Source of the DNA: Plotosus lineatus
Lineage: Eukaryota; Chordata; Actinopteri; Siluriformes; Plotosidae
Length of the DNA stretch: 64,000 nucleotides
Direction of reading: 5' to 3'
NCBI GenBank assembly: GCA_024760905.1
Contig: CM045731.1
Coordinates: 51,059,501-51,123,500 of the forward strand
Under the pieces are notes generated by a model. It was given only the letters and a program-made list of their open reading frames with translations. It was not told the origin of the DNA and ran no database searches. This document shows, one piece after another, positions 1 to 64,000 of this stretch (within the stretch, counting starts at the first letter, position 1; each line of letters begins with the position of its first letter). A program made the translations under genes and the position numbers.

Positions 1-129
1 GGTCTGGTCTGAGGTAAAAAGTAGAGAAGGAAACCAAACCCAGAGGAAACCAGTGATATCCTTCAAGACCAGGCGGACAGTCTGAATATTAACACACATG
101 ACTCGTCATCCAAATCTTCTCAGCTTAGA

Positions 130-480
130 CTTACCTGAGGTAAGCGGCACTCATATGGCGTGACAGATCAAATCGCTATTTTCCCCCCTCCCGTGTCTCG
201 CGGTGAGCTCGTGCGTGCGCGAGTGTGTATTAAAAATGGATATACAAAACTCTTTGGCTGTTTCTTGAAAGAATGCCCGAGCAGAAGGACCGAACATCGT
301 CCTCCCGGTTTCCGTTTAAACGCAACAGGTGCAACTCGGCCGCTCATTTAACCGGCGTCCTCGCGGTCCTAACGCCCCTCCCGTGCACGAGGCAGCGTGG
401 TACGGGTTATTGAAAGGGGTGGGGGGCGGTGCTTAAAACTCTCTCACACGCTATTAATTTTTCTCTTTCGGGCTCGTGCT
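130..480. promoter_or_regulatory. CpG-rich edge segment, possible promoter or first exon of the next gene leftward
   Basis: This stretch is visibly richer in CpG than the AT-rich DNA around it. At 131-136 the minus strand reads CTCAG followed by GTAAGT, a strong splice donor; a donor also reads on the plus strand at the same place because the site is nearly palindromic. In mammals the gene beyond NOL9 on this side is PLEKHG5, transcribed leftward, so a leftward 5' untranslated exon here would fit. No coding sequence was recognised. The assignment is inference from position and base composition. Confidence 0.25.
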
Positions 481-1064
481 CTGAAGAAAAGAAAAAAAAA
501 AGTCCAATATGACAAACTTCTCCGAGAACTTAATTAAAGTTCTGGACTGGGTGAAATAGGATTACAAGCATTAACTCGGTAGATCTGAATAATGAATAGA
601 GAACCGATTAAGTACCATCTCAGGTATCCATCCCGTGCTCTCAACTTACCATCTGGTAAGAGTCGAGATTGTAAACTATTGATTGACATGTGAAGCTTTT
701 TGGCCTGCTAACCGCCCTAAATATTCATATAAGGTCTTTCCTCGTGCCTGCAGTGGGCCAACCATGAAGGTGCACAGAAATAAAAAGACTGTCATTTTCC
801 AGACTGTGGAGCATTTCTTCACTGGCACTTGTCAAAGGTGGAACTCTATAAGAGCCAGTTTGCAGACTATGCATCTCCCTGGGTTGTGGGAGGAAGTGGA
901 GTCAACTCAGGTTAGTGCTGAGAGAACATGAAACACATGAGTGCACAGAAACATCCTTGCTGAGCCCAGGACTTTGAACCCAGGAATGTTTTTGTTGTGA
1001 GGCATATTGCTGCCAGAATATAATCACATTGAATTTAATTCATATAAATTGGTACATGTGAGTG

Positions 1065-1215
1065 GGACAGCGATGTCGTGGTTAGCATGTCTGTCTCACA
1101 CCAAGAAGCATCCTGGGTTTGAGTCTTGAGCTTGGTGAGAGTGTTTCTGTGTGGAAGCTGCATGCTCTCCTATGCCTGTGTGGATTTCCTTTAGGTACTC
1201 CAGATTCCTCCTACA
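1065..1215 (+). repeat. tRNA-derived SINE fragment (family C, head part)
   Basis: The segment has the common fish SINE pattern: a tRNA-like head (GTGGTTAGCATGTCTGTCTC), a B-box-like GGGTTTGAGTC, then the segment ending in CTCCTACAGTCTAAAGACA. The same family recurs at 27505-27790, 45935-46240, 55435-55650 and 61480-61755. The 3' tail is missing here. Confidence 0.6.
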
Positions 1216-1799
1216 GTCTAAAGACAATAAGTTTGAAATTCTCAAAATTCTACATTGTGAGATAAGAACTAGTGTGATATTACAATAAGCCCAACAAGCT
1301 TGTGCTGTGTACTTTTTTTTTTGGCTTGGCAGAGGTTTGCACTCTCCAAAGTACCTCCCTAGTTTTAAATAAAAATTGGTATTTTGTTTGGAAAATGGCT
1401 CAAGATCCCACTTGCTCATTACAATTATCCTGAACCATGCAGGGTCCATGCTGACAGAGTTAACCGTTTGGAACATCATGAAGTTTTGAGAACGTTAATG
1501 CCTTCAAACCAGATGTCAGGGGCACCCACATTCCCTGGGTTTCACCCACTTTTTCGAGTTCCTGCCCACTTTCCTCAGGCCCGGTCCTTAAGCCAGAGTC
1601 ATTGAAACCAGGAAACCAAAACATTATTTTGAAACCACATCGTGACTCATCACTCACACCTCCACACAGCCACTTGCTCATAGGGTTGGGATATTATCAA
1701 GAGAAGACTACTTGAGTAATGTATAAAATACTTGTACTGTGTCTTCAGATGACCAGAAGATTTATTCTTGGTGTACATGAGGTGTCAGGTGCATATCTG

Positions 1800-2060
1800 G
1801 ACTCTGGCAGTTGTATACGCTGAACTGGAAATCGCAGACCCTATAGAGGCCTGACATGCAAGTAATTCAAATCCAGGTTGAAGCACGCAGCCATCCACGA
1901 CTTGGAGCCTGTGGGAGCTGATTTGCCCAGTGGATGGAAGGATGATATAGGTTTGTCTCCCTGTCACAGAGAGCCAAGCCAATCATGGGCAGCTCTGGGC
2001 TCATCCATCCCTTTGAGGCTGTACGCTGCCTTGAATATGCATGGGCTCCAAAAGATATGG
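1800..2060 (+). repeat. Degraded SINE (family B)
   Basis: It keeps diagnostic phrases of the family seen best at 54208-54590, including a CCAATCATGGGCA core and the CAGCCATCCA segment, but is heavily diverged. No target duplication was found. Confidence 0.4.
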
Positions 2061-3300
2061 GCAGAAAGCGTTGTGTGTCTTGTAAGAAACTCGTGTTTTC
2101 TTTTGCCCATACCTGGTTCGGAGAGATTAACATTATTTTTACTCCGCTGTAGTCTCCTCAATCATCAGGAAGGATTCTTATATTAACATCACCATTTTTT
2201 TTCTCTTCACAGGCAAGGATGCGAGAACCCCACCCTCATTTGTTCTTCATTTTCAGTAATAGGTACCTCTATTTTCTGTACATGTTAACAAATAATCTAA
2301 ACAATCCATCTGCAAGCTGGAAGACTTCAAAGTACCAGGAAGTGGCCTTGTGTCTATTCTTATTATTGTCAAGGATTCATTAAACTCTTCGAACTCCTGA
2401 GATAAAAAAAATTAAAGTATTAATTTTTAAAATTAATTTACTAAAAATAATTCATGCAAATAATCAATCAGTTTACCTTTGCTTATTCAAAGTTGGGTTG
2501 TAGAGGCAACAGGCATAGACAGGAAACCAGGCATCATTCTCCCAACTGACACTCTGTAGCTCCTCCTGGGGGGTACTGAAACATTGCCAGAACTCCTTGG
2601 AGTATATTATTGTCTGGCTTGGGTCCCTGTTTGAGTTGAATGTACGCGATACACCTCGAAAGAAAAGCAACCAGGAGGCATCCTAATCAGATGCCTGAAC
2701 TAATTACACGGACTCCTTTTGATGCAGGTCTACTTCAAGCTCCTCACCCCATCCCTAAGACTGAGCAATTCATGCTAACAAATTATGCAACATTCTGTAA
2801 ATAATCATGAAAAGACTTCTCAAAAGGTAATTATTAAATTGTAGCTTTTCAACAGTTTTCCCCTCTCTAAATTTATTCACTAGTTTTACAAGACAGACAG
2901 CGTTCATACATCTAGTACTGGTATGAGACGTAGAATTGAGGTCATGGCTTAACACCTAAGAGATTGCAGTTCTTGTTTTTTTTTTTTCCCATTTAAGAAT
3001 AGCATGAGAAACAAAGATATTCAAGATCAAATTTCATTAGTCTATTTTCCTTCTTGGCGTTTAAGCATGTTTATCATTTCGATGTCAAAGTCAGTGAAAT
3101 AGTCAGACTTTCTTGAGAAAAAAGTGAAATCAATTTTAATATTTTACAATCTGTAATGTCTGGGAACATCATGTGCCTGAAACATCATGGCTAATGCGGA
3201 GTACACAAGCAACTCTGTAAAAAACAACAACAAAAAAAAACCCCCACAGAAAATAAAATTAATTAAAAAATTTAAACACAAACATGGTCACCAGCCATAG
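2061..3300. other. AT-rich intergenic DNA, nothing recognised
   Basis: Short frames of up to about 65 codons occur here with no recognisable domain, splice context or repeat signature. Several poly-A or poly-T runs are present (for example near 2978 and 3230). Confidence 0.5.
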
Positions 3301-3620
3301 CCATACGGCTAGGTACTGAATCAGGACTTTGCAAACTACCGTTCCCATCATACACTGTTTTTCAGTGAAATTAAATGTGTCTCTCACAGAGTAGCGAATG
3401 TGAGATTCAACAACTTTTTTTTTAAATGTTGATGAAAATCAGAGTTCGCTCCTGCCATTAGTGTCATTTTGCAAATTTTTGCAAACACCACCAACAGTCT
3501 TTGCAATGATTAACAACTCTTTCACCATTGTTTGGGAACATTTGGGACCTTTTGCAATCTCCTACTAAAAGACCAGATGAATATGAGGCAAATCTTGGAA
3601 TTGAACCATTCCTACTCCTA
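3300..3620 (+). repeat. Dispersed repeat, partner of 6790-7440
   Basis: Phrases such as GTCATTTTGCAAATTTTTGC, 'gggaacatttg' and 'gaggcaaatcttggaat' have counterparts in the same order at 7240-7440. The pair looks like two diverged copies of one unnamed element. No ends were defined. Confidence 0.35.
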
Positions 3621-3826
3621 TAAAAATACCCAACAACCCCTTCTGGGATGCTGGTGATCCTGATCCTTCTGCTTTCTGAATCCTGTGGTTTGTCCTGGTG
3701 TGCTGATCCTGGCTGGAGTTCTCACCTTGAAAGCCCTTCCTTCTTGCTGATGAAGATCTATTATGTACCCAGATGTGCATTAACAGACTGTGAACATGAC
3801 TTTTCACTGCTGGTGATATTAACTCT

Positions 3827-4078
3827 TTTTCTTTTCCTTTCTCTTTCTGCTTTTCCCTTCAGGGGTCACCACAGTGAATCATCTGCCTCCATCTCACCCT
3901 ATCCCCTGCATCTTCTACTCTTACTCCAACTACCTTCATGTCCTCCTTCGCCACATCCATAAATCTTCTCTTTGGTCTTCCTCTAGGTCTTCTGCCTGGT
4001 AGTTCCAACCTCAGCATCCTACTACCAATATATTCACTATCCCTCCTCTGTACATGTCCAAACCATCTCACTCTAGCA
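3827..4078 (-). mobile_element. RTE-like LINE, 5'-truncated 3' end (copy a)
   Basis: The minus strand encodes the last 70 or so residues of the reverse-transcriptase polyprotein. It has the FGHVQRRD and GRPKRRFMD motifs and the terminal CGDP that also end the copies at 22.2-24.0, 29.5-45.3 and 56.1-56.8 kb. A perfect 14-bp target duplication, GTGATATTAACTCT, lies at 3813-3826 and 4079-4092, so this is a real truncated retrotransposition event. A frame reads through most of it but it cannot code for an active enzyme. Confidence 0.85.
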
Positions 4079-4189
4079 GTGATATTAACTCTCTTCCCAC
4101 AATTATTTAGGACTTACAGTTGTATAACCAACCAGGCTACATTTTGGACTGTAATTAAGTTTATCATATATAGTTTGTATTTTTATGGT

Positions 4190-4437
4190 TTCACCCAAAT
4201 GATGATGGGTTTCCATTTTGGGCCTGGCTCCTCTCAAAGGTTTCTTCCTTGCCTCAACTGAGGGAGTTTTTCCTTGCTACCGTTGCTGCGGGCAACGCTC
4301 ATTAGGAATGTGTAGGGGTTGTAGGAAATGTTTCAATTCTTTAATACTTTATAAACTTCTATTTTTACTGTGTAAAGCTACTTTGCGACAATGTCAATTT
4401 GTAAAAACTGACATGAATAAAATTGAATTGAAGTAAA
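4190..4437 (+). repeat. Common fish dispersed repeat tail
   Basis: It contains the familiar order of phrases: GATGATGGG, CTCTCAAAGGTTTCTTCC, CTGAGGGAGTTTTTCCTTGC, CTCATTAGG, GTAAAGCTACTTTGCGACAA and a terminal ATAAAATTGAATTGAA. This sequence is found very widely in teleost genomes. It is assigned from memory of that pattern. Confidence 0.7.
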
Positions 4438-4904
4438 TTGAAAATGGTGAGCAAACCTCCTCTAGACAAAGAAGATGGACTTCCAGAACACGGAAATGTA
4501 TTTCTCGCAGGAAGAAGCCCAACGTGCTTCTGCATCTTGAGGAAGAATTGCTTTGTTTCGCTGCTTCCGTAGCCATAGTCTAGCATAAGAAAAAGAATGA
4601 CTGATGGACCCAACCTTACAAAAAGGTTGAACAAACCGCCAACTGAAAAGAACTTTAGCGACCTGCGTTGCAAGATAAAAACTGACAGTTTGAACGTGAG
4701 CAGAAAGTTTTTCTTATTCCTGTTTAAAATTTCTTTGTGACCCTAAAAACAGCTAGTGAATTGTTTAATGACTGTTTAGGAGCCCCGACTAAACCAAAAA
4801 TTTTTTACATTTGGCAGCATTTGCCACTCTGTGAGATACTAGCTTTACTGATTCAAGAAAAGAAATGCCTGATATTCTATACATTCGTTGGCAGCTGTAG
4901 CCTC
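4438..4904. other. Unassigned sequence downstream of NOL9
   Basis: A frame of about 100 codons on the minus strand (4365-4673) has no recognisable domain and overlaps the repeat tail beside it. Nothing here could be supported as a gene. Confidence 0.4.
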
Positions 4905-4910
4905 TTTATT
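4905..4910 (-). terminator. NOL9 polyadenylation signal
   Basis: The minus strand reads AATAAA about 70 bases after the NOL9 stop codon (4980-4982). It is the first canonical signal downstream and would give a very short 3' untranslated region. Confidence 0.55.
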
Positions 4911-4979
4911 TGGTATATAAAACAATTGGAAATACAAAACGTCATTCGCTGAAGGTGAAGTCATTAAATGATAGCTTAG

Positions 4980-7900
4980 TTATTTCTTTTTATCTTTAAC
5001 AAAACAAGATCTTGCGAGCCCTTTAAAAACATGGACTTTTCCAGCGCCAGTGATCTCAAAGCTGTAATCTGTGGTTACGTAAGGAAGCTCGGTTTCAATC
5101 CCATGCTGAAAAGGAGAGAGAAAGAGGTGTGTGAAATTTTACAGTCAGATATTTACCAAGGAAATCAAAGCTTCATTGAGGATTCATTGACAAAGGTAAG
5201 GATGTGAATGGTTTCCATGACTAAACGGTGTCATAAAAAGATGATGAATAGAATGCTAGCAGTTCTTCTTAAAAAGCAAATTAATTCAATAAATTCCTTT
5301 AATAAAAAGTAATTGGAAGTCATTGATTAACAAGAAGAATTAGTCACCTGGTTATTAATTTACAGAAATGTCTCTCTATAGAACAAGCATTTGGGTTCCT
5401 GAGTGGTGCACCAACAAGGTGTGTGAGATCAGAAGTTTGAATCTGGGTTAATGCCACAGCCGTCCTTGGCAGGGAGTCCATGGGAGCTAATAGACACAAT
5501 TCGCATCTCGGCTCACACATAGCATCATGGGATCGCGACTACCAAACATGGCGGAAGTAAACCTTGATGTGGATGAGAACTGCACTATCGCTGCGTTTAA
5601 TTTATGGAAAGTTCCCGACCTTCGGGCGTATTGTATATGTAGGGCTCTTCCCGGTTGTTCCCGCAAGCGTAAAGTTGAACTTGTTGCGCTTGCATTTGCG
5701 ACGACGTTACAAAAACTGCCGATAGTTTTGTCAAAGGCTGAGGAATCTAAACAAGTCCAACGTGACTATGCCAGCTTGTTGACATTTGAAGTGGATGAGG
5801 AAATCATGACAATTTCCGACCCCTTGGGACTTGAAGACGGCTGGGAGACAGAAAATGACGCCTTATCAAAGTGGCCGCCGTGTATGTACGCTGACATAGC
5901 GGATTTTTTGATAATGAAGGACCAGGCACCCCTACTAGCACGACTTCATATTGACTACAAAGAAGGTAAATATAAGTTTTACAGCTGTCACCGAGTGATC
6001 TGACAGCTCTTGTTGGTCTATTTTATACATTAACATAACAGTCATTTTCAAGATCTAAGTCTATGACGTGTAATGATTACTAAAATACATAAATCTGTTT
6101 AAATAGGATCCTTCAGCTCAGTGGGGAAGGTAAATAGCGTGAACGGCGGCAGACATGTACACGCGTTAGTCCAAAATTTGTAGGCATGTATACTGCAAAC
6201 TAGCTTTTTCCAACGCTCGAGATGATACATGCCGTCCCCACAGTTCACTGCGGCACAATGCGCACCTGGCATGTCGATAATTTAAGGCTTAAGGTAGACT
6301 TTAAGCGGCAGTTGTTCGGATGTGTTTCCATACAACAGCAAGTGGCCGCAATAAAGTTTGGTAGCAGTGACCCTTGGATCAGCTGTTGGGTTACGTTCCC
6401 TGCACATGCGCAGTTGTAATGTGAATTGTTCTATTGGCCGAGCTCTCACAGGGAGGGAGGGATGGCATATGCTCACTTCCCTGTCACGCACAACAATTAC
6501 CAGCCAATCATGGGCATCTGTGAGCTCATTTGTACGTAGGGGTGGATAGTGCTTTCCCTCCGAGTGTTAGACCACCCCCAAATACACATGCGTAGCAGAG
6601 TGTAAAGAGGCAGGTGGCAAGCATTGCATATCATGGAGGAAGCGTGTGCATGTTTTCACCCTCCCTGTTTGGTACTGATCGTGTCATGGGATAGGCAATA
6701 CCTCATGGGTGGAAATTGGATATGACTAAATTGGTGAGAAAAATAATGGTGGGGAGGACCCCTGCTGGATGAACTTTTAACACCATCGGAAGGTTCAGTA
6801 AAGTAATATATCACGGAGTGGCAAATGCTAACGTATGCTGCGACCTATTGATTCACCAACATTTCTGATGGATGTTGGTTAAAAATCAGGATTCACCTTG
6901 GTCATTAGGGGCAGTGGTGGCCTGGTGATAAGGTGCTGGATCACTGATCCTGAGGTTGGGGGTTCAAGCCCCACTCCCAACGGGTTGCCACAATAACTGG
7001 GTTATCAAAGGCCGGCCATGTCTCTCACTGTCTATGGTGTGAGGCATGTATAAGAACCATTCCTGACTTTCGACAAGAGTAGCTGCATAGCCATCGGTGT
7101 GTTTCCGCCCTGTGATGGCCTGGCGAGCTGTCCAGGGTGTACTCCACCCTCGCCCGGAGTCGGCTGGGATGGGCGCCAGCCTCCCTGCGACCCTAATTAG
7201 GCTTAAGCCGTTACAGAAAATGAAATGAAACCTTGGTCATTTGTGACATGGAGTGACAATTAGCAACCAATATTTGCAAAAGACAATTGATGAACATTAG
7301 CAACTGTTAGAAAATGTTAGTGACAGTGGTTTTGATGATTAACAGTGTTTCCCCTTTTTTTGCAACTTGTTCGGGAACATTTGATACTTTTTGTCAAACA
7401 CTGATAAAATGCGTCAGGCAAACCTTGGAACTAAATCACCCTTATGCCCTTTTCGACATAACTTGGCGCGCGGAAGTTCACATAAATGCTTCCGCAGAAC
7501 ACCGCAGAGCAATGTGTGATTGTCGTCAGGTGTATCACAAGTAACCACAGACAGACGCCAGCATGACAGCCTGCAGCAAATTCTAACATATTTAATTTTT
7601 ACACATTTCTGTGGACTAAAAACATGCTATTTCGGCGTTACACCACTGGCAGCATCATATGATCACCATGAAGAACATGAGGACATGGACAAACACCTTT
7701 ACGGTGATACCATAGGATGCCCACTATGATCATACGTCCTCAACCCCACACACATGACATAAAAGGTGCCTGCACTACAGGTTGTTCCTCCTTGAGGTAC
7801 CGGAGATAGCCGCATGGAAGTTGAATCGCTAAGAATTATTACGCCTATAAAAAAAGGTGAAAAACCCAGCATTGTGTTTGCTTCTTGGCAACAAAATAGA

Positions 7901-8673
7901 GTTTTTGCAACAAGTTCTACAACCGTCTGCCGAAAAATAAATTTTCAAAAAAATTCTTTTCTGAAACCTTTTTTGAACGAAAACCAAAATTAGCTATGCT
8001 TGTCAGCATTCGCTGCCCCGTAAGATGCTAGTTTTTAATGCTACGTTAACACATTCGCATTCCATCTGCCCATTAATGCTGACTGTTTCAGCCCTGACTT
8101 TTGGTTCTTTCAGTCTTTCCTCAGACTATATTTCACTGTCCTGTGATGCTGCATGACCAACAGTTTAAAACACTTGCTGTTGGTCGGCCATTTGTGTCTC
8201 AGGGGAAGCGTTTAAACATCACCTCATCGTTGAATGATCGCCAATAACTAGCCTGACAAAATCACACTAGTCAGCAGGGCATGTTAAACTAAGTCCTTCT
8301 CGTTGTTGCTTTATGTTTGTTTTTTGTTTAAGAAATCAAAAATCCATAATTTTCACAGAAATATTTAACCTTGACCATCAGCTTTTGCCTTTTTTTCTAG
8401 AATCTGAAGGACATGGCAGACTTTTACCTGGACAGTGAGAAGCATTTTCGGCAGCGTGATCTCCCCTAGCAGCAGGCAGTTTACATGCCTCAAGGTTGCA
8501 GGAGGCACTGGGGTGACTAGAAAGTAGAGCCCTCGAGCCATGTCCACACCTCTGAGGACACCTTTAAACAAAGTGGTGGCAAAGTAATAACAAAAACAAA
8601 GATGATATCGGTCATTGACAGTCAGTTTGATTTTTTTTCATGAACTACCTTTACACAAGGACTGCACGGGAAG

Positions 8674-8715
<42 letters not shown>

Positions 8716-11595
8716 ACAACTAACCACATTTGACGAAATGGAAAAATTTATGTTCCTTTGGCGGATACACTGTACACTGATAGAATAAACCCATAACCTT
8801 TTAATACAACTTAAAAACTGGATCAACACAATAAATAAATTAAAAACAAATACATTAGCATGCACGTCTTTTCAAACATTAATCATTATCATTAACACTA
8901 AAGTAAATACAAGTAGACAAGTATGCTCGATGTGATTGGTTAATGGTCCAGGCATGAGATTGGCCATGGTTGAACACGCATTTAAAAATAAACTTTGGAA
9001 CATTTATAATGTTATTGAATTATTAAGTTTTTTAGAATAAATAACATCAAAATATCTTAAGAATTGTAAGTATCCACTGATATAATAATATTTTACACGT
9101 GTATTCTTTATTCTTGTACTCTTCCACAATTTCAGTGTTCAAACGAAGTTAATACTTAATTATTTCTACAATAATTAAAGTAATAATAAAAAGAACCTAG
9201 AAATATCTAACATATATCATAATTATCTCTCCAAAAGATTAGCAATTTCATAACTTTTGAAGGGTTTGAAAGGTTAAAGTGCTTGAAAAAGGAATGGCAT
9301 TGCTGTATTACATAGAAAAAGCACATATGCCTATTATGTTACTTGTTCATACAGTGTTTTTAAAGGCATACAATAGATTATATGTATTATTACAATAATT
9401 TAATCATCTTACCCTCTAAATTTTCAAGATAAAGGGACCACTCTTAAAATGTGTCTTTGAGAAAAACAGTTTACTGTATTCGACATAACAAGCGCCGTGC
9501 TCCAATATATTTCAGTAAATGTGACAGTTCGAAAGTAGGCGCTTGTCGCAAGTGACACATGGAGCTTGTGAGAGGAGGCGTGGCTTATCTGGACTTCCGA
9601 TCTTTCAAGTAAGCAAGTGATGGTTGAGTAATAAAAACCAAGTATTCAATGCGCACTTGCTCACTTGAAAGATTGGAAGTCCGGACAAGCCGCGCATTGT
9701 CTCACAAGCTCCGTGTATGACTTGCGACAAGCACCTACTTTCGGTGGAGCGCCTCACAAATCACAAAGACGACGAGACTTCACTGTGAGAACTTCCTGTT
9801 TAACACTAACCCTCTAATGAAATGTACACGCTTGTCAAAACATTGTATCACACAACTTAATCACGTTAAAAACACGATAATGTAAACCCCCCAAAAAAAA
9901 TAATAAAAAATTAATAAATAAATAAATAAATAATTAATGGATTTGGAATAACAAAAAATAGCCTCTGGAGGTCAGAAAAAGCAGATTAAGCGGATAAATC
10001 TCATGCCTAATAATCCTGGAATTGTGGCGTTGTATTTACCTAATATTATGTTGTGCATTATAACTAATATATAATATGTACTGTTTAAAGTTTTATTCTT
10101 TGAAATATTGTCTAATTCTGTATAAACTTGTACCATTATCTAAATTTGGAAAAAGTTCAATTTTTTCATAGGTGGACACATGTCGACTCATTTGGACATA
10201 ATTAAGTGACAAATGGAGATATTTCAATTTTGTTTTCCTTTTTCAGGTCCTCTTACATTGAGCAACAATCCTGAAATCACAAAATCATTATCAAAAATTA
10301 TGAATAATACTAGAGTCACTTGGTTAGCTAAGTTTGAGTGATCCATAGCATGGTGGACATCTTGGATTTGTGATCATGTGACCAGAAGTTGCCCTTTTTG
10401 CCCGAAAAAAAAAAAAAAAAGTTTTTGAAAAGGACAATACAAGAGCTATTCATAACATATATAGTTTACTCTTGTAAAGCCAATATTTAGGTATCTAAAA
10501 CCAATATATAAAATACATGTTGGTTTTGCAGAAAAATGGCTGGCATTTTAGGGTTCAGTGTGGACACAGCTAGGGTTAAAGGTTATGACCTGGTCAGTTT
10601 CACTTTTGACCTGCCACTGAAGACAGGTCATTTTAATTATTTATTAATTTTTTTTTTACAATTACAACATTTGGCAGACACTAGAGCAATTAGTAATTAT
10701 GTCTTTTTTATACCATTTTAAGCAATTGAGGGTTAAGAGCCTTGCTCCAGGGCCCAACAATGGTGACAGCGGGGATTGAACCACTGACCTTTGGATCAGT
10801 AACCCATCGCATTATCCACTATGCCACCACTGCCCACTACAGTTTTCATGTTATACATGTCATTTTAGCCATCTTTGATACATCATCTGCAAAAATAATT
10901 AAAGGAGAAGGGCTGTGTATTCACCTAAACCCACACACTGACAGATGGGGGTCTGAGACAGCAGCACAGGTCCACCTCTACCGGCTACTTTTTCACTCAC
11001 ACAGCAGAGAGCCACTAAACTGGCATTAGCAGCATACAGGATGTGGTTGGGTGCCACGTCACAGTGGGTGACTCCAAGAGCTATTGTGGTATGGGGTACC
11101 TACGACAGAAACAAAGAATGGGAGGGAGGGAGAGAGAGAGAGAGAGAGAGAGGACAATCTTAACTGTCACAACCATACTTCCATATTGTTCACACCCGGG
11201 CACATGAACAGCTGTGTTTCAGTAAAGTCTATATATTAAAGCAAAGTCAATGTAGAAATAAAACTAGGACAACCACATGGTGGTTATATACAGTATCTCC
11301 ATGAGACATACAAAGTGAACAGTCAATGGTCAAGGAGCAGTGCTGGGGTGGTGTGAGCGGTAGTAGCACGGTACAATTAGGAGCATGTTTTACATTACAT
11401 TAAACCCTCGATTGCAGAATTAGTTGGTGAGAGGAAAAATGTCAAATTGTTAAATAAAATAAATGTGCCCTTGAGATACACTGTTCATTAGAATAATGCT
11501 CATGAGACTGTGGTGACCTTTTGATAATTGTCCTACAACCTCATTTGCTTGCTTTCCCTCGAAGGAGGAGGGTGGCCTTGCATTGCCTGTCATGG

Positions 11596-11648
<53 letters not shown>

Positions 11649-14600
11649 CTTTCGCCCTTCCTGGTTGGTGGTGGTTGTGTGATCAGGTAGGCAGTACTTG
11701 ATGGGTGGGAATTGGATCTGAGTAAATTAGGGGGGAAAAAATAATAATAAAAAATAATAACCCCTCAACACATTCTTGAGTACACAGTAGTTCACACAGA
11801 TTAAACAACCTGAATGCATAAAACCTCCGGTGCAGACAAAAAACAGACATGCCATGTTTTCAATGCCAGTTCATAAAAAAGGGTCTAAACATTCAGACCT
11901 CCTGCAAACCAAAAAAAAAACAAAAACAAAAAAAAAACCTTGCTGAACAACCACAGTTCCACTTCATAATATTAAAGAATCTTTTTAAAAATTTGAGGAT
12001 CGAGAATTTGATCCAGATCATCTACAAAATCTAACAATGTGTTACATGGTCTGCACTCCACCCTTTCAGATAAATTAAATAAACTCTATTCATAAATTTT
12101 CATTTAAAATTGCGGAACAAACAAAAATCAACACTGACAACTTCCTCTGTTGAGGTAACGACAATACAACATTAACAAAATAAATAAAAGACTACATTGT
12201 TTAAAATCATCTTTAAACATGTTCATAAGGATTTTATTTGTATTTGAGTTTTTCCATTGTGTTTACCTGGTAGGGGGTGAAACAATGCAGGGGACGAATG
12301 GGGCCAGGTTCTGCGGACTGGAGCTGGCTGAAGTAACCCAGCAATGCCAACTCACGTAACTCGTTACTTCGCTGGTGACGCCTGCACATAAAGATATCAC
12401 AAAACATATTTTCCTTCCTCCCTTCGATCAGTGAGGTCTTTAAAATATTACAAAATATCACCGTGCATCACTAGACATGGAGAATCTATATATTAAACAC
12501 ATTTACAGCCCCTTCCATACTGTCAACATGCCGCTTACATTTCCCCGGATGTCCCTGCCCCTTCAAATTCTGACTGGACACTGAGAAGCGTGTGACCCTG
12601 CACCCCCGAGGTTTGAGTGGCTGGTTCCTCTGCCAGGGCTGACTGCGCTGGGGGATGTGTGTGCCAGCCATGGGCAGAGCGCATGAAGTCTGGGGTGAGA
12701 ATATGGCACTGGGTTGTGTTGCCATAGCTCAGCTGCACCACATGTGTGACGGAGAAGAAGCGGATGAGGTCCACTAACACCTGGAAGCCATGACCTGGAG
12801 AAGAACAAGGATAAAATTAAAACGGTATTTCATGACACACATGAATTCTTTTTCGGCTTGTATCTAAAACCAGGATCTCTTAAAGTGTATCGATTAAGTG
12901 GTAGTGACCTTTGACCCATCCCATGGTGTTAATAACAACTGGGTTCTCTCCGCTGTAGTGGCTCCACAGGGATTTGAGCGAGTCCAGGTAGCGGTCGAGA
13001 TCAGATTGGCAGTCTGCCTGTCCGTAAAACACCATGTGCTTTGGGTCTCGCTGGTGTGTGAATGGAGGGCCTGACAGAGAGAGAGAGAGACAGAGAGAGG
13101 GAGAGAGAAACCTGATGTTATTGCCCGAAATATCATGCGTCTTTATAAATTCCACCATAGTTGTAATTTTCGTGTATAAGCAGTGAGATACACAGTACAC
13201 ACCTAGCAGTGGCTCCGTCACTGTGATTAAGGAGAGACAGCCAGGAGGCGTGAACTCCGTCTGGCCTAGATCGCACTCCAAATACTCCACACTCGCAGTG
13301 CTGCACACACAAATAAGTTGCTCAGGTCACAAATAGGTCGATGTATGGAATACAGAATGGGTCGGTTTAACCTTTACCTGGTACAGAGGTACTTACTGGT
13401 TAAGTAGGCTGTTGATGAGATGCCTGTTGAAGGTCGACTTGCCTGAGTTTTTGGCCCCACACACCAGAATAACAGGACAGCGATCATAATCCCCTGTAAA
13501 TACACATTACACTTTCGATTCAATTTTTACCAAAAAGAAGCCACCAAATTTTTTTTTTACATAGGATGCCCTTCCCGACACAACCCTCTCGCAACAGAGA
13601 GAAACACGCTGAAGGCTATGCAGCTACTCCTTGCAAAAGTCAGATAAAGAAATGGGGTTATGTTTAGAAATACACTCGCTGACCAGTATAAAGAACAGGA
13701 AGTGTTGCCAGCTAGTATAACTGAACTATTACTGGACACTATAATCAGAACATGAATAGTAAGCAGTCACCATAATGGAAACAGGAAGTGTTACTGTACA
13801 CCTCAGGATCATGAAGTATTGGTGGCTACTACGCCAACCACCGTAATCGGAACAGGAAGTGCTGCCGGGCACTATAATCGAAAAAGGAAGTGCTGTCTGG
13901 CACTATAGTCGAAATAGGAAGTGCTGCCGGGCACTATAATCGAAACAGGAAGTGCTGCCGGGCATTATAATCAAAACAGGAAGTGCTGCCAGGCACTATA
14001 ATCGAAGCAGGAAGTGCTGCCAGGCACTATAAGAAGAAATGCCAGTGTTCCTGATCTGAATTAGGCTGTGATGGTTATAAAAACACTGTTGTTGCTCTGG
14101 ATCACTCAAAGAAGTTGATGCTACATATCTCAACCTCCTGATTCAAGGACATGAGCATCAAAAACAATTAAAATAAAAGCCAAAAGATATGTCTTGATGG
14201 CTGCTATACCAACATACGATACAGAGTTCAGGCAGTGCCTGTCATGGAGATCCACCAAACCACTGACCTGATCTACGGCACTTGGCCTGAGACAGTGTCG
14301 CACACAGTTCTCAGAACACTGTTACGATTCCAAAGGCGAGCTAATTTCAAGACACCTCATGTGGAAACAGTAAAAAAAAAAAAAAAAAGGTCGATCAACA
14401 TCCTTGATTCATTTTGGGGAATACTGGGATAAAAGTAATGGAGCTGGGCTATTCCATGGTGGACCCAGATGGCATGGATCCATGGCGAGGGCACGTGCAA
14501 GCCATCTCAGCCACGGCTGCAAAATGATGAGAATGTCAGTGTGTGGGAATTTTTTCTGAATGTATGTGTGTGTACCTTCCCAGGCACTAAGTAGGCTGCT

Positions 14601-17600
14601 GAGAGCCTCTTTATAGCTGTCAGAAACCACCAGACCTCGCTCGCAGGACCCATGAAGAGCTGTAACACCTACATCTGAGAGAGCACGGTTATACACGGCA
14701 GCCTGAGACTGCAGCTCCTTCTGCAAAACACACAACATACACATCATATTCAGAGTCAGGATGTTTGTTACATGGGTTCTGTGGTCGAGTTGTGTATCTG
14801 ATACAACGCACAGGCTGCCAGGATATGAAATTTAAATCTAGTTCAGTGCAGATATTTGTCTGAAGTGCAGCCAAAAAAGCGGCATATTTTAATTACAGAT
14901 CAAAACTTTGTTGTAAACTTACACCTAATAGAAGTTTACACCTTAAATAAAAAAACAACAGAAACCCTCCCCCCAGCATACTTACAGAGTTGAGGCCAAA
15001 GAGCTGGTTGAATTCACTGAAGCTGCTTAAGAAGCGCGTGAGAGGTGTGTCCAGTGTCTGAAGCAACACCACACATGAGTCTGCGTCCACCTCACTCAGC
15101 AGTCTCTTCCGAGGCTCTGCAACAGCGTCACAACATCTCACACACACACACCAAAAAACACCCTCAACCTATAAACTCTACAACACTAATGATGACCTCT
15201 TACCTGAGAGGAGGTACTTGCGGACAATGGCCTTGACCTCCAAACGGCTTTCCTTCCTGCTCTTGGTGGAAGCTGTGCAGTCCGTCATGGCCCTGATGGT
15301 GAGGGGACAGTGGGATGGTGGCGAGAAGAGCGGATACGGCTGCTGGCCTTGCTCTATGGTAAAGCCCAAAACTTCCACGCGACCGCTCAAGCACGTGAGC
15401 AAACATTTCCCTCGAAAACACAGCGACTGCAAACACAAAACGGAGCAGAAACCCGTTTGGTAAACAAGTCAACATTTTAAAAACCACATCAAAGAGTGGA
15501 AATGGAAGAGGTTCCTGTATCTGAACTGATTTAATTATACATGTAGAAAAAAACAAGAAGTCATGATAGAAGTAAATAAAAAACATATACAGGTAAAGTA
15601 TAATGGAAATTAAAGGCACAGACAAAATACTGTAAACAGCTCAACTTTGGTGATGAGTTAAATGGAAATGAAAGTTTAGACTATATGAGACCTTTTTGTA
15701 CTACTAATTATCAAATGATCACAATTAACCAAGTAACATCCAGGTTATTATATGACCCGCTCGAATATAACATGGATCTCGTGGTAACGTTTTGAGTAAG
15801 ATCCAAAGTACAGTCGGCCCTCTACTTATGAAAATTCAAGGTTATGAAAAACATTTTCCTAAATTTTCGTCCTCTTTTTACGAAAACACCCTCTTTTTAC
15901 GAAAAGCGCCAAACGTGCCATTCAAAATTCAAACCATGCGCTGTTGCTCTCTCATTGGCTGTCTCCCAACATCCCGCCCCGCTGGCCTCCCATTGGCCAG
16001 GAGGCAACTGAACTGCAGTGTTCATTTTTGCTCAAGAAAGTAAGGAGTCCCAGGGACTCGCAGATTGGGAAAGTATGGGTCCAAATGTAACAGTAATGAG
16101 TCCTGCCAAATGACGTAAAAGATTTGCCCCAAAATGCATAAACTTCAAATAAATCATTACCAACACAAAGTACATTTTATAAGATTAAGTTTATTAAGTT
16201 CACAGATAAAACATACTTAAAAACACTGAGGTCATACATGATATATAAAAATGAAAAAAATAATTACATAAACATAAAAATAAAATCATAGCTGACAGTC
16301 ACTGATGAATTCTTGATCTAATATTTATATGTTGTCGTGATATATTCTTCTGTGCTTGGCATTTTTCCACATCTTGAGTGCTTTGTGCAGGTCCACCTTT
16401 TCTGCAAGCAGAACCTTCATGAGCTTGTCCTGCATGCTGACACTGAGCCTATTCCGCTTCCTGATCAAGATTTTGTTCTGTACTGAAAATACCTGCTCGC
16501 ATCCTGCTGTATGGATAGCAGATGTCATTGCCAACTGGGCAAGGTAAAGCAGGTTGGGGAAATCCTCCTTGTGGTATGTGGCGATCATCTGCCAACGAGA
16601 GGTCATGCTGTTTCAAGGATATTGCTGAGCATTTACCACTTTCTTCAGCAGGGACCATTCTTTTTTCGTCGCAGAAGGAATAATCTTGGGAGCGGATGTA
16701 GTTTTGTGATATGAATCATCATCTTCAGTTGAATCATCTTCTTGTTCAGTGAGAAGAAATTACTAAGTGTACGCTGATTTTCGTCGACTTTGCAGACTTT
16801 TTCGAGGCATGTTTCGGAGGCTCTTAGACTTTTAACGTTGTTTACTTTCTGCAGCTGATAGGAAATGAACGAAATCTCGTGAGCACGAGAGGCAATATCT
16901 CGCACTACGAGAGGTAAACAAATACGTGCGGGGCCACGCCCACAAGACGTGAATTCAAAGCGCATTCCCCACTTGACAAACTCAACTTGAATTTGATTCC
17001 TTGAGGGATTGGAATTCCATATGAACTCAAATGCGCCCACATTTATTAAACAATTACTGAATTAAAACAACTTAAAAAACTAAAGCATTATTCTCTCTTT
17101 TTCTCTCTCTCTCTCTTTCACTCTCTCACTCTCTATCTCTCTGTCTCGCTCTTGCACGTGTGCTGCGGGCCACACCCACAAGACGTGAATTCAAAGCACA
17201 TTCCCTGCTTGACCATTTACTGAATTAAACAAAATGGCGGCCTTGTCAAAGCATCGATCGATTTCGGAAAGTTTTTGGCAGATTTATTTGTTTTGGGGCA
17301 ATATTACATCAATTGATGAAAATGATTAATGAGTCCGGCGGACGCACATTTGTTTGCTACTATGCATCCCAACGGATTTTCATGCGTCAGTGACGCAAAG
17401 ACGCACGCAAACGAGAACACTGGAACTGTAATCCATACTTCCTATACCCATACTTCCTATTTGTCACACATGTGAGAGATGAGAGTTGAACAGGAATGTT
17501 GGCTCGTGAGTTCTTTTTGAGAGATCATTGCGGTGTTATATATCGTTAACCATCATGGACCCAGAAAATACTGAAAAGCGGAAATACAGTGACAGAGACG

Positions 17601-20600
17601 ATTATTTCAGAACGATATTGAAGCAGAAGGAGCATGGAAACAGAGTGCTTCGTGGGACAAGACCTCCGATCTCGCAAGGAAGCAAGTTAATATAGAATCA
17701 GGACCTCTGATCTTTCAAACAGGTACTGTAATTCCGCTTTAAATACAACATCCCGTCCATTTAACCATTTAAATGGAATTGGTCCGTTAGCTAAGCGTTG
17801 TGTGTGGGCGGAGCCCACATTCGGCAAAGCACACCAAAGAGTTTTGTGTGTGTGTGTGTGTTGGGGAGGCATGTGATTTGACCAATCCCAAAAAGACTGA
17901 AAATTGCCAGGGGTCTGTGGGTGGAGCCATGGTCGGGGGGGACAAGGGGGCGAAGTCCCCCAAAGCTCCTGGATTTTTGGCATTTTCTCATACAAAAATA
18001 ACATTACACAAAACAGCAGTAAAGAACATTTCCTATAATATAAATAGGCAATTTTCAACATTCTTCGCCCACCTCAATGTACATGTCTATGTAACAGCAA
18101 CACCAAACACTGCATCTTCTAAGAATGTCTGTTCCATACAACTTGGAAATCAACATTCACTGAATTTCAGTTTTCACACAAAATTTCTTCATGATCCCAA
18201 TACCTGGTCACATGTGGAATTCATGCAATAACAGTTGCATTATCATGGATCTACTAGTTACTGAACAATCTCTACATGAAAGATATATACAAAGTCTATT
18301 TACAACAGTGAACACTTTATCAACACCTTAGCAGGTTTAGACTTGTTTTTATTTGATGGCCCTGACATGGGCTTTTCTAGCACACTTACGAGCAGCTTGA
18401 AATCTCCTCTTGGCCTCTGCCTTTGAGCTTTGATCCTTGGCTCTAATAGCCAGCTTCTGTCTCCTTGCTTCTCTTTTGACTTCCAACTGCTCCAACTCTT
18501 AACATTAACATTTTGAACCAATATGGCAATAACACTGTCAGATGGTCTGTTATGATTTGTTTTCTCAAAGCATCAATGATACGGGATGAAATTATAATTT
18601 ATTTACGTTTATATTACACTATCAATAATTGTTTCTTTACTTGTCAGCGGGCACGAGCGTCAGGCAATAGTATTTTTCGACACCTGATTATCAGGATTCA
18701 TTTGTGAATTAAAATCAATAAACAAGCACAAGTCAAATTTTAAATTATTTCCACACTACCTACCTGATTGTTAACTACTCTATCTGCAACAGGGATCGGC
18801 TGTCGTAGCGGATTATTTTTTTCGATCTTTGTATTGTTGGCCGTAAACAATGGATAGACAATTCCGTAAGGTGTAGTTACTTTCGGTTCACATTCAAAAG
18901 TCCCATCAAGTGAAGCATTTGTTTTTCGTGCATGTAGTTGTTTAACATGCTTCTGGCGTTTTGCGTGGCATTCTAATGCTTTGAATCCACGCGATCCATA
19001 GTCTTTTTCATTGTGACACTACGTGCACAATACTTTTCCAGGCCGATCAATCTTGCGAATGAAGTCGAATAACGTCATCACAATCTTTTTTCTGATGATA
19101 GTATTGTATTCTTTTTCTATCCAGTCCCAGCGGAACTTATTTTTGACCAATTTGTCAATTTCTTTTATTCTCTCCACAACCGCCATCTTTCTGCTGACAT
19201 GTAGGGAATTAGACATATGGGTACTACGGAAGCATTGAGTGGCCAAAATGCATGACGCCAGTATAGTCAGCCAATCCCAGTCCCCGTTACATGCTACTGG
19301 AAGCTCGTTAAAAAGTCGGATTTAGAATAAAACGAAATGAGATTTATTTAATGCGATTTTTTTACGAAAAAAAAGACGGATTTTTTTTTTACCCCTGGAA
19401 ATGAAAAAGACGGAATTCCGTCTATAGACAGAAAAATCACAAGCAGTATAAATGGGTACCAGTAAAAATATACTGGGAAGGTAACCTGTGATGGACGAGC
19501 GTACCATCCAGGAGGAGTTGAACTCCTAGTTGCTTCATGCTACGGAAACCGGGGATAAGCACCGGCCTGATGAGCCACTATGGCTCGGGTGTAAAAAGCC
19601 CACCAGACTTTACCTTTTACATACATTAACACACAAAAGAGTAAAACATAATAATATGTAATAATTAACCTAATGATGTACCGCATTTGTTTACATACCT
19701 CTCTACCTCTGTGTCAGCTTATGAGAATGGATGGGGAGAGAGACAGATGGGGGATGGGTTATTGGTTTGAGGGGGGGGGGGGGGTGCGCGGTTTTTTACT
19801 GGTGTCTCTTGATTGCACTACTTTTCACTTTTTCTTTCCAGTAAAATTATTTCTGCTTTTCTTAGGATCCAGGGTTAAGGGTTAAAGTAGCAATAATGTA
19901 ATGAATAAACACAATACGCAGTATGAGACCCTCTCTCAAGGGGTATTCAAAGTACTGTACACAGAACAGCGTTCAACATACTCGGCTCTGCTCCGTTTGA
20001 ACTCTGATAATTTGTTCGAACAGCAAGGCATATTTTCCTCATATTTTTTGATCATACTCCGATTTGTTTGACTAGTGCCATTTGACCACTGAGGTTCCAC
20101 TGTATATTAACATCCCAGTACCGTCTACTTAATCCGTATTATGCTGAAACGGGTCACCTTTTTGCCTGTTACCTTTCATGTCAACACAGATGATACTGTG
20201 ATGCGTCGATTTTCGTTCACAGGAAATTGAGTGCGTGTTTGTCTTACCTTTCGCATGATCTATATATTGTTCATTTTAATTGAAACATTTAGGGATTGCC
20301 TAAAAGCAGAGCTTTGAAAAAAAAGTGTTTCAATGTGAAGTTGTTTTGATACTGTCTGCAAGTGTTACGTTATTGAAGGGCAATTTCTTTAATGGAAACC
20401 CAATACAGTATCACCATGGAGTGGCGAGATGCCATTTATGCATTTACATCGACAGGTACTTTCCAGTGTGTCTAATTCCGGGTCGAAGTAGAACATTAGA
20501 AGTTTGAATTCATCTTCAAGTTACAAGGAACATAGGTGTGTACGAAGACTTTAAAGAGGTATGTTTTTAAAATTGAATTTCTCCACTGCTGACATAGTAC

Positions 20601-21503
20601 CGATAACTCATGCCATGGCAATGGTCATGTTATTAATAGTATTAGCATAAACATGCCATACAGGTTATGTAGCATAGCTGCCAACTTTTCCAAAGCAAAA
20701 AACAGATTCTGCTCTATTGGCCTGTCAAAATGCACTGAATCGATACGAAACACTCCCTTTTCCCCATTTTTTTTAGAATTAGCATTCTTCAACATGTTTT
20801 AAAGTGACTCACATGAAATGCAACTAACAGTAAAGGGTAGTTTCCTAGTACAGACGCTACCCTAATTACGAACATTCGTTTTACGAACATCCGGACATCC
20901 GAACAGGGCTGTCCGAGGTCAAAAGTGAAAGTGAAATAAAATTGAAGAACAGGTAGAAATAGAAATTAACTAAAATCTATAGAAATATATATCATAAATA
21001 TAAGAATGAAATATTATTAAACATAATCCTGAGGTACACTTAATATTTGATTAGGCTATGGCAGAGGGGCGTGGCTGACACACATGGGCGGACCGCAATG
21101 TGCACACCTGATCCTACTCACCAATCTACTGTGCTAAAAAAAATGAGCAGTGCGCCAATCCCGGTGCTAGAAGATTGTTCCTCTTCACTTCCCTGTTTTC
21201 CTGTGATCTCTTTGGTTCCTGGATTCAGCTCTGCACTCGATCAGTTCCCGCTCTGTAGTTCCCCATATCTGAGGTTTTCGTGTTTCGACTCGTCACTAGC
21301 AGTGACTACGTTTTCACCCTTGCTCAAGTGCCTCCCCTGTAACAATAAAGTCTCTCCGTGTTCATCCTTCTCTGTCTCCTGCATTTTAGGTCCAACTGAA
21401 AGTTCCTGATGTCACCGTTAGCTAGATAATTTATGGTGCATTTAGGTTTGCATCTTGTATCAATAAATGATATATTCAATAGAATGAAATAAAATTATTA
21501 TGC

Positions 21504-21540
<37 letters not shown>

Positions 21541-24500
21541 ACAGTACAAACTTGTACAGATTACTTATACAAGCTTTAAACACAAGTTCCCCTCTAAAGA
21601 ACGCCCTATTACAACTTACGAACAAATTCATCTAACAAATGGCCGCCCAGAAAGTATCTCATTCGCAAGTTGGAGAACTAAGCATGTTTACTCACCACAA
21701 AGCAATCCTAAGTCCACAGTGTAGACGTCCCATCACTTGAAAATAAACTTCTCTCATTGAAAAGTATACAGACAGACAAGGGGATGTCAAAGCCAAGCTA
21801 TTATCATTCTTCAAACTGATCCTTTTTACCTGCTTCCTTTGTAGCAGCCTTTGCTCTCTTCAAGAAGGAGGCAGTGAAGGTCTGTTCATAACAGGTGTTG
21901 CTTCTTGATTTTTGAATAAGTAGGGCAGACAGCATGTCATCTGATAGTGATACCCTGAAGTCTGTCTTATTTTTCTTCACCTGACTGAAAATTTGTTCAC
22001 ATTCAGTATTACTATCTGGAATTGATAAAATGTCGAGCATGCAACGGCTCAACTTTTGAAATCAGGGTTTCCCATGTCCTTTGACAGTGTGGGGAAGTGA
22101 GAACCAGAACTCATCTGCAGGCATTTGTTCCTCTTTCAAACTGGTTGAACAATAATCATTAAACTCGATCTCAAGATTGTTGATAGCTTTATCTGTGTCT
22201 TCAATTCCAGTTTTGATCAATAGTGGAAACTTTAGAGGTTAGCTAAGAAGAAGTGGGATATTGAGTGAGAGGACCAAACAGAGTAAACAGGAGTAAAGGG
22301 AGACACAGTGTAAGGCGAAGGTAGCGGTGTCAAAGGCCAAACAGAAGGTGTATGATGACTTCTATGCTAGGTTGGACAGTAAGGAGGGAGAAAATGATTT
22401 ATACAGGTTGGCACAGCAGAGAAATAGAGATGGGAAGGACGTGCAGGAAGTTAGGGTGATTAAGAACAGAGAGGGAAATGTATTGACTGATGACAGAAGT
22501 GTGATGGGAAGATGGAAAGAGTACTTTGAAGAGCTTATAAATGAGGAAAATAAGAAAGAACAAAGAGTAGAAGAGGTGACCTTTGAGGACCAGGAAGTAG
22601 CAAAGATTAGTAAGGGTGAAGTGAGGAGGACATTGAACAGGATGAAGAGTGGAAAAGCAGTTGGTCCTGATGATATACCTGTGCAGGTATGGAAGTGTCT
22701 AGGAGAGGTAGCAGTAGATTTTTTGACAAGAACATTCAACACGGTGTGAGAGGGTGAGAGGATGCCGGAGGAATGGAAAAGTGTGCTGGTTCCCATTTTT
22801 AAGAACAAGGGAGACGTGCAGAGTTGGGGCAACGACAGAGGGATAAAGATGATGAGACTAAGAGCAGATGTCAACATATGTGAACAACAGTTTGGTTTCA
22901 CGGCAAGAAAGAGCACCACAGATGCAGTGTTTGCTTTGAGGACGTTAATAGAGAAGTACAGAGATGGTCACAGGGAGCTGCAGTGTGCCTTTGTGGATCT
23001 GAAGAAAGCATATGACAGGGTGCCGAGAGAGGAACTGTGGTATTGTATTAGGAAGTTTGGAATGGCAGAGAAGTATGTTAGAGTGGTGCAGAACATGTAT
23101 GAGATATGTAAGACATAGGTGAGGTGTGCTGTTGATGTGAAAGAAGAGTTCAAAATGTCGTTGGGACTGCATCAAAGGTCAGCTCTGAGCCTCATCTTGT
23201 TTGCTATGGTGATGGACAGGCTGACAGACGAGGTTAGACAAGAATCTCCATGGACTATGATGTTTGCAGATGACATTGTGATCTGTAGTGAAAGCAGAGA
23301 ACAAGTGCAGGAAAATCTAGAGAGGTGGAGGTACGCCCTAGAAAGAAGAGGAATGAAGGTTAGCCTCAGTAAGACAGAACACATGTGTGTCAACGACAAG
23401 GACCCAACAGAAACGGTGAGGTTACAGAGATCAGAGATAAAGAGGGTGGAGGATTTTAAGTACTTAGGCTCAACAATCCAGAGCAATGGAGAGTTTGGAA
23501 AAGAGGTGAAGAAGCGTGTGCAGGCAGGTTGAAACGGTTGGAGAAAAGTATCCGGTGTGATGTGTGATAGGAAGGTATCGGCAAGAATGAAAGGAAAAGT
23601 GTACAAGACAGTGTTGAGGCCAGCAATGTTGTATAGTTTAGAAACAATGGCACTGGGGAAAAGACAGGAGGCAGAGCTGGAGCTAGCAGAGATGAAAATG
23701 TTGAGGTTCTCTTTGGGAGTAATGAGGATGGATAGGATCAAGAATGAGTACATCAGAGGGATAGCACATGTAAGATGTTTTGGAGACAAAGTCAGAGAGG
23801 CTAGATTGAGATAGTTTGGACATGTGCAGAGGAGGGATAGTGAGTATATTGGTAGTAGGATGCTGAGATCGGAACGACCAGGCAAAAGGTTGAGAGGAAG
23901 ACCAAAGAGAAGATTTATGGATGTGGCGAAGGACGACATGAATGTAGTTGGTGTAAGAGAAGAAGATGCAGAGGATAGGGTGAGATGGAGGCAGATGATT
24001 TGCTGTGGCGACCCCTGAAGGGAACAGCCGAAAGGAAAAGAAGAAGATCAATACAGTAGGCCCTTCACTATTCACGTTTTGCACTCACAGTTTGCATATT
24101 TGTGGATGGCCGAGCAACTGTCATTTCATTCAAATTCAGCCAATGGCTGTATCCTTCCCGCTGATTGGTTGAGATGATGTAACGCCCCTTTTTCCTCATT
24201 CGCGCACAAGTTGTCAATAAGCCTTTTTTTAGTGTGTTTTAATTACTAGTTAAGCTCTATGATGCCATTCAAACTCCAGCTGAGCACCAGAAAAAGGTAA
24301 TGACGTTGGAGTTTCCTCCAAAGTGCCTGAAGAGGAATAATAATCTGAGCTGTTGTAAAACACTCCACTATTAAAGTCTTTTTCAATTATTATTCCAGTA
24401 CAGTACCTAAGTTAATGTTTAGAATGTTTATGTGTGTGATTTTATTTACTGTGGTGCAGCATGTTTCTCATTTTGTTTTGTTTATCCAATTTATTACATT

Positions 24501-26916
24501 TCTTGTTCTTTTATGTCCTTTTTGTTGTGGTCTGTGTTTTGGGGGACTTTGATTTTGGCGCTGTGCCTAACTGTTTACTCTCCACTTCGGCTGAGGGGCG
24601 TGGCTGAGCTGCTCCGTGGCTCACACCTGAATTCACTATTCTCATTTTCTCCCAATAAACAAAAGCATGCTCACCTCTGTGCCAGAGGATTACTCACATC
24701 ACATCACCGCTTCTTTGGTTTGTAACACTCTCTAACTCTCTCACTCTAAAACTCTGTTTTCTGTCCGCTCCGGCTGAGGGGCGTGGCTGAGCTGCTCGAA
24801 CTGAATGCAGTTCATACCTGAATTCAATCAGCTCATGCCTAATGTAATACCTTCCTCTAGTGGGAACTTTTGAAAATTACAGTGCTGTATGTTTCAAGGA
24901 GAATGCATTTCAAGGTGTTTTTATATGTATATGCTGTATAATGTTAATATTTTATTATCAATAAATATCACAGTAAAAAATTAAGTTTTTCTTAATCATT
25001 ACTACATTAATACTGTATTAATGAGTAAGACTGTCTATAGAATGTGTTTAAGAAGCATATTATAGCGCGTGTAATGGATACATAGTATTTTACTTCCGGT
25101 TGCTCATTCGCGCATGTGATATCATACATGGGGCTTTACTTCCGGGTACAGAACTCGCGGATTATCTCAATTCGCGGGAAGGCTCGGAACTGAACCCCCG
25201 CGAATGTCGAGGGCCTACTGTATTGGTATTTTCTGTCTTTGAAGTGATAGAAATTAACAAAGTTTGAGTATGTCCTACCCCCGATTCAGAGTATAAAGCC
25301 CTTCCATGCACCTTGCTCTTACAGTACTGCACGACTGCTTCACACGCTTGCTAGTTCATGGCCCAACTTCCGGCATAAACAGTGTACATACACATGCGCA
25401 GTGCCCATACACATGCGCAGTCACTAAATTTTGCAAGGGACGGTACCCTGAGTGGCTCATACATTTTCTTATTTGCATTCTTTGCAGCGAAAGTTGATGG
25501 ATTGTTTATTTTTCACGAAATCGCCGGTATTATTATTCGAATACGTATTATCTGACCCCAAAATGGATTTCCATACTCAGACCCAAGAAAATGTACTAAG
25601 TACGTTTTTTACATACTGGTTGGCAGCTATGATGTAGTATGACCTAATGCTAGGTCCTGTTATACAACAAAGATCTCACATTATATATGCCAGTTGGTAC
25701 CACTTGAACAGTCAGTAATCACACATGTTTAGTCCACCAGTCATTTGAAAGATGCTCTTCATCAGATATCCTGTTCGTAAATTTGTTATCACAATGGATG
25801 AGTAGTGCTCAGTAACATTATGAAAGAAGAACAAGAAGAAACAAAACGAGCTCGTGGGAGTGCAAGGTACCTTCATCCGGCACAAATGGATTTTTCAGAT
25901 GAAGTGCACTGATTAGCCCTGCGATAGCCTGGTGAGCTATCGAGCATTAACCGTGCCTACGCCTACAGTCAGTCGAGATGGATTAAGCAGTTTAGAAAAT
26001 AAAAGAAGCGCACTGATTAATCTGAAAAATCTGCAGATGTGTAATGACATGGCATATTAATAATGAAATGTCTCCCCCCTCGGGCAATTTTGTGCCATGT
26101 TAAATAACAGGAATTTTCAGGATTTTTTAAAAGCATGATCCTTGCATGAATTGCTTCCAGAATTCAATGGCATGTTACCTGTTCCACATCATGCTCTGGA
26201 AAAAATGTATTCAAATTCATGCATAATTTTTTGAGTTATGTTGTACACAATCAGAAAACAAACCAACACCAGTATAAAACAATCTCATTGTAGAATTAAA
26301 TGTGTGGAAGCTTCAGTAATAAACTAAAAATTCTTATCATGCAGAGTTTTCTAGAGCTCCTCACAACACAGAACACCACAAGTAAGTACACACTTTGTTT
26401 TTTTACCTGGCCTTGTTTCAGGACCAACACTGTGTGTTTCTGTGAGCGGTCATACTGGGCGTGGTACTCAGATACCTCCTCCTCCTCTTCTTCTTCCAAC
26501 TGGTTTGAAATTGAGTTCCCTTCTTTCTCCAAACCATTTTGAAGGATGCTCTTGGCGTAGGACCTCCAGTCCTGAGAGTCCTCTGAGTCACTCCCTGTCT
26601 CGGGCTCAGTACCTCCATTAGTGTGGACATGAGGGAAGACTGTAGGCACGAGCTTGTCTTTATCCTCTGATGAATGTCCATCTTCAGATGTTACTGTCGC
26701 AGATTCGCTGTAAGACTTCTGTAAACGTTTCACTCTGGGCTTCTGTCTGTTTACGAGCTCATTCTCAAACTTCATTGTCGAAGGCTTCAGATTGTAGCTA
26801 GTGGGGTCCGCATAGCGGATCTTCTTCCCGTGGGTGCGCCATTTGTTTTTCATTTGGCGTTTTGTGGCATTCCGATGCTCATATTTGGAGCGAGAGGAGA
26901 CTTTGTGCACCTTCAT
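4980..26916 (-). CDS. nol9: NOL9, polynucleotide 5'-hydroxyl-kinase (12 coding exons)
   Basis: NOL9 is the nucleolar Clp1/Grc3-family RNA 5'-kinase that acts in ITS2 processing during 5.8S and 28S rRNA maturation. Coding exons, in transcript order, are 26407-26916, 15204-15426, 14986-15116, 14576-14720, 13397-13493, 13203-13300, 12909-13070, 12539-12794, 12267-12381, 10925-11099, 8428-8561 and 4980-5105. All junctions are GT-AG, and phases join into one frame of about 723 residues (human about 700). Walker A (GAKNSGKS) falls at residues 349-356, and the family's ECDLGQTEFTPPG block at about 377-389. NTMGW is in exon 7 and the C-terminal LPYVTTDYSFEI in exon 12. No frameshift or premature stop was seen, so the gene looks functional. 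The start is the first ATG with a conserved basic N-terminus after it. The 10,980-bp first coding intron is transposon-filled. Confidence 0.95.
5395..5492 (+). repeat. SINE family B, left half (split by an insertion)
   Basis: It carries a tRNA-like head and the CCACAGCCGTCCTTGGCAGG segment seen intact at 54208-54590, then stops within GGAGCTAAT. The family continues at 6434 with ATTGGCCGAGCTCTCACAGG. The SINE is therefore interrupted by the sequence at 5493-6433. Confidence 0.6.
5493..6433 (+). mobile_element. Insertion with short inverted ends carrying a SAP-like exon
   Basis: The insert splits a SINE. Its left end reads ACAATTCGCATC (from 5497) and its right end reads GTGAATTGT (ending about 6429), which is the reverse complement of ACAATTCAC, so the ends are short imperfect inverted repeats. 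It contains one coding exon and, near its right end, a plus-strand AATAAA (about 6349). This looks like an internally deleted DNA transposon. The exact ends and the target duplication (about 2 bp) are uncertain, and the class is unknown. Confidence 0.5.
5551..5965 (+). pseudogene. Orphan first exon of a SAP-like/YqaJ-type multi-copy fish protein
   Basis: The frame starts at the ATG of MAEVNLD, in better initiation context than an upstream in-frame ATG at 5527. It continues to a splice donor at 5966 (GAAG then GTAAAT). Residues about 18-45 (LWKVPDLRAYC through KRKVELVALAF) resemble a SAP-type helix-turn-helix; a Trp-Pro-Pro motif follows, then DYKEG at the donor. I recall this arrangement from large uncharacterised fish proteins that end in a SWIM zinc finger and a YqaJ-like nuclease. 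Those parts are not found downstream here, so this is a partial gene. It lies antisense in the last NOL9 intron. Confidence 0.5.
6434..6745 (+). repeat. SINE family B, right half
   Basis: It continues the element begun at 5395, with CCAATCATGGGCATCTGTGA, a 'gcattgcatatcatggagg' block and a terminal GGTGGAAATTGGAT. The order matches 54280-54590 and 11560-11750. Confidence 0.6.
6909..7222 (+). repeat. SINE with family A head and family C tail (mosaic)
   Basis: The head (GGGGCAGTGGTGG, B box GGTTCAAGCCC, 'ctctcactgtctatgg') matches the SINEs at 44226-44583 and 45316-45648. After 'gtgtttccgccc' the tail switches to TGTGATGGCCTGGCGAGCTG through GACCCTAATTAGG, which is the tail of family C. Other family A copies in this window have a LINE-like tail instead. 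Confidence 0.75.
7223..8427. other. NOL9 intron 11 remainder, degraded repeats
   Basis: The 7240-7440 part is the partner of the repeat at 3300-3620. A short frame at 7314-7544 (with a GC-rich segment) and another at 7520-7729 show no domain. No structure was recognised in 7750-8427. Confidence 0.4.
8676..8710. repeat. (CA)n microsatellite
   Basis: About 17 uninterrupted CA units in NOL9 intron 10. Confidence 0.95.
9520..9760. mobile_element. Foldback MITE with arms of about 90 bp
   Basis: The left arm runs CGAAAGTAGGCGCTTGTCGC ... GGACTTCCGATCTTTCAAGT. The right arm is its reverse complement with scattered changes: ACTTGAAAGATTGGAAGTCC ... GCGACAAGCACCTACTTTCG. A spacer of about 40 bp separates them. 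It lies in NOL9 intron 10. Related arm-like phrases appear at 48010-48110 inside another MITE. Confidence 0.75.
9761..10718. other. AT-rich intronic DNA, nothing recognised
   Basis: Simple AT-rich tracts occur, including AAAT-type repeats near 9905-9935 and a poly-A run near 10405. No gene or element was supported. Confidence 0.5.
10719..10838 (-). repeat. tRNA-derived SINE fragment
   Basis: The plus strand reads 'attgagggttaagagccttgc', GGGATTGAACCACTGACCTT and CCACTATGCCACCACTGCCC. This is the reverse of a tRNA-like head with a B box, a pattern common in fish genomes. Confidence 0.65.
11125..11152. repeat. (GA)n microsatellite
   Basis: GGGAGGGA grades into about 10 GA units just upstream (minus sense) of NOL9 exon 10. 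Confidence 0.85.
11540..11750 (+). repeat. SINE family B tail with an expanded (TG)n at 11599-11644
   Basis: 'gccttgcattgcctgtcatggagg', then about 23 TG units, then 'tgctttcgcccttcctgg' and 'gatgggtgggaattgga' match the family B order at 54470-54590. The microsatellite has grown from the GTGTGCATGC segment inside the SINE. Confidence 0.65.
12267..15426 (-). CDS. nol9: NOL9 exons 2-9, kinase core
   Basis: Eight closely spaced exons encode the N-terminal beta domain (FTIEQGQQPYPLF) and the P-loop kinase domain. The Walker A lysine is in exon 5. Exon 6 carries the LECDLGQTEF strand and exon 7 the PPFTHQRDP and VVINTMGW segments. Exon 8 is the least conserved and has a variable linker after HVVQLSYG. 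Exon 9 ends in LHCFTPYQ. Introns here are 87-1082 bp, unlike the multi-kilobase introns on both sides. Confidence 0.93.
13561..13660 (-). repeat. SINE family A fragment
   Basis: The plus strand reads GGATGCCCTTCCCGACACAA, 'gagaaacacgctgaaggctatgcag' and 'gcaaaagtcag'. It aligns with 45392-45475 in the reverse-oriented SINE. It sits in NOL9 intron 4. Confidence 0.6.
13690..14035. repeat. Minisatellite of about 32 bp, GGAAGTG-bearing units
   Basis: Six well-kept units (from about 13846) read CAGGAAGTGCTGCCGGGCAC followed by TATAATCGAAA. Two or three diverged units lie upstream, around 13690 and 13780. Each unit carries GGAAGTG, close to the ETS-factor core, and a GC-rich hairpin-like GTGCTGCCGGGCAC. 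It lies in NOL9 intron 4 beside exon 4. Confidence 0.9.
15810..16045 (+). mobile_element. Partial TA-type MITE related to 53433-54094
   Basis: Shared phrases in the same order include TACAGT followed by a CTTATGAAAA-type start, GAAAAGCGCCA, CAATGCG or CATGCGCTGTTGCTC, and CCCATTGG. The right end present at 54050-54094 is absent here. Confidence 0.6.
16325..17040 (-). pseudogene. hAT transposase C-terminal fragment
   Basis: The minus strand (16606 to 16325) encodes about 93 residues. They include CEQVFSVQNKILIRKRNRLS, the hAT dimerisation domain core (normally 'E..FS ... I....R..L'). Further upstream, up to 17040, lies a second frame ending in an SNFFSLNKK segment that may belong to the same element. 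The pieces are in different frames with no intact transposase. It lies in NOL9's large first coding intron. Confidence 0.7.
17099..17151. repeat. CT-rich simple sequence between two copies of a 50-bp segment
   Basis: The phrase CCACACCCACAAGACGTGAA with following bases occurs at about 17170 and, slightly changed, at about 16926, on each side of a TCTC tract. Confidence 0.6.
17554..17697 (+). other. Short open frame, unrecognised
   Basis: A frame beginning MDPENTEKRKYSDRDDY runs for about 46 codons. It is charged and has no recognised homology, and may be the first exon of a decayed mobile element. There is no neighbour that supports it as a gene. Confidence 0.2.
18300..19246 (-). pseudogene. 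Decayed zinc-finger exon of a hAT-like mobile gene
   Basis: From 19246 leftward the minus strand reads KLVKNKFRWDWIEKEYN, then a KIDRPGKVLCT-type strand. After an in-frame TAG comes CHNEKDYGSRGFKALECHAK with a further His, so the Cys pair and His spacing suggest a BED- or U1-like finger. The Lys/Arg-rich coiled stretch at 18300-18521 is in another frame. The stop and the frame changes mark it as dead. The family is known to me only as repeated uncharacterised fish proteins. Confidence 0.5.
19480..19600 (-). repeat. tRNA-derived SINE fragment
   Basis: 'ggagttgaactcctagttgc' and 'gataagcaccggcctgatgagccactatggctcggg' read as a reversed tRNA-like head with A- and B-box remnants. Confidence 0.5.
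19771..19784. repeat. Run of 14 G
   Basis: An uninterrupted G run followed by TGCGCGG. It could fold as a quadruplex or be a sequencing-prone homopolymer. Confidence 0.9.
20850..21420 (+). repeat. Unclassified element, possibly LTR- or MITE-derived
   Basis: It starts with ACAGACGCTACC and a repeated TACGAACAT phrase, and ends with CAATAAAGTCTCTCC and TCCTGCATTTTAGGTCC, which resembles the end of some fish LTRs. A 120-codon frame inside has no domain. No terminal repeats were confirmed. Confidence 0.3.
21507..21534. repeat. (GA)n microsatellite
   Basis: About 14 GA units. Confidence 0.9.
21805..22222 (-). pseudogene. hAT transposase fragment, target of LINE copy b
   Basis: The minus strand gives 82 residues with IPDSNTECEQIFSQVKKNK and LSDDMLSALL, the hAT C-terminal dimerisation region. 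More of the transposase continues upstream to 22222 in another frame (KAINNLEIEFNDY). The LINE at 22223 interrupts it. Confidence 0.7.
22223..24045 (+). mobile_element. RTE-like LINE, 5'-truncated, inactivated (copy b)
   Basis: It encodes reverse-transcriptase blocks in order: KSGKAVGPDDIPVQVWK, VLVPIFKNKGDVQSW, KKAYDRVPREELWY, the catalytic [26 protein letters not shown] and GRPKRRFMD. The endonuclease is missing. In-frame stops and shifts occur near 22750, 23117, 23531 and 23811, so it is dead. A candidate 8-bp target duplication, GATCAATA, lies at 22215-22222 and 24046-24053. The family is assigned to the RTE clade by motif memory. Confidence 0.85.
24054..25220. mobile_element. Long TA-flanked MITE (Tigger/mariner-like ends)
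   Basis: The left end is CAGTAGGCCCTTCACTATTC and the right end is 'gaatgtcgagggcctactg', its imperfect reverse complement. Both are flanked by TA (24052-24053 and 25221-25222). Internal phrases such as GGCTGAGGGGCGTGGCTGAG occur twice. A reverse-oriented relative lies at 51979-53340. No transposase frame is present. Confidence 0.8.
25221..26400. other. Intronic DNA with a SINE tail at about 25915-26000
   Basis: 'ccctgcgatagcctggtgagctatc' and 'cagtcgagatggattaagcagttt' are a family C tail. Two CACATGCGCAGT phrases sit close together at about 25390-25420. Nothing else was recognised. Confidence 0.4.
26407..26916 (-). CDS. nol9: NOL9 coding exon 1 (basic and acidic N-terminal region)
   Basis: The exon gives 170 residues. 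The first 75 or so are rich in Lys and Arg, as expected for a nucleolar targeting segment. A Ser/Asp/Glu-rich stretch follows, with a run of seven Glu near residue 143. The end, HTVLVLKQGQ, matches the start of the conserved NOL9 core and splices in phase 0 to exon 2 (SLCFRGKCLLTC), 11 kb away. The frame is open further upstream only through a GTG codon, so the ATG at 26916 is the likely start. Confidence 0.9.
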
Positions 26917-26965
26917 GGTCACTTGTGAACTTTCATTGGCACTGGATTATGGTGTGAAAGAACAC
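26917..26965 (-). promoter_or_regulatory. nol9: NOL9 5' leader with a five-codon upstream frame
   Basis: A splice acceptor (TCTCCCAG at about 26966) appears to open the exon, so a noncoding exon should lie further right. The leader contains ATG AAA GTT CAC AAG TGA (26936-26919), a complete upstream frame. It ends two bases before the main ATG, in a different frame. Confidence 0.55.
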
Positions 26966-26970
26966 CTGGG

Positions 26971-26992
26971 AGACACACACACACACACACAC
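26971..26992. repeat. (CA)n microsatellite used as a pyrimidine-poor TG tract
   Basis: On the NOL9 strand this is (TG)n ending in TCTCCCAG, immediately before the exon. Confidence 0.85.
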
Positions 26993-27504
26993 CAAGATGC
27001 ATAAGGAGCTCATTTGTACAAGTGTACTCTATTATTGCACACACAAATTTTACAAGAATAATAAGAGGAAACGCCATGATTGTGTCCATGTTTCTTAACT
27101 GGTTGTCATTTTGCACAGCATTATTCAAGATAAAATAACATAAAATAATGATAATCTTCTATTATTAGTGAAATAGCAAGACACTGCTCATGGATCTGCA
27201 CTTCATGGACAGAGCAATTTCTTCATTGCTCATGGTTCCACTCGATAAAACCCAAAAGCAGGGAACATCCAAGAAGGTCAGCAAGGCGCCCAAAGCTGGC
27301 TATGAGTGTTTTGTTAAGTGAGTCATGATTAGTTTGCCACGATTTGATAAGGCAGTAGTTACAGCAATGGATTACTGATCCAAAGGACAGAGGACTCTTA
27401 ACAGACAGGTACAAAAAGCCTTAAAAGACTTCAATGTAAGGCGTTATCGTTTACAAAACAAGCATCTTAAACATTTAATGGTACATTTGTTGCTTCATAA
27501 AATT

Positions 27505-27790
27505 CGGGGCTGGGTAGTGGTTTGCACGTGCGCCTCACAGCAAGAAGGTCCTGGGTTCGAGTCTCAGGCTTGGGAGGTTTTTTGAGTGGAATGTGCATGT
27601 TATTCCTGCGCCTGTTTCTTCCGACAGTTCAAAGACCTGCACGAGGCTACTGGTTGTTCCAAGTTGCATCCTAGGTCTGAGTGTCTTGCAATGGTCTGTT
27701 CAGAGTGTACCCTGCCTTCGTCTAGAGTTGGCTGAGATAAGCTCCAGCCTCCCCGAGACCCTAATAGGATTAGGCGATTTGGCAAATGAT
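27505..27790 (+). repeat. tRNA-derived SINE (family C), near full length
   Basis: The order is GGCTGGGTAGTGGTTTGCAC, GTCCTGGGTTCGAGTCTCAG, 'cgacagttcaaagacctgcac', 'gcaatggtctgttcagagtgtaccctgcc' and GATAAGCTCCAGCCTCC. It matches the other family C copies in the window. Confidence 0.75.
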
Positions 27791-29480
27791 AATTTCACAA
27801 TCTTCATTTGCCATCACCTATTGGTCCGATTCCGTATATATTGCTAATGGATAAATAGTGCACTAGATAGGCTGTATAATCCTGACTACTTTCTACCCTA
27901 TATAGTGCACATTTATATGGAGCAGAAGCCATTCGAGATTCAACCAGTGTCACTTTAACTCAAAAACACAGCGCCGAGTTATCACGAAATTCTTTAATAT
28001 TTACGGTGATTTTAGTTTTACCGAACACCATTATATATTTTCTACTAAGGATTTTTTCCTAATTTTAATTTAAAATATAATCGTATTTTTTCCCTTCTTA
28101 GTAGAGCTTTGCTAGCTAACTACCGAGCCAGCTAACACTTACCCATTTGTATGAATAGCTGGCGGAAAGAAAACGTTAAAAAAAACTGCAGACATAAACA
28201 GTAATGCACCATTATAAAAATAAGCTTTGGGATTTTATGCAAATGTATGTGGCTTTGTAGGATATTTAAAAAAATTATTTACCAGCTATAATCACTCCAT
28301 GCGAGCAGGCTGACTCCTGTAACGTTAGTATACAAAATGAACGTAAAATATCGTCATTAATATTTATTTTTGATCTTCTGTTGATTATACCCTCATAGAA
28401 TAAATTAGAAAAACACCTCAAAATTGCAAAATGAATGAAAACTCGCGACAACACAATCTAGTGTTGTCTAACGTTGGCTTGAGAAAGCGGTATAGAGTGT
28501 AGAAAAGGCTGGACAATGCAAATGTATCCCAGAGTTTCAATGGAATTATTTCCCTTTTTAAGTATAAAAGTATTATACATAAATGCAATTACACAAGAAA
28601 TCAAAACGAATATTTATATCAAATATTATGACTGCATTTGTATCTGAGAACGACAAATTGTATCTTATTATAATATTTCTTATACAAAATATAAACTCTT
28701 TACAACGAATTGGTTGGCCAACATTCTTTTAAATTTAGTTGAGCTCAGACGTCATTTCCTCTTTTCTCCCATCATGGCGTCTTTGATTATTTTAATAAAA
28801 AAAATTCATCCTCAATATATGATATATTTATAACATTTAAAAAATTAACGTAAATCATCTCTATATATGTGACAAAACATTGAGCGAGGTTGTAGAGATT
28901 GGACACGGTGAGGTAAGTTATTTACAGCTGTTTTCAATGGAGCACACTTTAGGGAGCGTCACTAAAATACACGCATCACGCTTCAACGTCGACTTCAAAT
29001 ACAACCAGCCTGAGACTTGCAGCCATTAAGGCACTGGGTAAAATTAGGAGCCTGAATTAAGGTGAAACTGATTGTTTTTTTGCAAAGGAAAACAGTAAGT
29101 CCTGAAACTCAGCTAGTCGAAACAAACGTCATATCTCAGCGCTAGAATTAAAACAGTGTTCATTTATTATTTATCAAGTTTACACCTTCTTAAGGCGACA
29201 TTACCACATGGTAATTTTTTGTTTCGAAATTAACGTTATCCATGCAATAATTCCCATAAAAATGACAAAAATACAATGTTTTGGGATGTTTGGTTTGTGA
29301 ATACCGAACACTCGGTTTATTATTTACATACTTATGATAACGTGACTGCTGTTGACTATTTCCAGTTTCAATATATTTTTTTATGAAGTGTGTCTATCAT
29401 GTCTGAGTGGATAAAAACGCTTCAGTTCCCTGTTGTAACGCGTTTTGGTTTACAAAAGGGAAGAGGTGTGTACAAGTTGA
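27791..29480. other. AT-rich interval between the NOL9 and ZBTB48 5' ends
   Basis: No TAS1R1 or other coding exon was found. A strong minus-strand donor-like site occurs near 28137 (AAATGG then GTAAGT) and could end a noncoding NOL9 first exon. Confidence 0.35.
28740..28912 (+). promoter_or_regulatory. Candidate ZBTB48 promoter and noncoding first exon
   Basis: A CRE-like AGACGTCA (about 28747) is followed by CCCATCATGGCGTC, which fits a YY1-type site. At 28912 there is a strong plus-strand splice donor, GGTGAG then GTAAGT. ZBTB48 coding starts in an exon with an upstream acceptor (46431-46432), so a 5' noncoding exon must exist. This is the best candidate seen. Not proven. Confidence 0.35.
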
Positions 29481-29495
29481 TGTTGGGGCGTGTCT

Positions 29496-31992
29496 TTTTT
29501 TCGGTTGTTCCCCTTAGGGGTCGCCACAGCGAATCATCTGCCTCCATCTCACCCTATCCTCTGCATCTTCTCTTACACCAACTACCTTCATGTCCTCCTT
29601 CACCACATCCATAAATCTCTTTGGTCTTCCTCTAAGCCTTCTGTCTGGTAGTTCAAACCTCCAGCATCCTGCTATCAATATTCACTATCCCTCCTCTGTA
29701 CATGTCCAAACCATCTCAATCTAGCCTCTCTGACTTTGTCTCCAAACATCTTACATGTGCTGTTCCTCTGATGTACTCATTCCTGATCCTATCCATCCTC
29801 GTTACTCCCAAAGAGAACCTCAGCATTTTCAGCTCTGCTTCCTGTCTTTTCCTCAGTGCCACTGTTTCTAAACCATACAACATCGCTGGCCTCAACACCG
29901 TCTTGTATGCTTTTCCTTTCATTCCTACCAATACCTTCCTATCACACATCACACTGGACACTTTTCTCCAACCATTTCAACCTGCCTGCACACACTTCTT
30001 CACCTCTTTTCCACACTCCCCACTGCTCTGGACTGTTGAGCAGAAGTACTTAAAATCCTCCACCTTCTTTATCTCTGCTTCCTGTGACCTCACCGTTCCT
30101 TTTGTGTCCTTTTTGTTCACACACATGTATTCTGACTTACTGAGGCTAACCTTCATTTCTTTTCATCCAGGGCATACCTCCATCTTTCTAGATTTTCCTG
30201 CACTTGTTCTCTGCTCTCACTACAGATCACAATGTCATCTGCAAACATCATAGTCCATGGAGATTCTTGTCTAACCTCGTCTGTCAGCCTGTCCATCACC
30301 ATAGCAAACAAGAAGGGGCTCAGAGCTGACCCTTAATGCAGTCCCACCTCCACCTTGAACTCTTCTGGCACGCCAACAGCACACCTCACCACTGTCTTAC
30401 ATCTCTCATACATGTCCTGCACCACTCTAACATACTTCTTTGCCACTCCAGACTTCCTCATGCAATACCACAGTTCCTCTCTTGGCACCCTGTCATATGC
30501 TTTCTCCAGATCCAGAAAGGTGCAATGCAACTCCCTGAGACCATCTCTGTACTTCTCTATTAACATCCTCAAAGCAACCACTGCATCTGTGGTGCTCTTT
30601 CTAGGCATGAAGCAAAACTGATGTTCACAAATGCTGACCTCTGCCCTTAGTCTAGCTTCAACTATTCTTTCCCATACCTTTATTGTATGGCTCATCAATT
30701 TTATCCCTCTGTAGTTGCCCCAACTCTGCACGTCTCCCTTGTTTTTAAAAATGGGCACCAGCACACTTCGCCTCCATTCCTTCGGCATCCTCTTACTCTA
30801 AGACCTTGTTGAATGTTCTTGTCAGAAAGTCTACTGCTCCCTCTCCTAGACATTTCCATACCTCCACCGGTATGTCATCATGACGAACTGCCTTTCCACT
30901 CTTCATCCTTTTCAATGCCCTCCTCACTTCACCCTTACTAATCTTTGCTACTTCCTGGTCCTCATCGGTCACCTCTTCTACTCTTTGTTCTCTCTCATTT
31001 TCCTCATTCATCAGCTCTTCAAAGTATTCTCTCCATGTTCTCAGCACACTTCTGTAATCAGTCAATACATTTCCCTCTCTGTCCTTAATCACTAACTTGT
31101 TGCATGTCCATCTCTATTTCTCTGCTGTGCCAACCTGTATAAATCATTTTCTCCCTGCTTACTGTCCAAACTTGCATACAAGTCATCATATGCCCTCTGT
31201 TTGGCCTTTGACACCCCTATGTTCACCTGACACTGTGTCTCCCTGTACTCCTGTTTACTCTCTTCAGTCATCTCAATGTCCCACTTCTTAGCTAACTTCT
31301 TCCTTTGTACACACTCCTGCACTTCCTCATTCCACCACCAAGTCTCATTTTTTTTCCAGAGGACACACCAAGTATTCTCCTACCTGTCTCCCTGATCACA
31401 TTAGCTGTAGTTGTCCAGTCATCTTGAAGCACTTCCTGACCACCCAAAGCCTGTTTCAACTCCTCCTTGAAGACAACATGACACTCTTCCTTTTTTAGCT
31501 TCCACCACTTTGTCTTCTGCTGTGCCTTTTCCTTCTTCACCGTGCTCACCATCAGCATCATCCTGGACACCACCATCCTATGCTGTCTGGCAACATTCTC
31601 ACCTACTACTACTTTGCAGTCACTGACTTCCTTCAAATTACATCGCCAACACAAGATATAGTCTACCTGTGTGCTTCTACCTCCGCTTTTATAAGTCACC
31701 CTATGCTCGTGTCTCTTCTGGAAGAAAGTATTCACCACAGCCATTTCCATCCATTTTGCAAAATCTCTCAACATATGTCCTTCTGAGTTCCTGTCCTGGA
31801 TACCAAACCTGCTCATCACTTCCTTGTCCCTTCTGTTGCCTGCACCAACATGTCCATTGAAGTCTGCACCAATGACCACTCTTTCACCTGTTGGGGTACT
31901 CTGCATCACTTCATCTAACTCACTCCAGAATCTCCTTTTCTTCTAGTTCACATCCTGCCTATGGGGCATAAGCACTAACAACATTGAACATC
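29496..31992 (-). mobile_element. RTE-like LINE (copy c), 3' part, split by a provirus
   Basis: The minus strand encodes part of the endonuclease (VVIGADFNGHVGAG, TQVDYILCW) and the reverse transcriptase (KSGKAVRHDDIPVEVWK, VLVPIFKNKGDVQSWGNYRG). It ends with the family tail at about 29500. Stops and frameshifts separate the blocks. The 5' part is at 44784-45283. A 15-bp target duplication, TGTTGGGG(C/T)GTGTCT, flanks the whole at 29481-29495 and 45284-45298. Confidence 0.88.
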
Positions 31993-32485
31993 TGTTAGGT
32001 TCTAAATAAACACAGACATCATAAACACGCATATGCAATAAGAAGGACACAGAGAATTAAGTTCTTTTATATACTCATATGAGGAGAGCGATCAAAACAA
32101 CTCTAATCGCTCTGAACTAAGTCTGATTGAGAACCTCTATTTATTTCTTTAGGGGAGTTCTTGGTTACATATCGTTCCTGGCACTAAGGGAATGGGGAAG
32201 AAAAAACACATGAGCCAGTAACGTGAAAGTTAACGTAAGTTTATCTTAAAGATCACACAAGTATTTTAGCAAACAAACATGATTAACACAGATAGAACAT
32301 TCTTTCTACTAGACGCAGTCTTCTTGCAGTCAATAGGTCATCCTGATGTGCAGGCGCACCCAAACGGCTCTGCTATGGTTTGATAGTTTTCTGTAAAAAC
32401 ACTAGTAAAGCAGTTTCTATGCATTGTTCATATTGGTCAGATACAAGGCTGTGCTGTGTTAACTATATGTACAATTACTTCAACA
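31993..32485 (-). repeat. LTR A (3' LTR of copy 2)
   Basis: 493 bp, with TG...CA ends on both strands. It is adjacent to a purine-rich tract at 32486-32500 (minus strand AGGAGGGAAA), the usual plus-strand primer. It differs from LTR D by roughly twenty substitutions and a few indels by eye. Confidence 0.9.
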
Positions 32486-33853
32486 TTTCCCTCCTGTTTA
32501 CCATAGCTCAGACGAAAAACATCATTCATGACCACTTCATTTAAGATTTTCAGTTAAAAACTCATTAGTTTCATCTGAACAGTTTGCACAGGGATGTCAT
32601 CTTCCTTATAGTTTTCACAATCTGGAAACAAGTCAGACACACTATTCAAAGTTTCATACTCATTTTTATCAACATTATCACATTCATGATATTGCATATT
32701 ATCTTTCAAAAGTGGATACATCTGTATCTCTTCTGCCTTAAAACCCAGGTCAGTGACTATGAGTCGATTCAACATAGAACATAAACATGGAATACAACAA
32801 CAACAACAGTGTAAAAAGCTGCAAAAACTACACAGATATTAATACAAATAATACAAGGGTACTATATTTTCCCAGATACATTGAACCATGAATCCTACAT
32901 AGAGGTATCTGCCCCAGAATGTTCTTTCATCTTAAGAGATTTCAGGCCCTCTATTGCTGGTGTTAAACTTCCATCTGATGCAGTGTTGTTTGGAATAAAA
33001 GTACAACATTGTTCCCCGAACTTGCGCAAAAAAATGCGATTTTGAAGTCATCAGTGACATTGCTGCTAATTGACTATATACTGCTTTAAAACCTGTCTGT
33101 GTCCAATTGCCTAGTTTTTAAACATTATAGTAGATGTAATTTATTCTATCCTCATTTTTATTAATAGTAAACCACCAACAGATGGTAGATTTGAACCCAG
33201 CTGCGACTTGATCTACCAGTTTATATTCATCAGGAACCCCTCTCGCTGCGACTTTAAGGAATATAGATTTGTTTCTCTGGTCCTGTAAGCGGATATACAC
33301 TATCCCAAGTCATACAACGATTAGTCAGAACCATGTTATTCATTAAATCTATCAGACATTTTGGAGTAATTTCAGCTGGAATTATTCATAAAATTGGTCT
33401 TAGCCCCATGCATACTATACAGTCTTGTTTAGCCGCTGGCTTCTTCTGCCATCAACAACCAGTTGTTTCCTTGTTTAGATGCTCCAGCGGTTACCAAGAA
33501 TCAATCACCAGTTTCCATCTTCTCTTGTAGCACGTTCAGTCCATTTCTTTCTTTAGCAGGCGAGAGTTGTGCTGAAGTGTTTGCAAGCAGGGTGTTATTT
33601 TTTGCACAATATGAAGATTCCCAGACGATAGTCATAACCTGAGGTCCAGCACCATACAGAGACTGTCTTTCACTTTGTAATATTCATTCTTTCATTACTG
33701 ATTTTCACTTGGAAGTTTCTGTCTGTGCAGTTATCAACTTGTAATCTTGCTCTCCATTGGTTGGCATTATGGTCTGAGTAACTCTTCCAGTCTTGCCCTG
33801 TATGGTCCGCTATTAGTCCATTCCATCTGTTATACCAACCAAGGAGGGAATAC

Positions 33854-34334
33854 TGTTGAAGTAATTGTCCATATAGTTAACACAGCTTAGCCTTGTATAT
33901 GACAAATATGAACATGCATAGAAACTGCTTTACTCGTGTCTTTGCAGAAATCCATCAAACCATAGCAGAGCCATTTGGGTGCGCCTGCACCATATCAGCA
34001 TGACCTATTGACCGCAAGAAGACTGCGTCTACTAGAAAGAACGTTCTGTCCGTGTTAATTATGTTTGCTAAAACACTTGTGTGACCTATAAGATAAACTT
34101 TCACGTTACTGGCTCATGTGTTTTTTCTTCCCCATTCCCTTCGTGCCAGGAACGATATGTAACCAGGAACTCCCCTAAAGAAATAAATAGAGGTTTTCGA
34201 TCAGACTTAGTTCAGAGCGATTAGAACTGGTTTGATCGCTCTCCTCATATGAGTATATAAAAGAACTTAATTCTCTGTGTCCTTCTTATTGCACATGCGT
34301 GTTTATGATGTCTGTGTTTATTTAGAACCTGACA
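33854..34334 (+). repeat. LTR B (5' LTR of copy 1)
   Basis: 481 bp, from TGTTGAAGTAATTG to GAACCTGACA. A TATA-like TATATAAAAG lies at about 34254-34263, consistent with the retroviral promoter. A six-base gap separates it from the primer site. Confidence 0.92.
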
Positions 34335-34340
34335 TTTAAT

Positions 34341-34357
34341 TGGTCCTTCGAGCCGGA
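34341..34357 (+). other. Primer binding site, tRNA-Tyr type
   Basis: TGGTCCTTCGAGCCGGA is complementary to the 3' 17 bases (with CCA) of vertebrate tRNA-Tyr. All 17 bases match as I recall that tRNA. Confidence 0.8.
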
Positions 34358-35113
34358 TACCAAGATACCTGACGATTCCTGCTGACGTGGTGGACACTGG
34401 TGAAATCCTTGGCCAAGGCAACTCAAAAGTGAGTTGATATCAGACCCCTTTTTGGGGCCGGGAGGATCGACCCGTCCGCAGGGATCCAAGGGTTGATGGT
34501 AATCCGAGGAGGAGACACAGGGTGAGTTAACTTCTTTTAAAAGCAGAAGTGAATGAGCTCAGTAACAAAGGTTACATAAAATAGATGAGAAGTTGCAACA
34601 AGAGGTTATGGATGCATAAAATGGATGTAAAGTGGTTCGAAAGCTAAAAGACAGTGAAATGCCGCATAAAAAAATAAAATAACATAAAAATATGAAAAAG
34701 AAGAAAACAGGGAGGGTGGACTCCCCTGTTGTTGAGAGACAGTTAAATTCCGTATAAGGGAGGGTGGACTCCCCTGTCTAGGTAGCAAAACCCTGAGTAT
34801 TCTAGACAATGGCAGGTATATAAAAGAAGGGAGCGTGGATTCCCCAAAGTCTGAGAAGATGAAAGATGAAGAAAACGGCCGTGGGTGAATGAATGTGTGT
34901 GTGAACGGAGGAAATAATCCTTGATTAAATCCTCATATAATACTGCGGGATCAATACAACGAGTTCCTGTGGATGCAGAGGCAAGAATCCTCCGCCTGAA
35001 AAGGTAGAAGCTTGAGGGTTACCACGGGAATAGTTTATTGTTGTCCTGCAGTAAGATAAACCAGTGTTAGGACACCCTAGGTGCAACAAACCACTGGTCC
35101 AAATTGGGTTAAA

Positions 35114-35975
35114 ATGGGGAGTAAAAACAGTAAACCTAGAGATAAGTTAGAATGTGGAGATGTAGAAAGCTGTAGAAAAACAGGTGCCTAATGGGAATAA
35201 ATATTTAGACTTATGGGTTAGCAAGTATGGATTCAACGGACAAGTAAATGTAAAAAGACTAATAGAATTATAAGGAGCTATTAGGCAGAACTGTAAAAAT
35301 AATGAAGAAAAAAAATTGAAAAAACAAGGATGGGAAGAAGCAGAAGAGTGGATTAAAATGACAAATAAAAGGCGTGAAGGAGAAAAACAAGCAAAAGAAA
35401 AGAAAAAATGAAGAAGAGAAGAAACAAAAATAAAGAGAAAGAAAAAGCAAGTGAAAAAGAAAAAAAAAGACAAAGAGAGGAAAAAGAGAAAACTAAGGAG
35501 AAAAATAAAGAAGATATTGAAGAATATGAAGTACAGTACCATAGAGAAGAGGATGATGAGACACGTAGTGGAAGAAGGTTCAGAATCAAATATGAGAAAG
35601 CATTCCGATTACACAGTGGAATAGTGGACAACAGGCCAACAGGGGGCCAAAACATTTGCAATACACCTGAAAGGTGCAGCACAAAAAAAAGTAAGATACT
35701 GGATTGAAAAACATCTCTGGAACCATGGCAGAATGTAATTGGACGATTATGCCGACAAGGCAATGCATGGAGATAAAGTAACCAAAAAGAACAAAATGAA
35801 AAGAGTAGAAACCTTCTTCGAGGACTGGGATAACCCTGAAGTATATTATCAGGGGACTAGAGGCAGAGGAAGAGGAGGATTTAACACACCTGGAGGGAAT
35901 GAATGCTGGGCATGTGGCAAGAAAGGACATTACAGCAGAGATTGTCAGGGGCAGAAACAGAACCAGAGTTCAGCG
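35114..35975 (+). pseudogene. gag remains of copy 1
   Basis: The frame opens with MGSKNSK, fitting an N-myristoylation signal, but closes after about 26 codons. A Lys/Glu-rich low-complexity part follows in another frame (35408-35707). The 3' part (35739-35978) has one zinc knuckle of the CX2CX4HX4C type (CWACGKKGHYSRDC), preceded by an RGRGRGGF segment. The reading frame is broken, so no complete Gag is made. Confidence 0.8.
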
Positions 35976-36129
35976 TGATTATGTGCACCTAATAAGAATG
36001 AAATGAGGTGTAAACGCCCAATTAAAAACAGCCCTAAAATAACCACCTCCCCTGACCAAACAGAATCTGCCATACCAAATAAAGATCCAGTCTCAAAGGA
36101 AGAAATTGACCTAAAATATAGAAGAAATA

Positions 36130-36762
36130 TTGGCATTAGACAGCTGCAGACCGGAAATAAGGCTAATAGTAAATGGAAAAGAGATGACATTTCTCTGTGA
36201 CACAGGGGCATGCAGAACCACCTGCAATGAGTCAATACCAGGGCTAAGAAATGGTGATGAAACTGTGGTGGTTAGAACCGCAAACGGCCTGCACAGTAAG
36301 ATATATATTTCTGAACCAGTGTGGATCAGTGATCCAGAGGGAACAACGTGTCACATGTCAATATTAAATATGCCTGAATGTCCAGTGAATTTATTAGGCA
36401 GAAATGGAATGCTGCAATTGGGCATAGGGCTGATTCCATCAGCCACACAAGGATATATGCTGGTAAAGAGAAGAAAAGAACGAGAGGAAAAAGGCCTGAT
36501 GGTCCTACAAGGACATGGAGAACTGTTTTATTATTCCCTAATGAGAATAGGAAAGTCATTAACAGTTCCAGGAACTGACACCATGAATCCAGATGAACTA
36601 CACATAACAATGTGGTTTCGACTTTGTCCGGATCTCGACCCAGATTATGAGGGGGCATTACAAAAGGTCACGCCAACCAGAATAACACTCACCTATATGT
36701 ATGCTGATGAAACAGGAAATGTAGTGATAGCAGCAATTCTGCCGAAACAACTGGTGCCATGA
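36130..36762 (+). pseudogene. Retroviral protease region of copy 1
   Basis: An open 210-codon frame contains FLCDTGACRTT, with the aspartic-protease DTGA triad at about residues 28-31, and a downstream NLLGRNGM that fits the conserved LLGRD-type turn. The frame stays open past the protease and enters the start of pol. This is the longest intact viral frame in the block. Confidence 0.75.
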
Positions 36763-37084
36763 CAGAGACAGTGGACATCACCACATGTGTCCCTATATAA
36801 ACACAGTACCGTGAGCAGGAAGAAATTAGGAAACATGGTAAAAGAAGGAGAAAGTGCTGAGGACTGGAAAGAAACACAACCGAATTTGTGGTACAGTGTA
36901 AGAACGAGACTCTGGAAAAAGACAATACAATGGACAACCCAAGTTAATATGGGAGTCCACTTACAGAAAAGATATAATTGACTAAATGTCCTGACGCAAA
37001 GAGAAGAGGACATGCTCAATGAAGGTCCGGAAGGATTGTGGTCCAAGGGATCCGCAGATGTGGGACTAATAGAAGATTAAATGG

Positions 37085-37705
37085 GCAGCAATTTTGAGTC
37101 ATGGGAAAACCCATGTCTCAACAGGAGGGATGGTGGGACAGGTAGACCAGAGATATACTGCCTATGGCTTTAAACTATACTAAAAAAAAAATAAATAAAA
37201 ATAAAAAATCTGTAGAGCATGTCTAATCTGCGCAAAATACAATGCTCAAGAGGACATGAGACTTCTGAAAAAAATCACTGTGCCTATCACCCAAAGTGCA
37301 GGACTTGTAGAAAGAATGAATGGCACTATAAAAAAAAAAAACAGACTTCCCCATTTTAAAAATAATTGGGAACCAGATGATGAAACAGATCTGGCAGACT
37401 ACATGAAAAAAATATTTGAGAAACAAAGAAAAACAGAAACTGATCACCAGATTGATGTCTCCCAATAAGAAATTCCCTTGATGAAACCTGGAGAATTGGA
37501 TCCTGATCAGAAGCATAAAAAGAAAGTACTGGTATTCAGCTAAGTGGGAAGGCCCATACCAAGTCCTTTTGACAACACCAACTGCTATTAAACTGGCGGA
37601 AAGAAACACCTGGATACACCTGACGCACTGCAAGCGAGTCATCAGAGTGCTCGAGACAACCGGGACTGAGACTGAGTCTGGTAATAGTGTGGACTCGGAT
37701 CAATA
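37085..37705 (+). pseudogene. pol remnant of copy 1: integrase ends only
   Basis: The N-terminal zinc-binding part (SHGKTHVST-like, then a CLIC pair near 37220) is followed almost at once by GLVERMNGT, which holds the last catalytic Glu. The central part of the integrase, with its first two catalytic Asp, is absent. The C-terminal SH3-like segment ([10 protein letters not shown]) follows to about 37705. Confidence 0.75.
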
Positions 37706-37749
37706 GGACTGGGTAGACACGAAAGCCAGTGAAGAAATCAACAAGTAAA

Positions 37750-39640
37750 AAGTCCTTTAGTGCCTCAGAACACCTGATAGACCCTGCAGTAGAAGAGGTA
37801 ACGTCCAAAGGAAGAAATTAAAATTGTGGAAAGGAATAATTTTACCCCTGACCCTGGTGAGGGTCCAAGGAATTGATGTCGGAACAGGAGCAATGAGTTG
37901 AATAAGACTGACTCCTATAACTGCTGGGTATAATGGAGCACACACGCCTCAGTGATACGTATACTCCAATACCACGACAAGGGTGCTGATACAGAAACTT
38001 ACCAGTGGAGTGGAGGCCCTGGGCTGCAACTGTGTGACAAACAATATTGGAATTTCCTCCTTGGCTGGTATAACAGATGGAATGGACTAATAGCAGAACA
38101 TATAGGGCAAGACTGGAAGAGCTACTCAGACCATAATGCCAACCAATGGAGAGCAAGATTACAAGTTGATAACTGCACAGACAGAAACTTCCAAGTGAAA
38201 ATCAGTAATGAAAGAATGAATATTACAAAGTGTCAGACAGTCTCTGTATGGTGCTGGACCTCAGGTTATGACTATCGTCTGGGAAGCTTCATATTGTGCA
38301 AAAAATAACACCCTGCTTGCAAACACTTCAGCACAACTCTCACCTGCTAAAGAAATGGACTGAACGTGCTACAAGAGAAGATGAAAACTGATGATTGATT
38401 CTTGGTAACCGCTGGAGCATCTAAACAAGGAAACAACTGGTTGTTGATGGCAGAAGAAGCCAGCGGCTAAACAAGACTGTATAGTATGCATGGGACCAAG
38501 ACCAAATTTATGAATAATTCCAGTGAAATTACTCCAAAATGTCTGATAGATTTAATGAATAACAGGGTTCAGACTAATAGATGTATGACTTGGGATAGTG
38601 TATATCCGCTTACAGGACCAGAAAAACACAAACCTATATTCTCTAAAGTCGCAGCGAGAGGGGATTTTTCATGCATTAATATGACTGCCAAAGGTCAGAT
38701 ACGAGGAAATTTAGTTGATAGGTTGCCATATAATAAAACTGGTGTATGTGCTATTGTTACTTTCAGTATTAATGTACCCTACAACAGCAGAACACATATT
38801 AAAGGAAGTGAATAGTGTATTACCCGGTACCAGGAAAACACGTCATAAAAGAGACACCACATGGCAAGGAACGTGACCCCACTTATATAGATGCTATAGG
38901 AGTTCCACGAGGGGTTCCTGATGAATATAAACTGATAGATCAAGTCGCAGCTGGGTTCAAATCTACCATCTGTTGGTGGTTTACTATTAATAAAAATGAG
39001 GATAGAACAAATTACATCTACTATAATGTTTAAAAACTAGGCAATTGGACACAGACGGGTTTTAAAAAGCAGTATATTCCAAAATCCACTGCACGAGACA
39101 TGTTATTAGCAGAGAAAGGAGGTGTATGCGCAAGTTCGGGGAACAATGTTGTACTTTTATTCCAAACAACACTGCATCGGATGGAAGTCTAACACTAGCA
39201 ATAGAAATCCTGAAATCTCTTAATAAAAAGATGAAAGAACATTCTGGGGCAGATACCTCTATGTAGGATTCATGGTTCAATGTATCTGGGAAAATATAGT
39301 ACCCTTGTATTATTTGTATTAATATCTGTGTAGTTTTTGCAGCTTTTTACACTGTTGTTGTTGTTGTATTCCATGTTTATGTTCTATGTTGAATCGACTC
39401 ATAGTCACTGACCTGGGTTTTAAGGCAGAAGAGATACAGATGTATCCACTTTTGAAAGATCATATGCAATATAATGAATGTGATAATGTTGATGAAAAGG
39501 AGTATGAAACTTTGAATAGTGTGTCTGACTTGTTTCCAGATTGTGAAAACTATAAGGAAGATGACATCCCTGTGCAAACTGTTCAGATGAAACTAATGAG
39601 TTTTTAACTGAAAATCTTAAATGAAGTGGTCATGAATGAT
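37750..39640 (+). pseudogene. env region of copy 1
   Basis: Broken frames lie between integrase and the 3' LTR. They include a Trp-rich surface segment (37952-38308) with several N-X-S/T sites. A hydrophobic membrane segment follows at about 39300-39385. Last is a 73-codon acidic tail frame (39386-39607). The tail frame is also open in copy 2 (32554-32775, minus). The assignment to env rests on position and these features. Confidence 0.6.
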
Positions 39641-39673
39641 GTTTTTCGTCTGAGCTATGGTAAACGAGGGAAA

Positions 39674-39899
39674 TGTTGAAGTAATTGTACATATAGTTAA
39701 CACAGCACAGCCTTGTATCTGACCAACATAGGAACTCCCCCAAAGAAATAAATAGAGGTTCTCGATCAGACTTAGTTCAGAGCGATTCGAACTGGTTTGA
39801 TCGCTCTCCTCATATGAGTATATAAAAGAACCCAATTCTTTGTGTCCTTCTTATTGCATATGCATGTTTATGATGTCTGTGTTTATTTAGAACCTGACA
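39674..39899 (+). repeat. LTR C (3' LTR of copy 1), internally deleted
   Basis: Both LTR ends are kept, but about 250 bp are missing between 'tctgaccaacata' and GGAACTCCCCC relative to LTR B. The deleted part is upstream of the TATA-like site. Confidence 0.88.
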
Positions 39900-40199
39900 A
39901 ATACCAATATTGTTTGTCACACAGTTGCAGCCCAGGGCCTCCACTCCACTGGTAAGTTTCTGTATCAGCACCCTTGTCGTGGTATTGGAGTATACGTATC
40001 ACTGAGGCGTGTGTGCTCCATTATACCCAGCAGTTATAGGAGTCAGTCTTATTCAACTCATTGCTCCTGTTCCGACATCAATTCCTTGGACCCTCACCAG
40101 GGTCAGGGGTAAAATTATTCCTTTCCACAATTTTAATTTCTTCCTTTGGACGTTACCTCTTCTACTGCAGGGTCTATCAGGTGTTCTGAGGCACTAAAG

Positions 40200-42092
40200 G
40201 ACTTTTTACTTGTTGATTTCTTCACTGGCTTTCGTGTCTACCCAGTCCTATTGATCCGAGTCCACACTATTACCAGACTCAGTCTCAGTCCCGGTTGCCT
40301 CAAGCACTCTGATGACTCGCTTGCAGTGCGTCAGGTGTATCCAGGTGTTTCTTTCCACTAGTTTGATAGCCGTTGGTGTTGTCAAGAAGACTTGGTATGG
40401 GCCTTCCCACTTAGCTGAATACCAGTACTTTCTTTTTATGCTTCTGATCAGGATCCAATTCTCCAGGTTTCATCAAGGGAATTTCTTATTGGGAGACATC
40501 AATCTGGTGATCAGTTTCTGTTTTTCTTTGTTTCTCAAATATTTTTCTCAAGTAGTCTGCCAGATCTGTTTCATCATCTGGTTCCCAATTATTTTTAAAA
40601 TGGGGCAGTTTTAATAGTGCCATTCATTCTTTCTACAATTCCTGCACTTTGTGGGTGATAAGCACAGTGGTTTTTTTTTCAGAAGTCTCATGTTCTCTTG
40701 CGCATTGTATTTTGCGCAGATTAGACATGCTCTACAGATTTTTTTTTTTTTAGTATAGTTTAAAGCCATAGGCAGTATATCTCTGGTCTACCTGTCCCAC
40801 CATCCCTCCTGTTGAGGCATGGGTTTTCCCATGGCTCAAAATTGCTGCCCATTTAAATAAGTTCTTTAGTAAACTTGGTTTGTTGTTGGGACAGGTATAG
40901 AGTCCATTTTTAATCTGTGCTCCTTTGCCTATCCAGGATGCTTTTTCACTTTCTGGGCTTTGTTCCTGCATGTCCTGTAAAACATCTCTGGTTACTTCAG
41001 TGTCATCTGTCATTGTGAATACTTCACAGCAGCTTCTTTTGCTTTTCTGTCTGCAAAGGCATCATCGTTTTATTTGTGTACAGCGCATTTGCATACTGCT
41101 ACTTATTTTGGTAATTGTATTGCTGCTAGTAACTCTTTCAGTCGCTGTGCATGGGTGACTGGTTTGCTAGTTGAGGTTATCATGCCTCTGTTGTGCCAAT
41201 ATTGTGCAAATGAGTGTACGGTGGCATAATTCGGTATCCATGTTCTGCAGTAATTTGTCAGGCCTCGGAAGAACATCATTTGTTTCGTTGTTACTGGTTT
41301 TGAAACTTGTAGCACTGCTGTTTTTCTATCTTCCACAATGGTTCTGCCTCCTGCACTCAAATTATGTCCCAAGTATTTCTCTGTTGTTCTACACATCTGC
41401 AGTTTATCTTTACTGACCTCATGCCCTTCAGCTGTCAGATGTCTGATAAGTTTTATGGTGTCTTTTCTGCAGGGTTTTTTCTTCTGATGAGGCCAGAAGG
41501 ACCTCATGCACATACGTCAATACTTGACTTCCTCCTGGGGGTTCGAATTTAGCCATACTTGCGACCATGATTTGTGAGTAAATTGTTGGGCTCTCCCAGT
41601 ACCCTTGCGGCAGTCTGGTATAAGTGTATCTTTTTCCTTCATAGGTGAATGCGAACCAGAACTGACTATTCTTATCAAGCGGCACTGAGAAAAATGCGTT
41701 TCTTATATCCACAACTGTAAAGTAAGTTGCATCTTGTCTGAGGCTGTTTAAAAGGGTATGTGGATCTGCCACACAAGGGGTTCTCTGAATTACTGCATCA
41801 TTGACGGCTTGTAAATCTTGTACCATTCTCCACTCTACAGATGCTGCTGCTTTCTTAACTGGAAATATGGGGTGTTTCATGGTGAGTCCTCGCACTCCAC
41901 CAATACGCCTGCTTTCAGCAACGCTTCGATTACTGGTTTAATTCCTTCTTTGGCATCTGGTTTAAGGGGATACTGTCTGATACGGGATCGGTATTCTGTT
42001 TTGGGGCATATCTGGACTGGTTTTATATCTTTTATTAGTCCCACATCTGCGGGTCCCTTGGACCACAATCCTTCCGGAACTTCATTGAGCAT
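40200..42092 (-). pseudogene. pol remnant of copy 2
   Basis: Minus-strand reverse transcriptase includes WRMVQDLQAVNDAV, YFTVVDIRNAFFSVPL, YTRLPQGYWESPT and a YVHE at the place of the catalytic YXDD motif. RNase H is mostly gone. The integrase zinc-binding region (40750-41013) and the C-terminal part remain, with the same core deletion as copy 1. Confidence 0.8.
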
Positions 42093-42539
42093 GTCCTCTT
42101 CTCTTTGCGTCAGGACATTTAGTCAATTATATCTTTTCTGTAAGTGGACTCCCATATTAACTTGGGTTGTCCATTGTATTGTTTTTTTCCAGAGTCCCGT
42201 TCTTACACTGTACCACAAATTCGGTTTTATTTCTTTCCAGTCCTCAGCACTTTCTCCTTCTTTTACCATGTTTCCTAATTTCTTACTTTCACGGTACTTC
42301 ATTTTCCACTTGTGTTAGAACATTTAGTCAGTTTTTAGATGAGTTCCTTGGCAGAATCACGCTGCTGTCCAGGTTGCTGTAGCTGACCGAGGTGAATGAT
42401 TTCTTCTTTAGTTCTCTGAGCTTCTGGTGATGGGTTTGGTTGGTTTTGCGGGAGGGGAATGATATGGAGGGAGCTGTTCCTCTTTTTCATTTGTCAAATC
42501 AGAATTATGTTTGTTATGCTGGCAATTTATAGGTGGTGT

Positions 42540-43165
42540 ATTTTTACAGGGTATATATAGTCATGCTAAACTCTAGTTTCGTTTCTTTTCTGGACAATTT
42601 CTACTGTAATGTCCTTTCTTGCCACATGCCCAGCATTCATTCCATCCTGGTCTGTTAAATCCTCCTCTTCCTCTTCCTCTAGTCCCCTGATAATATACTT
42701 CAGGGTCATCACAGTCCTCGAAGGTTTCTACTCTTTTCATTTTGTTCTTTTTGGTTACTTTCTCTGCATGCATTGCCTTGTCTGCATAATCTTCCAATTG
42801 CAGTCTGCCATGGTTCCAGACATGTTTTTCAATCCAGTATCTTACTCTTTTTTTTGTGCTGCACCTTTCAGGTGTATTGCAAATGTTTGGCCCCCTGTTG
42901 TCCTGTTGTCCACTATTCTATTGTGTAATCGGAATGCTTTCCAATCTTCTGCTTCTTCCCATCCTTGTTTTTTTTTCTATTTTTACAGTTTTGTCTAATA
43001 GCTCATTGTAATTCTATTAGTCTTTTTACATTTAACTGTCCATTGAATCCATACTTGTTAACCCATAAATCTAAATATTTATTTCTGTCAGGCGCTTGTT
43101 TTTCTACTGCTTTCCAATCTCCACATTCTAATTTATCTCTAGGTTTACTGTTTTTACCCCCATTT
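42540..43165 (-). pseudogene. gag remains of copy 2
   Basis: The zinc knuckle CWACGKKGHYSRNC is encoded at 42573-42797. The start region near 43165 has lost a base relative to copy 1, changing the frame after the first codons. Confidence 0.75.
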
Positions 43166-43896
43166 CTTTTTTTTTTTTCTTTTTTTTTTTTTTGTTAACC
43201 CAATTTAGACCAGTGGTTTATTGCACCTAGGGTGTCCTAACACTGGTTTCCTACGGGACAACGATTAATTATTTCTGTGGTATTCCTCAAGCTTCTACCT
43301 TTTCAGGCGGAGGATTCTTGCCTCTGCATCCACAAAAACTCGTTGTATTAATCCCGCAGTATTATATGAGGATTTAATCAAGGATTATTTCCTCCATTCA
43401 CACACACATTCATTCACCCACAGCCGTTTTCTTCATCTTTCTTTTTCTCAGACTTTGGGGAGTCTGCGCTCCCTTCTTTTATATACCTGCCATTGTCTGG
43501 AATACTCAGGGTTTTGCTACCTAGACAGGGGAGTCCACCCTCCCTGTTTTCTTCTTTTTCATATTTTTATTTTATTTTTGTTATTTTATTTATGTTTTAC
43601 GTGGAATTTAACTGTCTTTTAGCTTTACATCCATTTTATGTATCCATACCCTCTTGTTGCAATTTCTCATCTATTTTATGTAACCTTTGTTACTGAGCTC
43701 ATTCACTTCTGCTTTTAAAAGAAGTTAACTCACCCTGTGTCTCCTCCTCGGATTACCGTCAACCCTTGGATCCCTGCGGACGGGTCGATCCTCCCGGCCC
43801 CCAAAGGGGTCTAATGTCAACTCACTTTTGAGTTGCCTTGGCCAAGGATTTCACCAGTGTCCACCACGTCAGCAGGAATCGTCAGCTATCTTGGTA

Positions 43897-43913
43897 TCCA
43901 GCTCAAAGGACCA
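43897..43913 (-). other. Primer binding site of copy 2, decayed tRNA-Tyr type
   Basis: The minus strand reads TGGTCCTTTGAGCTGGA. It differs from copy 1 at two bases, both C to T within former CpG pairs. Confidence 0.78.
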
Positions 43914-43919
43914 AATAAA

Positions 43920-44778
43920 TGTCAGGTTCTAAATAAACACCGACATCATAAACACGCATATACAATAAGAAGGACACAGAGAATTAAGTTCTTTTATATA
44001 CTCACATGAGCAGAGCGATCAAACCAACTCTAATCGCTCTGAACTAAGTCTGATCGAGAACCTCTATTTATTTCTTTAGGGGAGTTCCTGGTTACATATT
44101 GTTCCTGGCACTAAGGGAATGGGGAAGAAAAAACACACGAGCCAGTAACATGAAAGTTTATCTTAACGATCACACAAGTGTTTTAACAAACATGATTAAC
44201 ACAGATAGAACATTCTTTCTAGTAGGGGCAGTGGTGGTCTCGTGGTATAGGGTGCTGGATCGCTGATCCAAAGGTTGGGGGTTCGAGTCCCACTCTCCAC
44301 AGGGTTGTCACTGTCCCCCCCCAGTGCGGCTAACTGGGTTATCAAAGGCGGGCCATGTCTCTCACTGTCTATGGTGAGAGGCATGTAAAAGAACCATTGC
44401 TGACTTTCATAAAGAGTAGGCTGCAAAGCTGTCAGCGTGTTTCTGTCCCTTGCTAAAAGCGTTGTGACAGGAAGGGCATCTGACATCATAACCTCTGCCA
44501 AATCAAAAAAACGTGTGAATCAAATGATTCGCTGTGGCTACTCCCGAGTAAAAGGGAAAAAGCCGAAAGGAAGACAGAAAGACAGAACATTCTTTCTAGT
44601 AGATGCAGTCTTCTTGCGGTCAATAGGTCATCCTGATATAGTGTAGGTGCACCGAAACGGCTCTGCTATGGTTTGCTAGTTTTCTGCAAAAACACTAGTA
44701 AAGCAGTTTCTATGCATTGTTCATATTGGTCATATACAAGGCTGAGCTGTGTTAACTATATGTAGAATTACTTCAACA
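43920..44778 (-). repeat. LTR D (5' LTR of copy 2) with a SINE inside
   Basis: TG...CA ends match LTR A. The 859-bp length is explained by the SINE at 44226-44583 plus its 19-bp target duplication. Confidence 0.9.
44226..44583 (+). mobile_element. SINE family A inserted in LTR D
   Basis: It has a tRNA-like head (GGGGCAGTGGTGGTCTCGTG, B box GGTTCGAGTCC). Its 3' end, 'gattcgctgtggctactccc' to 'gccgaaaggaagacag', matches the 3' end of the RTE-like LINEs in this window. The target duplication AGAACATTCTTTCTAGTAG is at 44207-44225 and 44584-44602. Confidence 0.9.
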
Positions 44779-44783
44779 ACATC

Positions 44784-45283
44784 ACACCTTCAATTTCTAA
44801 CTTGAGACTCATCACTCTGTCTGACACTCTTTTCACTTCTAGAACATTCCTGACTAACCCCTGCTTCAAGATGACTTCTACGTCATTTCTCTTCCTATCC
44901 ACATCATGAGAAAACAGCTTAAATCCTGCTCCTAAGCTTCTAGCCTTGCCTCCGTTCCACCTGGTCTCCTGAACACACAGTATGTCCACCTTCCTCCTCT
45001 GCATCATGTCAGTCTCCTCTCTCCAGCTTTTTCTGTTTTTGTTCCATTTAAAGTCCCTACCCTCAGTCCTAGACTCATGCTTTTCCTCTTCTCTCTCTGC
45101 CTACGGACATGCCAACCGCCGCTCCTTCTTCGACCAACAGTCGTCCAGTTTCCACCTGCACCCTGTCGGTTAACAGCACTGATGGCGGTCGTTGTAAACC
45201 CGGGTCTCGACCGATCCGGTTTGGAAGTCACACTGATGGAGCCGCATGGTATATTTGGATTAGATTACTGTGGCTCAGCAATG
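44784..45283 (-). mobile_element. RTE-like LINE (copy c), 5' part
   Basis: It carries the start of the endonuclease domain (LRVGTLNG, then RKVDILCVQETRWNGGKARS) and continues directly into the sequence at 31992 once the provirus is removed. The two parts together make about 3.0 kb, close to full length for this family. Confidence 0.85.
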
Positions 45284-45315
45284 TGTTGGGGTGTGTCTAA
45301 ATTACAATTTTAGAT

Positions 45316-45648
45316 CTTTCTATCTTTTTTCCTTTCGGCTTCTTCCCTTTTTCAGGGGTTTCCACATGTTTGATTTGGTATACGTTTTTACGTTGGATGC
45401 CCTTCCTGACACAGCCCTTTAGCAAGGGACAGAAACATGCTGACGCCTATGCAGTACTCTTTACGAAAGTCAGCAATGGTTCTTTTACATACCTCTCACC
45501 ATAGACAGTGAGAGACATGGCTGGCCTTTGATAACCCAGTTAGCTGCACTGAGGGGACAGTGACAACCTTGCGGAGAGTGGGACTCGAACCCCCAACCTT
45601 AGGACCAGCAATCCAGTGCCCTTTACCACCAGGCCACCACTGCCCAGT
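45316..45648 (-). mobile_element. SINE family A, reverse orientation
   Basis: Same head and LINE-like tail as 44226-44583. Near-identical flanks TTACAATT(T/G)TAGAT at 45302-45315 and 45649-45662 are the target duplication. It landed just outside LINE copy c. Confidence 0.88.
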
Positions 45649-45934
45649 TTACAATTGTAGATAATTTACCAATAAGCTCACAGACAACCATGACTGGCAG
45701 GCAATGCCAGGAAAATGAGTGTATGCCATCCTTCCCTCCTGTGAATGCTCAGCCAATTAGCTTCCATGGACTCCTGGTCATGGATGGATGTGACATTAAC
45801 CCGGTTTTGAAATGCCAGGGTGTGCTCTGCATTTGCCTGGAGTTGGTGAAGATAGGTGCCAGCTTACTTGTGGCTCTAATTAGAAATTGTATGAATTTGA
45901 AAATGTATGAATGAATGTTTCCCAAATGGCTGCA

Positions 45935-46240
45935 CTGTAGAATAGTGGTTAGGATGTCTGCCTCACAGCAAGAAGGTGCTGGGTCCGGTGCTTGTGTTTC
46001 AAGTGGTTTCATGGGTTTCCTCTGTGTGCTCTGGTTTTCTCCTACAGCACTCACGCTAATTAGTTGTTCCAAATGGGCACCCTAGGTGTAAGTGTTATTG
46101 TGAATGGTTGTGTTGGCCCTGCGATGGTCTGATGAGCTGTTCGAGGTAGACCCTGCCTTTGCACTGTCGGTTGAGATAGGCATCATCCTCCCTGTGACCA
46201 CATTAGGATTAAGTGGTTTTGTAATTGAGTGAGAGTGACA
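45935..46240 (+). repeat. tRNA-derived SINE (family C)
   Basis: The phrases GTGGTTAGGATGTCTGCCTC, 'gtgctctggttttctcctacag', 'gcgatggtctgatgagctgttc' and 'cctgtgaccacattaggattaag' give the full family order. It lies about 190 bp before the ZBTB48 coding exon. Confidence 0.7.
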
Positions 46241-46432
46241 GAGTATTTTCTAAATTAGAATAGATGCCTGCATACTTTTATTATATGGCATTTTACATTG
46301 GAACTGCTTTGTCAGTCAGGATATGTTGTATGCCTTTAAAACAAGGCTTTATAATACTGTATTTTGATTGTATAAATGAGACCTTTAGATCTCTTGTATT
46401 GCTTAAATGAAGTATTGTTAATGTAATTGCAG

Positions 46433-47477
46433 TGAAGGTTTTTCTACATGTCCATATCAGGCCGTCCTCATGGAGAGAAGTACACTAGATGGTGCTCATG
46501 CTCAGTGGGTTTTATCTGAGCTCAATCAGCAGAGGGAGCTTGGAAAGTTCTGTGATGTGATGCTCAACACTCAAAATGGACAGGTGTACCTGGCTCACCG
46601 CAATATTCTCGCTTGCTTCAGCCAAATGTTCCAGGACTCACTTTCTTCCACGCCCTGTACGGAGATCAATCTTCCACAAGAGTGTCCTGTTGATGGGCTT
46701 GAGTTACTGCTGCACTTCTTCTACACTGGTGAGCTGCAGCTAAACGGTGATAACGAGGCGAAGGTCCGATGTGCTGCGAGTGGCCTATCTGTTCCTGAGT
46801 CACTTATTCCTTCTCAGGGTTTGGTTGGAGGTTCGATGTGTATTGATGACTCTGATGGAAAGCCACTTTTCCCCGCACTGAATTTAGACACTAAACCGGA
46901 TTTGACTGTGATGCCACAATCTGCATCTCAACAGGCGCTCAGAAGGAATGCGGAAACCTCAGTGCGGACAGTGGAAGCAGTGACTGAACTTGATGAGTCT
47001 CCTAGCACCAGTTCAACTACTGTTACTCGATCAGGCAGGAGGGTGAGGGGTCCAAGCAGACTGGCTAGTGAGAATGCTACTCCTGTAGTTTCAAAAGCGA
47101 GTACAAGAAGAACTGCTGCTTTTGAGGCCAAAGATGAGCACACCATCCCGACTGAAGGACAGCACAGCACTACACAAGTGACGGAGGTAATTACTTTATT
47201 GATTTCATTGTACATCTCTCCATTATTACCTTGTTACTGGGTTTATAGCAAGAGAAAGGTATTAAGTAATAAAACATGACTCTTGCTGCTATAGCAGAAG
47301 AGCCAACAAGTTGAATTACTTTCTTATTGTATACAGATGCTCCCCCACTTACGTTCATCCTTTTTTACAGGGTTTTTTTCCAAAAAAAAGTCAAATTTTG
47401 AGTTTAGACATACCTATGTAGTACGCTGACAGAATGACACAATGACGCTGCATTCATTGTTTACAAACTACAGACTG

Positions 47478-47539
<62 letters not shown>

Positions 47540-50500
47540 ATGTATGTGTATATATATGTATGTGTATCAGTTATAGAGCGTGTTACCCTTGTGTTAAGAC
47601 GTCGTCTCTGTGATCTTTGTGTTTACACTGTTTTGCGGACTTTTGTAACCCTTAGCAAATATGGTTGGTCAGAAGTGTAAGACTACTAGCATGGGTGCAA
47701 GTCTCATACACGGAGATGAATTAACTATCTGCTCAGATCGGCACAATCTACCATGCATACTCAGTTAAGCAAAGAGAGTTGTAATATGAATGAAAACCCG
47801 AATGCACAAATTACAGATATTTATTATCTTTTAGCAGAATCCTAAGACTGTATACTTATTTTTATATTAATATTCATTAGGATTTGTACTTGTTCTTTGT
47901 ATGCATCTCTTGAATAAAGTTTACTTACTTGCACAAAAGAAAGAACTCTCCGCTTTGCTGGGATTCACATCAGTGCAAGCTGTGTTCTAAACGAGTTCAA
48001 CAGCACCCTTGTGCACTTTAAAGACCGGAAGTCTGTATAACCCACAACAAGTACACTACTTTTGCAAGTACACTACTTTCGGTATTGAGCGCCTCACATA
48101 TTGTAAGCGTTGATTGGCTGTTTTAAGCTTCATGTAAAGTAACTCGGTATAAATAAGTGACTTATTTGAAATTAATGTTGATATTATTTGATATTATTTT
48201 ACAATGTTATGTTTATAGTAATTGATTTAGGGGTGTTTTATGAAATACAGTAATGGTATTTATGGATGTATAGTACATTATGAGCGACATACGTCACACA
48301 TCATACGTCACTGTAACAAGTTACATTTGGCTGTCCGGAACCAATTAAAAACGTAAGTCAGGGAGCGTCTCTATGTATTGTCTAAATTATTTTCTTAAAG
48401 GACTCGTACAATAGCAGCTATAGTCATATTCCTCAGTATGTTAAATTCATGGGCTGTGGGCCAAATAAAGCCCACCAACTTATTTTATATAGCCGGTGAG
48501 TGCTTTCAAAGTGAATGATTATCGTACATTCCTCACATCAGCCATTACCATGAAATGTATTTCATCGTCCATTCACTCAGTAGCAGCAAACCTATTTCAA
48601 GTGTCAGTCATTTCTCAAGAAAGATTGCAAGCTAGCTTATTGCTGTCAATCATTGATCTTGGATGACCCCAAAACGTCATGATGTGGCCCTCAGAAAAGA
48701 GTTTGTTACCCCTGCACTGGTAGTGCATTCCAGTGTTCGCAAATAAATAAAATGAATCGATGAATAAATTAATTGAAAACTGATATTTCACTAAGCATCC
48801 TTTAGTCAGCTGCTCTATGTGATTTATTCTGTACAGGGGAGACTTGACAATAGTCAGAACAGTGCTGCTGATGAAGATGATAATGATGGGATTTTTGCAG
48901 AAGACACAGATGAAGAGTACATGCCTTATGATTCATCTGTCGCGTGTCCAAAAGGTCCACAGGGGAAGCGTAAACAGAAAGGAAGCGTCAGCGGAAAAGA
49001 AAATGGAGGGGACTCTGTGAAAGATCCAAAGAAGGGTTCTGTTCAGTGTCCGACGTGTCACAAAACATTCCTCAGTAAATACTACCTGAAAGTACACAAC
49101 AGGCGTCACACGGGGGAAAAGCCTTTCAAGTGTGAAAAATGTGGGAAATGTTATTATAGGAAAGAGAATTTGCAGGAGCACGAGGCCAGGAACTGCCTGA
49201 GTAGGGCTAATATGGTGAGATAATGTACTGTAGACTCATGTCAGTGTTAATGCACATAACATCCAACACATATCAAGTTTATTGTGTGTATTAACAGATG
49301 ATTCACTAAACCCTATAATCCTTTTTGGTTTAGATGTTTTTCTGTTCCAGGTGCCCCTTAAGCTTTAAGAAGAGACAGGAACTGCGTATTCACACAGTCA
49401 CACACACAGGCGAGATGCCAAATAAGGTGATTTTGCCACAAAATACACAAATGACTAACTTTTAGGGTTGGAGGAAGACTGGTGCCTACCTCAGCTGACA
49501 CTGGACGAAGGCATGGCATGCCCCCAATAGCTTGCCAAAACATCACAGGAAATACATTATATACAGTATATACAGTTTTCATGTGAGTAATTTGGTTGAT
49601 ACCACAAAATGAATAATACAAATACCAGTCAAACTCTTTTATTGTTCTGTTATTAATGTTTTCCACCTCGATGGTAATAAGTACTTGCCATTCCACTTCG
49701 CTGGTAACATTTTAATAAGCGCCCATCCACTCCAATTTTTAAAGTGCCTTGTGTGCTTATCAGATCGAATACGGTACACTGTGTGTGTGTGTGTGGAAAA
49801 AAAAAAAAATATATATATATATATTAGTCCTTCTCAAAAAATTAGCATATTGTGATAAAGTTTATTATTTTCTGTAATGTACTGATAAAAATTAAACTTT
49901 CATATATTTTAGATTCATTGCACACCAACTGAAGTAGTTCCAGCCTTTTATTGTTTTAATATTGATAATTTTGGCAAAAAAGTAAAGAAAACCCAAAAAA
50001 ATCCCTATCTCAAAAAATTAGCATATTTCATCCGACCAATAAAAAGTGTTTTTAATACAAAAAAAGTCAACCTTCAAATAATTATGTTCAGTTATGCATT
50101 CAATACTTGGTCAGGAATCCTTTTGCAGAAATGACTGCTTCAATGCGGCGTGGCATGGAGGCAATCAGCCTGTGGCACTGCTGAGGTGTTATGGAGGCCC
50201 AGGATGCTTCGATAGCGGCCTTAAGCTCATCCACAGTGTTGGGTCTGGTGTCTCTCAACTTTCTCTTCACAATATCCCACAGATTCTCTATGGGCTTCAG
50301 GTCAGGAGAGTTGGCAGGCCAATTGAGCACAGTAATACCATGGTCAGTAAACCATTTAGCAGTGGTTTTGGCACTGAGCAGGTGCCAGGTCATGCTGAAA
50401 ACTGAAACTCTTCATCTCCATAAAGCTTTTCAGCAGATGGAAGCATGAAGTGCTCCAAAATCTCCTGATAGCTATCTGCATTGACCCTGCCCTTGATCAA

Positions 50501-51366
50501 ACACAGTGGACCAACACCAGCAGCTGACATGACACTCCAGACCATCACTGACTGTGGGTACTTGACACTGGACTTCAGGCATTTTGGCATTTCCTTCTCC
50601 CCAGCCTTCCTCCAGACTCTGGCACCTTGATTTGACATGCAAAATTTGCTTTCATCTGAAAAAAGTACTTTGGACGACTGAGCAACAGTCCAGTGCTGCT
50701 TCTCTGTAGGCCAGGTCAGGCGCTTCTGCCATTGTTTCTGGTTCAAAAATGTCTTGACCTGGGGAATGTGGCACCTGTAGCCCAGTCCACTGCTTCCACA
50801 GGTCCCCTGAGGTCTGGAATCAGCCCTTTGCCACAATCTTCCTCAGGGTCCGGTCACCTCTTCTGGTTGTGCAGCGTTTTCTGCCACACTTTTTCCTTCC
50901 CACAGACGTCCCACTGAGGTGCCTTGATAGAGCACTCTGGGAACAGCCTGTTTGCTCAGAGATTTCTTTCTGTGTCTTACCCTCTTGCTTGAGGGTGTCA
51001 ATGATGGCCTTCTGGACAGCAGTCAGGTTGGCAGTCTTACCCATGATTGCGGTTTTGAGTAATGAATCAGGCTGGGAGTTTTTAAAAGCCTCAGGAATCT
51101 TTTGCAGGTGGTTTGAGTTAATTGGTTGATTTAGATGATTAGGTTAATAGCTCGTTTAGAGTACCTTTTCATGATATGCTAATTTTTTGAGATAGGAATT
51201 TTAGGTTTTCATGAGCTGTATACCAAAACCATCAGAATTAAAGCAATAAAAGACCTGAAATATTTCAGTTGGTGTGCAATGAATCTAAAATATATGAAAG
51301 TTTAATTTTTATCAGTACAGAAAATAATGAACTTTATCACAATATGCTAATTTTTTCAGAAGGACA

Positions 51367-51412
<46 letters not shown>

Positions 51413-51903
51413 CAGTGTGTAATAAATAAATATATATATACACACACACAATCAGTTCAAAATAATAAGAGTCAGACATCACGAACCTGATCATTTTTGT
51501 GTTTTTGGTAGAAATGATATTGCTACATGGCACATAATTTACTAGCCGGTGTAGTAGAGTAATACAATCCAAAAGAACCAACAGTCATTTCTTGCATGCT
51601 GCTGATTCTGTGTAATTGGCTCATGAAGTGAAAGAGGCGTGTTCAAAATAATAGTAGTATAGCGTTCAATTAGTGACATTCATCTTTGAAAAACAGGTAC
51701 CAATTATGGCCTTCATTTAAGGAAGGAAGGCAGCAAATGTTGTCCATGCTGGTTATAAAACAAATTCTAAGGAAAATGGGTTGTTCTGAAGAACAGTGTA
51801 CCTTGATTACAATGTTGATTGGAGAGGGATTCTACATATAAAGAAGTGCAGAAAATAAGAGGCTGCTCAGATAAAATGATCATAAATGCTTTAAAATGGC
51901 AAC

Positions 51904-51947
<44 letters not shown>

Positions 51948-53841
51948 TAATATACTGTATGTGTATTTATATACACACACTAGGCCCTCGTTATTCACGG
52001 GGGTTCAGTTCCAGCCCCTTCTGCGAATCAAGATAATCTGCGAGTTCTGTACCGGGAAGTAAAACCCCATGTATCATATGAAATGTGCGAATGATCAACT
52101 GGAAGTAAAACACTATGTATCATATTACATGCCTAAAATATGCTTCTCAAACACATTCTATAGACAGTCTTACTCATTAATAAAGTATTAATGTAGTAAA
52201 ATGTAGTAATTAAGTAAAAACTTTAATTTTGTACTGTGATATTTATTGATAAAATTTATATATACAGTAGGCCCTTGTTATTCGCAGGGGTTTGGTTCCA
52301 GTATTAATGTGGTAAAATGTAGTAATGATTAAGAAAAACAATGTTTTTACTGTGATATTTGTTGATAATAAAATTTAAACATTATACAGCATATATATAC
52401 ATTGATCCCTCACTACTTCGCTCTTTAATTAATGCAGCTTCAGTGCATCGCGGGTTTAAAAAAAAAAATTACTATTTGTGAGGCAGCATGAGATGGCTGA
52501 GTGAATTTATTATTTAAAGGGGAAGCACTTAAGCAGCACGTTTCAACTGAGGTAAGTGTGCGGTTTGTGTTTATAGGGAGTAGATGAGAGGACTGAATTC
52601 TGGTATGAACTGCATTCAGCCCGAACAGCTCAGCCACGCCTCTCAGCCGGAGCGAGCAGAAAAACAGAGTTAGAGAGCGTTATAGTACAAAAGTAGCAGG
52701 GACATGATGTGAGTTAATTCTCTGGCGCAGAGGTGAGCATGCTTCTGTTTATTGGGAGTAGATGAGAAAAGTGAATTTAGGTGTGAGCCACTGAGCAGCT
52801 CAGCCATGCCCCTCAGCCGGAGTGGAGAGAAAACAGTTAGAGTTAGAGAACACAGCCGCCAAAATCAAAGTCCCCCAAAAACACAGACCATGACAAAAAT
52901 AACATAAAATGTAATAAATTGGATAAATAAAACAAAATGATAAACATGCTACAACACAGTACATAAAATCACACACAAACATTCTAAACATTACCATAGG
53001 TAATGTACTGGAATAATAATTGAAAAAGACTTTAATACTAGAGTTCTTTAACAACAGTTCAGATTATTTCTCTTCAGGCACTTACGAGGAAACTGTCTTT
53101 TCTTCAGGAGTAAGTCTTATTTATTCAGAAGAGACATCCAACGTCATTACTTGAGTGGCATCATAGAACTTAACTGGTAATTAAAACACACTAAAAAAAG
53201 GCTCATTGACAACTTGTGCGCAAATGAGGGAAAAGGTGCGTATACATCATCTCAACCAATCGCAGGAAGGAGGACAGCCATTGGCTGAATTTGAATTTGC
53301 ATGCATGAGTATAAAACCGCGAACAGTCAAGGGCCTACTGTGTAAATATAGAAATACACACACACACACACAAACATATACACAAATATGTGTATATGTT
53401 TGTGTGTGTGTGTATGTATATATACATATATACAGTGGTACTTCACCTTATGAAAGACCTAAGAAACAAAAAAATTCAGGTTACGAAACGCATTTACCTA
53501 AAATTTCCATTTCTGGATACAAAAAAATTCACGTTACGAAAAGCGCCATCTCAAAAATTTAAACAATGCGTAAGTTGCTCTCCCATTGGTTATGTCCCAA
53601 CACCTCCCCCCGCAGGCCTCCCATTAGCTATTATGGAGCTGCAGCTCCATAATACTCATGATGCTTTTCGTGTGCCTTCAACCCATTGTTCGTCACGGAG
53701 TTCTAACACACGTAAAGGACACAAATGCTGTTGTTTCGTGAGTTTTTTGAGTGTGCTCATTGCAACTTTATTTTTTGGCTCAGGCTTTGAACCTTGCATA
53801 AACATTTGTAAGATTATAACTCTACTAAGAAGACATGGCCA

Positions 53842-53884
<43 letters not shown>

Positions 53885-54101
53885 CACGCACACATCTACC
53901 ATTGGTACAATATTGCAGCAGAAGGAGGCCTTAAAAGGTATACTTTTATAATTTTTAAAGGGTTTAGGGGTAATATTGGGGGCCTTGGAACGAATCAGCC
54001 CTTTTACATGTAAAATGCGACTCAACTTACGAAAAAAATCAGGTGACAAAACTACTTTTGGAATGGATTAATTTCGTAAGGGGAGGTACCACTGTGTGTG
54101 T

Positions 54102-54137
<36 letters not shown>

Positions 54138-57100
54138 TAGCAACACAGAGTACTGAAGTAGAAAGTACTGTGGCTGCCTTAAGTATTTTTTATTGGAAAT
54201 GCCTTTTCTTTAACGAAGATTGCAAGTTTGAATCCAGTTTAATTCCACAGCCGTCCATGGCTGGGAGGCTATGAGATCTAACTGGCTGAGCTCTCACAAG
54301 CGAGAGGGATGGCATACGCTTATTTTCCTGTCACTCACTCACGGCGATCTCCAGCCAATCATGGGCGTCTGTCAGTTCTGTACAAGGAGGCAAATAGCAC
54401 TTTCCCTCAGAGTGTGTTAGACTGCCATCAAATACGTGTGACACTGCAGTTTGAAAAGAGGCTGGTGGCTAGCATTGCATGTCACGGAGGTTAAGTGTGC
54501 ATGCTTTCGCCTCTCCCTGGTCAGTGGTGGTCGTGTGATAGGAAGGGCAATACCTAAAGTGGGGAGGAAATGGGGGAAAATCCCACAAGAAAAAGAAACA
54601 AATCCTTTTCTGCTCATGTTGTAACACACTTCCTGTTTATAGTGCACCGCATGCTCGGAGCAGTTCATGCACAAGAAGGAGCTCTGCAGCCACATGATCA
54701 AAATCCATGGAGCTCCTAAACCCTACGCTGTAAGATCAGCTTTCACTATTTTGTTCACAACAGCACACTAATTTTCACTCAGTGTAGTTTTATTTCAAAT
54801 CCTTTAACAATTTACACTATTTTCTATAGTGCCCACTGTGCCCCAAATGCTTCCTGTCACGTACTGAGCTGCGTATCCACGAAGCCGCCAAGCACCGGGG
54901 AGAGAAGCTTTTCGTGTGCGAAGAGTGTGGACACCGAGCGTCCAGCCGCAACGGCCTACAGATGCACATTAAAGCCATTCACAGGTTTTCTTTACAATTC
55001 CATGTCAATTCTATATACATTCTACATAGCAGGGTGACCAACCTTTTTGAAACTCAGAGCTACTTCTTGGGTAACAATTAATGCGATGGGCTAACAGGTT
55101 GATGCACATTTCTGTAACATCAAATTTGCTCAATTTACATTTAATTACATGTTGTTATTATTAATAATTAATAATATTCAGCTATATGACGATATTGATT
55201 TGATTTTAAAAATAGCAATAAAATTAGATGCAGGTCAATGGAGAGTGGAGTTATGGAGCCGCGGACCTGTTCTAAAAATGGCAGTGACTAGGCCCCCGGG
55301 CAACTCATGTTGTCATCGTGGGCGACCTGGTGCCCGCGGGCACCATGTTGGTGACCCCTGCTATGTACGGTCTGCTACGGACATTTCAATAAGTGGGACC
55401 GACATAGAAAAGTGAAAGTTTATGTGGCATGTTCTTCCTGTGCTGGTGTGGGTTTCCACCCACATTCGAAAGACACATATTAGACTGGCTGTTCCAAATT
55501 GCCCCTAGGGGTTTGTGTTGGCCCTGCAGTAGTCTAGTGAGCTGTTCAAAGTTTACCCCGCCTTCACCCAGTGATGGTTCCGATACGCTCCAGCCTCCAT
55601 GCCTCTCCAATAGAGTACTAGGATTAAGCAATTTGGTAAATGAGTGAGCGAGATGAGTGTTGGTATTATTGCCCCCCCTCCCCCCATTGCAGGAAGGAGC
55701 GTCCTTTCATATGTGAGATCTGCAGTCACGCCTTTACCCAGAGGGTCAACCTGAACATGCACCTACGCACACACACAGGAGAAAAACCATATCAGTGCCA
55801 CCTCTGCGGAAAGACCTTTCGCACTCAGGGTAATTTGACTTCTAATGTCCCTTCAGTCCATATGTGATGATAACAGGGGTATTCGAATATTACTAAATAC
55901 AGTATCCATTTTCTTAGCTGGATAGATACTTTATTTATCCCACAGGGAAATTCACATTTTCCATTAGCATTGCAGTAAAACAGCACACACTTGTTTTATA
56001 TAAAACACAAATTAAATTGTGACATAGTAAAAATAAAGAGAGATGAAGAATAGAATTCCTATCAGGAATAAATGATGAAGGTGAAGGCGAACGTGTGGAT
56101 ATAAAGCCAAAGTGTATTTTTTATATCTTCTTCTTTTCCTTTCGGCTTTTCCCTTCAGGGGTCGCCACAGCGAATCATCTGCCTCCATCTCACCCTATCT
56201 TTTGCATCGTCTTCTCTTACACCAACGACCTTCATGTCCTCCTTCACCACATCCATGAATCGTCTCTTTGGTCTTCCTCTAGGCCTTTTGCCTGGTAGTT
56301 CCAGCCTCAGCATCCTATTACCAATATACTCACTATCCCTCCTCTGTACATGTCCAAACCATCTCAATCTAGCCTCTCTGACTTTGTCTCCAAAACGTCT
56401 TACATGTGCTGTCCCTCTGACGTGCTCATTCCTAATCCTATCCATCCTCGTTACTCCCAAAGAGAACTTCAACATTTTCATCTCTGCGACCTCCAACTCC
56501 GCCTCCTGTCTTTTCCCCAGGGCCACTGTCTCTAAACCATACAACATCATTGGCCTCAACACCGTCTTGTACACTTTTCCTTTCATTTTTGCCGATACCC
56601 TCCTATCACACATCACACCGGACACTTTTCTCCAACCATTCCAACCTGCCTGCACGCGCTTCTTCACCTCTTTTCCACACTCTCCATTGCTCTGGATTGT
56701 TGAGCCTAAGTACTTAAAATCCTCCACCTTTCTTATCTCTGCTCCCTGTAATCTCACCGTTCCTCTTTGGTCCTTGTCATTTTTTATATAACAACTGTAT
56801 ATCATGCTGCGTCAATGGGCAGCGTAACACTCAGAGGAAAGTGCTATCCGCCCTCCTCCTATATACAGGAACTTACAGATCTTTGTGATTGGCTGTTCCA
56901 TAAAAAGATCCAGTGATAATTTTGTGGGTGCTTTGATGATGGAGGTCAGAAGTGATCGGCCAGTGCAGGTTGAACTGATCAGAAGGCTACTGTAAATCAG
57001 ATGGTACTTTTTACCAGTATCACAGTAGGTACATCCTGTCAAATATGGAGGCGGACTGCTCAGAACTGCAGGTGATCTCAATGGGTTCTGTTTCTGTCAG

Positions 57101-60100
57101 TCAAGAACAGGTATCTGAGGTTATACTACTGTATACATTATAGAGAGGTAAATATGTACTTTACATTTTTATAAGGTGCGCATCTGAGTGTGTGCACGCG
57201 CATCAGTATGTCAGTGTATTTATATTTTATTTACATCTTATGCATTATTTTTTTATGTTTAATTGTTCTAAGCATTTATAGCATTGAATATGTATTTATT
57301 GATATTATATACACGTATACATGTACGTATACGTCAGTCAGGGGGGATTGGGGGAGGGTGATCCTACTTCATGGAATTTGGTGGTCGCGGGGTGATCTCG
57401 GTCCCAATTAACCGCGGAAAGTGAGGGATCTCTGTATATGTATTTGGGATGTAATTATACTTTTGTTTGTGTGTGTTTGTATAGCAAGCCTGGACAAACA
57501 TAATCGCACACACACAGGTGAACGGCCGTACAGCTGCGAGTTCTGTGAACAACGGTTCACCGAGAAAGGGCCGCTGCAACGGCATATAGCCAGCCGACAC
57601 CTAGAAGGCCAGCCACATTCCTGCCAAATCTGCAGCAAGTCTTTCAAAGGTGAGCAGGTGTCCACTAAATCCAGGTCAATCCCAAAATAAAACAATTAAA
57701 AAATATATTTTTAAATGAAGGCGGGTTTATAAATTAGTGCTATTCCTCCAAGTAGTTCACAGATATGTGGTGATTTTTCTCCAATATTATCATGTATGGT
57801 CAAATATCCCAACACCTTGTTCTTTGTGCAAGAAGAGGGAACGCTTTTCATTGGTTTGTATGATGTCGTGTATGTGACTTTTTGTTTCTCTCGGCAGCCA
57901 TTGAGCAGCTTCGTGTACACGTTCGGCGACACAAAGGAATGAGGAAGTTTGAGTGCACTGAGTGTGGATACAAGTTCACCAGACAGGTACAGAGGATTAA
58001 CAGGAAGGGAACTATCCATGATTGTATAAGATATGGGGTGCCATCACATCACATCACAAAAGGGGTCTTGATGATTTTCCTGTTATAGCATAACCAGAAA
58101 GTATGTTACTCCATATATAATCAACCCCCACTGGACTGCATTGCACCACAACACAGTGGTGCTTATTTATTACTCAGAAGCATTCTGGGCAATATTCCTG
58201 CATCTCTCCTCTTTTTTCATACCCAACTATTTCCAGGCAATATCTTAAGACTTTGGCAATCAAACCTTTCAATTTTCAATCAATGATTCCTCCCTATCAC
58301 ATACCACCATCACTAATCAGGGAGGGGATTAACATGTGCTACCACCTGAATCTTTTACAAACTGCTGCGTATGCTCAGTTGTGGGAGCTTAGCACACTCG
58401 GAGCAGAGCACACAGACACCCGCTGGTGATCATCTTGAGTGATGGGGATGAGAGCTTGACTAATTCGTTCACATGGACTTACAATTGTGAAAGGCTGTGG
58501 CAACAAACTGGATACAAACCTATGGTCTCCAGGTTGATAGGCACTTAGTCGATGTGCCACTTGGGAGCACTTATCAAACATTGCATACTTTTTCCTTTTG
58601 GGTCTGACCAGAATAATATGAGTTTTGAATGTGCTACATTAAGAGTTCATAGATTTATTAGCATTTTGTTCTGTAAGCTGCTGTGGCTAGCGTATAAGCT
58701 GTGCCCTGTTTATGGACTATATTGTGATGGTGACTACACTCTCTCTATTGTCGGTTTGGCTTCGATGTAGCTACATGCATGCTTTTAGTCATCAAACAAT
58801 TCGAAAAATGGTGCGATTTACAAAATCAAATTAACAGTAAATTCTAGCTATATATGGTGTCTGTAACAAGTCGGAATTTCCTACTTTTGTTGGATTTCAG
58901 CAAAATTGTCGGATAAAGTTGGATTTTGTTTGTTATTTTATGCCGTTTTCCGTTGGATTTTTTTTTTTTTTAATCACCCGTAACCATGCTCATTTGACAT
59001 GTTTTGTATATAAGTAACCGTGCTTACTCCTCTGGGCCCGTGCGCTCGCATGCACTCATACACGGTTTTCAGTGGGTAACTGTTGGAACGGCTCTCTGAA
59101 CTCCCGCTATGTTTTCTCATAAGACGTTGATTTACGTTATTTAGCGCCATATTGAAAAAAAGAAGCAAAAGCTGAATGAAGTTACAAAAGAACTAGCGGC
59201 AAGTAAGAAACCAAAAAGCGGCCTTTGGCTGATGGCGAAACTAGGGCTGCTAAAAAGCAAAAATCTGCAGAAAAATGAATATTGTCATGGTTACTGGAAT
59301 AGTTGCCAAAACAGATTTGCCAATTATATTTTCTTGTTAGAATTTGAGATTATCTTGTTACTTATTACATTTTTTATGAAATTATTGCTACTCCTATTGC
59401 ATGCATGTATTTTCTTGTTTCAGAAGTTTTCACTGACACATACTTGTTTAAAAAAAAAAAAAAAAAATTTGGCAGACACACTTTCATATTGAAGAGGTTG
59501 TGAAAATATTATATTTGTGCAAAGAATTGTGAAAATAATGTTGTTAGCTGTTAAGCAATATGTCCAGTAAGTTTGTAAAATTGTTTAAAATGTTTAACAT
59601 TCAGATAATTTTGTATTTTTTGTGCCAAACAAGTTAGTTGTTATGACATTGATGAAACATAGTATTATAAACTGAATCTCCACTTACTGGAGTCACTGTA
59701 AATTATGAATTTTTTTTTTTTTTTTTTGCATTTGATCAAAACAATGCATAGTTTGATAAATAACACAAAGTAAAATACTTACTGAAAATATGGAACATTC
59801 TTTACATTTACAGTGTATACTGAATAAAATGCCTTGACTTAGTTTCAATTTTCCGGTAGATGAAGCTCTTATTTTAAATTCCACATACCTGCTGTCTGAA
59901 TCTTTGATAGATCATTATACTTAGCGGTGAATCACAAATTCTTGGCCTCAGATACCAAGGGAATGCATCTCAAAGCTCCCATTTTGAAAAATTTTCTTGG
60001 GGGATACCCCCAAACCCCCTGTGGAAGGGGGATATCCCCTCCCACACTCTAGGAACCTTGGGCCTGTCGGCCCACGGCACTGCTGTGCGCTACGACGGCT

Positions 60101-60171
60101 TCGCTGTCTTAGTTTGGCGCTGTGCGCCAAACGCCTCCAGCAGGATTTTTTTCTAACACCTGTTACAGACA

Positions 60172-60241
<70 letters not shown>

Positions 60242-60603
60242 AAGACAGCTTTAGTTCCCTAATCATTTCCTTGTGTTTGCAGGCTCATCTGCGGCGGCAC
60301 ACACAGATCCACAATCGTGTGGAGAACTACAACCCGCGCCAAAGAAAGCTTCGCAACGTCATCGTGGAGGACGAGACCAACGAGGCTACATCTCCTTCTC
60401 TAGCAGGACAGGACACAGCAGACGAGAAGGTAGAGCCAGCTGCAGCGGAACAAGCAGTGCAGCTAGACTCTAGCATCGTGAAGGAGGCTGGACAGGAAAG
60501 CTTCGGCATGGACGACGTGATGGAGGTACTGGTGACAGACACTTTTCCCATTCAGTCAGATCTGGTGGTCGAGCTGCAGGGCGACGGGGATGGGAAGGCT
60601 TGA
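46433..60603 (+). CDS. zbtb48: ZBTB48 (TZAP), BTB and 11-zinc-finger protein, nine coding exons
   Basis: ZBTB48 is a nuclear C2H2 protein that binds telomeric TTAGGG repeats, limits telomere length and also acts at some promoters (family knowledge). Coding exons are 46470-47186, 48837-49214, 49334-49426, 54643-54729, 54830-54984, 55693-55829, 57485-57649, 57898-57986 and 60283-60603. Joined, they give one frame of about 713 residues (human 688). The BTB domain is at about residues 10-110. An acidic and Ser-rich linker follows. Eleven fingers start near residue 310, the second being C2HC ([26 protein letters not shown]). After the last finger comes the conserved arm [16 protein letters not shown], part of telomere recognition. 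The exon opens at an acceptor at 46432. No break was seen. Confidence 0.95.
46470..47186 (+). CDS. zbtb48: ZBTB48 coding exon 1: BTB domain and linker
   Basis: It gives 239 residues. [31 protein letters not shown] and [14 protein letters not shown] are the conserved BTB strands and helices used for dimerisation. The exon ends in phase 0 at a GTAATT donor. A short upstream ATG at 46448 opens an out-of-frame frame that overlaps this start. Confidence 0.93.
47334..48371. mobile_element. TA-flanked MITE in ZBTB48 intron
   Basis: Ends are CAGATGCTCCCCCACTTACG and, reversed, GAGACGCTCCCTGACTTACG, flanked by TA at 47332-47333 and 48372-48373. It contains a (TG)(TA)n tract at 47478-47541. Phrases such as CAAGTACACTACTTT occur twice near 48050. 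No transposase frame. Confidence 0.75.
47500..47541. repeat. (TA)n microsatellite
   Basis: About 18 TA units with one interruption inside the MITE above. Confidence 0.9.
48837..49426 (+). CDS. zbtb48: ZBTB48 coding exons 2-3: acidic linker and fingers 1-3
   Basis: Exon 48837-49214 has an acidic stretch ([18 protein letters not shown]), a basic patch and fingers 1 and 2. Exon 49334-49426 is exactly finger 3 ([21 protein letters not shown] and linker). Both exons end in phase 0, so one-finger modules could be skipped without a frameshift. Confidence 0.92.
49827..51365 (-). mobile_element. Tc1/mariner-like transposon with broken transposase
   Basis: Long inverted ends begin GTCCTTCT(C/G)AAAAAATTAG, with a second inner repeat of the AAAAAATTAGCATAT phrase near 50010 and 51175. 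The minus strand encodes a helix-turn-helix start ([18 protein letters not shown]), an SDESKF block with the first catalytic Asp, and [17 protein letters not shown] with the last acidic residue. Frames change near 50390-50410, close to the second Asp, so it is inactive. It lies in the 5.2-kb ZBTB48 intron. Confidence 0.9.
51379..51406. repeat. (TA)n microsatellite
   Basis: TA units directly beside the Tc1-like element, matched by others on its left side (49809-49824). Such tracts are expected next to TA-targeting transposons. Confidence 0.85.
51905..51941. repeat. (TA)n microsatellite
   Basis: About 17 TA units. Confidence 0.9.
51979..53340. mobile_element. Long MITE, reverse relative of 24054-25220
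   Basis: The ends read 'cactaggccctcgttattcacgg' and 'cgcgaacagtcaagggcctactg'. Inside, CCTCAGCCGGAG and 'gtgagcatgcttctgtttattggg' are the reverse of phrases at 24590-24700. A second terminus-like copy (CAGTAGGCCCTTGTTATTCG, about 52266) lies inside, so part of the element is duplicated. Confidence 0.75.
53433..54094. mobile_element. MITE with CAGTGGTAC ends
   Basis: Starts CAGTGGTACTTCACC and ends GAGGTACCACTG, imperfect inverted ends after a TA. A (CA)n tract lies at 53852-53882. The element at 15810-16045 is a partial relative. Confidence 0.75.
54102..54136. repeat. (CA)n microsatellite
   Basis: About 16 CA units beside the right end of the MITE. Confidence 0.9.
54208..54590 (+). repeat. 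SINE family B, best copy in the window
   Basis: The order is 'gcaagtttgaatcc', CCACAGCCGTCCATGGCTGG, GGCTGAGCTCTCACAAG, CCAATCATGGGCGTCTGTCA, 'gctagcattgcatgtcacggagg' and GTGGTCGTGTGATAGGAAGG. It ends about 50 bp before ZBTB48 exon 4. Confidence 0.7.
54643..57986 (+). CDS. zbtb48: ZBTB48 coding exons 4-8: fingers 4-11
   Basis: Exon 4 (54643-54729) is finger 4. Exon 5 (54830-54984) has fingers 5 and 6. Exon 6 (55693-55829) has finger 7 and the first half of finger 8. Exon 7 (57485-57649) completes finger 8, then has finger 9 and the start of 10. Exon 8 (57898-57986) completes 10 and starts 11. The linkers HTGEKPY and HTGERPY are typical. Fingers 8, 10 and 11 are each split by an intron at nearly the same place. 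Confidence 0.93.
55435..55650 (+). repeat. SINE family C, 3' part
   Basis: 'ggtttccacccacattcgaaagac', 'gcagtagtctagtgagctgttc' and 'gatacgctccagcctcc' match the family tail. Confidence 0.65.
55917..57115 (-). mobile_element. Older LINE-like remnant interrupted by LINE copy d
   Basis: 'gatagatactttatttatcccacagggaaattcaca' (55920-55955) is, in reverse, a well-known fish LINE 3' tail. On the far side of LINE d (56790-57115) the minus strand has frames with a [19 protein letters not shown] segment that I cannot name. Continuity across LINE d is inferred from the perfect target duplication. Confidence 0.45.
56127..56778 (-). mobile_element. RTE-like LINE, 5'-truncated (copy d)
   Basis: An uninterrupted minus-strand frame of over 200 codons encodes the C-terminal part from [18 protein letters not shown] to [11 protein letters not shown]. 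The 11-bp target duplication ATTTTTTATAT is at 56116-56126 and 56779-56789. The open frame suggests it is the youngest LINE copy here. It lies in ZBTB48 intron 6. Confidence 0.88.
58215..58575 (-). repeat. SINE family B, reverse orientation
   Basis: The tRNA-like head reads reversed at 58505-58575 ('ggatacaaacctatggtctcc', 'ggcacttagtcgatgtgcc') and 'accaccatcactaatcagggagg' is the reversed tail. Confidence 0.55.
58860..60140. repeat. Degenerate repeat region in ZBTB48 intron 8
   Basis: It begins near 'gtcggaatttcctacttttgttgg', includes a coiled [24 protein letters not shown] stretch (59157-59220), and ends in a C-rich segment with 'gggggatacccccaaacccc'. This may be one decayed hAT-type element. 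No ends were found. Confidence 0.3.
60185..60239. repeat. (TA)n microsatellite
   Basis: About 26 TA units ending some 43 bp before the last ZBTB48 exon. Confidence 0.92.
60283..60603 (+). CDS. zbtb48: ZBTB48 last coding exon: end of finger 11 and C-terminal tail
   Basis: It opens [20 protein letters not shown], completing finger 11 with the conserved basic arm. An acidic, poorly conserved tail follows and ends GDGDGKA. The stop is TGA at 60601-60603. Confidence 0.93.
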
Positions 60604-60695
60604 AGGAGAGTAGAAACGCAAAGTGCTGCAAAGGGTTATTAGGGTTATAAATATTAGGACCGGTTTATTTAATTTCTGGAGACATGCACAGGCAA

Positions 60696-60701
60696 AATAA
60701 A
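60696..60701 (+). terminator. ZBTB48 polyadenylation signal
   Basis: AATAAA lies about 95 bases after the stop codon, the first canonical signal downstream. Confidence 0.6.
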
Positions 60702-61479
60702 CATGTGATAAATGCGGCAGCCATTTTAAATATATGTATGCATAAATCAGCCTTTAAAGGGTACACAATGTATGGGGTGTTTTCTGAATATTTTATAGAA
60801 TTATGCAGATGGAGACTGAGGTTAAAGACTTAGAGCATGATTATAAGTCAGTGGATGGATTTTCACAAAATCACAGTAATAACAATATTTATTAATAATA
60901 AAAAATTTGTGTGGGGCAACCTGGGAATACCCTTCACATCAAAAAACCCTTCTCACTCACTCAAAACCCGATTTGGAACACTGGAGCTGATCTCGGCAGA
61001 CTGTGCGAAAATAAGACTGGGTACACCCTGAGCAGCTTGCCAGACTGTTGCAGGACAAAACACACAACTGTTCACTCTCACATCCACAACTGGGGCAATG
61101 TGCAACAGCCAATTAATTAGGCTAATGTCCATGTCTTTGAACTCTGTGAGAAAACTGGAGTACCTGGAGTAAACCAAAGCAAGCAAGGAGGAAAAAAAGA
61201 ATATGCTGACTCACACAAATGGCCTCGCCGGGCCCAGGACCTCCTTGTTAGCCTTGCCATCCACAAAATTATGGACTTGGTGACCTGTGAACTGACAAGT
61301 TTCAGTTGCATTCTTATGAAAGGAGCTCAGTCACAGCTCTCATTTACAATTACAAGAAATACCAGGATTAAAGGGACAGCCCTTTCAAATTGTCAACAGA
61401 TGCGAAAACATTTTTGTTAACAATATTGACTGTTCTATTTGGGATGACTGTTCATAGGTGGGTAAATACTAAACCGGGG

Positions 61480-61755
61480 CAGCATAATGGCATCGTGGTT
61501 GGCATGTCCGCCTTACAGCAAGGTTTGGGTACTCCAGTTACCTCTCACAGGCCAAAGATCTGCACGTTAGTCTAATTGGCTGTTCAACATTGCCTCACAA
61601 TGCGAACAGTTGAGTGTGTATATTGATCCTGCAATGGTCTAGTGAGCTGTTCAGGGTTGACTCCATCTTCGCACCATGTTGGCTGTGATAGGCTCTATCC
61701 TCCTCATTGCCATAATAAAAGAATAAGCAGTGCGGCAAACGATTGAGTGAAGAAA
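61480..61755 (+). repeat. SINE family C
   Basis: GCATCGTGGTTGGCATGTCC, 'caggccaaagatctgcacgttag', 'gcaatggtctagtgagctgttc' and 'gataggctctatcctcc' give the family order. Confidence 0.7.
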
Positions 61756-63174
61756 AACATGAAACTAAAAACGATTTTGGTTATTTCTCTGAATTCACAA
61801 CATAGGATTTATACATGCCAGCATAAAGTGTCAACCTTTACACGTTAACCATTAGATTTTTTTTTTTATCTGAATGCTACACTGTGACATATACACAATC
61901 GTACACCATTGGTTTGATTATTACTGTAAACATCACATTTTGCAATTCATCCAATGAATTTCATATAAATATTACATCATACTGTATGATATAATGATGT
62001 GATTGTGATCATGTTATAATGTAAATAAACAAACCAAACCCACAGTCCTGCCTGCAGTTTATTCCTTCATCACACTTACAAACATCACCAAAACACAAGG
62101 CCTGTACGGTGGGGGTGGGGTGACTCTGTCCACAAACTAAATTAATGTAATCAAAATAAAGTTACAAAAAGATATGAGTACCATTTCTGCATAGATTACA
62201 TCATAAATATTAGTGACAGAGACTTGTGATTTCCAGTTATAGCATTGTGAGAGATGTCAGGAATTCAAATAGTGGGAAAAAAAACCCAGCATCTTCATTT
62301 ATGGTTTCACATACAAACATCTACACCTCCATAAACAGACTTCCGAAGAGACATAGATGAGAGCAATTAATGCATCAAGAGATTGTTAGGTGTGTCCAGG
62401 TCGACAAGATGAGAAACAGATTTTTCTCTTCACAGTGCAATCCAAATTTGGCGACACACACGCGAGCAACCTATTGTCAAAAGTATGCGGACACCTGACA
62501 ACCATATCCACACGTTTCTTCCTCAAACTACTCCTACGATGTTGGATAAGCATAATACAGTGACTTTTTGCTCCATGAAATCATACCGATGACCTCCTGA
62601 TGAAGCTGGCGATACTTATTTTTGATCAAAATAAGATTATGGATAACTACAAAATAATATAACCATCTGTATCTACTGGAAAAACCTGGTGGTTGTATCT
62701 AGCCGTTTGTGTGCATGGTTCGCACAGGGCTTTGAAAAGTCCTGGAATTTCAAATGTACCATACTTGAAAAGTCACCTTGATTTTTCTGAACAATACTCC
62801 TTGAAATAAATATGTCTTTGAATTAATATTCAATGAAGATTTTTATTTAATATCACAAAAAATACAGTCGAGTCGAATGCGTCTGCAAAGATTTGTATGT
62901 AAACACACACAATTCGCTGATGTAGTGTGTTGTAATGTTGTTGCGTCATATTTTTGGGAAGTATTAATATTATGACTTAAATTATTTATGAAATCTTGTA
63001 AATCACATGTGAACTTCACAACCACATGGTTGACTGAACAAACACAAAGCATTTTCACCTTATCATTTATGTCAACACAAACGTATGTCAAGCAGATGAG
63101 GGTCGTGAGGTCATGGTGTGTGTGTAACATAGCATGGGAGTGTAATCCTTTATATAATGAGTGGATTCAAAAAT
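61756..63174. other. AT-rich DNA, nothing recognised
   Basis: KLHL21 would be expected to the right in mammals, transcribed leftward, but no Kelch or BTB coding was seen. No repeat signature was recognised. Confidence 0.4.
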
Positions 63175-63823
63175 GTGAGAAAAGTAAAGTGCCGAACCTG
63201 TGATCGTATCATCGATATTGCCAACATGGGTGAAAGCACTCTCAAGTCGCATGTGAAAGGAGGAAAACATAAATTATGACTTCAACAGTCAAAACCACCT
63301 GAAGTAACTTTAAAAACATTTGGTTTTACCGATAAAAGTGATTCATCTCATTGAGTACTGCAAGCATGCTCGGCTACGGCCACAGTGACGAGTGAAACCG
63401 CCAAGCTCAACCAAGCAACAGCATCAGGGTCAGTGGCCGAACACGTTCCAATAGATGTTAATCTTCGTTCCTACATGACCGGAGATGATGTCCTTAAAGC
63501 AGAAATTTTGTGGACTCTGAAATGCGTAGTCAGTCATCATTCGTTTCATCCAATGAACAATAATGGGGACATTTTCAAAACTGTTTCCTGATAGCGCTAT
63601 CGCTCATCACTTCTCGTGGAAAGAAAGAAAAGCAAATTATCTTGCTGTATTTGAAATAGCCAAACATTTCAAAAAGATTCTGAAAAATAATGTGAAAGGT
63701 CCTATAGTCCTGCTTTTTGTCGAAACAGTAAACAAGTTACAGCAAAACAAATGGATCTGTATGTGCGGTTTGGGATGATGAATTGCAACAAGTTAGCACA
63801 AAGTACTTTGACAGTGATTTTCT
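63175..63823 (+). pseudogene. BED/hAT-derived gene fragment with a splice donor
   Basis: KVKCRTCDRIIDIANMGEST ... HVKGGKH (63183-63275) has the Cys-Cys-His-His spacing of a BED-like finger. A stop follows. The second frame (63385-63591) has DVLKAEILWTLKCVVSHHSF, then a +1 shift to FPDSAIAHHFSWKERKANY (63563 on). It resembles an uncharacterised fish family derived from hAT transposases. Another shift lies near 63750. A good donor (CTTG then GTAAGT) at about 63824 suggests the parent gene had introns. It is decayed. Confidence 0.55.
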
Positions 63824-64000
63824 TGGTAAGTAATATCATGGCACAGTATAAACAAAAAGTATAATTCATTTTTGTATAAAATTTAAATTAAAATGTTATC
63901 CAGATCCAGATGTTAAATATTATGCAGCAAAATTAAACAAATAGACAACATTTAACACACACATAAATTTGAAAATATATGATTGACAATGTCATTGAAG

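What the first reader, a model, noticed from the sequence alone, without database searches (positions are those of the whole stretch)
29481..45298. Nested insertion block with a readable order of events
Four transposition events can be separated by their target duplications: LINE copy c (TGTTGGGGYGTGTCT), provirus copy 2 in the LINE (ACATC), provirus copy 1 in copy 2's env (AATAC), and a SINE in copy 2's LTR (AGAACATTCTTTCTAGTAG). Removing them in order rejoins each host element cleanly. The whole 15.8 kb between the two genes is thus explained, and provirus copy 2 must be older than copy 1. The same retroviral family inserting into itself in opposite orientation is unusual.
Basis: seen in the sequence. 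Interest (0 to 1): 0.75.

Follow-up and report, generated by a model that had tools for sequence, protein, structure and literature searches.

The report
Self-nested retroviruses with exchanged arms
A retrovirus fossil sits back-to-front inside another of its own family in a fish-like genome, as first reported, and parts of the two facing copies appear to have been overwritten by one another afterwards, which upsets the usual way of dating such fossils.

Summary
All four target duplications are where stated: LINE 29481-45298; provirus copy 2 (minus) 31993-44778; provirus copy 1 (plus) 33854-39899 inside copy 2's env; a SINE in copy 2's 5' LTR. The LINE rejoins in reading frame; copy 1's own env shows where copy 2's env was cut. 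Order: LINE, copy 2, copy 1; the SINE some time after copy 2. Same-family nesting is known from plants.

The copies fall in different gag clades (informative sites 17:4 against grouping them). Yet they are identical over 394 nt of env ending 4 nt short of the nesting junction, where 16 other copies differ from copy 1 by 5.3-8.2%, and differ by 5/498 over the end of env plus U3. Two U3 variants are shared by the two 3' LTRs but absent from both 5' mates and from the other copies readable there (14 of 14, 10 of 10). Best reading: gene conversion between the inverted arms after nesting, so LTR divergence does not recover the known order. Mosaic copies are common in this family, so some likeness may predate nesting. 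A known process in a readable setting.

The parts
29481..29495 (.). LINE target duplication, left copy
   Evidence: the 39 other LINE copies listed (40 of 1137 candidates scored) start matching at query 184-200 = window 29483-29499
29496..31992 (-). LINE, 3' part (RT ORF and an ORF read from memory as endonuclease), up to and including left ACATC
   Evidence: RVT_1 for the RT ORF; no Pfam match for the other
31988..31992 (.). Target duplication ACATC of provirus copy 2, left
31993..32485 (-). Copy 2 3' LTR (493 nt); its U3 end is part of tract 2
32486..33848 (-). Copy 2 env, 3' part (left of the nested copy)
33849..33853 (.). Target duplication AATAC of provirus copy 1, left
33854..34334 (+). 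Copy 1 5' LTR (481 nt)
34335..39673 (+). Copy 1 internal region: leader/gag, protease ORF (36130-36762), pol gap at 37076/37077, env
37657..38050 (+). Tract 1 in copy 1: 0 of 394 differences to copy 2 (copy 2 side about 39904-40297)
39231..39728 (+). Tract 2 in copy 1: env end plus U3, 5 of 498 differences to copy 2 (copy 2 side about 32431-32930)
39674..39899 (+). Copy 1 3' LTR (226 nt; about 255 nt missing at 39728/39729)
39900..39904 (.). Target duplication AATAC of copy 1, right
39905..43919 (-). Copy 2 env 5' part, pol (RT piece 41428-41895), gag, leader
43920..44778 (-). Copy 2 5' LTR, interrupted by a SINE
44207..44602 (+). SINE with target duplications 44207-44225 and 44584-44602; 3' tail like the LINE's
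44779..44783 (.). Target duplication ACATC of copy 2, right
44784..45283 (-). LINE, remaining 5' part
45284..45298 (.). LINE target duplication, right copy
45316..45648 (-). Second SINE, outside the block, tRNA-Ser-like head

Best explanation
A LINE inserted; an endogenous retrovirus with an MLV-type RT (copy 2) integrated into it on the minus strand; a second member of the same family but of another gag clade (copy 1) integrated on the plus strand into copy 2's env; a SINE entered copy 2's 5' LTR at some time after copy 2. These steps are shown by the target duplications. The self-nesting made a cis inverted repeat. Afterwards the facing env/U3 arms exchanged sequence by gene conversion at least twice: tract 1 (copy-1 37657-38050), ending at the nesting junction, and tract 2 (about 39231-39728), ending at the gap in copy 1's 3' LTR. 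Conversion is inferred; its direction is unknown. The gap may be the scar of a break repaired from the opposite arm (speculative).
For: Duplications flush with element ends. Clade conflict among the same four proviruses (copies 1 and 2, C17:11205k, C20:68k): informative sites for grouping copies 1+2 versus the two alternatives are 4:17:1 in gag, 5:0:0 in the part of tract 1 that all four hold and 10:1:0 in tract 2. Gag searches agree: copy 2 is the 6th row (85%, gaps counted) from copy 1, copy 1 the 12th row (85%) from copy 2. Tract 1: 0/394 against 45/1312 in the other env windows used, Fisher 1.4e-5; tract 2 with U3: 5/498, p 0.0035 (tract limits were chosen on the same data). Sixteen other copies readable over at least 70% of tract 1 differ from copy 1 by 5.3-8.2%, so it is not a conserved stretch. 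Longest run of concordant polymorphic sites: copies 1-2 have the longest of 241 pairs in env5 (135 sites, next 52; permutation p 0.0004) and of 192 pairs in env3 (112, next 64; p 0.0006). Differences go from 0 in 394 nt to 6 in 68 nt across the junction. U3 sites 34 and 46: both 3' LTRs share A and C; both 5' mates and the other copies readable there (14 of 14 and 10 of 10; 27 of 28 loci had some LTR match) have T and A, so these changes arose after integration.
Against: Mosaic copies are common: one other pair in env5 and at least six other pairs in env3 reach a permutation p at or below that of copies 1-2 (their runs are shorter), and the C17 provirus is 95% to copy 1 in gag but 85-86% in LTR. 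Copies 1 and 2 also lean together outside the tracts (8:3:0 after tract 1; shared private sites 38608, 38650, 38946, 38981) and differ there by 3.4%, less than the mate LTRs' 5.4% (p 0.045), so part of the env likeness may be older exchange or shared viral ancestry. In the pro-RT piece three other copies match copy 1 better than copy 2 does. Without CpG-context sites, env is not significantly closer than copy 2's mates (p 0.23). Only two U3 sites carry the after-integration argument. That tract ends match homology ends was noticed after the fact. No reads were available to exclude errors of the assembly.
Confidence: 0.74

Rival explanations
1. Recombination between viruses before integration, or conversion with third copies: copies 1 and 2 share env segments for reasons that have nothing to do with the nesting.
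For: Mosaic members are common; env outside the tracts also leans towards grouping the two copies.
Against: LTR mates start identical, so U3 variants present in both 3' LTRs and in neither 5' mate postdate integration. Tract divergence (0/394 and 5/498) is below mate-LTR divergence 38/705, p 4e-8 and 2e-5, which a shared pre-integration segment should not be. A tract ending within about 20 nt of the insertion site would be coincidence (last tying variants 38031 and 38032).
Confidence: 0.2
2. The inverted arrangement is an assembly artefact or one inverted duplication, not two integrations.
For: Long inverted arms of up to 98-99% in places.
Against: Two different 5-bp duplications, each flush with LTR ends; the copies differ by large gaps, gag clade and LTR length; the window lies inside a contig of 73.95 Mb.
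Confidence: 0.03
3. Copy 1 descends directly from copy 2's own transcript, reinserted into its parent.
For: Near identity in parts of env.
Against: Gag clades differ, including a 48-nt block that copy 1 shares with the C17 provirus and that copy 2 and the C20 provirus lack.
Confidence: 0.02

Closest known systems
Autoinsertion (nesting into the same family) of plant LTR retrotransposons, PMC6911290 (passages read)
   Same: Same-family nested pairs are described as frequent in some families; 5-bp duplications dominate; the nested element is taken as the younger.
   Different: Plant Ty3/gypsy and Ty1/copia elements there. The orientation counts seen (four same, two reverse) are for one family nested in another. 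Exchange within a nested pair was not seen in the passages.
LTR divergence contradicting nesting order, PMC7251063 (passages read): 1042 of 4126 plant pairs
   Same: The nested element is not less diverged between its LTRs than its host (14/226 against 24/479; the difference is small).
   Different: The passages name gene conversion as a possible contribution; here candidate tracts run between the two elements of the pair.
Non-allelic gene conversion among human LTR elements, PMC4921805 (passages read)
   Same: Ectopic conversion between retroviral copies, more often within a chromosome; maximum tracts of 14-450 bp there, 394 and about 500 nt here.
   Different: Here internal env sequence is involved and the two partners form one inverted repeat.

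Membership tests
Endogenous retrovirus (MLV-type RT) | Paired LTRs with TG..CA ends and short target duplication | tested here: met
Endogenous retrovirus (MLV-type RT) | Retroviral protease and reverse transcriptase | tested here: met
   RVP 2.3e-9 (copy 1) and RVT_1 3.4e-16 (copy 2); best solved RT matches for copy 2 include MMLV RT
Endogenous retrovirus (MLV-type RT) | Primer binding site after the 5' LTR | tested here: inconclusive
   TGGTCCTTCGAGCCGG lies 6 nt after the LTR; reading it as complementary to tRNA-Tyr is from memory
Endogenous retrovirus (MLV-type RT) | Env gene | tested here: inconclusive
   Two short ORFs from the broken env region had no Pfam match; 'env' rests on its place between pol and the 3' LTR
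Endogenous retrovirus (MLV-type RT) | Placement in a genus by tree | not tested
   no tree made
Ectopic gene conversion | Bounded tract of identity against diverged background | tested here: met
Ectopic gene conversion | Conflict with the tree of flanking sequence | tested here: met
   (site counts, no tree)
Ectopic gene conversion | Exchange after both copies were in place | tested here: inconclusive
   two U3 sites and the tract end at the junction favour it; no population or species data
Ectopic gene conversion | Donor and recipient identified | tested here: inconclusive
   one search gives no clear direction
LINE (RTE type, from memory) with partner SINE | RT domain and target duplication of non-LTR type | tested here: met
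   RVT_1, 15-bp duplication; the clade name was not tested
LINE (RTE type, from memory) with partner SINE | SINE shares the LINE's 3' tail | tested here: met
   SINE in the LTR: local score 29.0, 500 shuffles at most 21.5; second SINE only 19.5, within the shuffles; tRNA-Ser head found by ARAGORN in the second SINE only

The most novel reading that the evidence does not exclude
Self-nesting in opposite orientation routinely turns a pair of proviruses into a cis inverted repeat whose near arms keep converting each other, so that nested elements look as old as or older than their hosts and lose LTR sequence through break repair from the opposite arm; this would be one general cause of LTR-clock failures in nested pairs.
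Probability: 0.2. Interest if true: 0.55.

Novelty: new member of a known kind. Interest (0 to 1): 0.36.

Why it matters
Nested elements give an independent order of events, so they are used to check the LTR clock. This block shows, base by base, a plausible way in which that clock fails: sequence passing between the nested and the host element after nesting. The junction inside env and the four LTRs act as built-in controls for what happened before and after. The processes themselves are known.

Tried and rejected
Rejected: single inverted duplication or net inversion (each provirus keeps matching duplications on both sides). Rejected: copy 1 as offspring of copy 2. Considered: low divergence of env because env is conserved; rejected for tract 1 since 16 other copies differ there by 5.3-8.2%. 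Considered: CpG decay explaining high LTR divergence; without CpG-context sites env against copy-1 mates is still p 0.005, against copy-2 mates 0.23. The first global alignments misaligned the gag-pro block and were replaced; the block copy 1 35983-36804 against copy 2 42299-42556 shows no clear homology and was dropped from counts. Dropped too: positions 39060-39130 (poor alignment); and 38051-38054, 38659-38908 and 39064-39230 (of which 39131-39230 is 6/94) from the 45/1312.

An error of mine, mended: loci of minus-strand places are held unreversed, and searched one strand only, so they silently left out the minus-strand loci (12 of 27 env loci; only 17 of 28 loci gave an LTR match). repeat the comparisons with both strands. 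One search used plus-strand loci only; it was not repeated.

A trend that near arms are more alike than the far gag arms is visible but was not tested. Three paper searches on gene conversion and endogenous retroviruses (20 and 27 with nesting and inversion) listed no nested inverted provirus pair by title; only listings and starts of abstracts were seen. One search (tRNA-Tyr primer, fish) gave nothing used.
Full report
What was checked. The window is DNA without Ns and lies at 51059501-51123500 of contig C4 of a 1.33 Gb, 30-contig assembly; that the host is a fish is a guess from memory of its repeats. Self-comparison shows one large inverted arrangement between 31993 and 44778. Reading the edges gives: LINE duplication 29481-29495 / 45284-45298; copy 2 LTRs 31993-32485 and 43920-44778 inside ACATC duplications; copy 1 LTRs 33854-34334 and 39674-39899 inside AATAC duplications; SINE between 19-bp duplications 44207-44225 and 44584-44602. 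The finding is confirmed at its coordinates. The LINE's 3' edge is supported from outside: the 39 other LINE copies listed (40 of 1137 candidates scored) begin matching within window 29483-29499.

Empty sites. The LINE flanks joined with a single duplication read in frame across the junction, and both flanks match another LINE of this genome (L069, 84% and 90%). That second LINE is itself inserted in the env of another family provirus, with its own duplication (ACACCCAG[T/C]AGTTATAGGA, read by eye), and is interrupted by a further element within about 3 nt of the same LINE position (by eye). For copy 1 in copy 2, copy 1's own env serves as the empty site: copy 2's right flank maps up to 38054 and its left flank from 38052. 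Flanks inside env were not joined.

State of the proviruses. Copy 1 lacks about 1.17 kb of pol at 37076/37077 relative to copy 2 and about 255 nt inside its 3' LTR relative to its mate. Copy 1 holds stretches of 245 and 251 nt that copy 2 lacks. The blocks 35983-36804 (copy 1, with the protease) and 42299-42556 (copy 2) have no clear counterpart in each other. Which side lost or gained was not polarised in general; eight other loci begin matching copy 1 at exactly 37077 with 103 to 1112 nt of further held flank, which fits a loss in copy 1.

The unexpected part. If nothing happened after nesting, the two copies should differ from each other at least as much as the LTR mates of the younger one. 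They do not: env (copy-1 37077-39673, poorly aligned positions dropped) differs by 56/2245 (2.5%), copy 1's mates by 14/226 and copy 2's mates by 24/479; Fisher p 0.005 and 0.007, without CpG-context sites 0.005 and 0.23 (an earlier MAFFT alignment gave 15/226 and 26/479). Gag differs by 75/1285 (5.8%).

Genome-wide background. With env 37677-38251 as query, 40 of 158 candidates were scored; 12 other copies cover most of it at 89-96%, copy 2's right part is listed at 100% over 379 nt (one difference, rounded) and its left part at 96% over 200 nt. With 39228-39673, 40 of 204 candidates were scored; copy 2 is 99%, the other 39 rows 77-92%. With gag 34335-35052, 40 of 255 scored; four other copies (91-95%) beat copy 2 (85%, gaps counted). 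From copy 2's gag, 40 of 256 scored; ten other copies beat copy 1 (85%). By substitutions alone gag is closer: copies 1-2 34/658 (5.2%), copy 1 to the C17 provirus 28/715 (3.9%), copy 2 to the C20 provirus 35/716 (4.9%). In the 272-nt pro-RT piece (40 of 111 scored) three other copies beat copy 2 (96%).

Mosaic. Windows along env outside the tracts show 1.9-6.4% between copies 1 and 2, about the range of the nearest other copies (minimum 2.0-5.2%). In tract 1 (37657-38050) they show 0/394 against 5.3-8.2% to 16 other copies, and in 39231-39476 and 39477-39673 2/246 and 2/197 against minima of 4.9 and 5.7% to 9 and 8 other copies. Variants held by copies 1 and 2 and by no other copy readable there: 3 in tract 1, 8 in tract 2 up to 39673, but also 4 between 38608 and 38981. 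The next difference after tract 1, 38051, lies inside the target duplication, and differences resume at 38055, 38065, 38095 and so on. The last rare variants that tie the copies together are 38031 and 38032. So the tract ends where copy 2's homology ends at the nested element. Tract 2 continues into the U3 (1/55) and ends at the gap in copy 1's 3' LTR; beyond it the two 3' LTRs differ by 11/168.

Permutation test. Copies 1-2 have the longest concordant run of all 241 pairs in env5 (135 sites, next 52) and of all 192 pairs in env3 (112, next 64), p 0.0004 and 0.0006 in 5000 permutations each. One other pair in env5 and at least six in env3 score as low or lower in p with shorter runs (1000 permutations; the top six rows of each are printed). 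Mosaic copies are thus common in the family, by viral recombination or by conversion among dispersed copies.

Timing. At U3 positions 34 and 46 the two 3' LTRs carry A and C. Both 5' mates and the other copies with a letter there (14 of 14, 10 of 10) carry T and A. LTR mates are identical at integration (established retroviral biology), so these changes happened after integration in one copy and reached the other; chance parallel change at two such sites was put at about 6e-5 under an assumed 2.5% rate, a crude figure. In the retained U5-side part two columns support the mates rather than the arms (765, 766).

Same four proviruses throughout. Copies 1 and 2, the C17:11205k provirus (K) and the C20:68k provirus (M): sites for copies 1+2, for 1+K, for 1+M are 4:17:1 in gag; 5:0:0 in the part of tract 1 that K keeps; 8:3:0 after tract 1; 2:0:0 at 38909-39063; 1:1:1 at 39064-39230; 10:1:0 in tract 2. 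With four other pairs of outside copies, tract 1 gives 9-15:0:0 against 3-6:1-2:1-2 before it. Env as a whole therefore leans to grouping copies 1 and 2, which may be older conversion or shared viral env; the two tracts stand out on top of that.

Interpretation. The most likely history is nesting, then at least two conversions between the inverted arms, younger than both integrations. Direction could not be told. A break in copy 1's 3' LTR, repaired from copy 2's facing 3' LTR and closed by end joining, would explain tract 2 and the gap together; this is speculation. No absolute dates are given since no rate for this host was available.

Prior art. [quoted passage not shown] passages read. This case fits these and is graded a new member of a known kind.

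SINE and LINE. The 3' tail of the SINE in the LTR matches the LINE's 3' tail (score 29.0; 500 shuffles at most 21.5), the second SINE less so (19.5), which suggests that LINEs of this family moved the SINE. The LINE clade and SINE family are not named by any search.

Noticed in passing
L070, L071, L072 (G000 C20:2510780-2515950, parts): A provirus of this family with LTRs in opposite orientation at its two ends: LTR(+), gag, pol, then abruptly the start of the primer binding site and LTR(-). The arms match 82/82 and 412/417 (6 nt counted twice), break 9 nt into the primer binding site, and both outer ends are U3 ends flanked by the same ACATGT in a SINE. It looks like one integration of an aberrant DNA with two U3 ends. 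None of the ten papers listed held the term 'inverted LTR'.
   Followed up: partly
L069 920-6439: Reverse nesting: a LINE of the window's LINE family lies inside the env of another family provirus, with its own duplication.
   Followed up: yes
L069 about 1520-3990 and window 31988-31992: In L069 the LINE carries another LINE-like element (by its ORFs, from memory) within about 3 nt of the position where provirus copy 2 sits in the window's LINE. Chance or a shared weak spot; only these two copies were seen.
   Followed up: no
window 45316-45648: Second SINE copy with a tRNA-Ser(GCT)-like head and its own 14-bp duplication, 17 bp from the LINE's right duplication.
   Followed up: partly
L026, L027, L028 (C11:42318358, C9:1849385, C4:19684142): Three env copies on different contigs are cut at copy-1 position 37996-38001 and resume at 39197, as if from one internally deleted lineage.
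   Followed up: no
G000 C17, about 3.3-7.7 Mb: Many gag hits of a related subgroup cluster on this part of contig C17.
   Followed up: no
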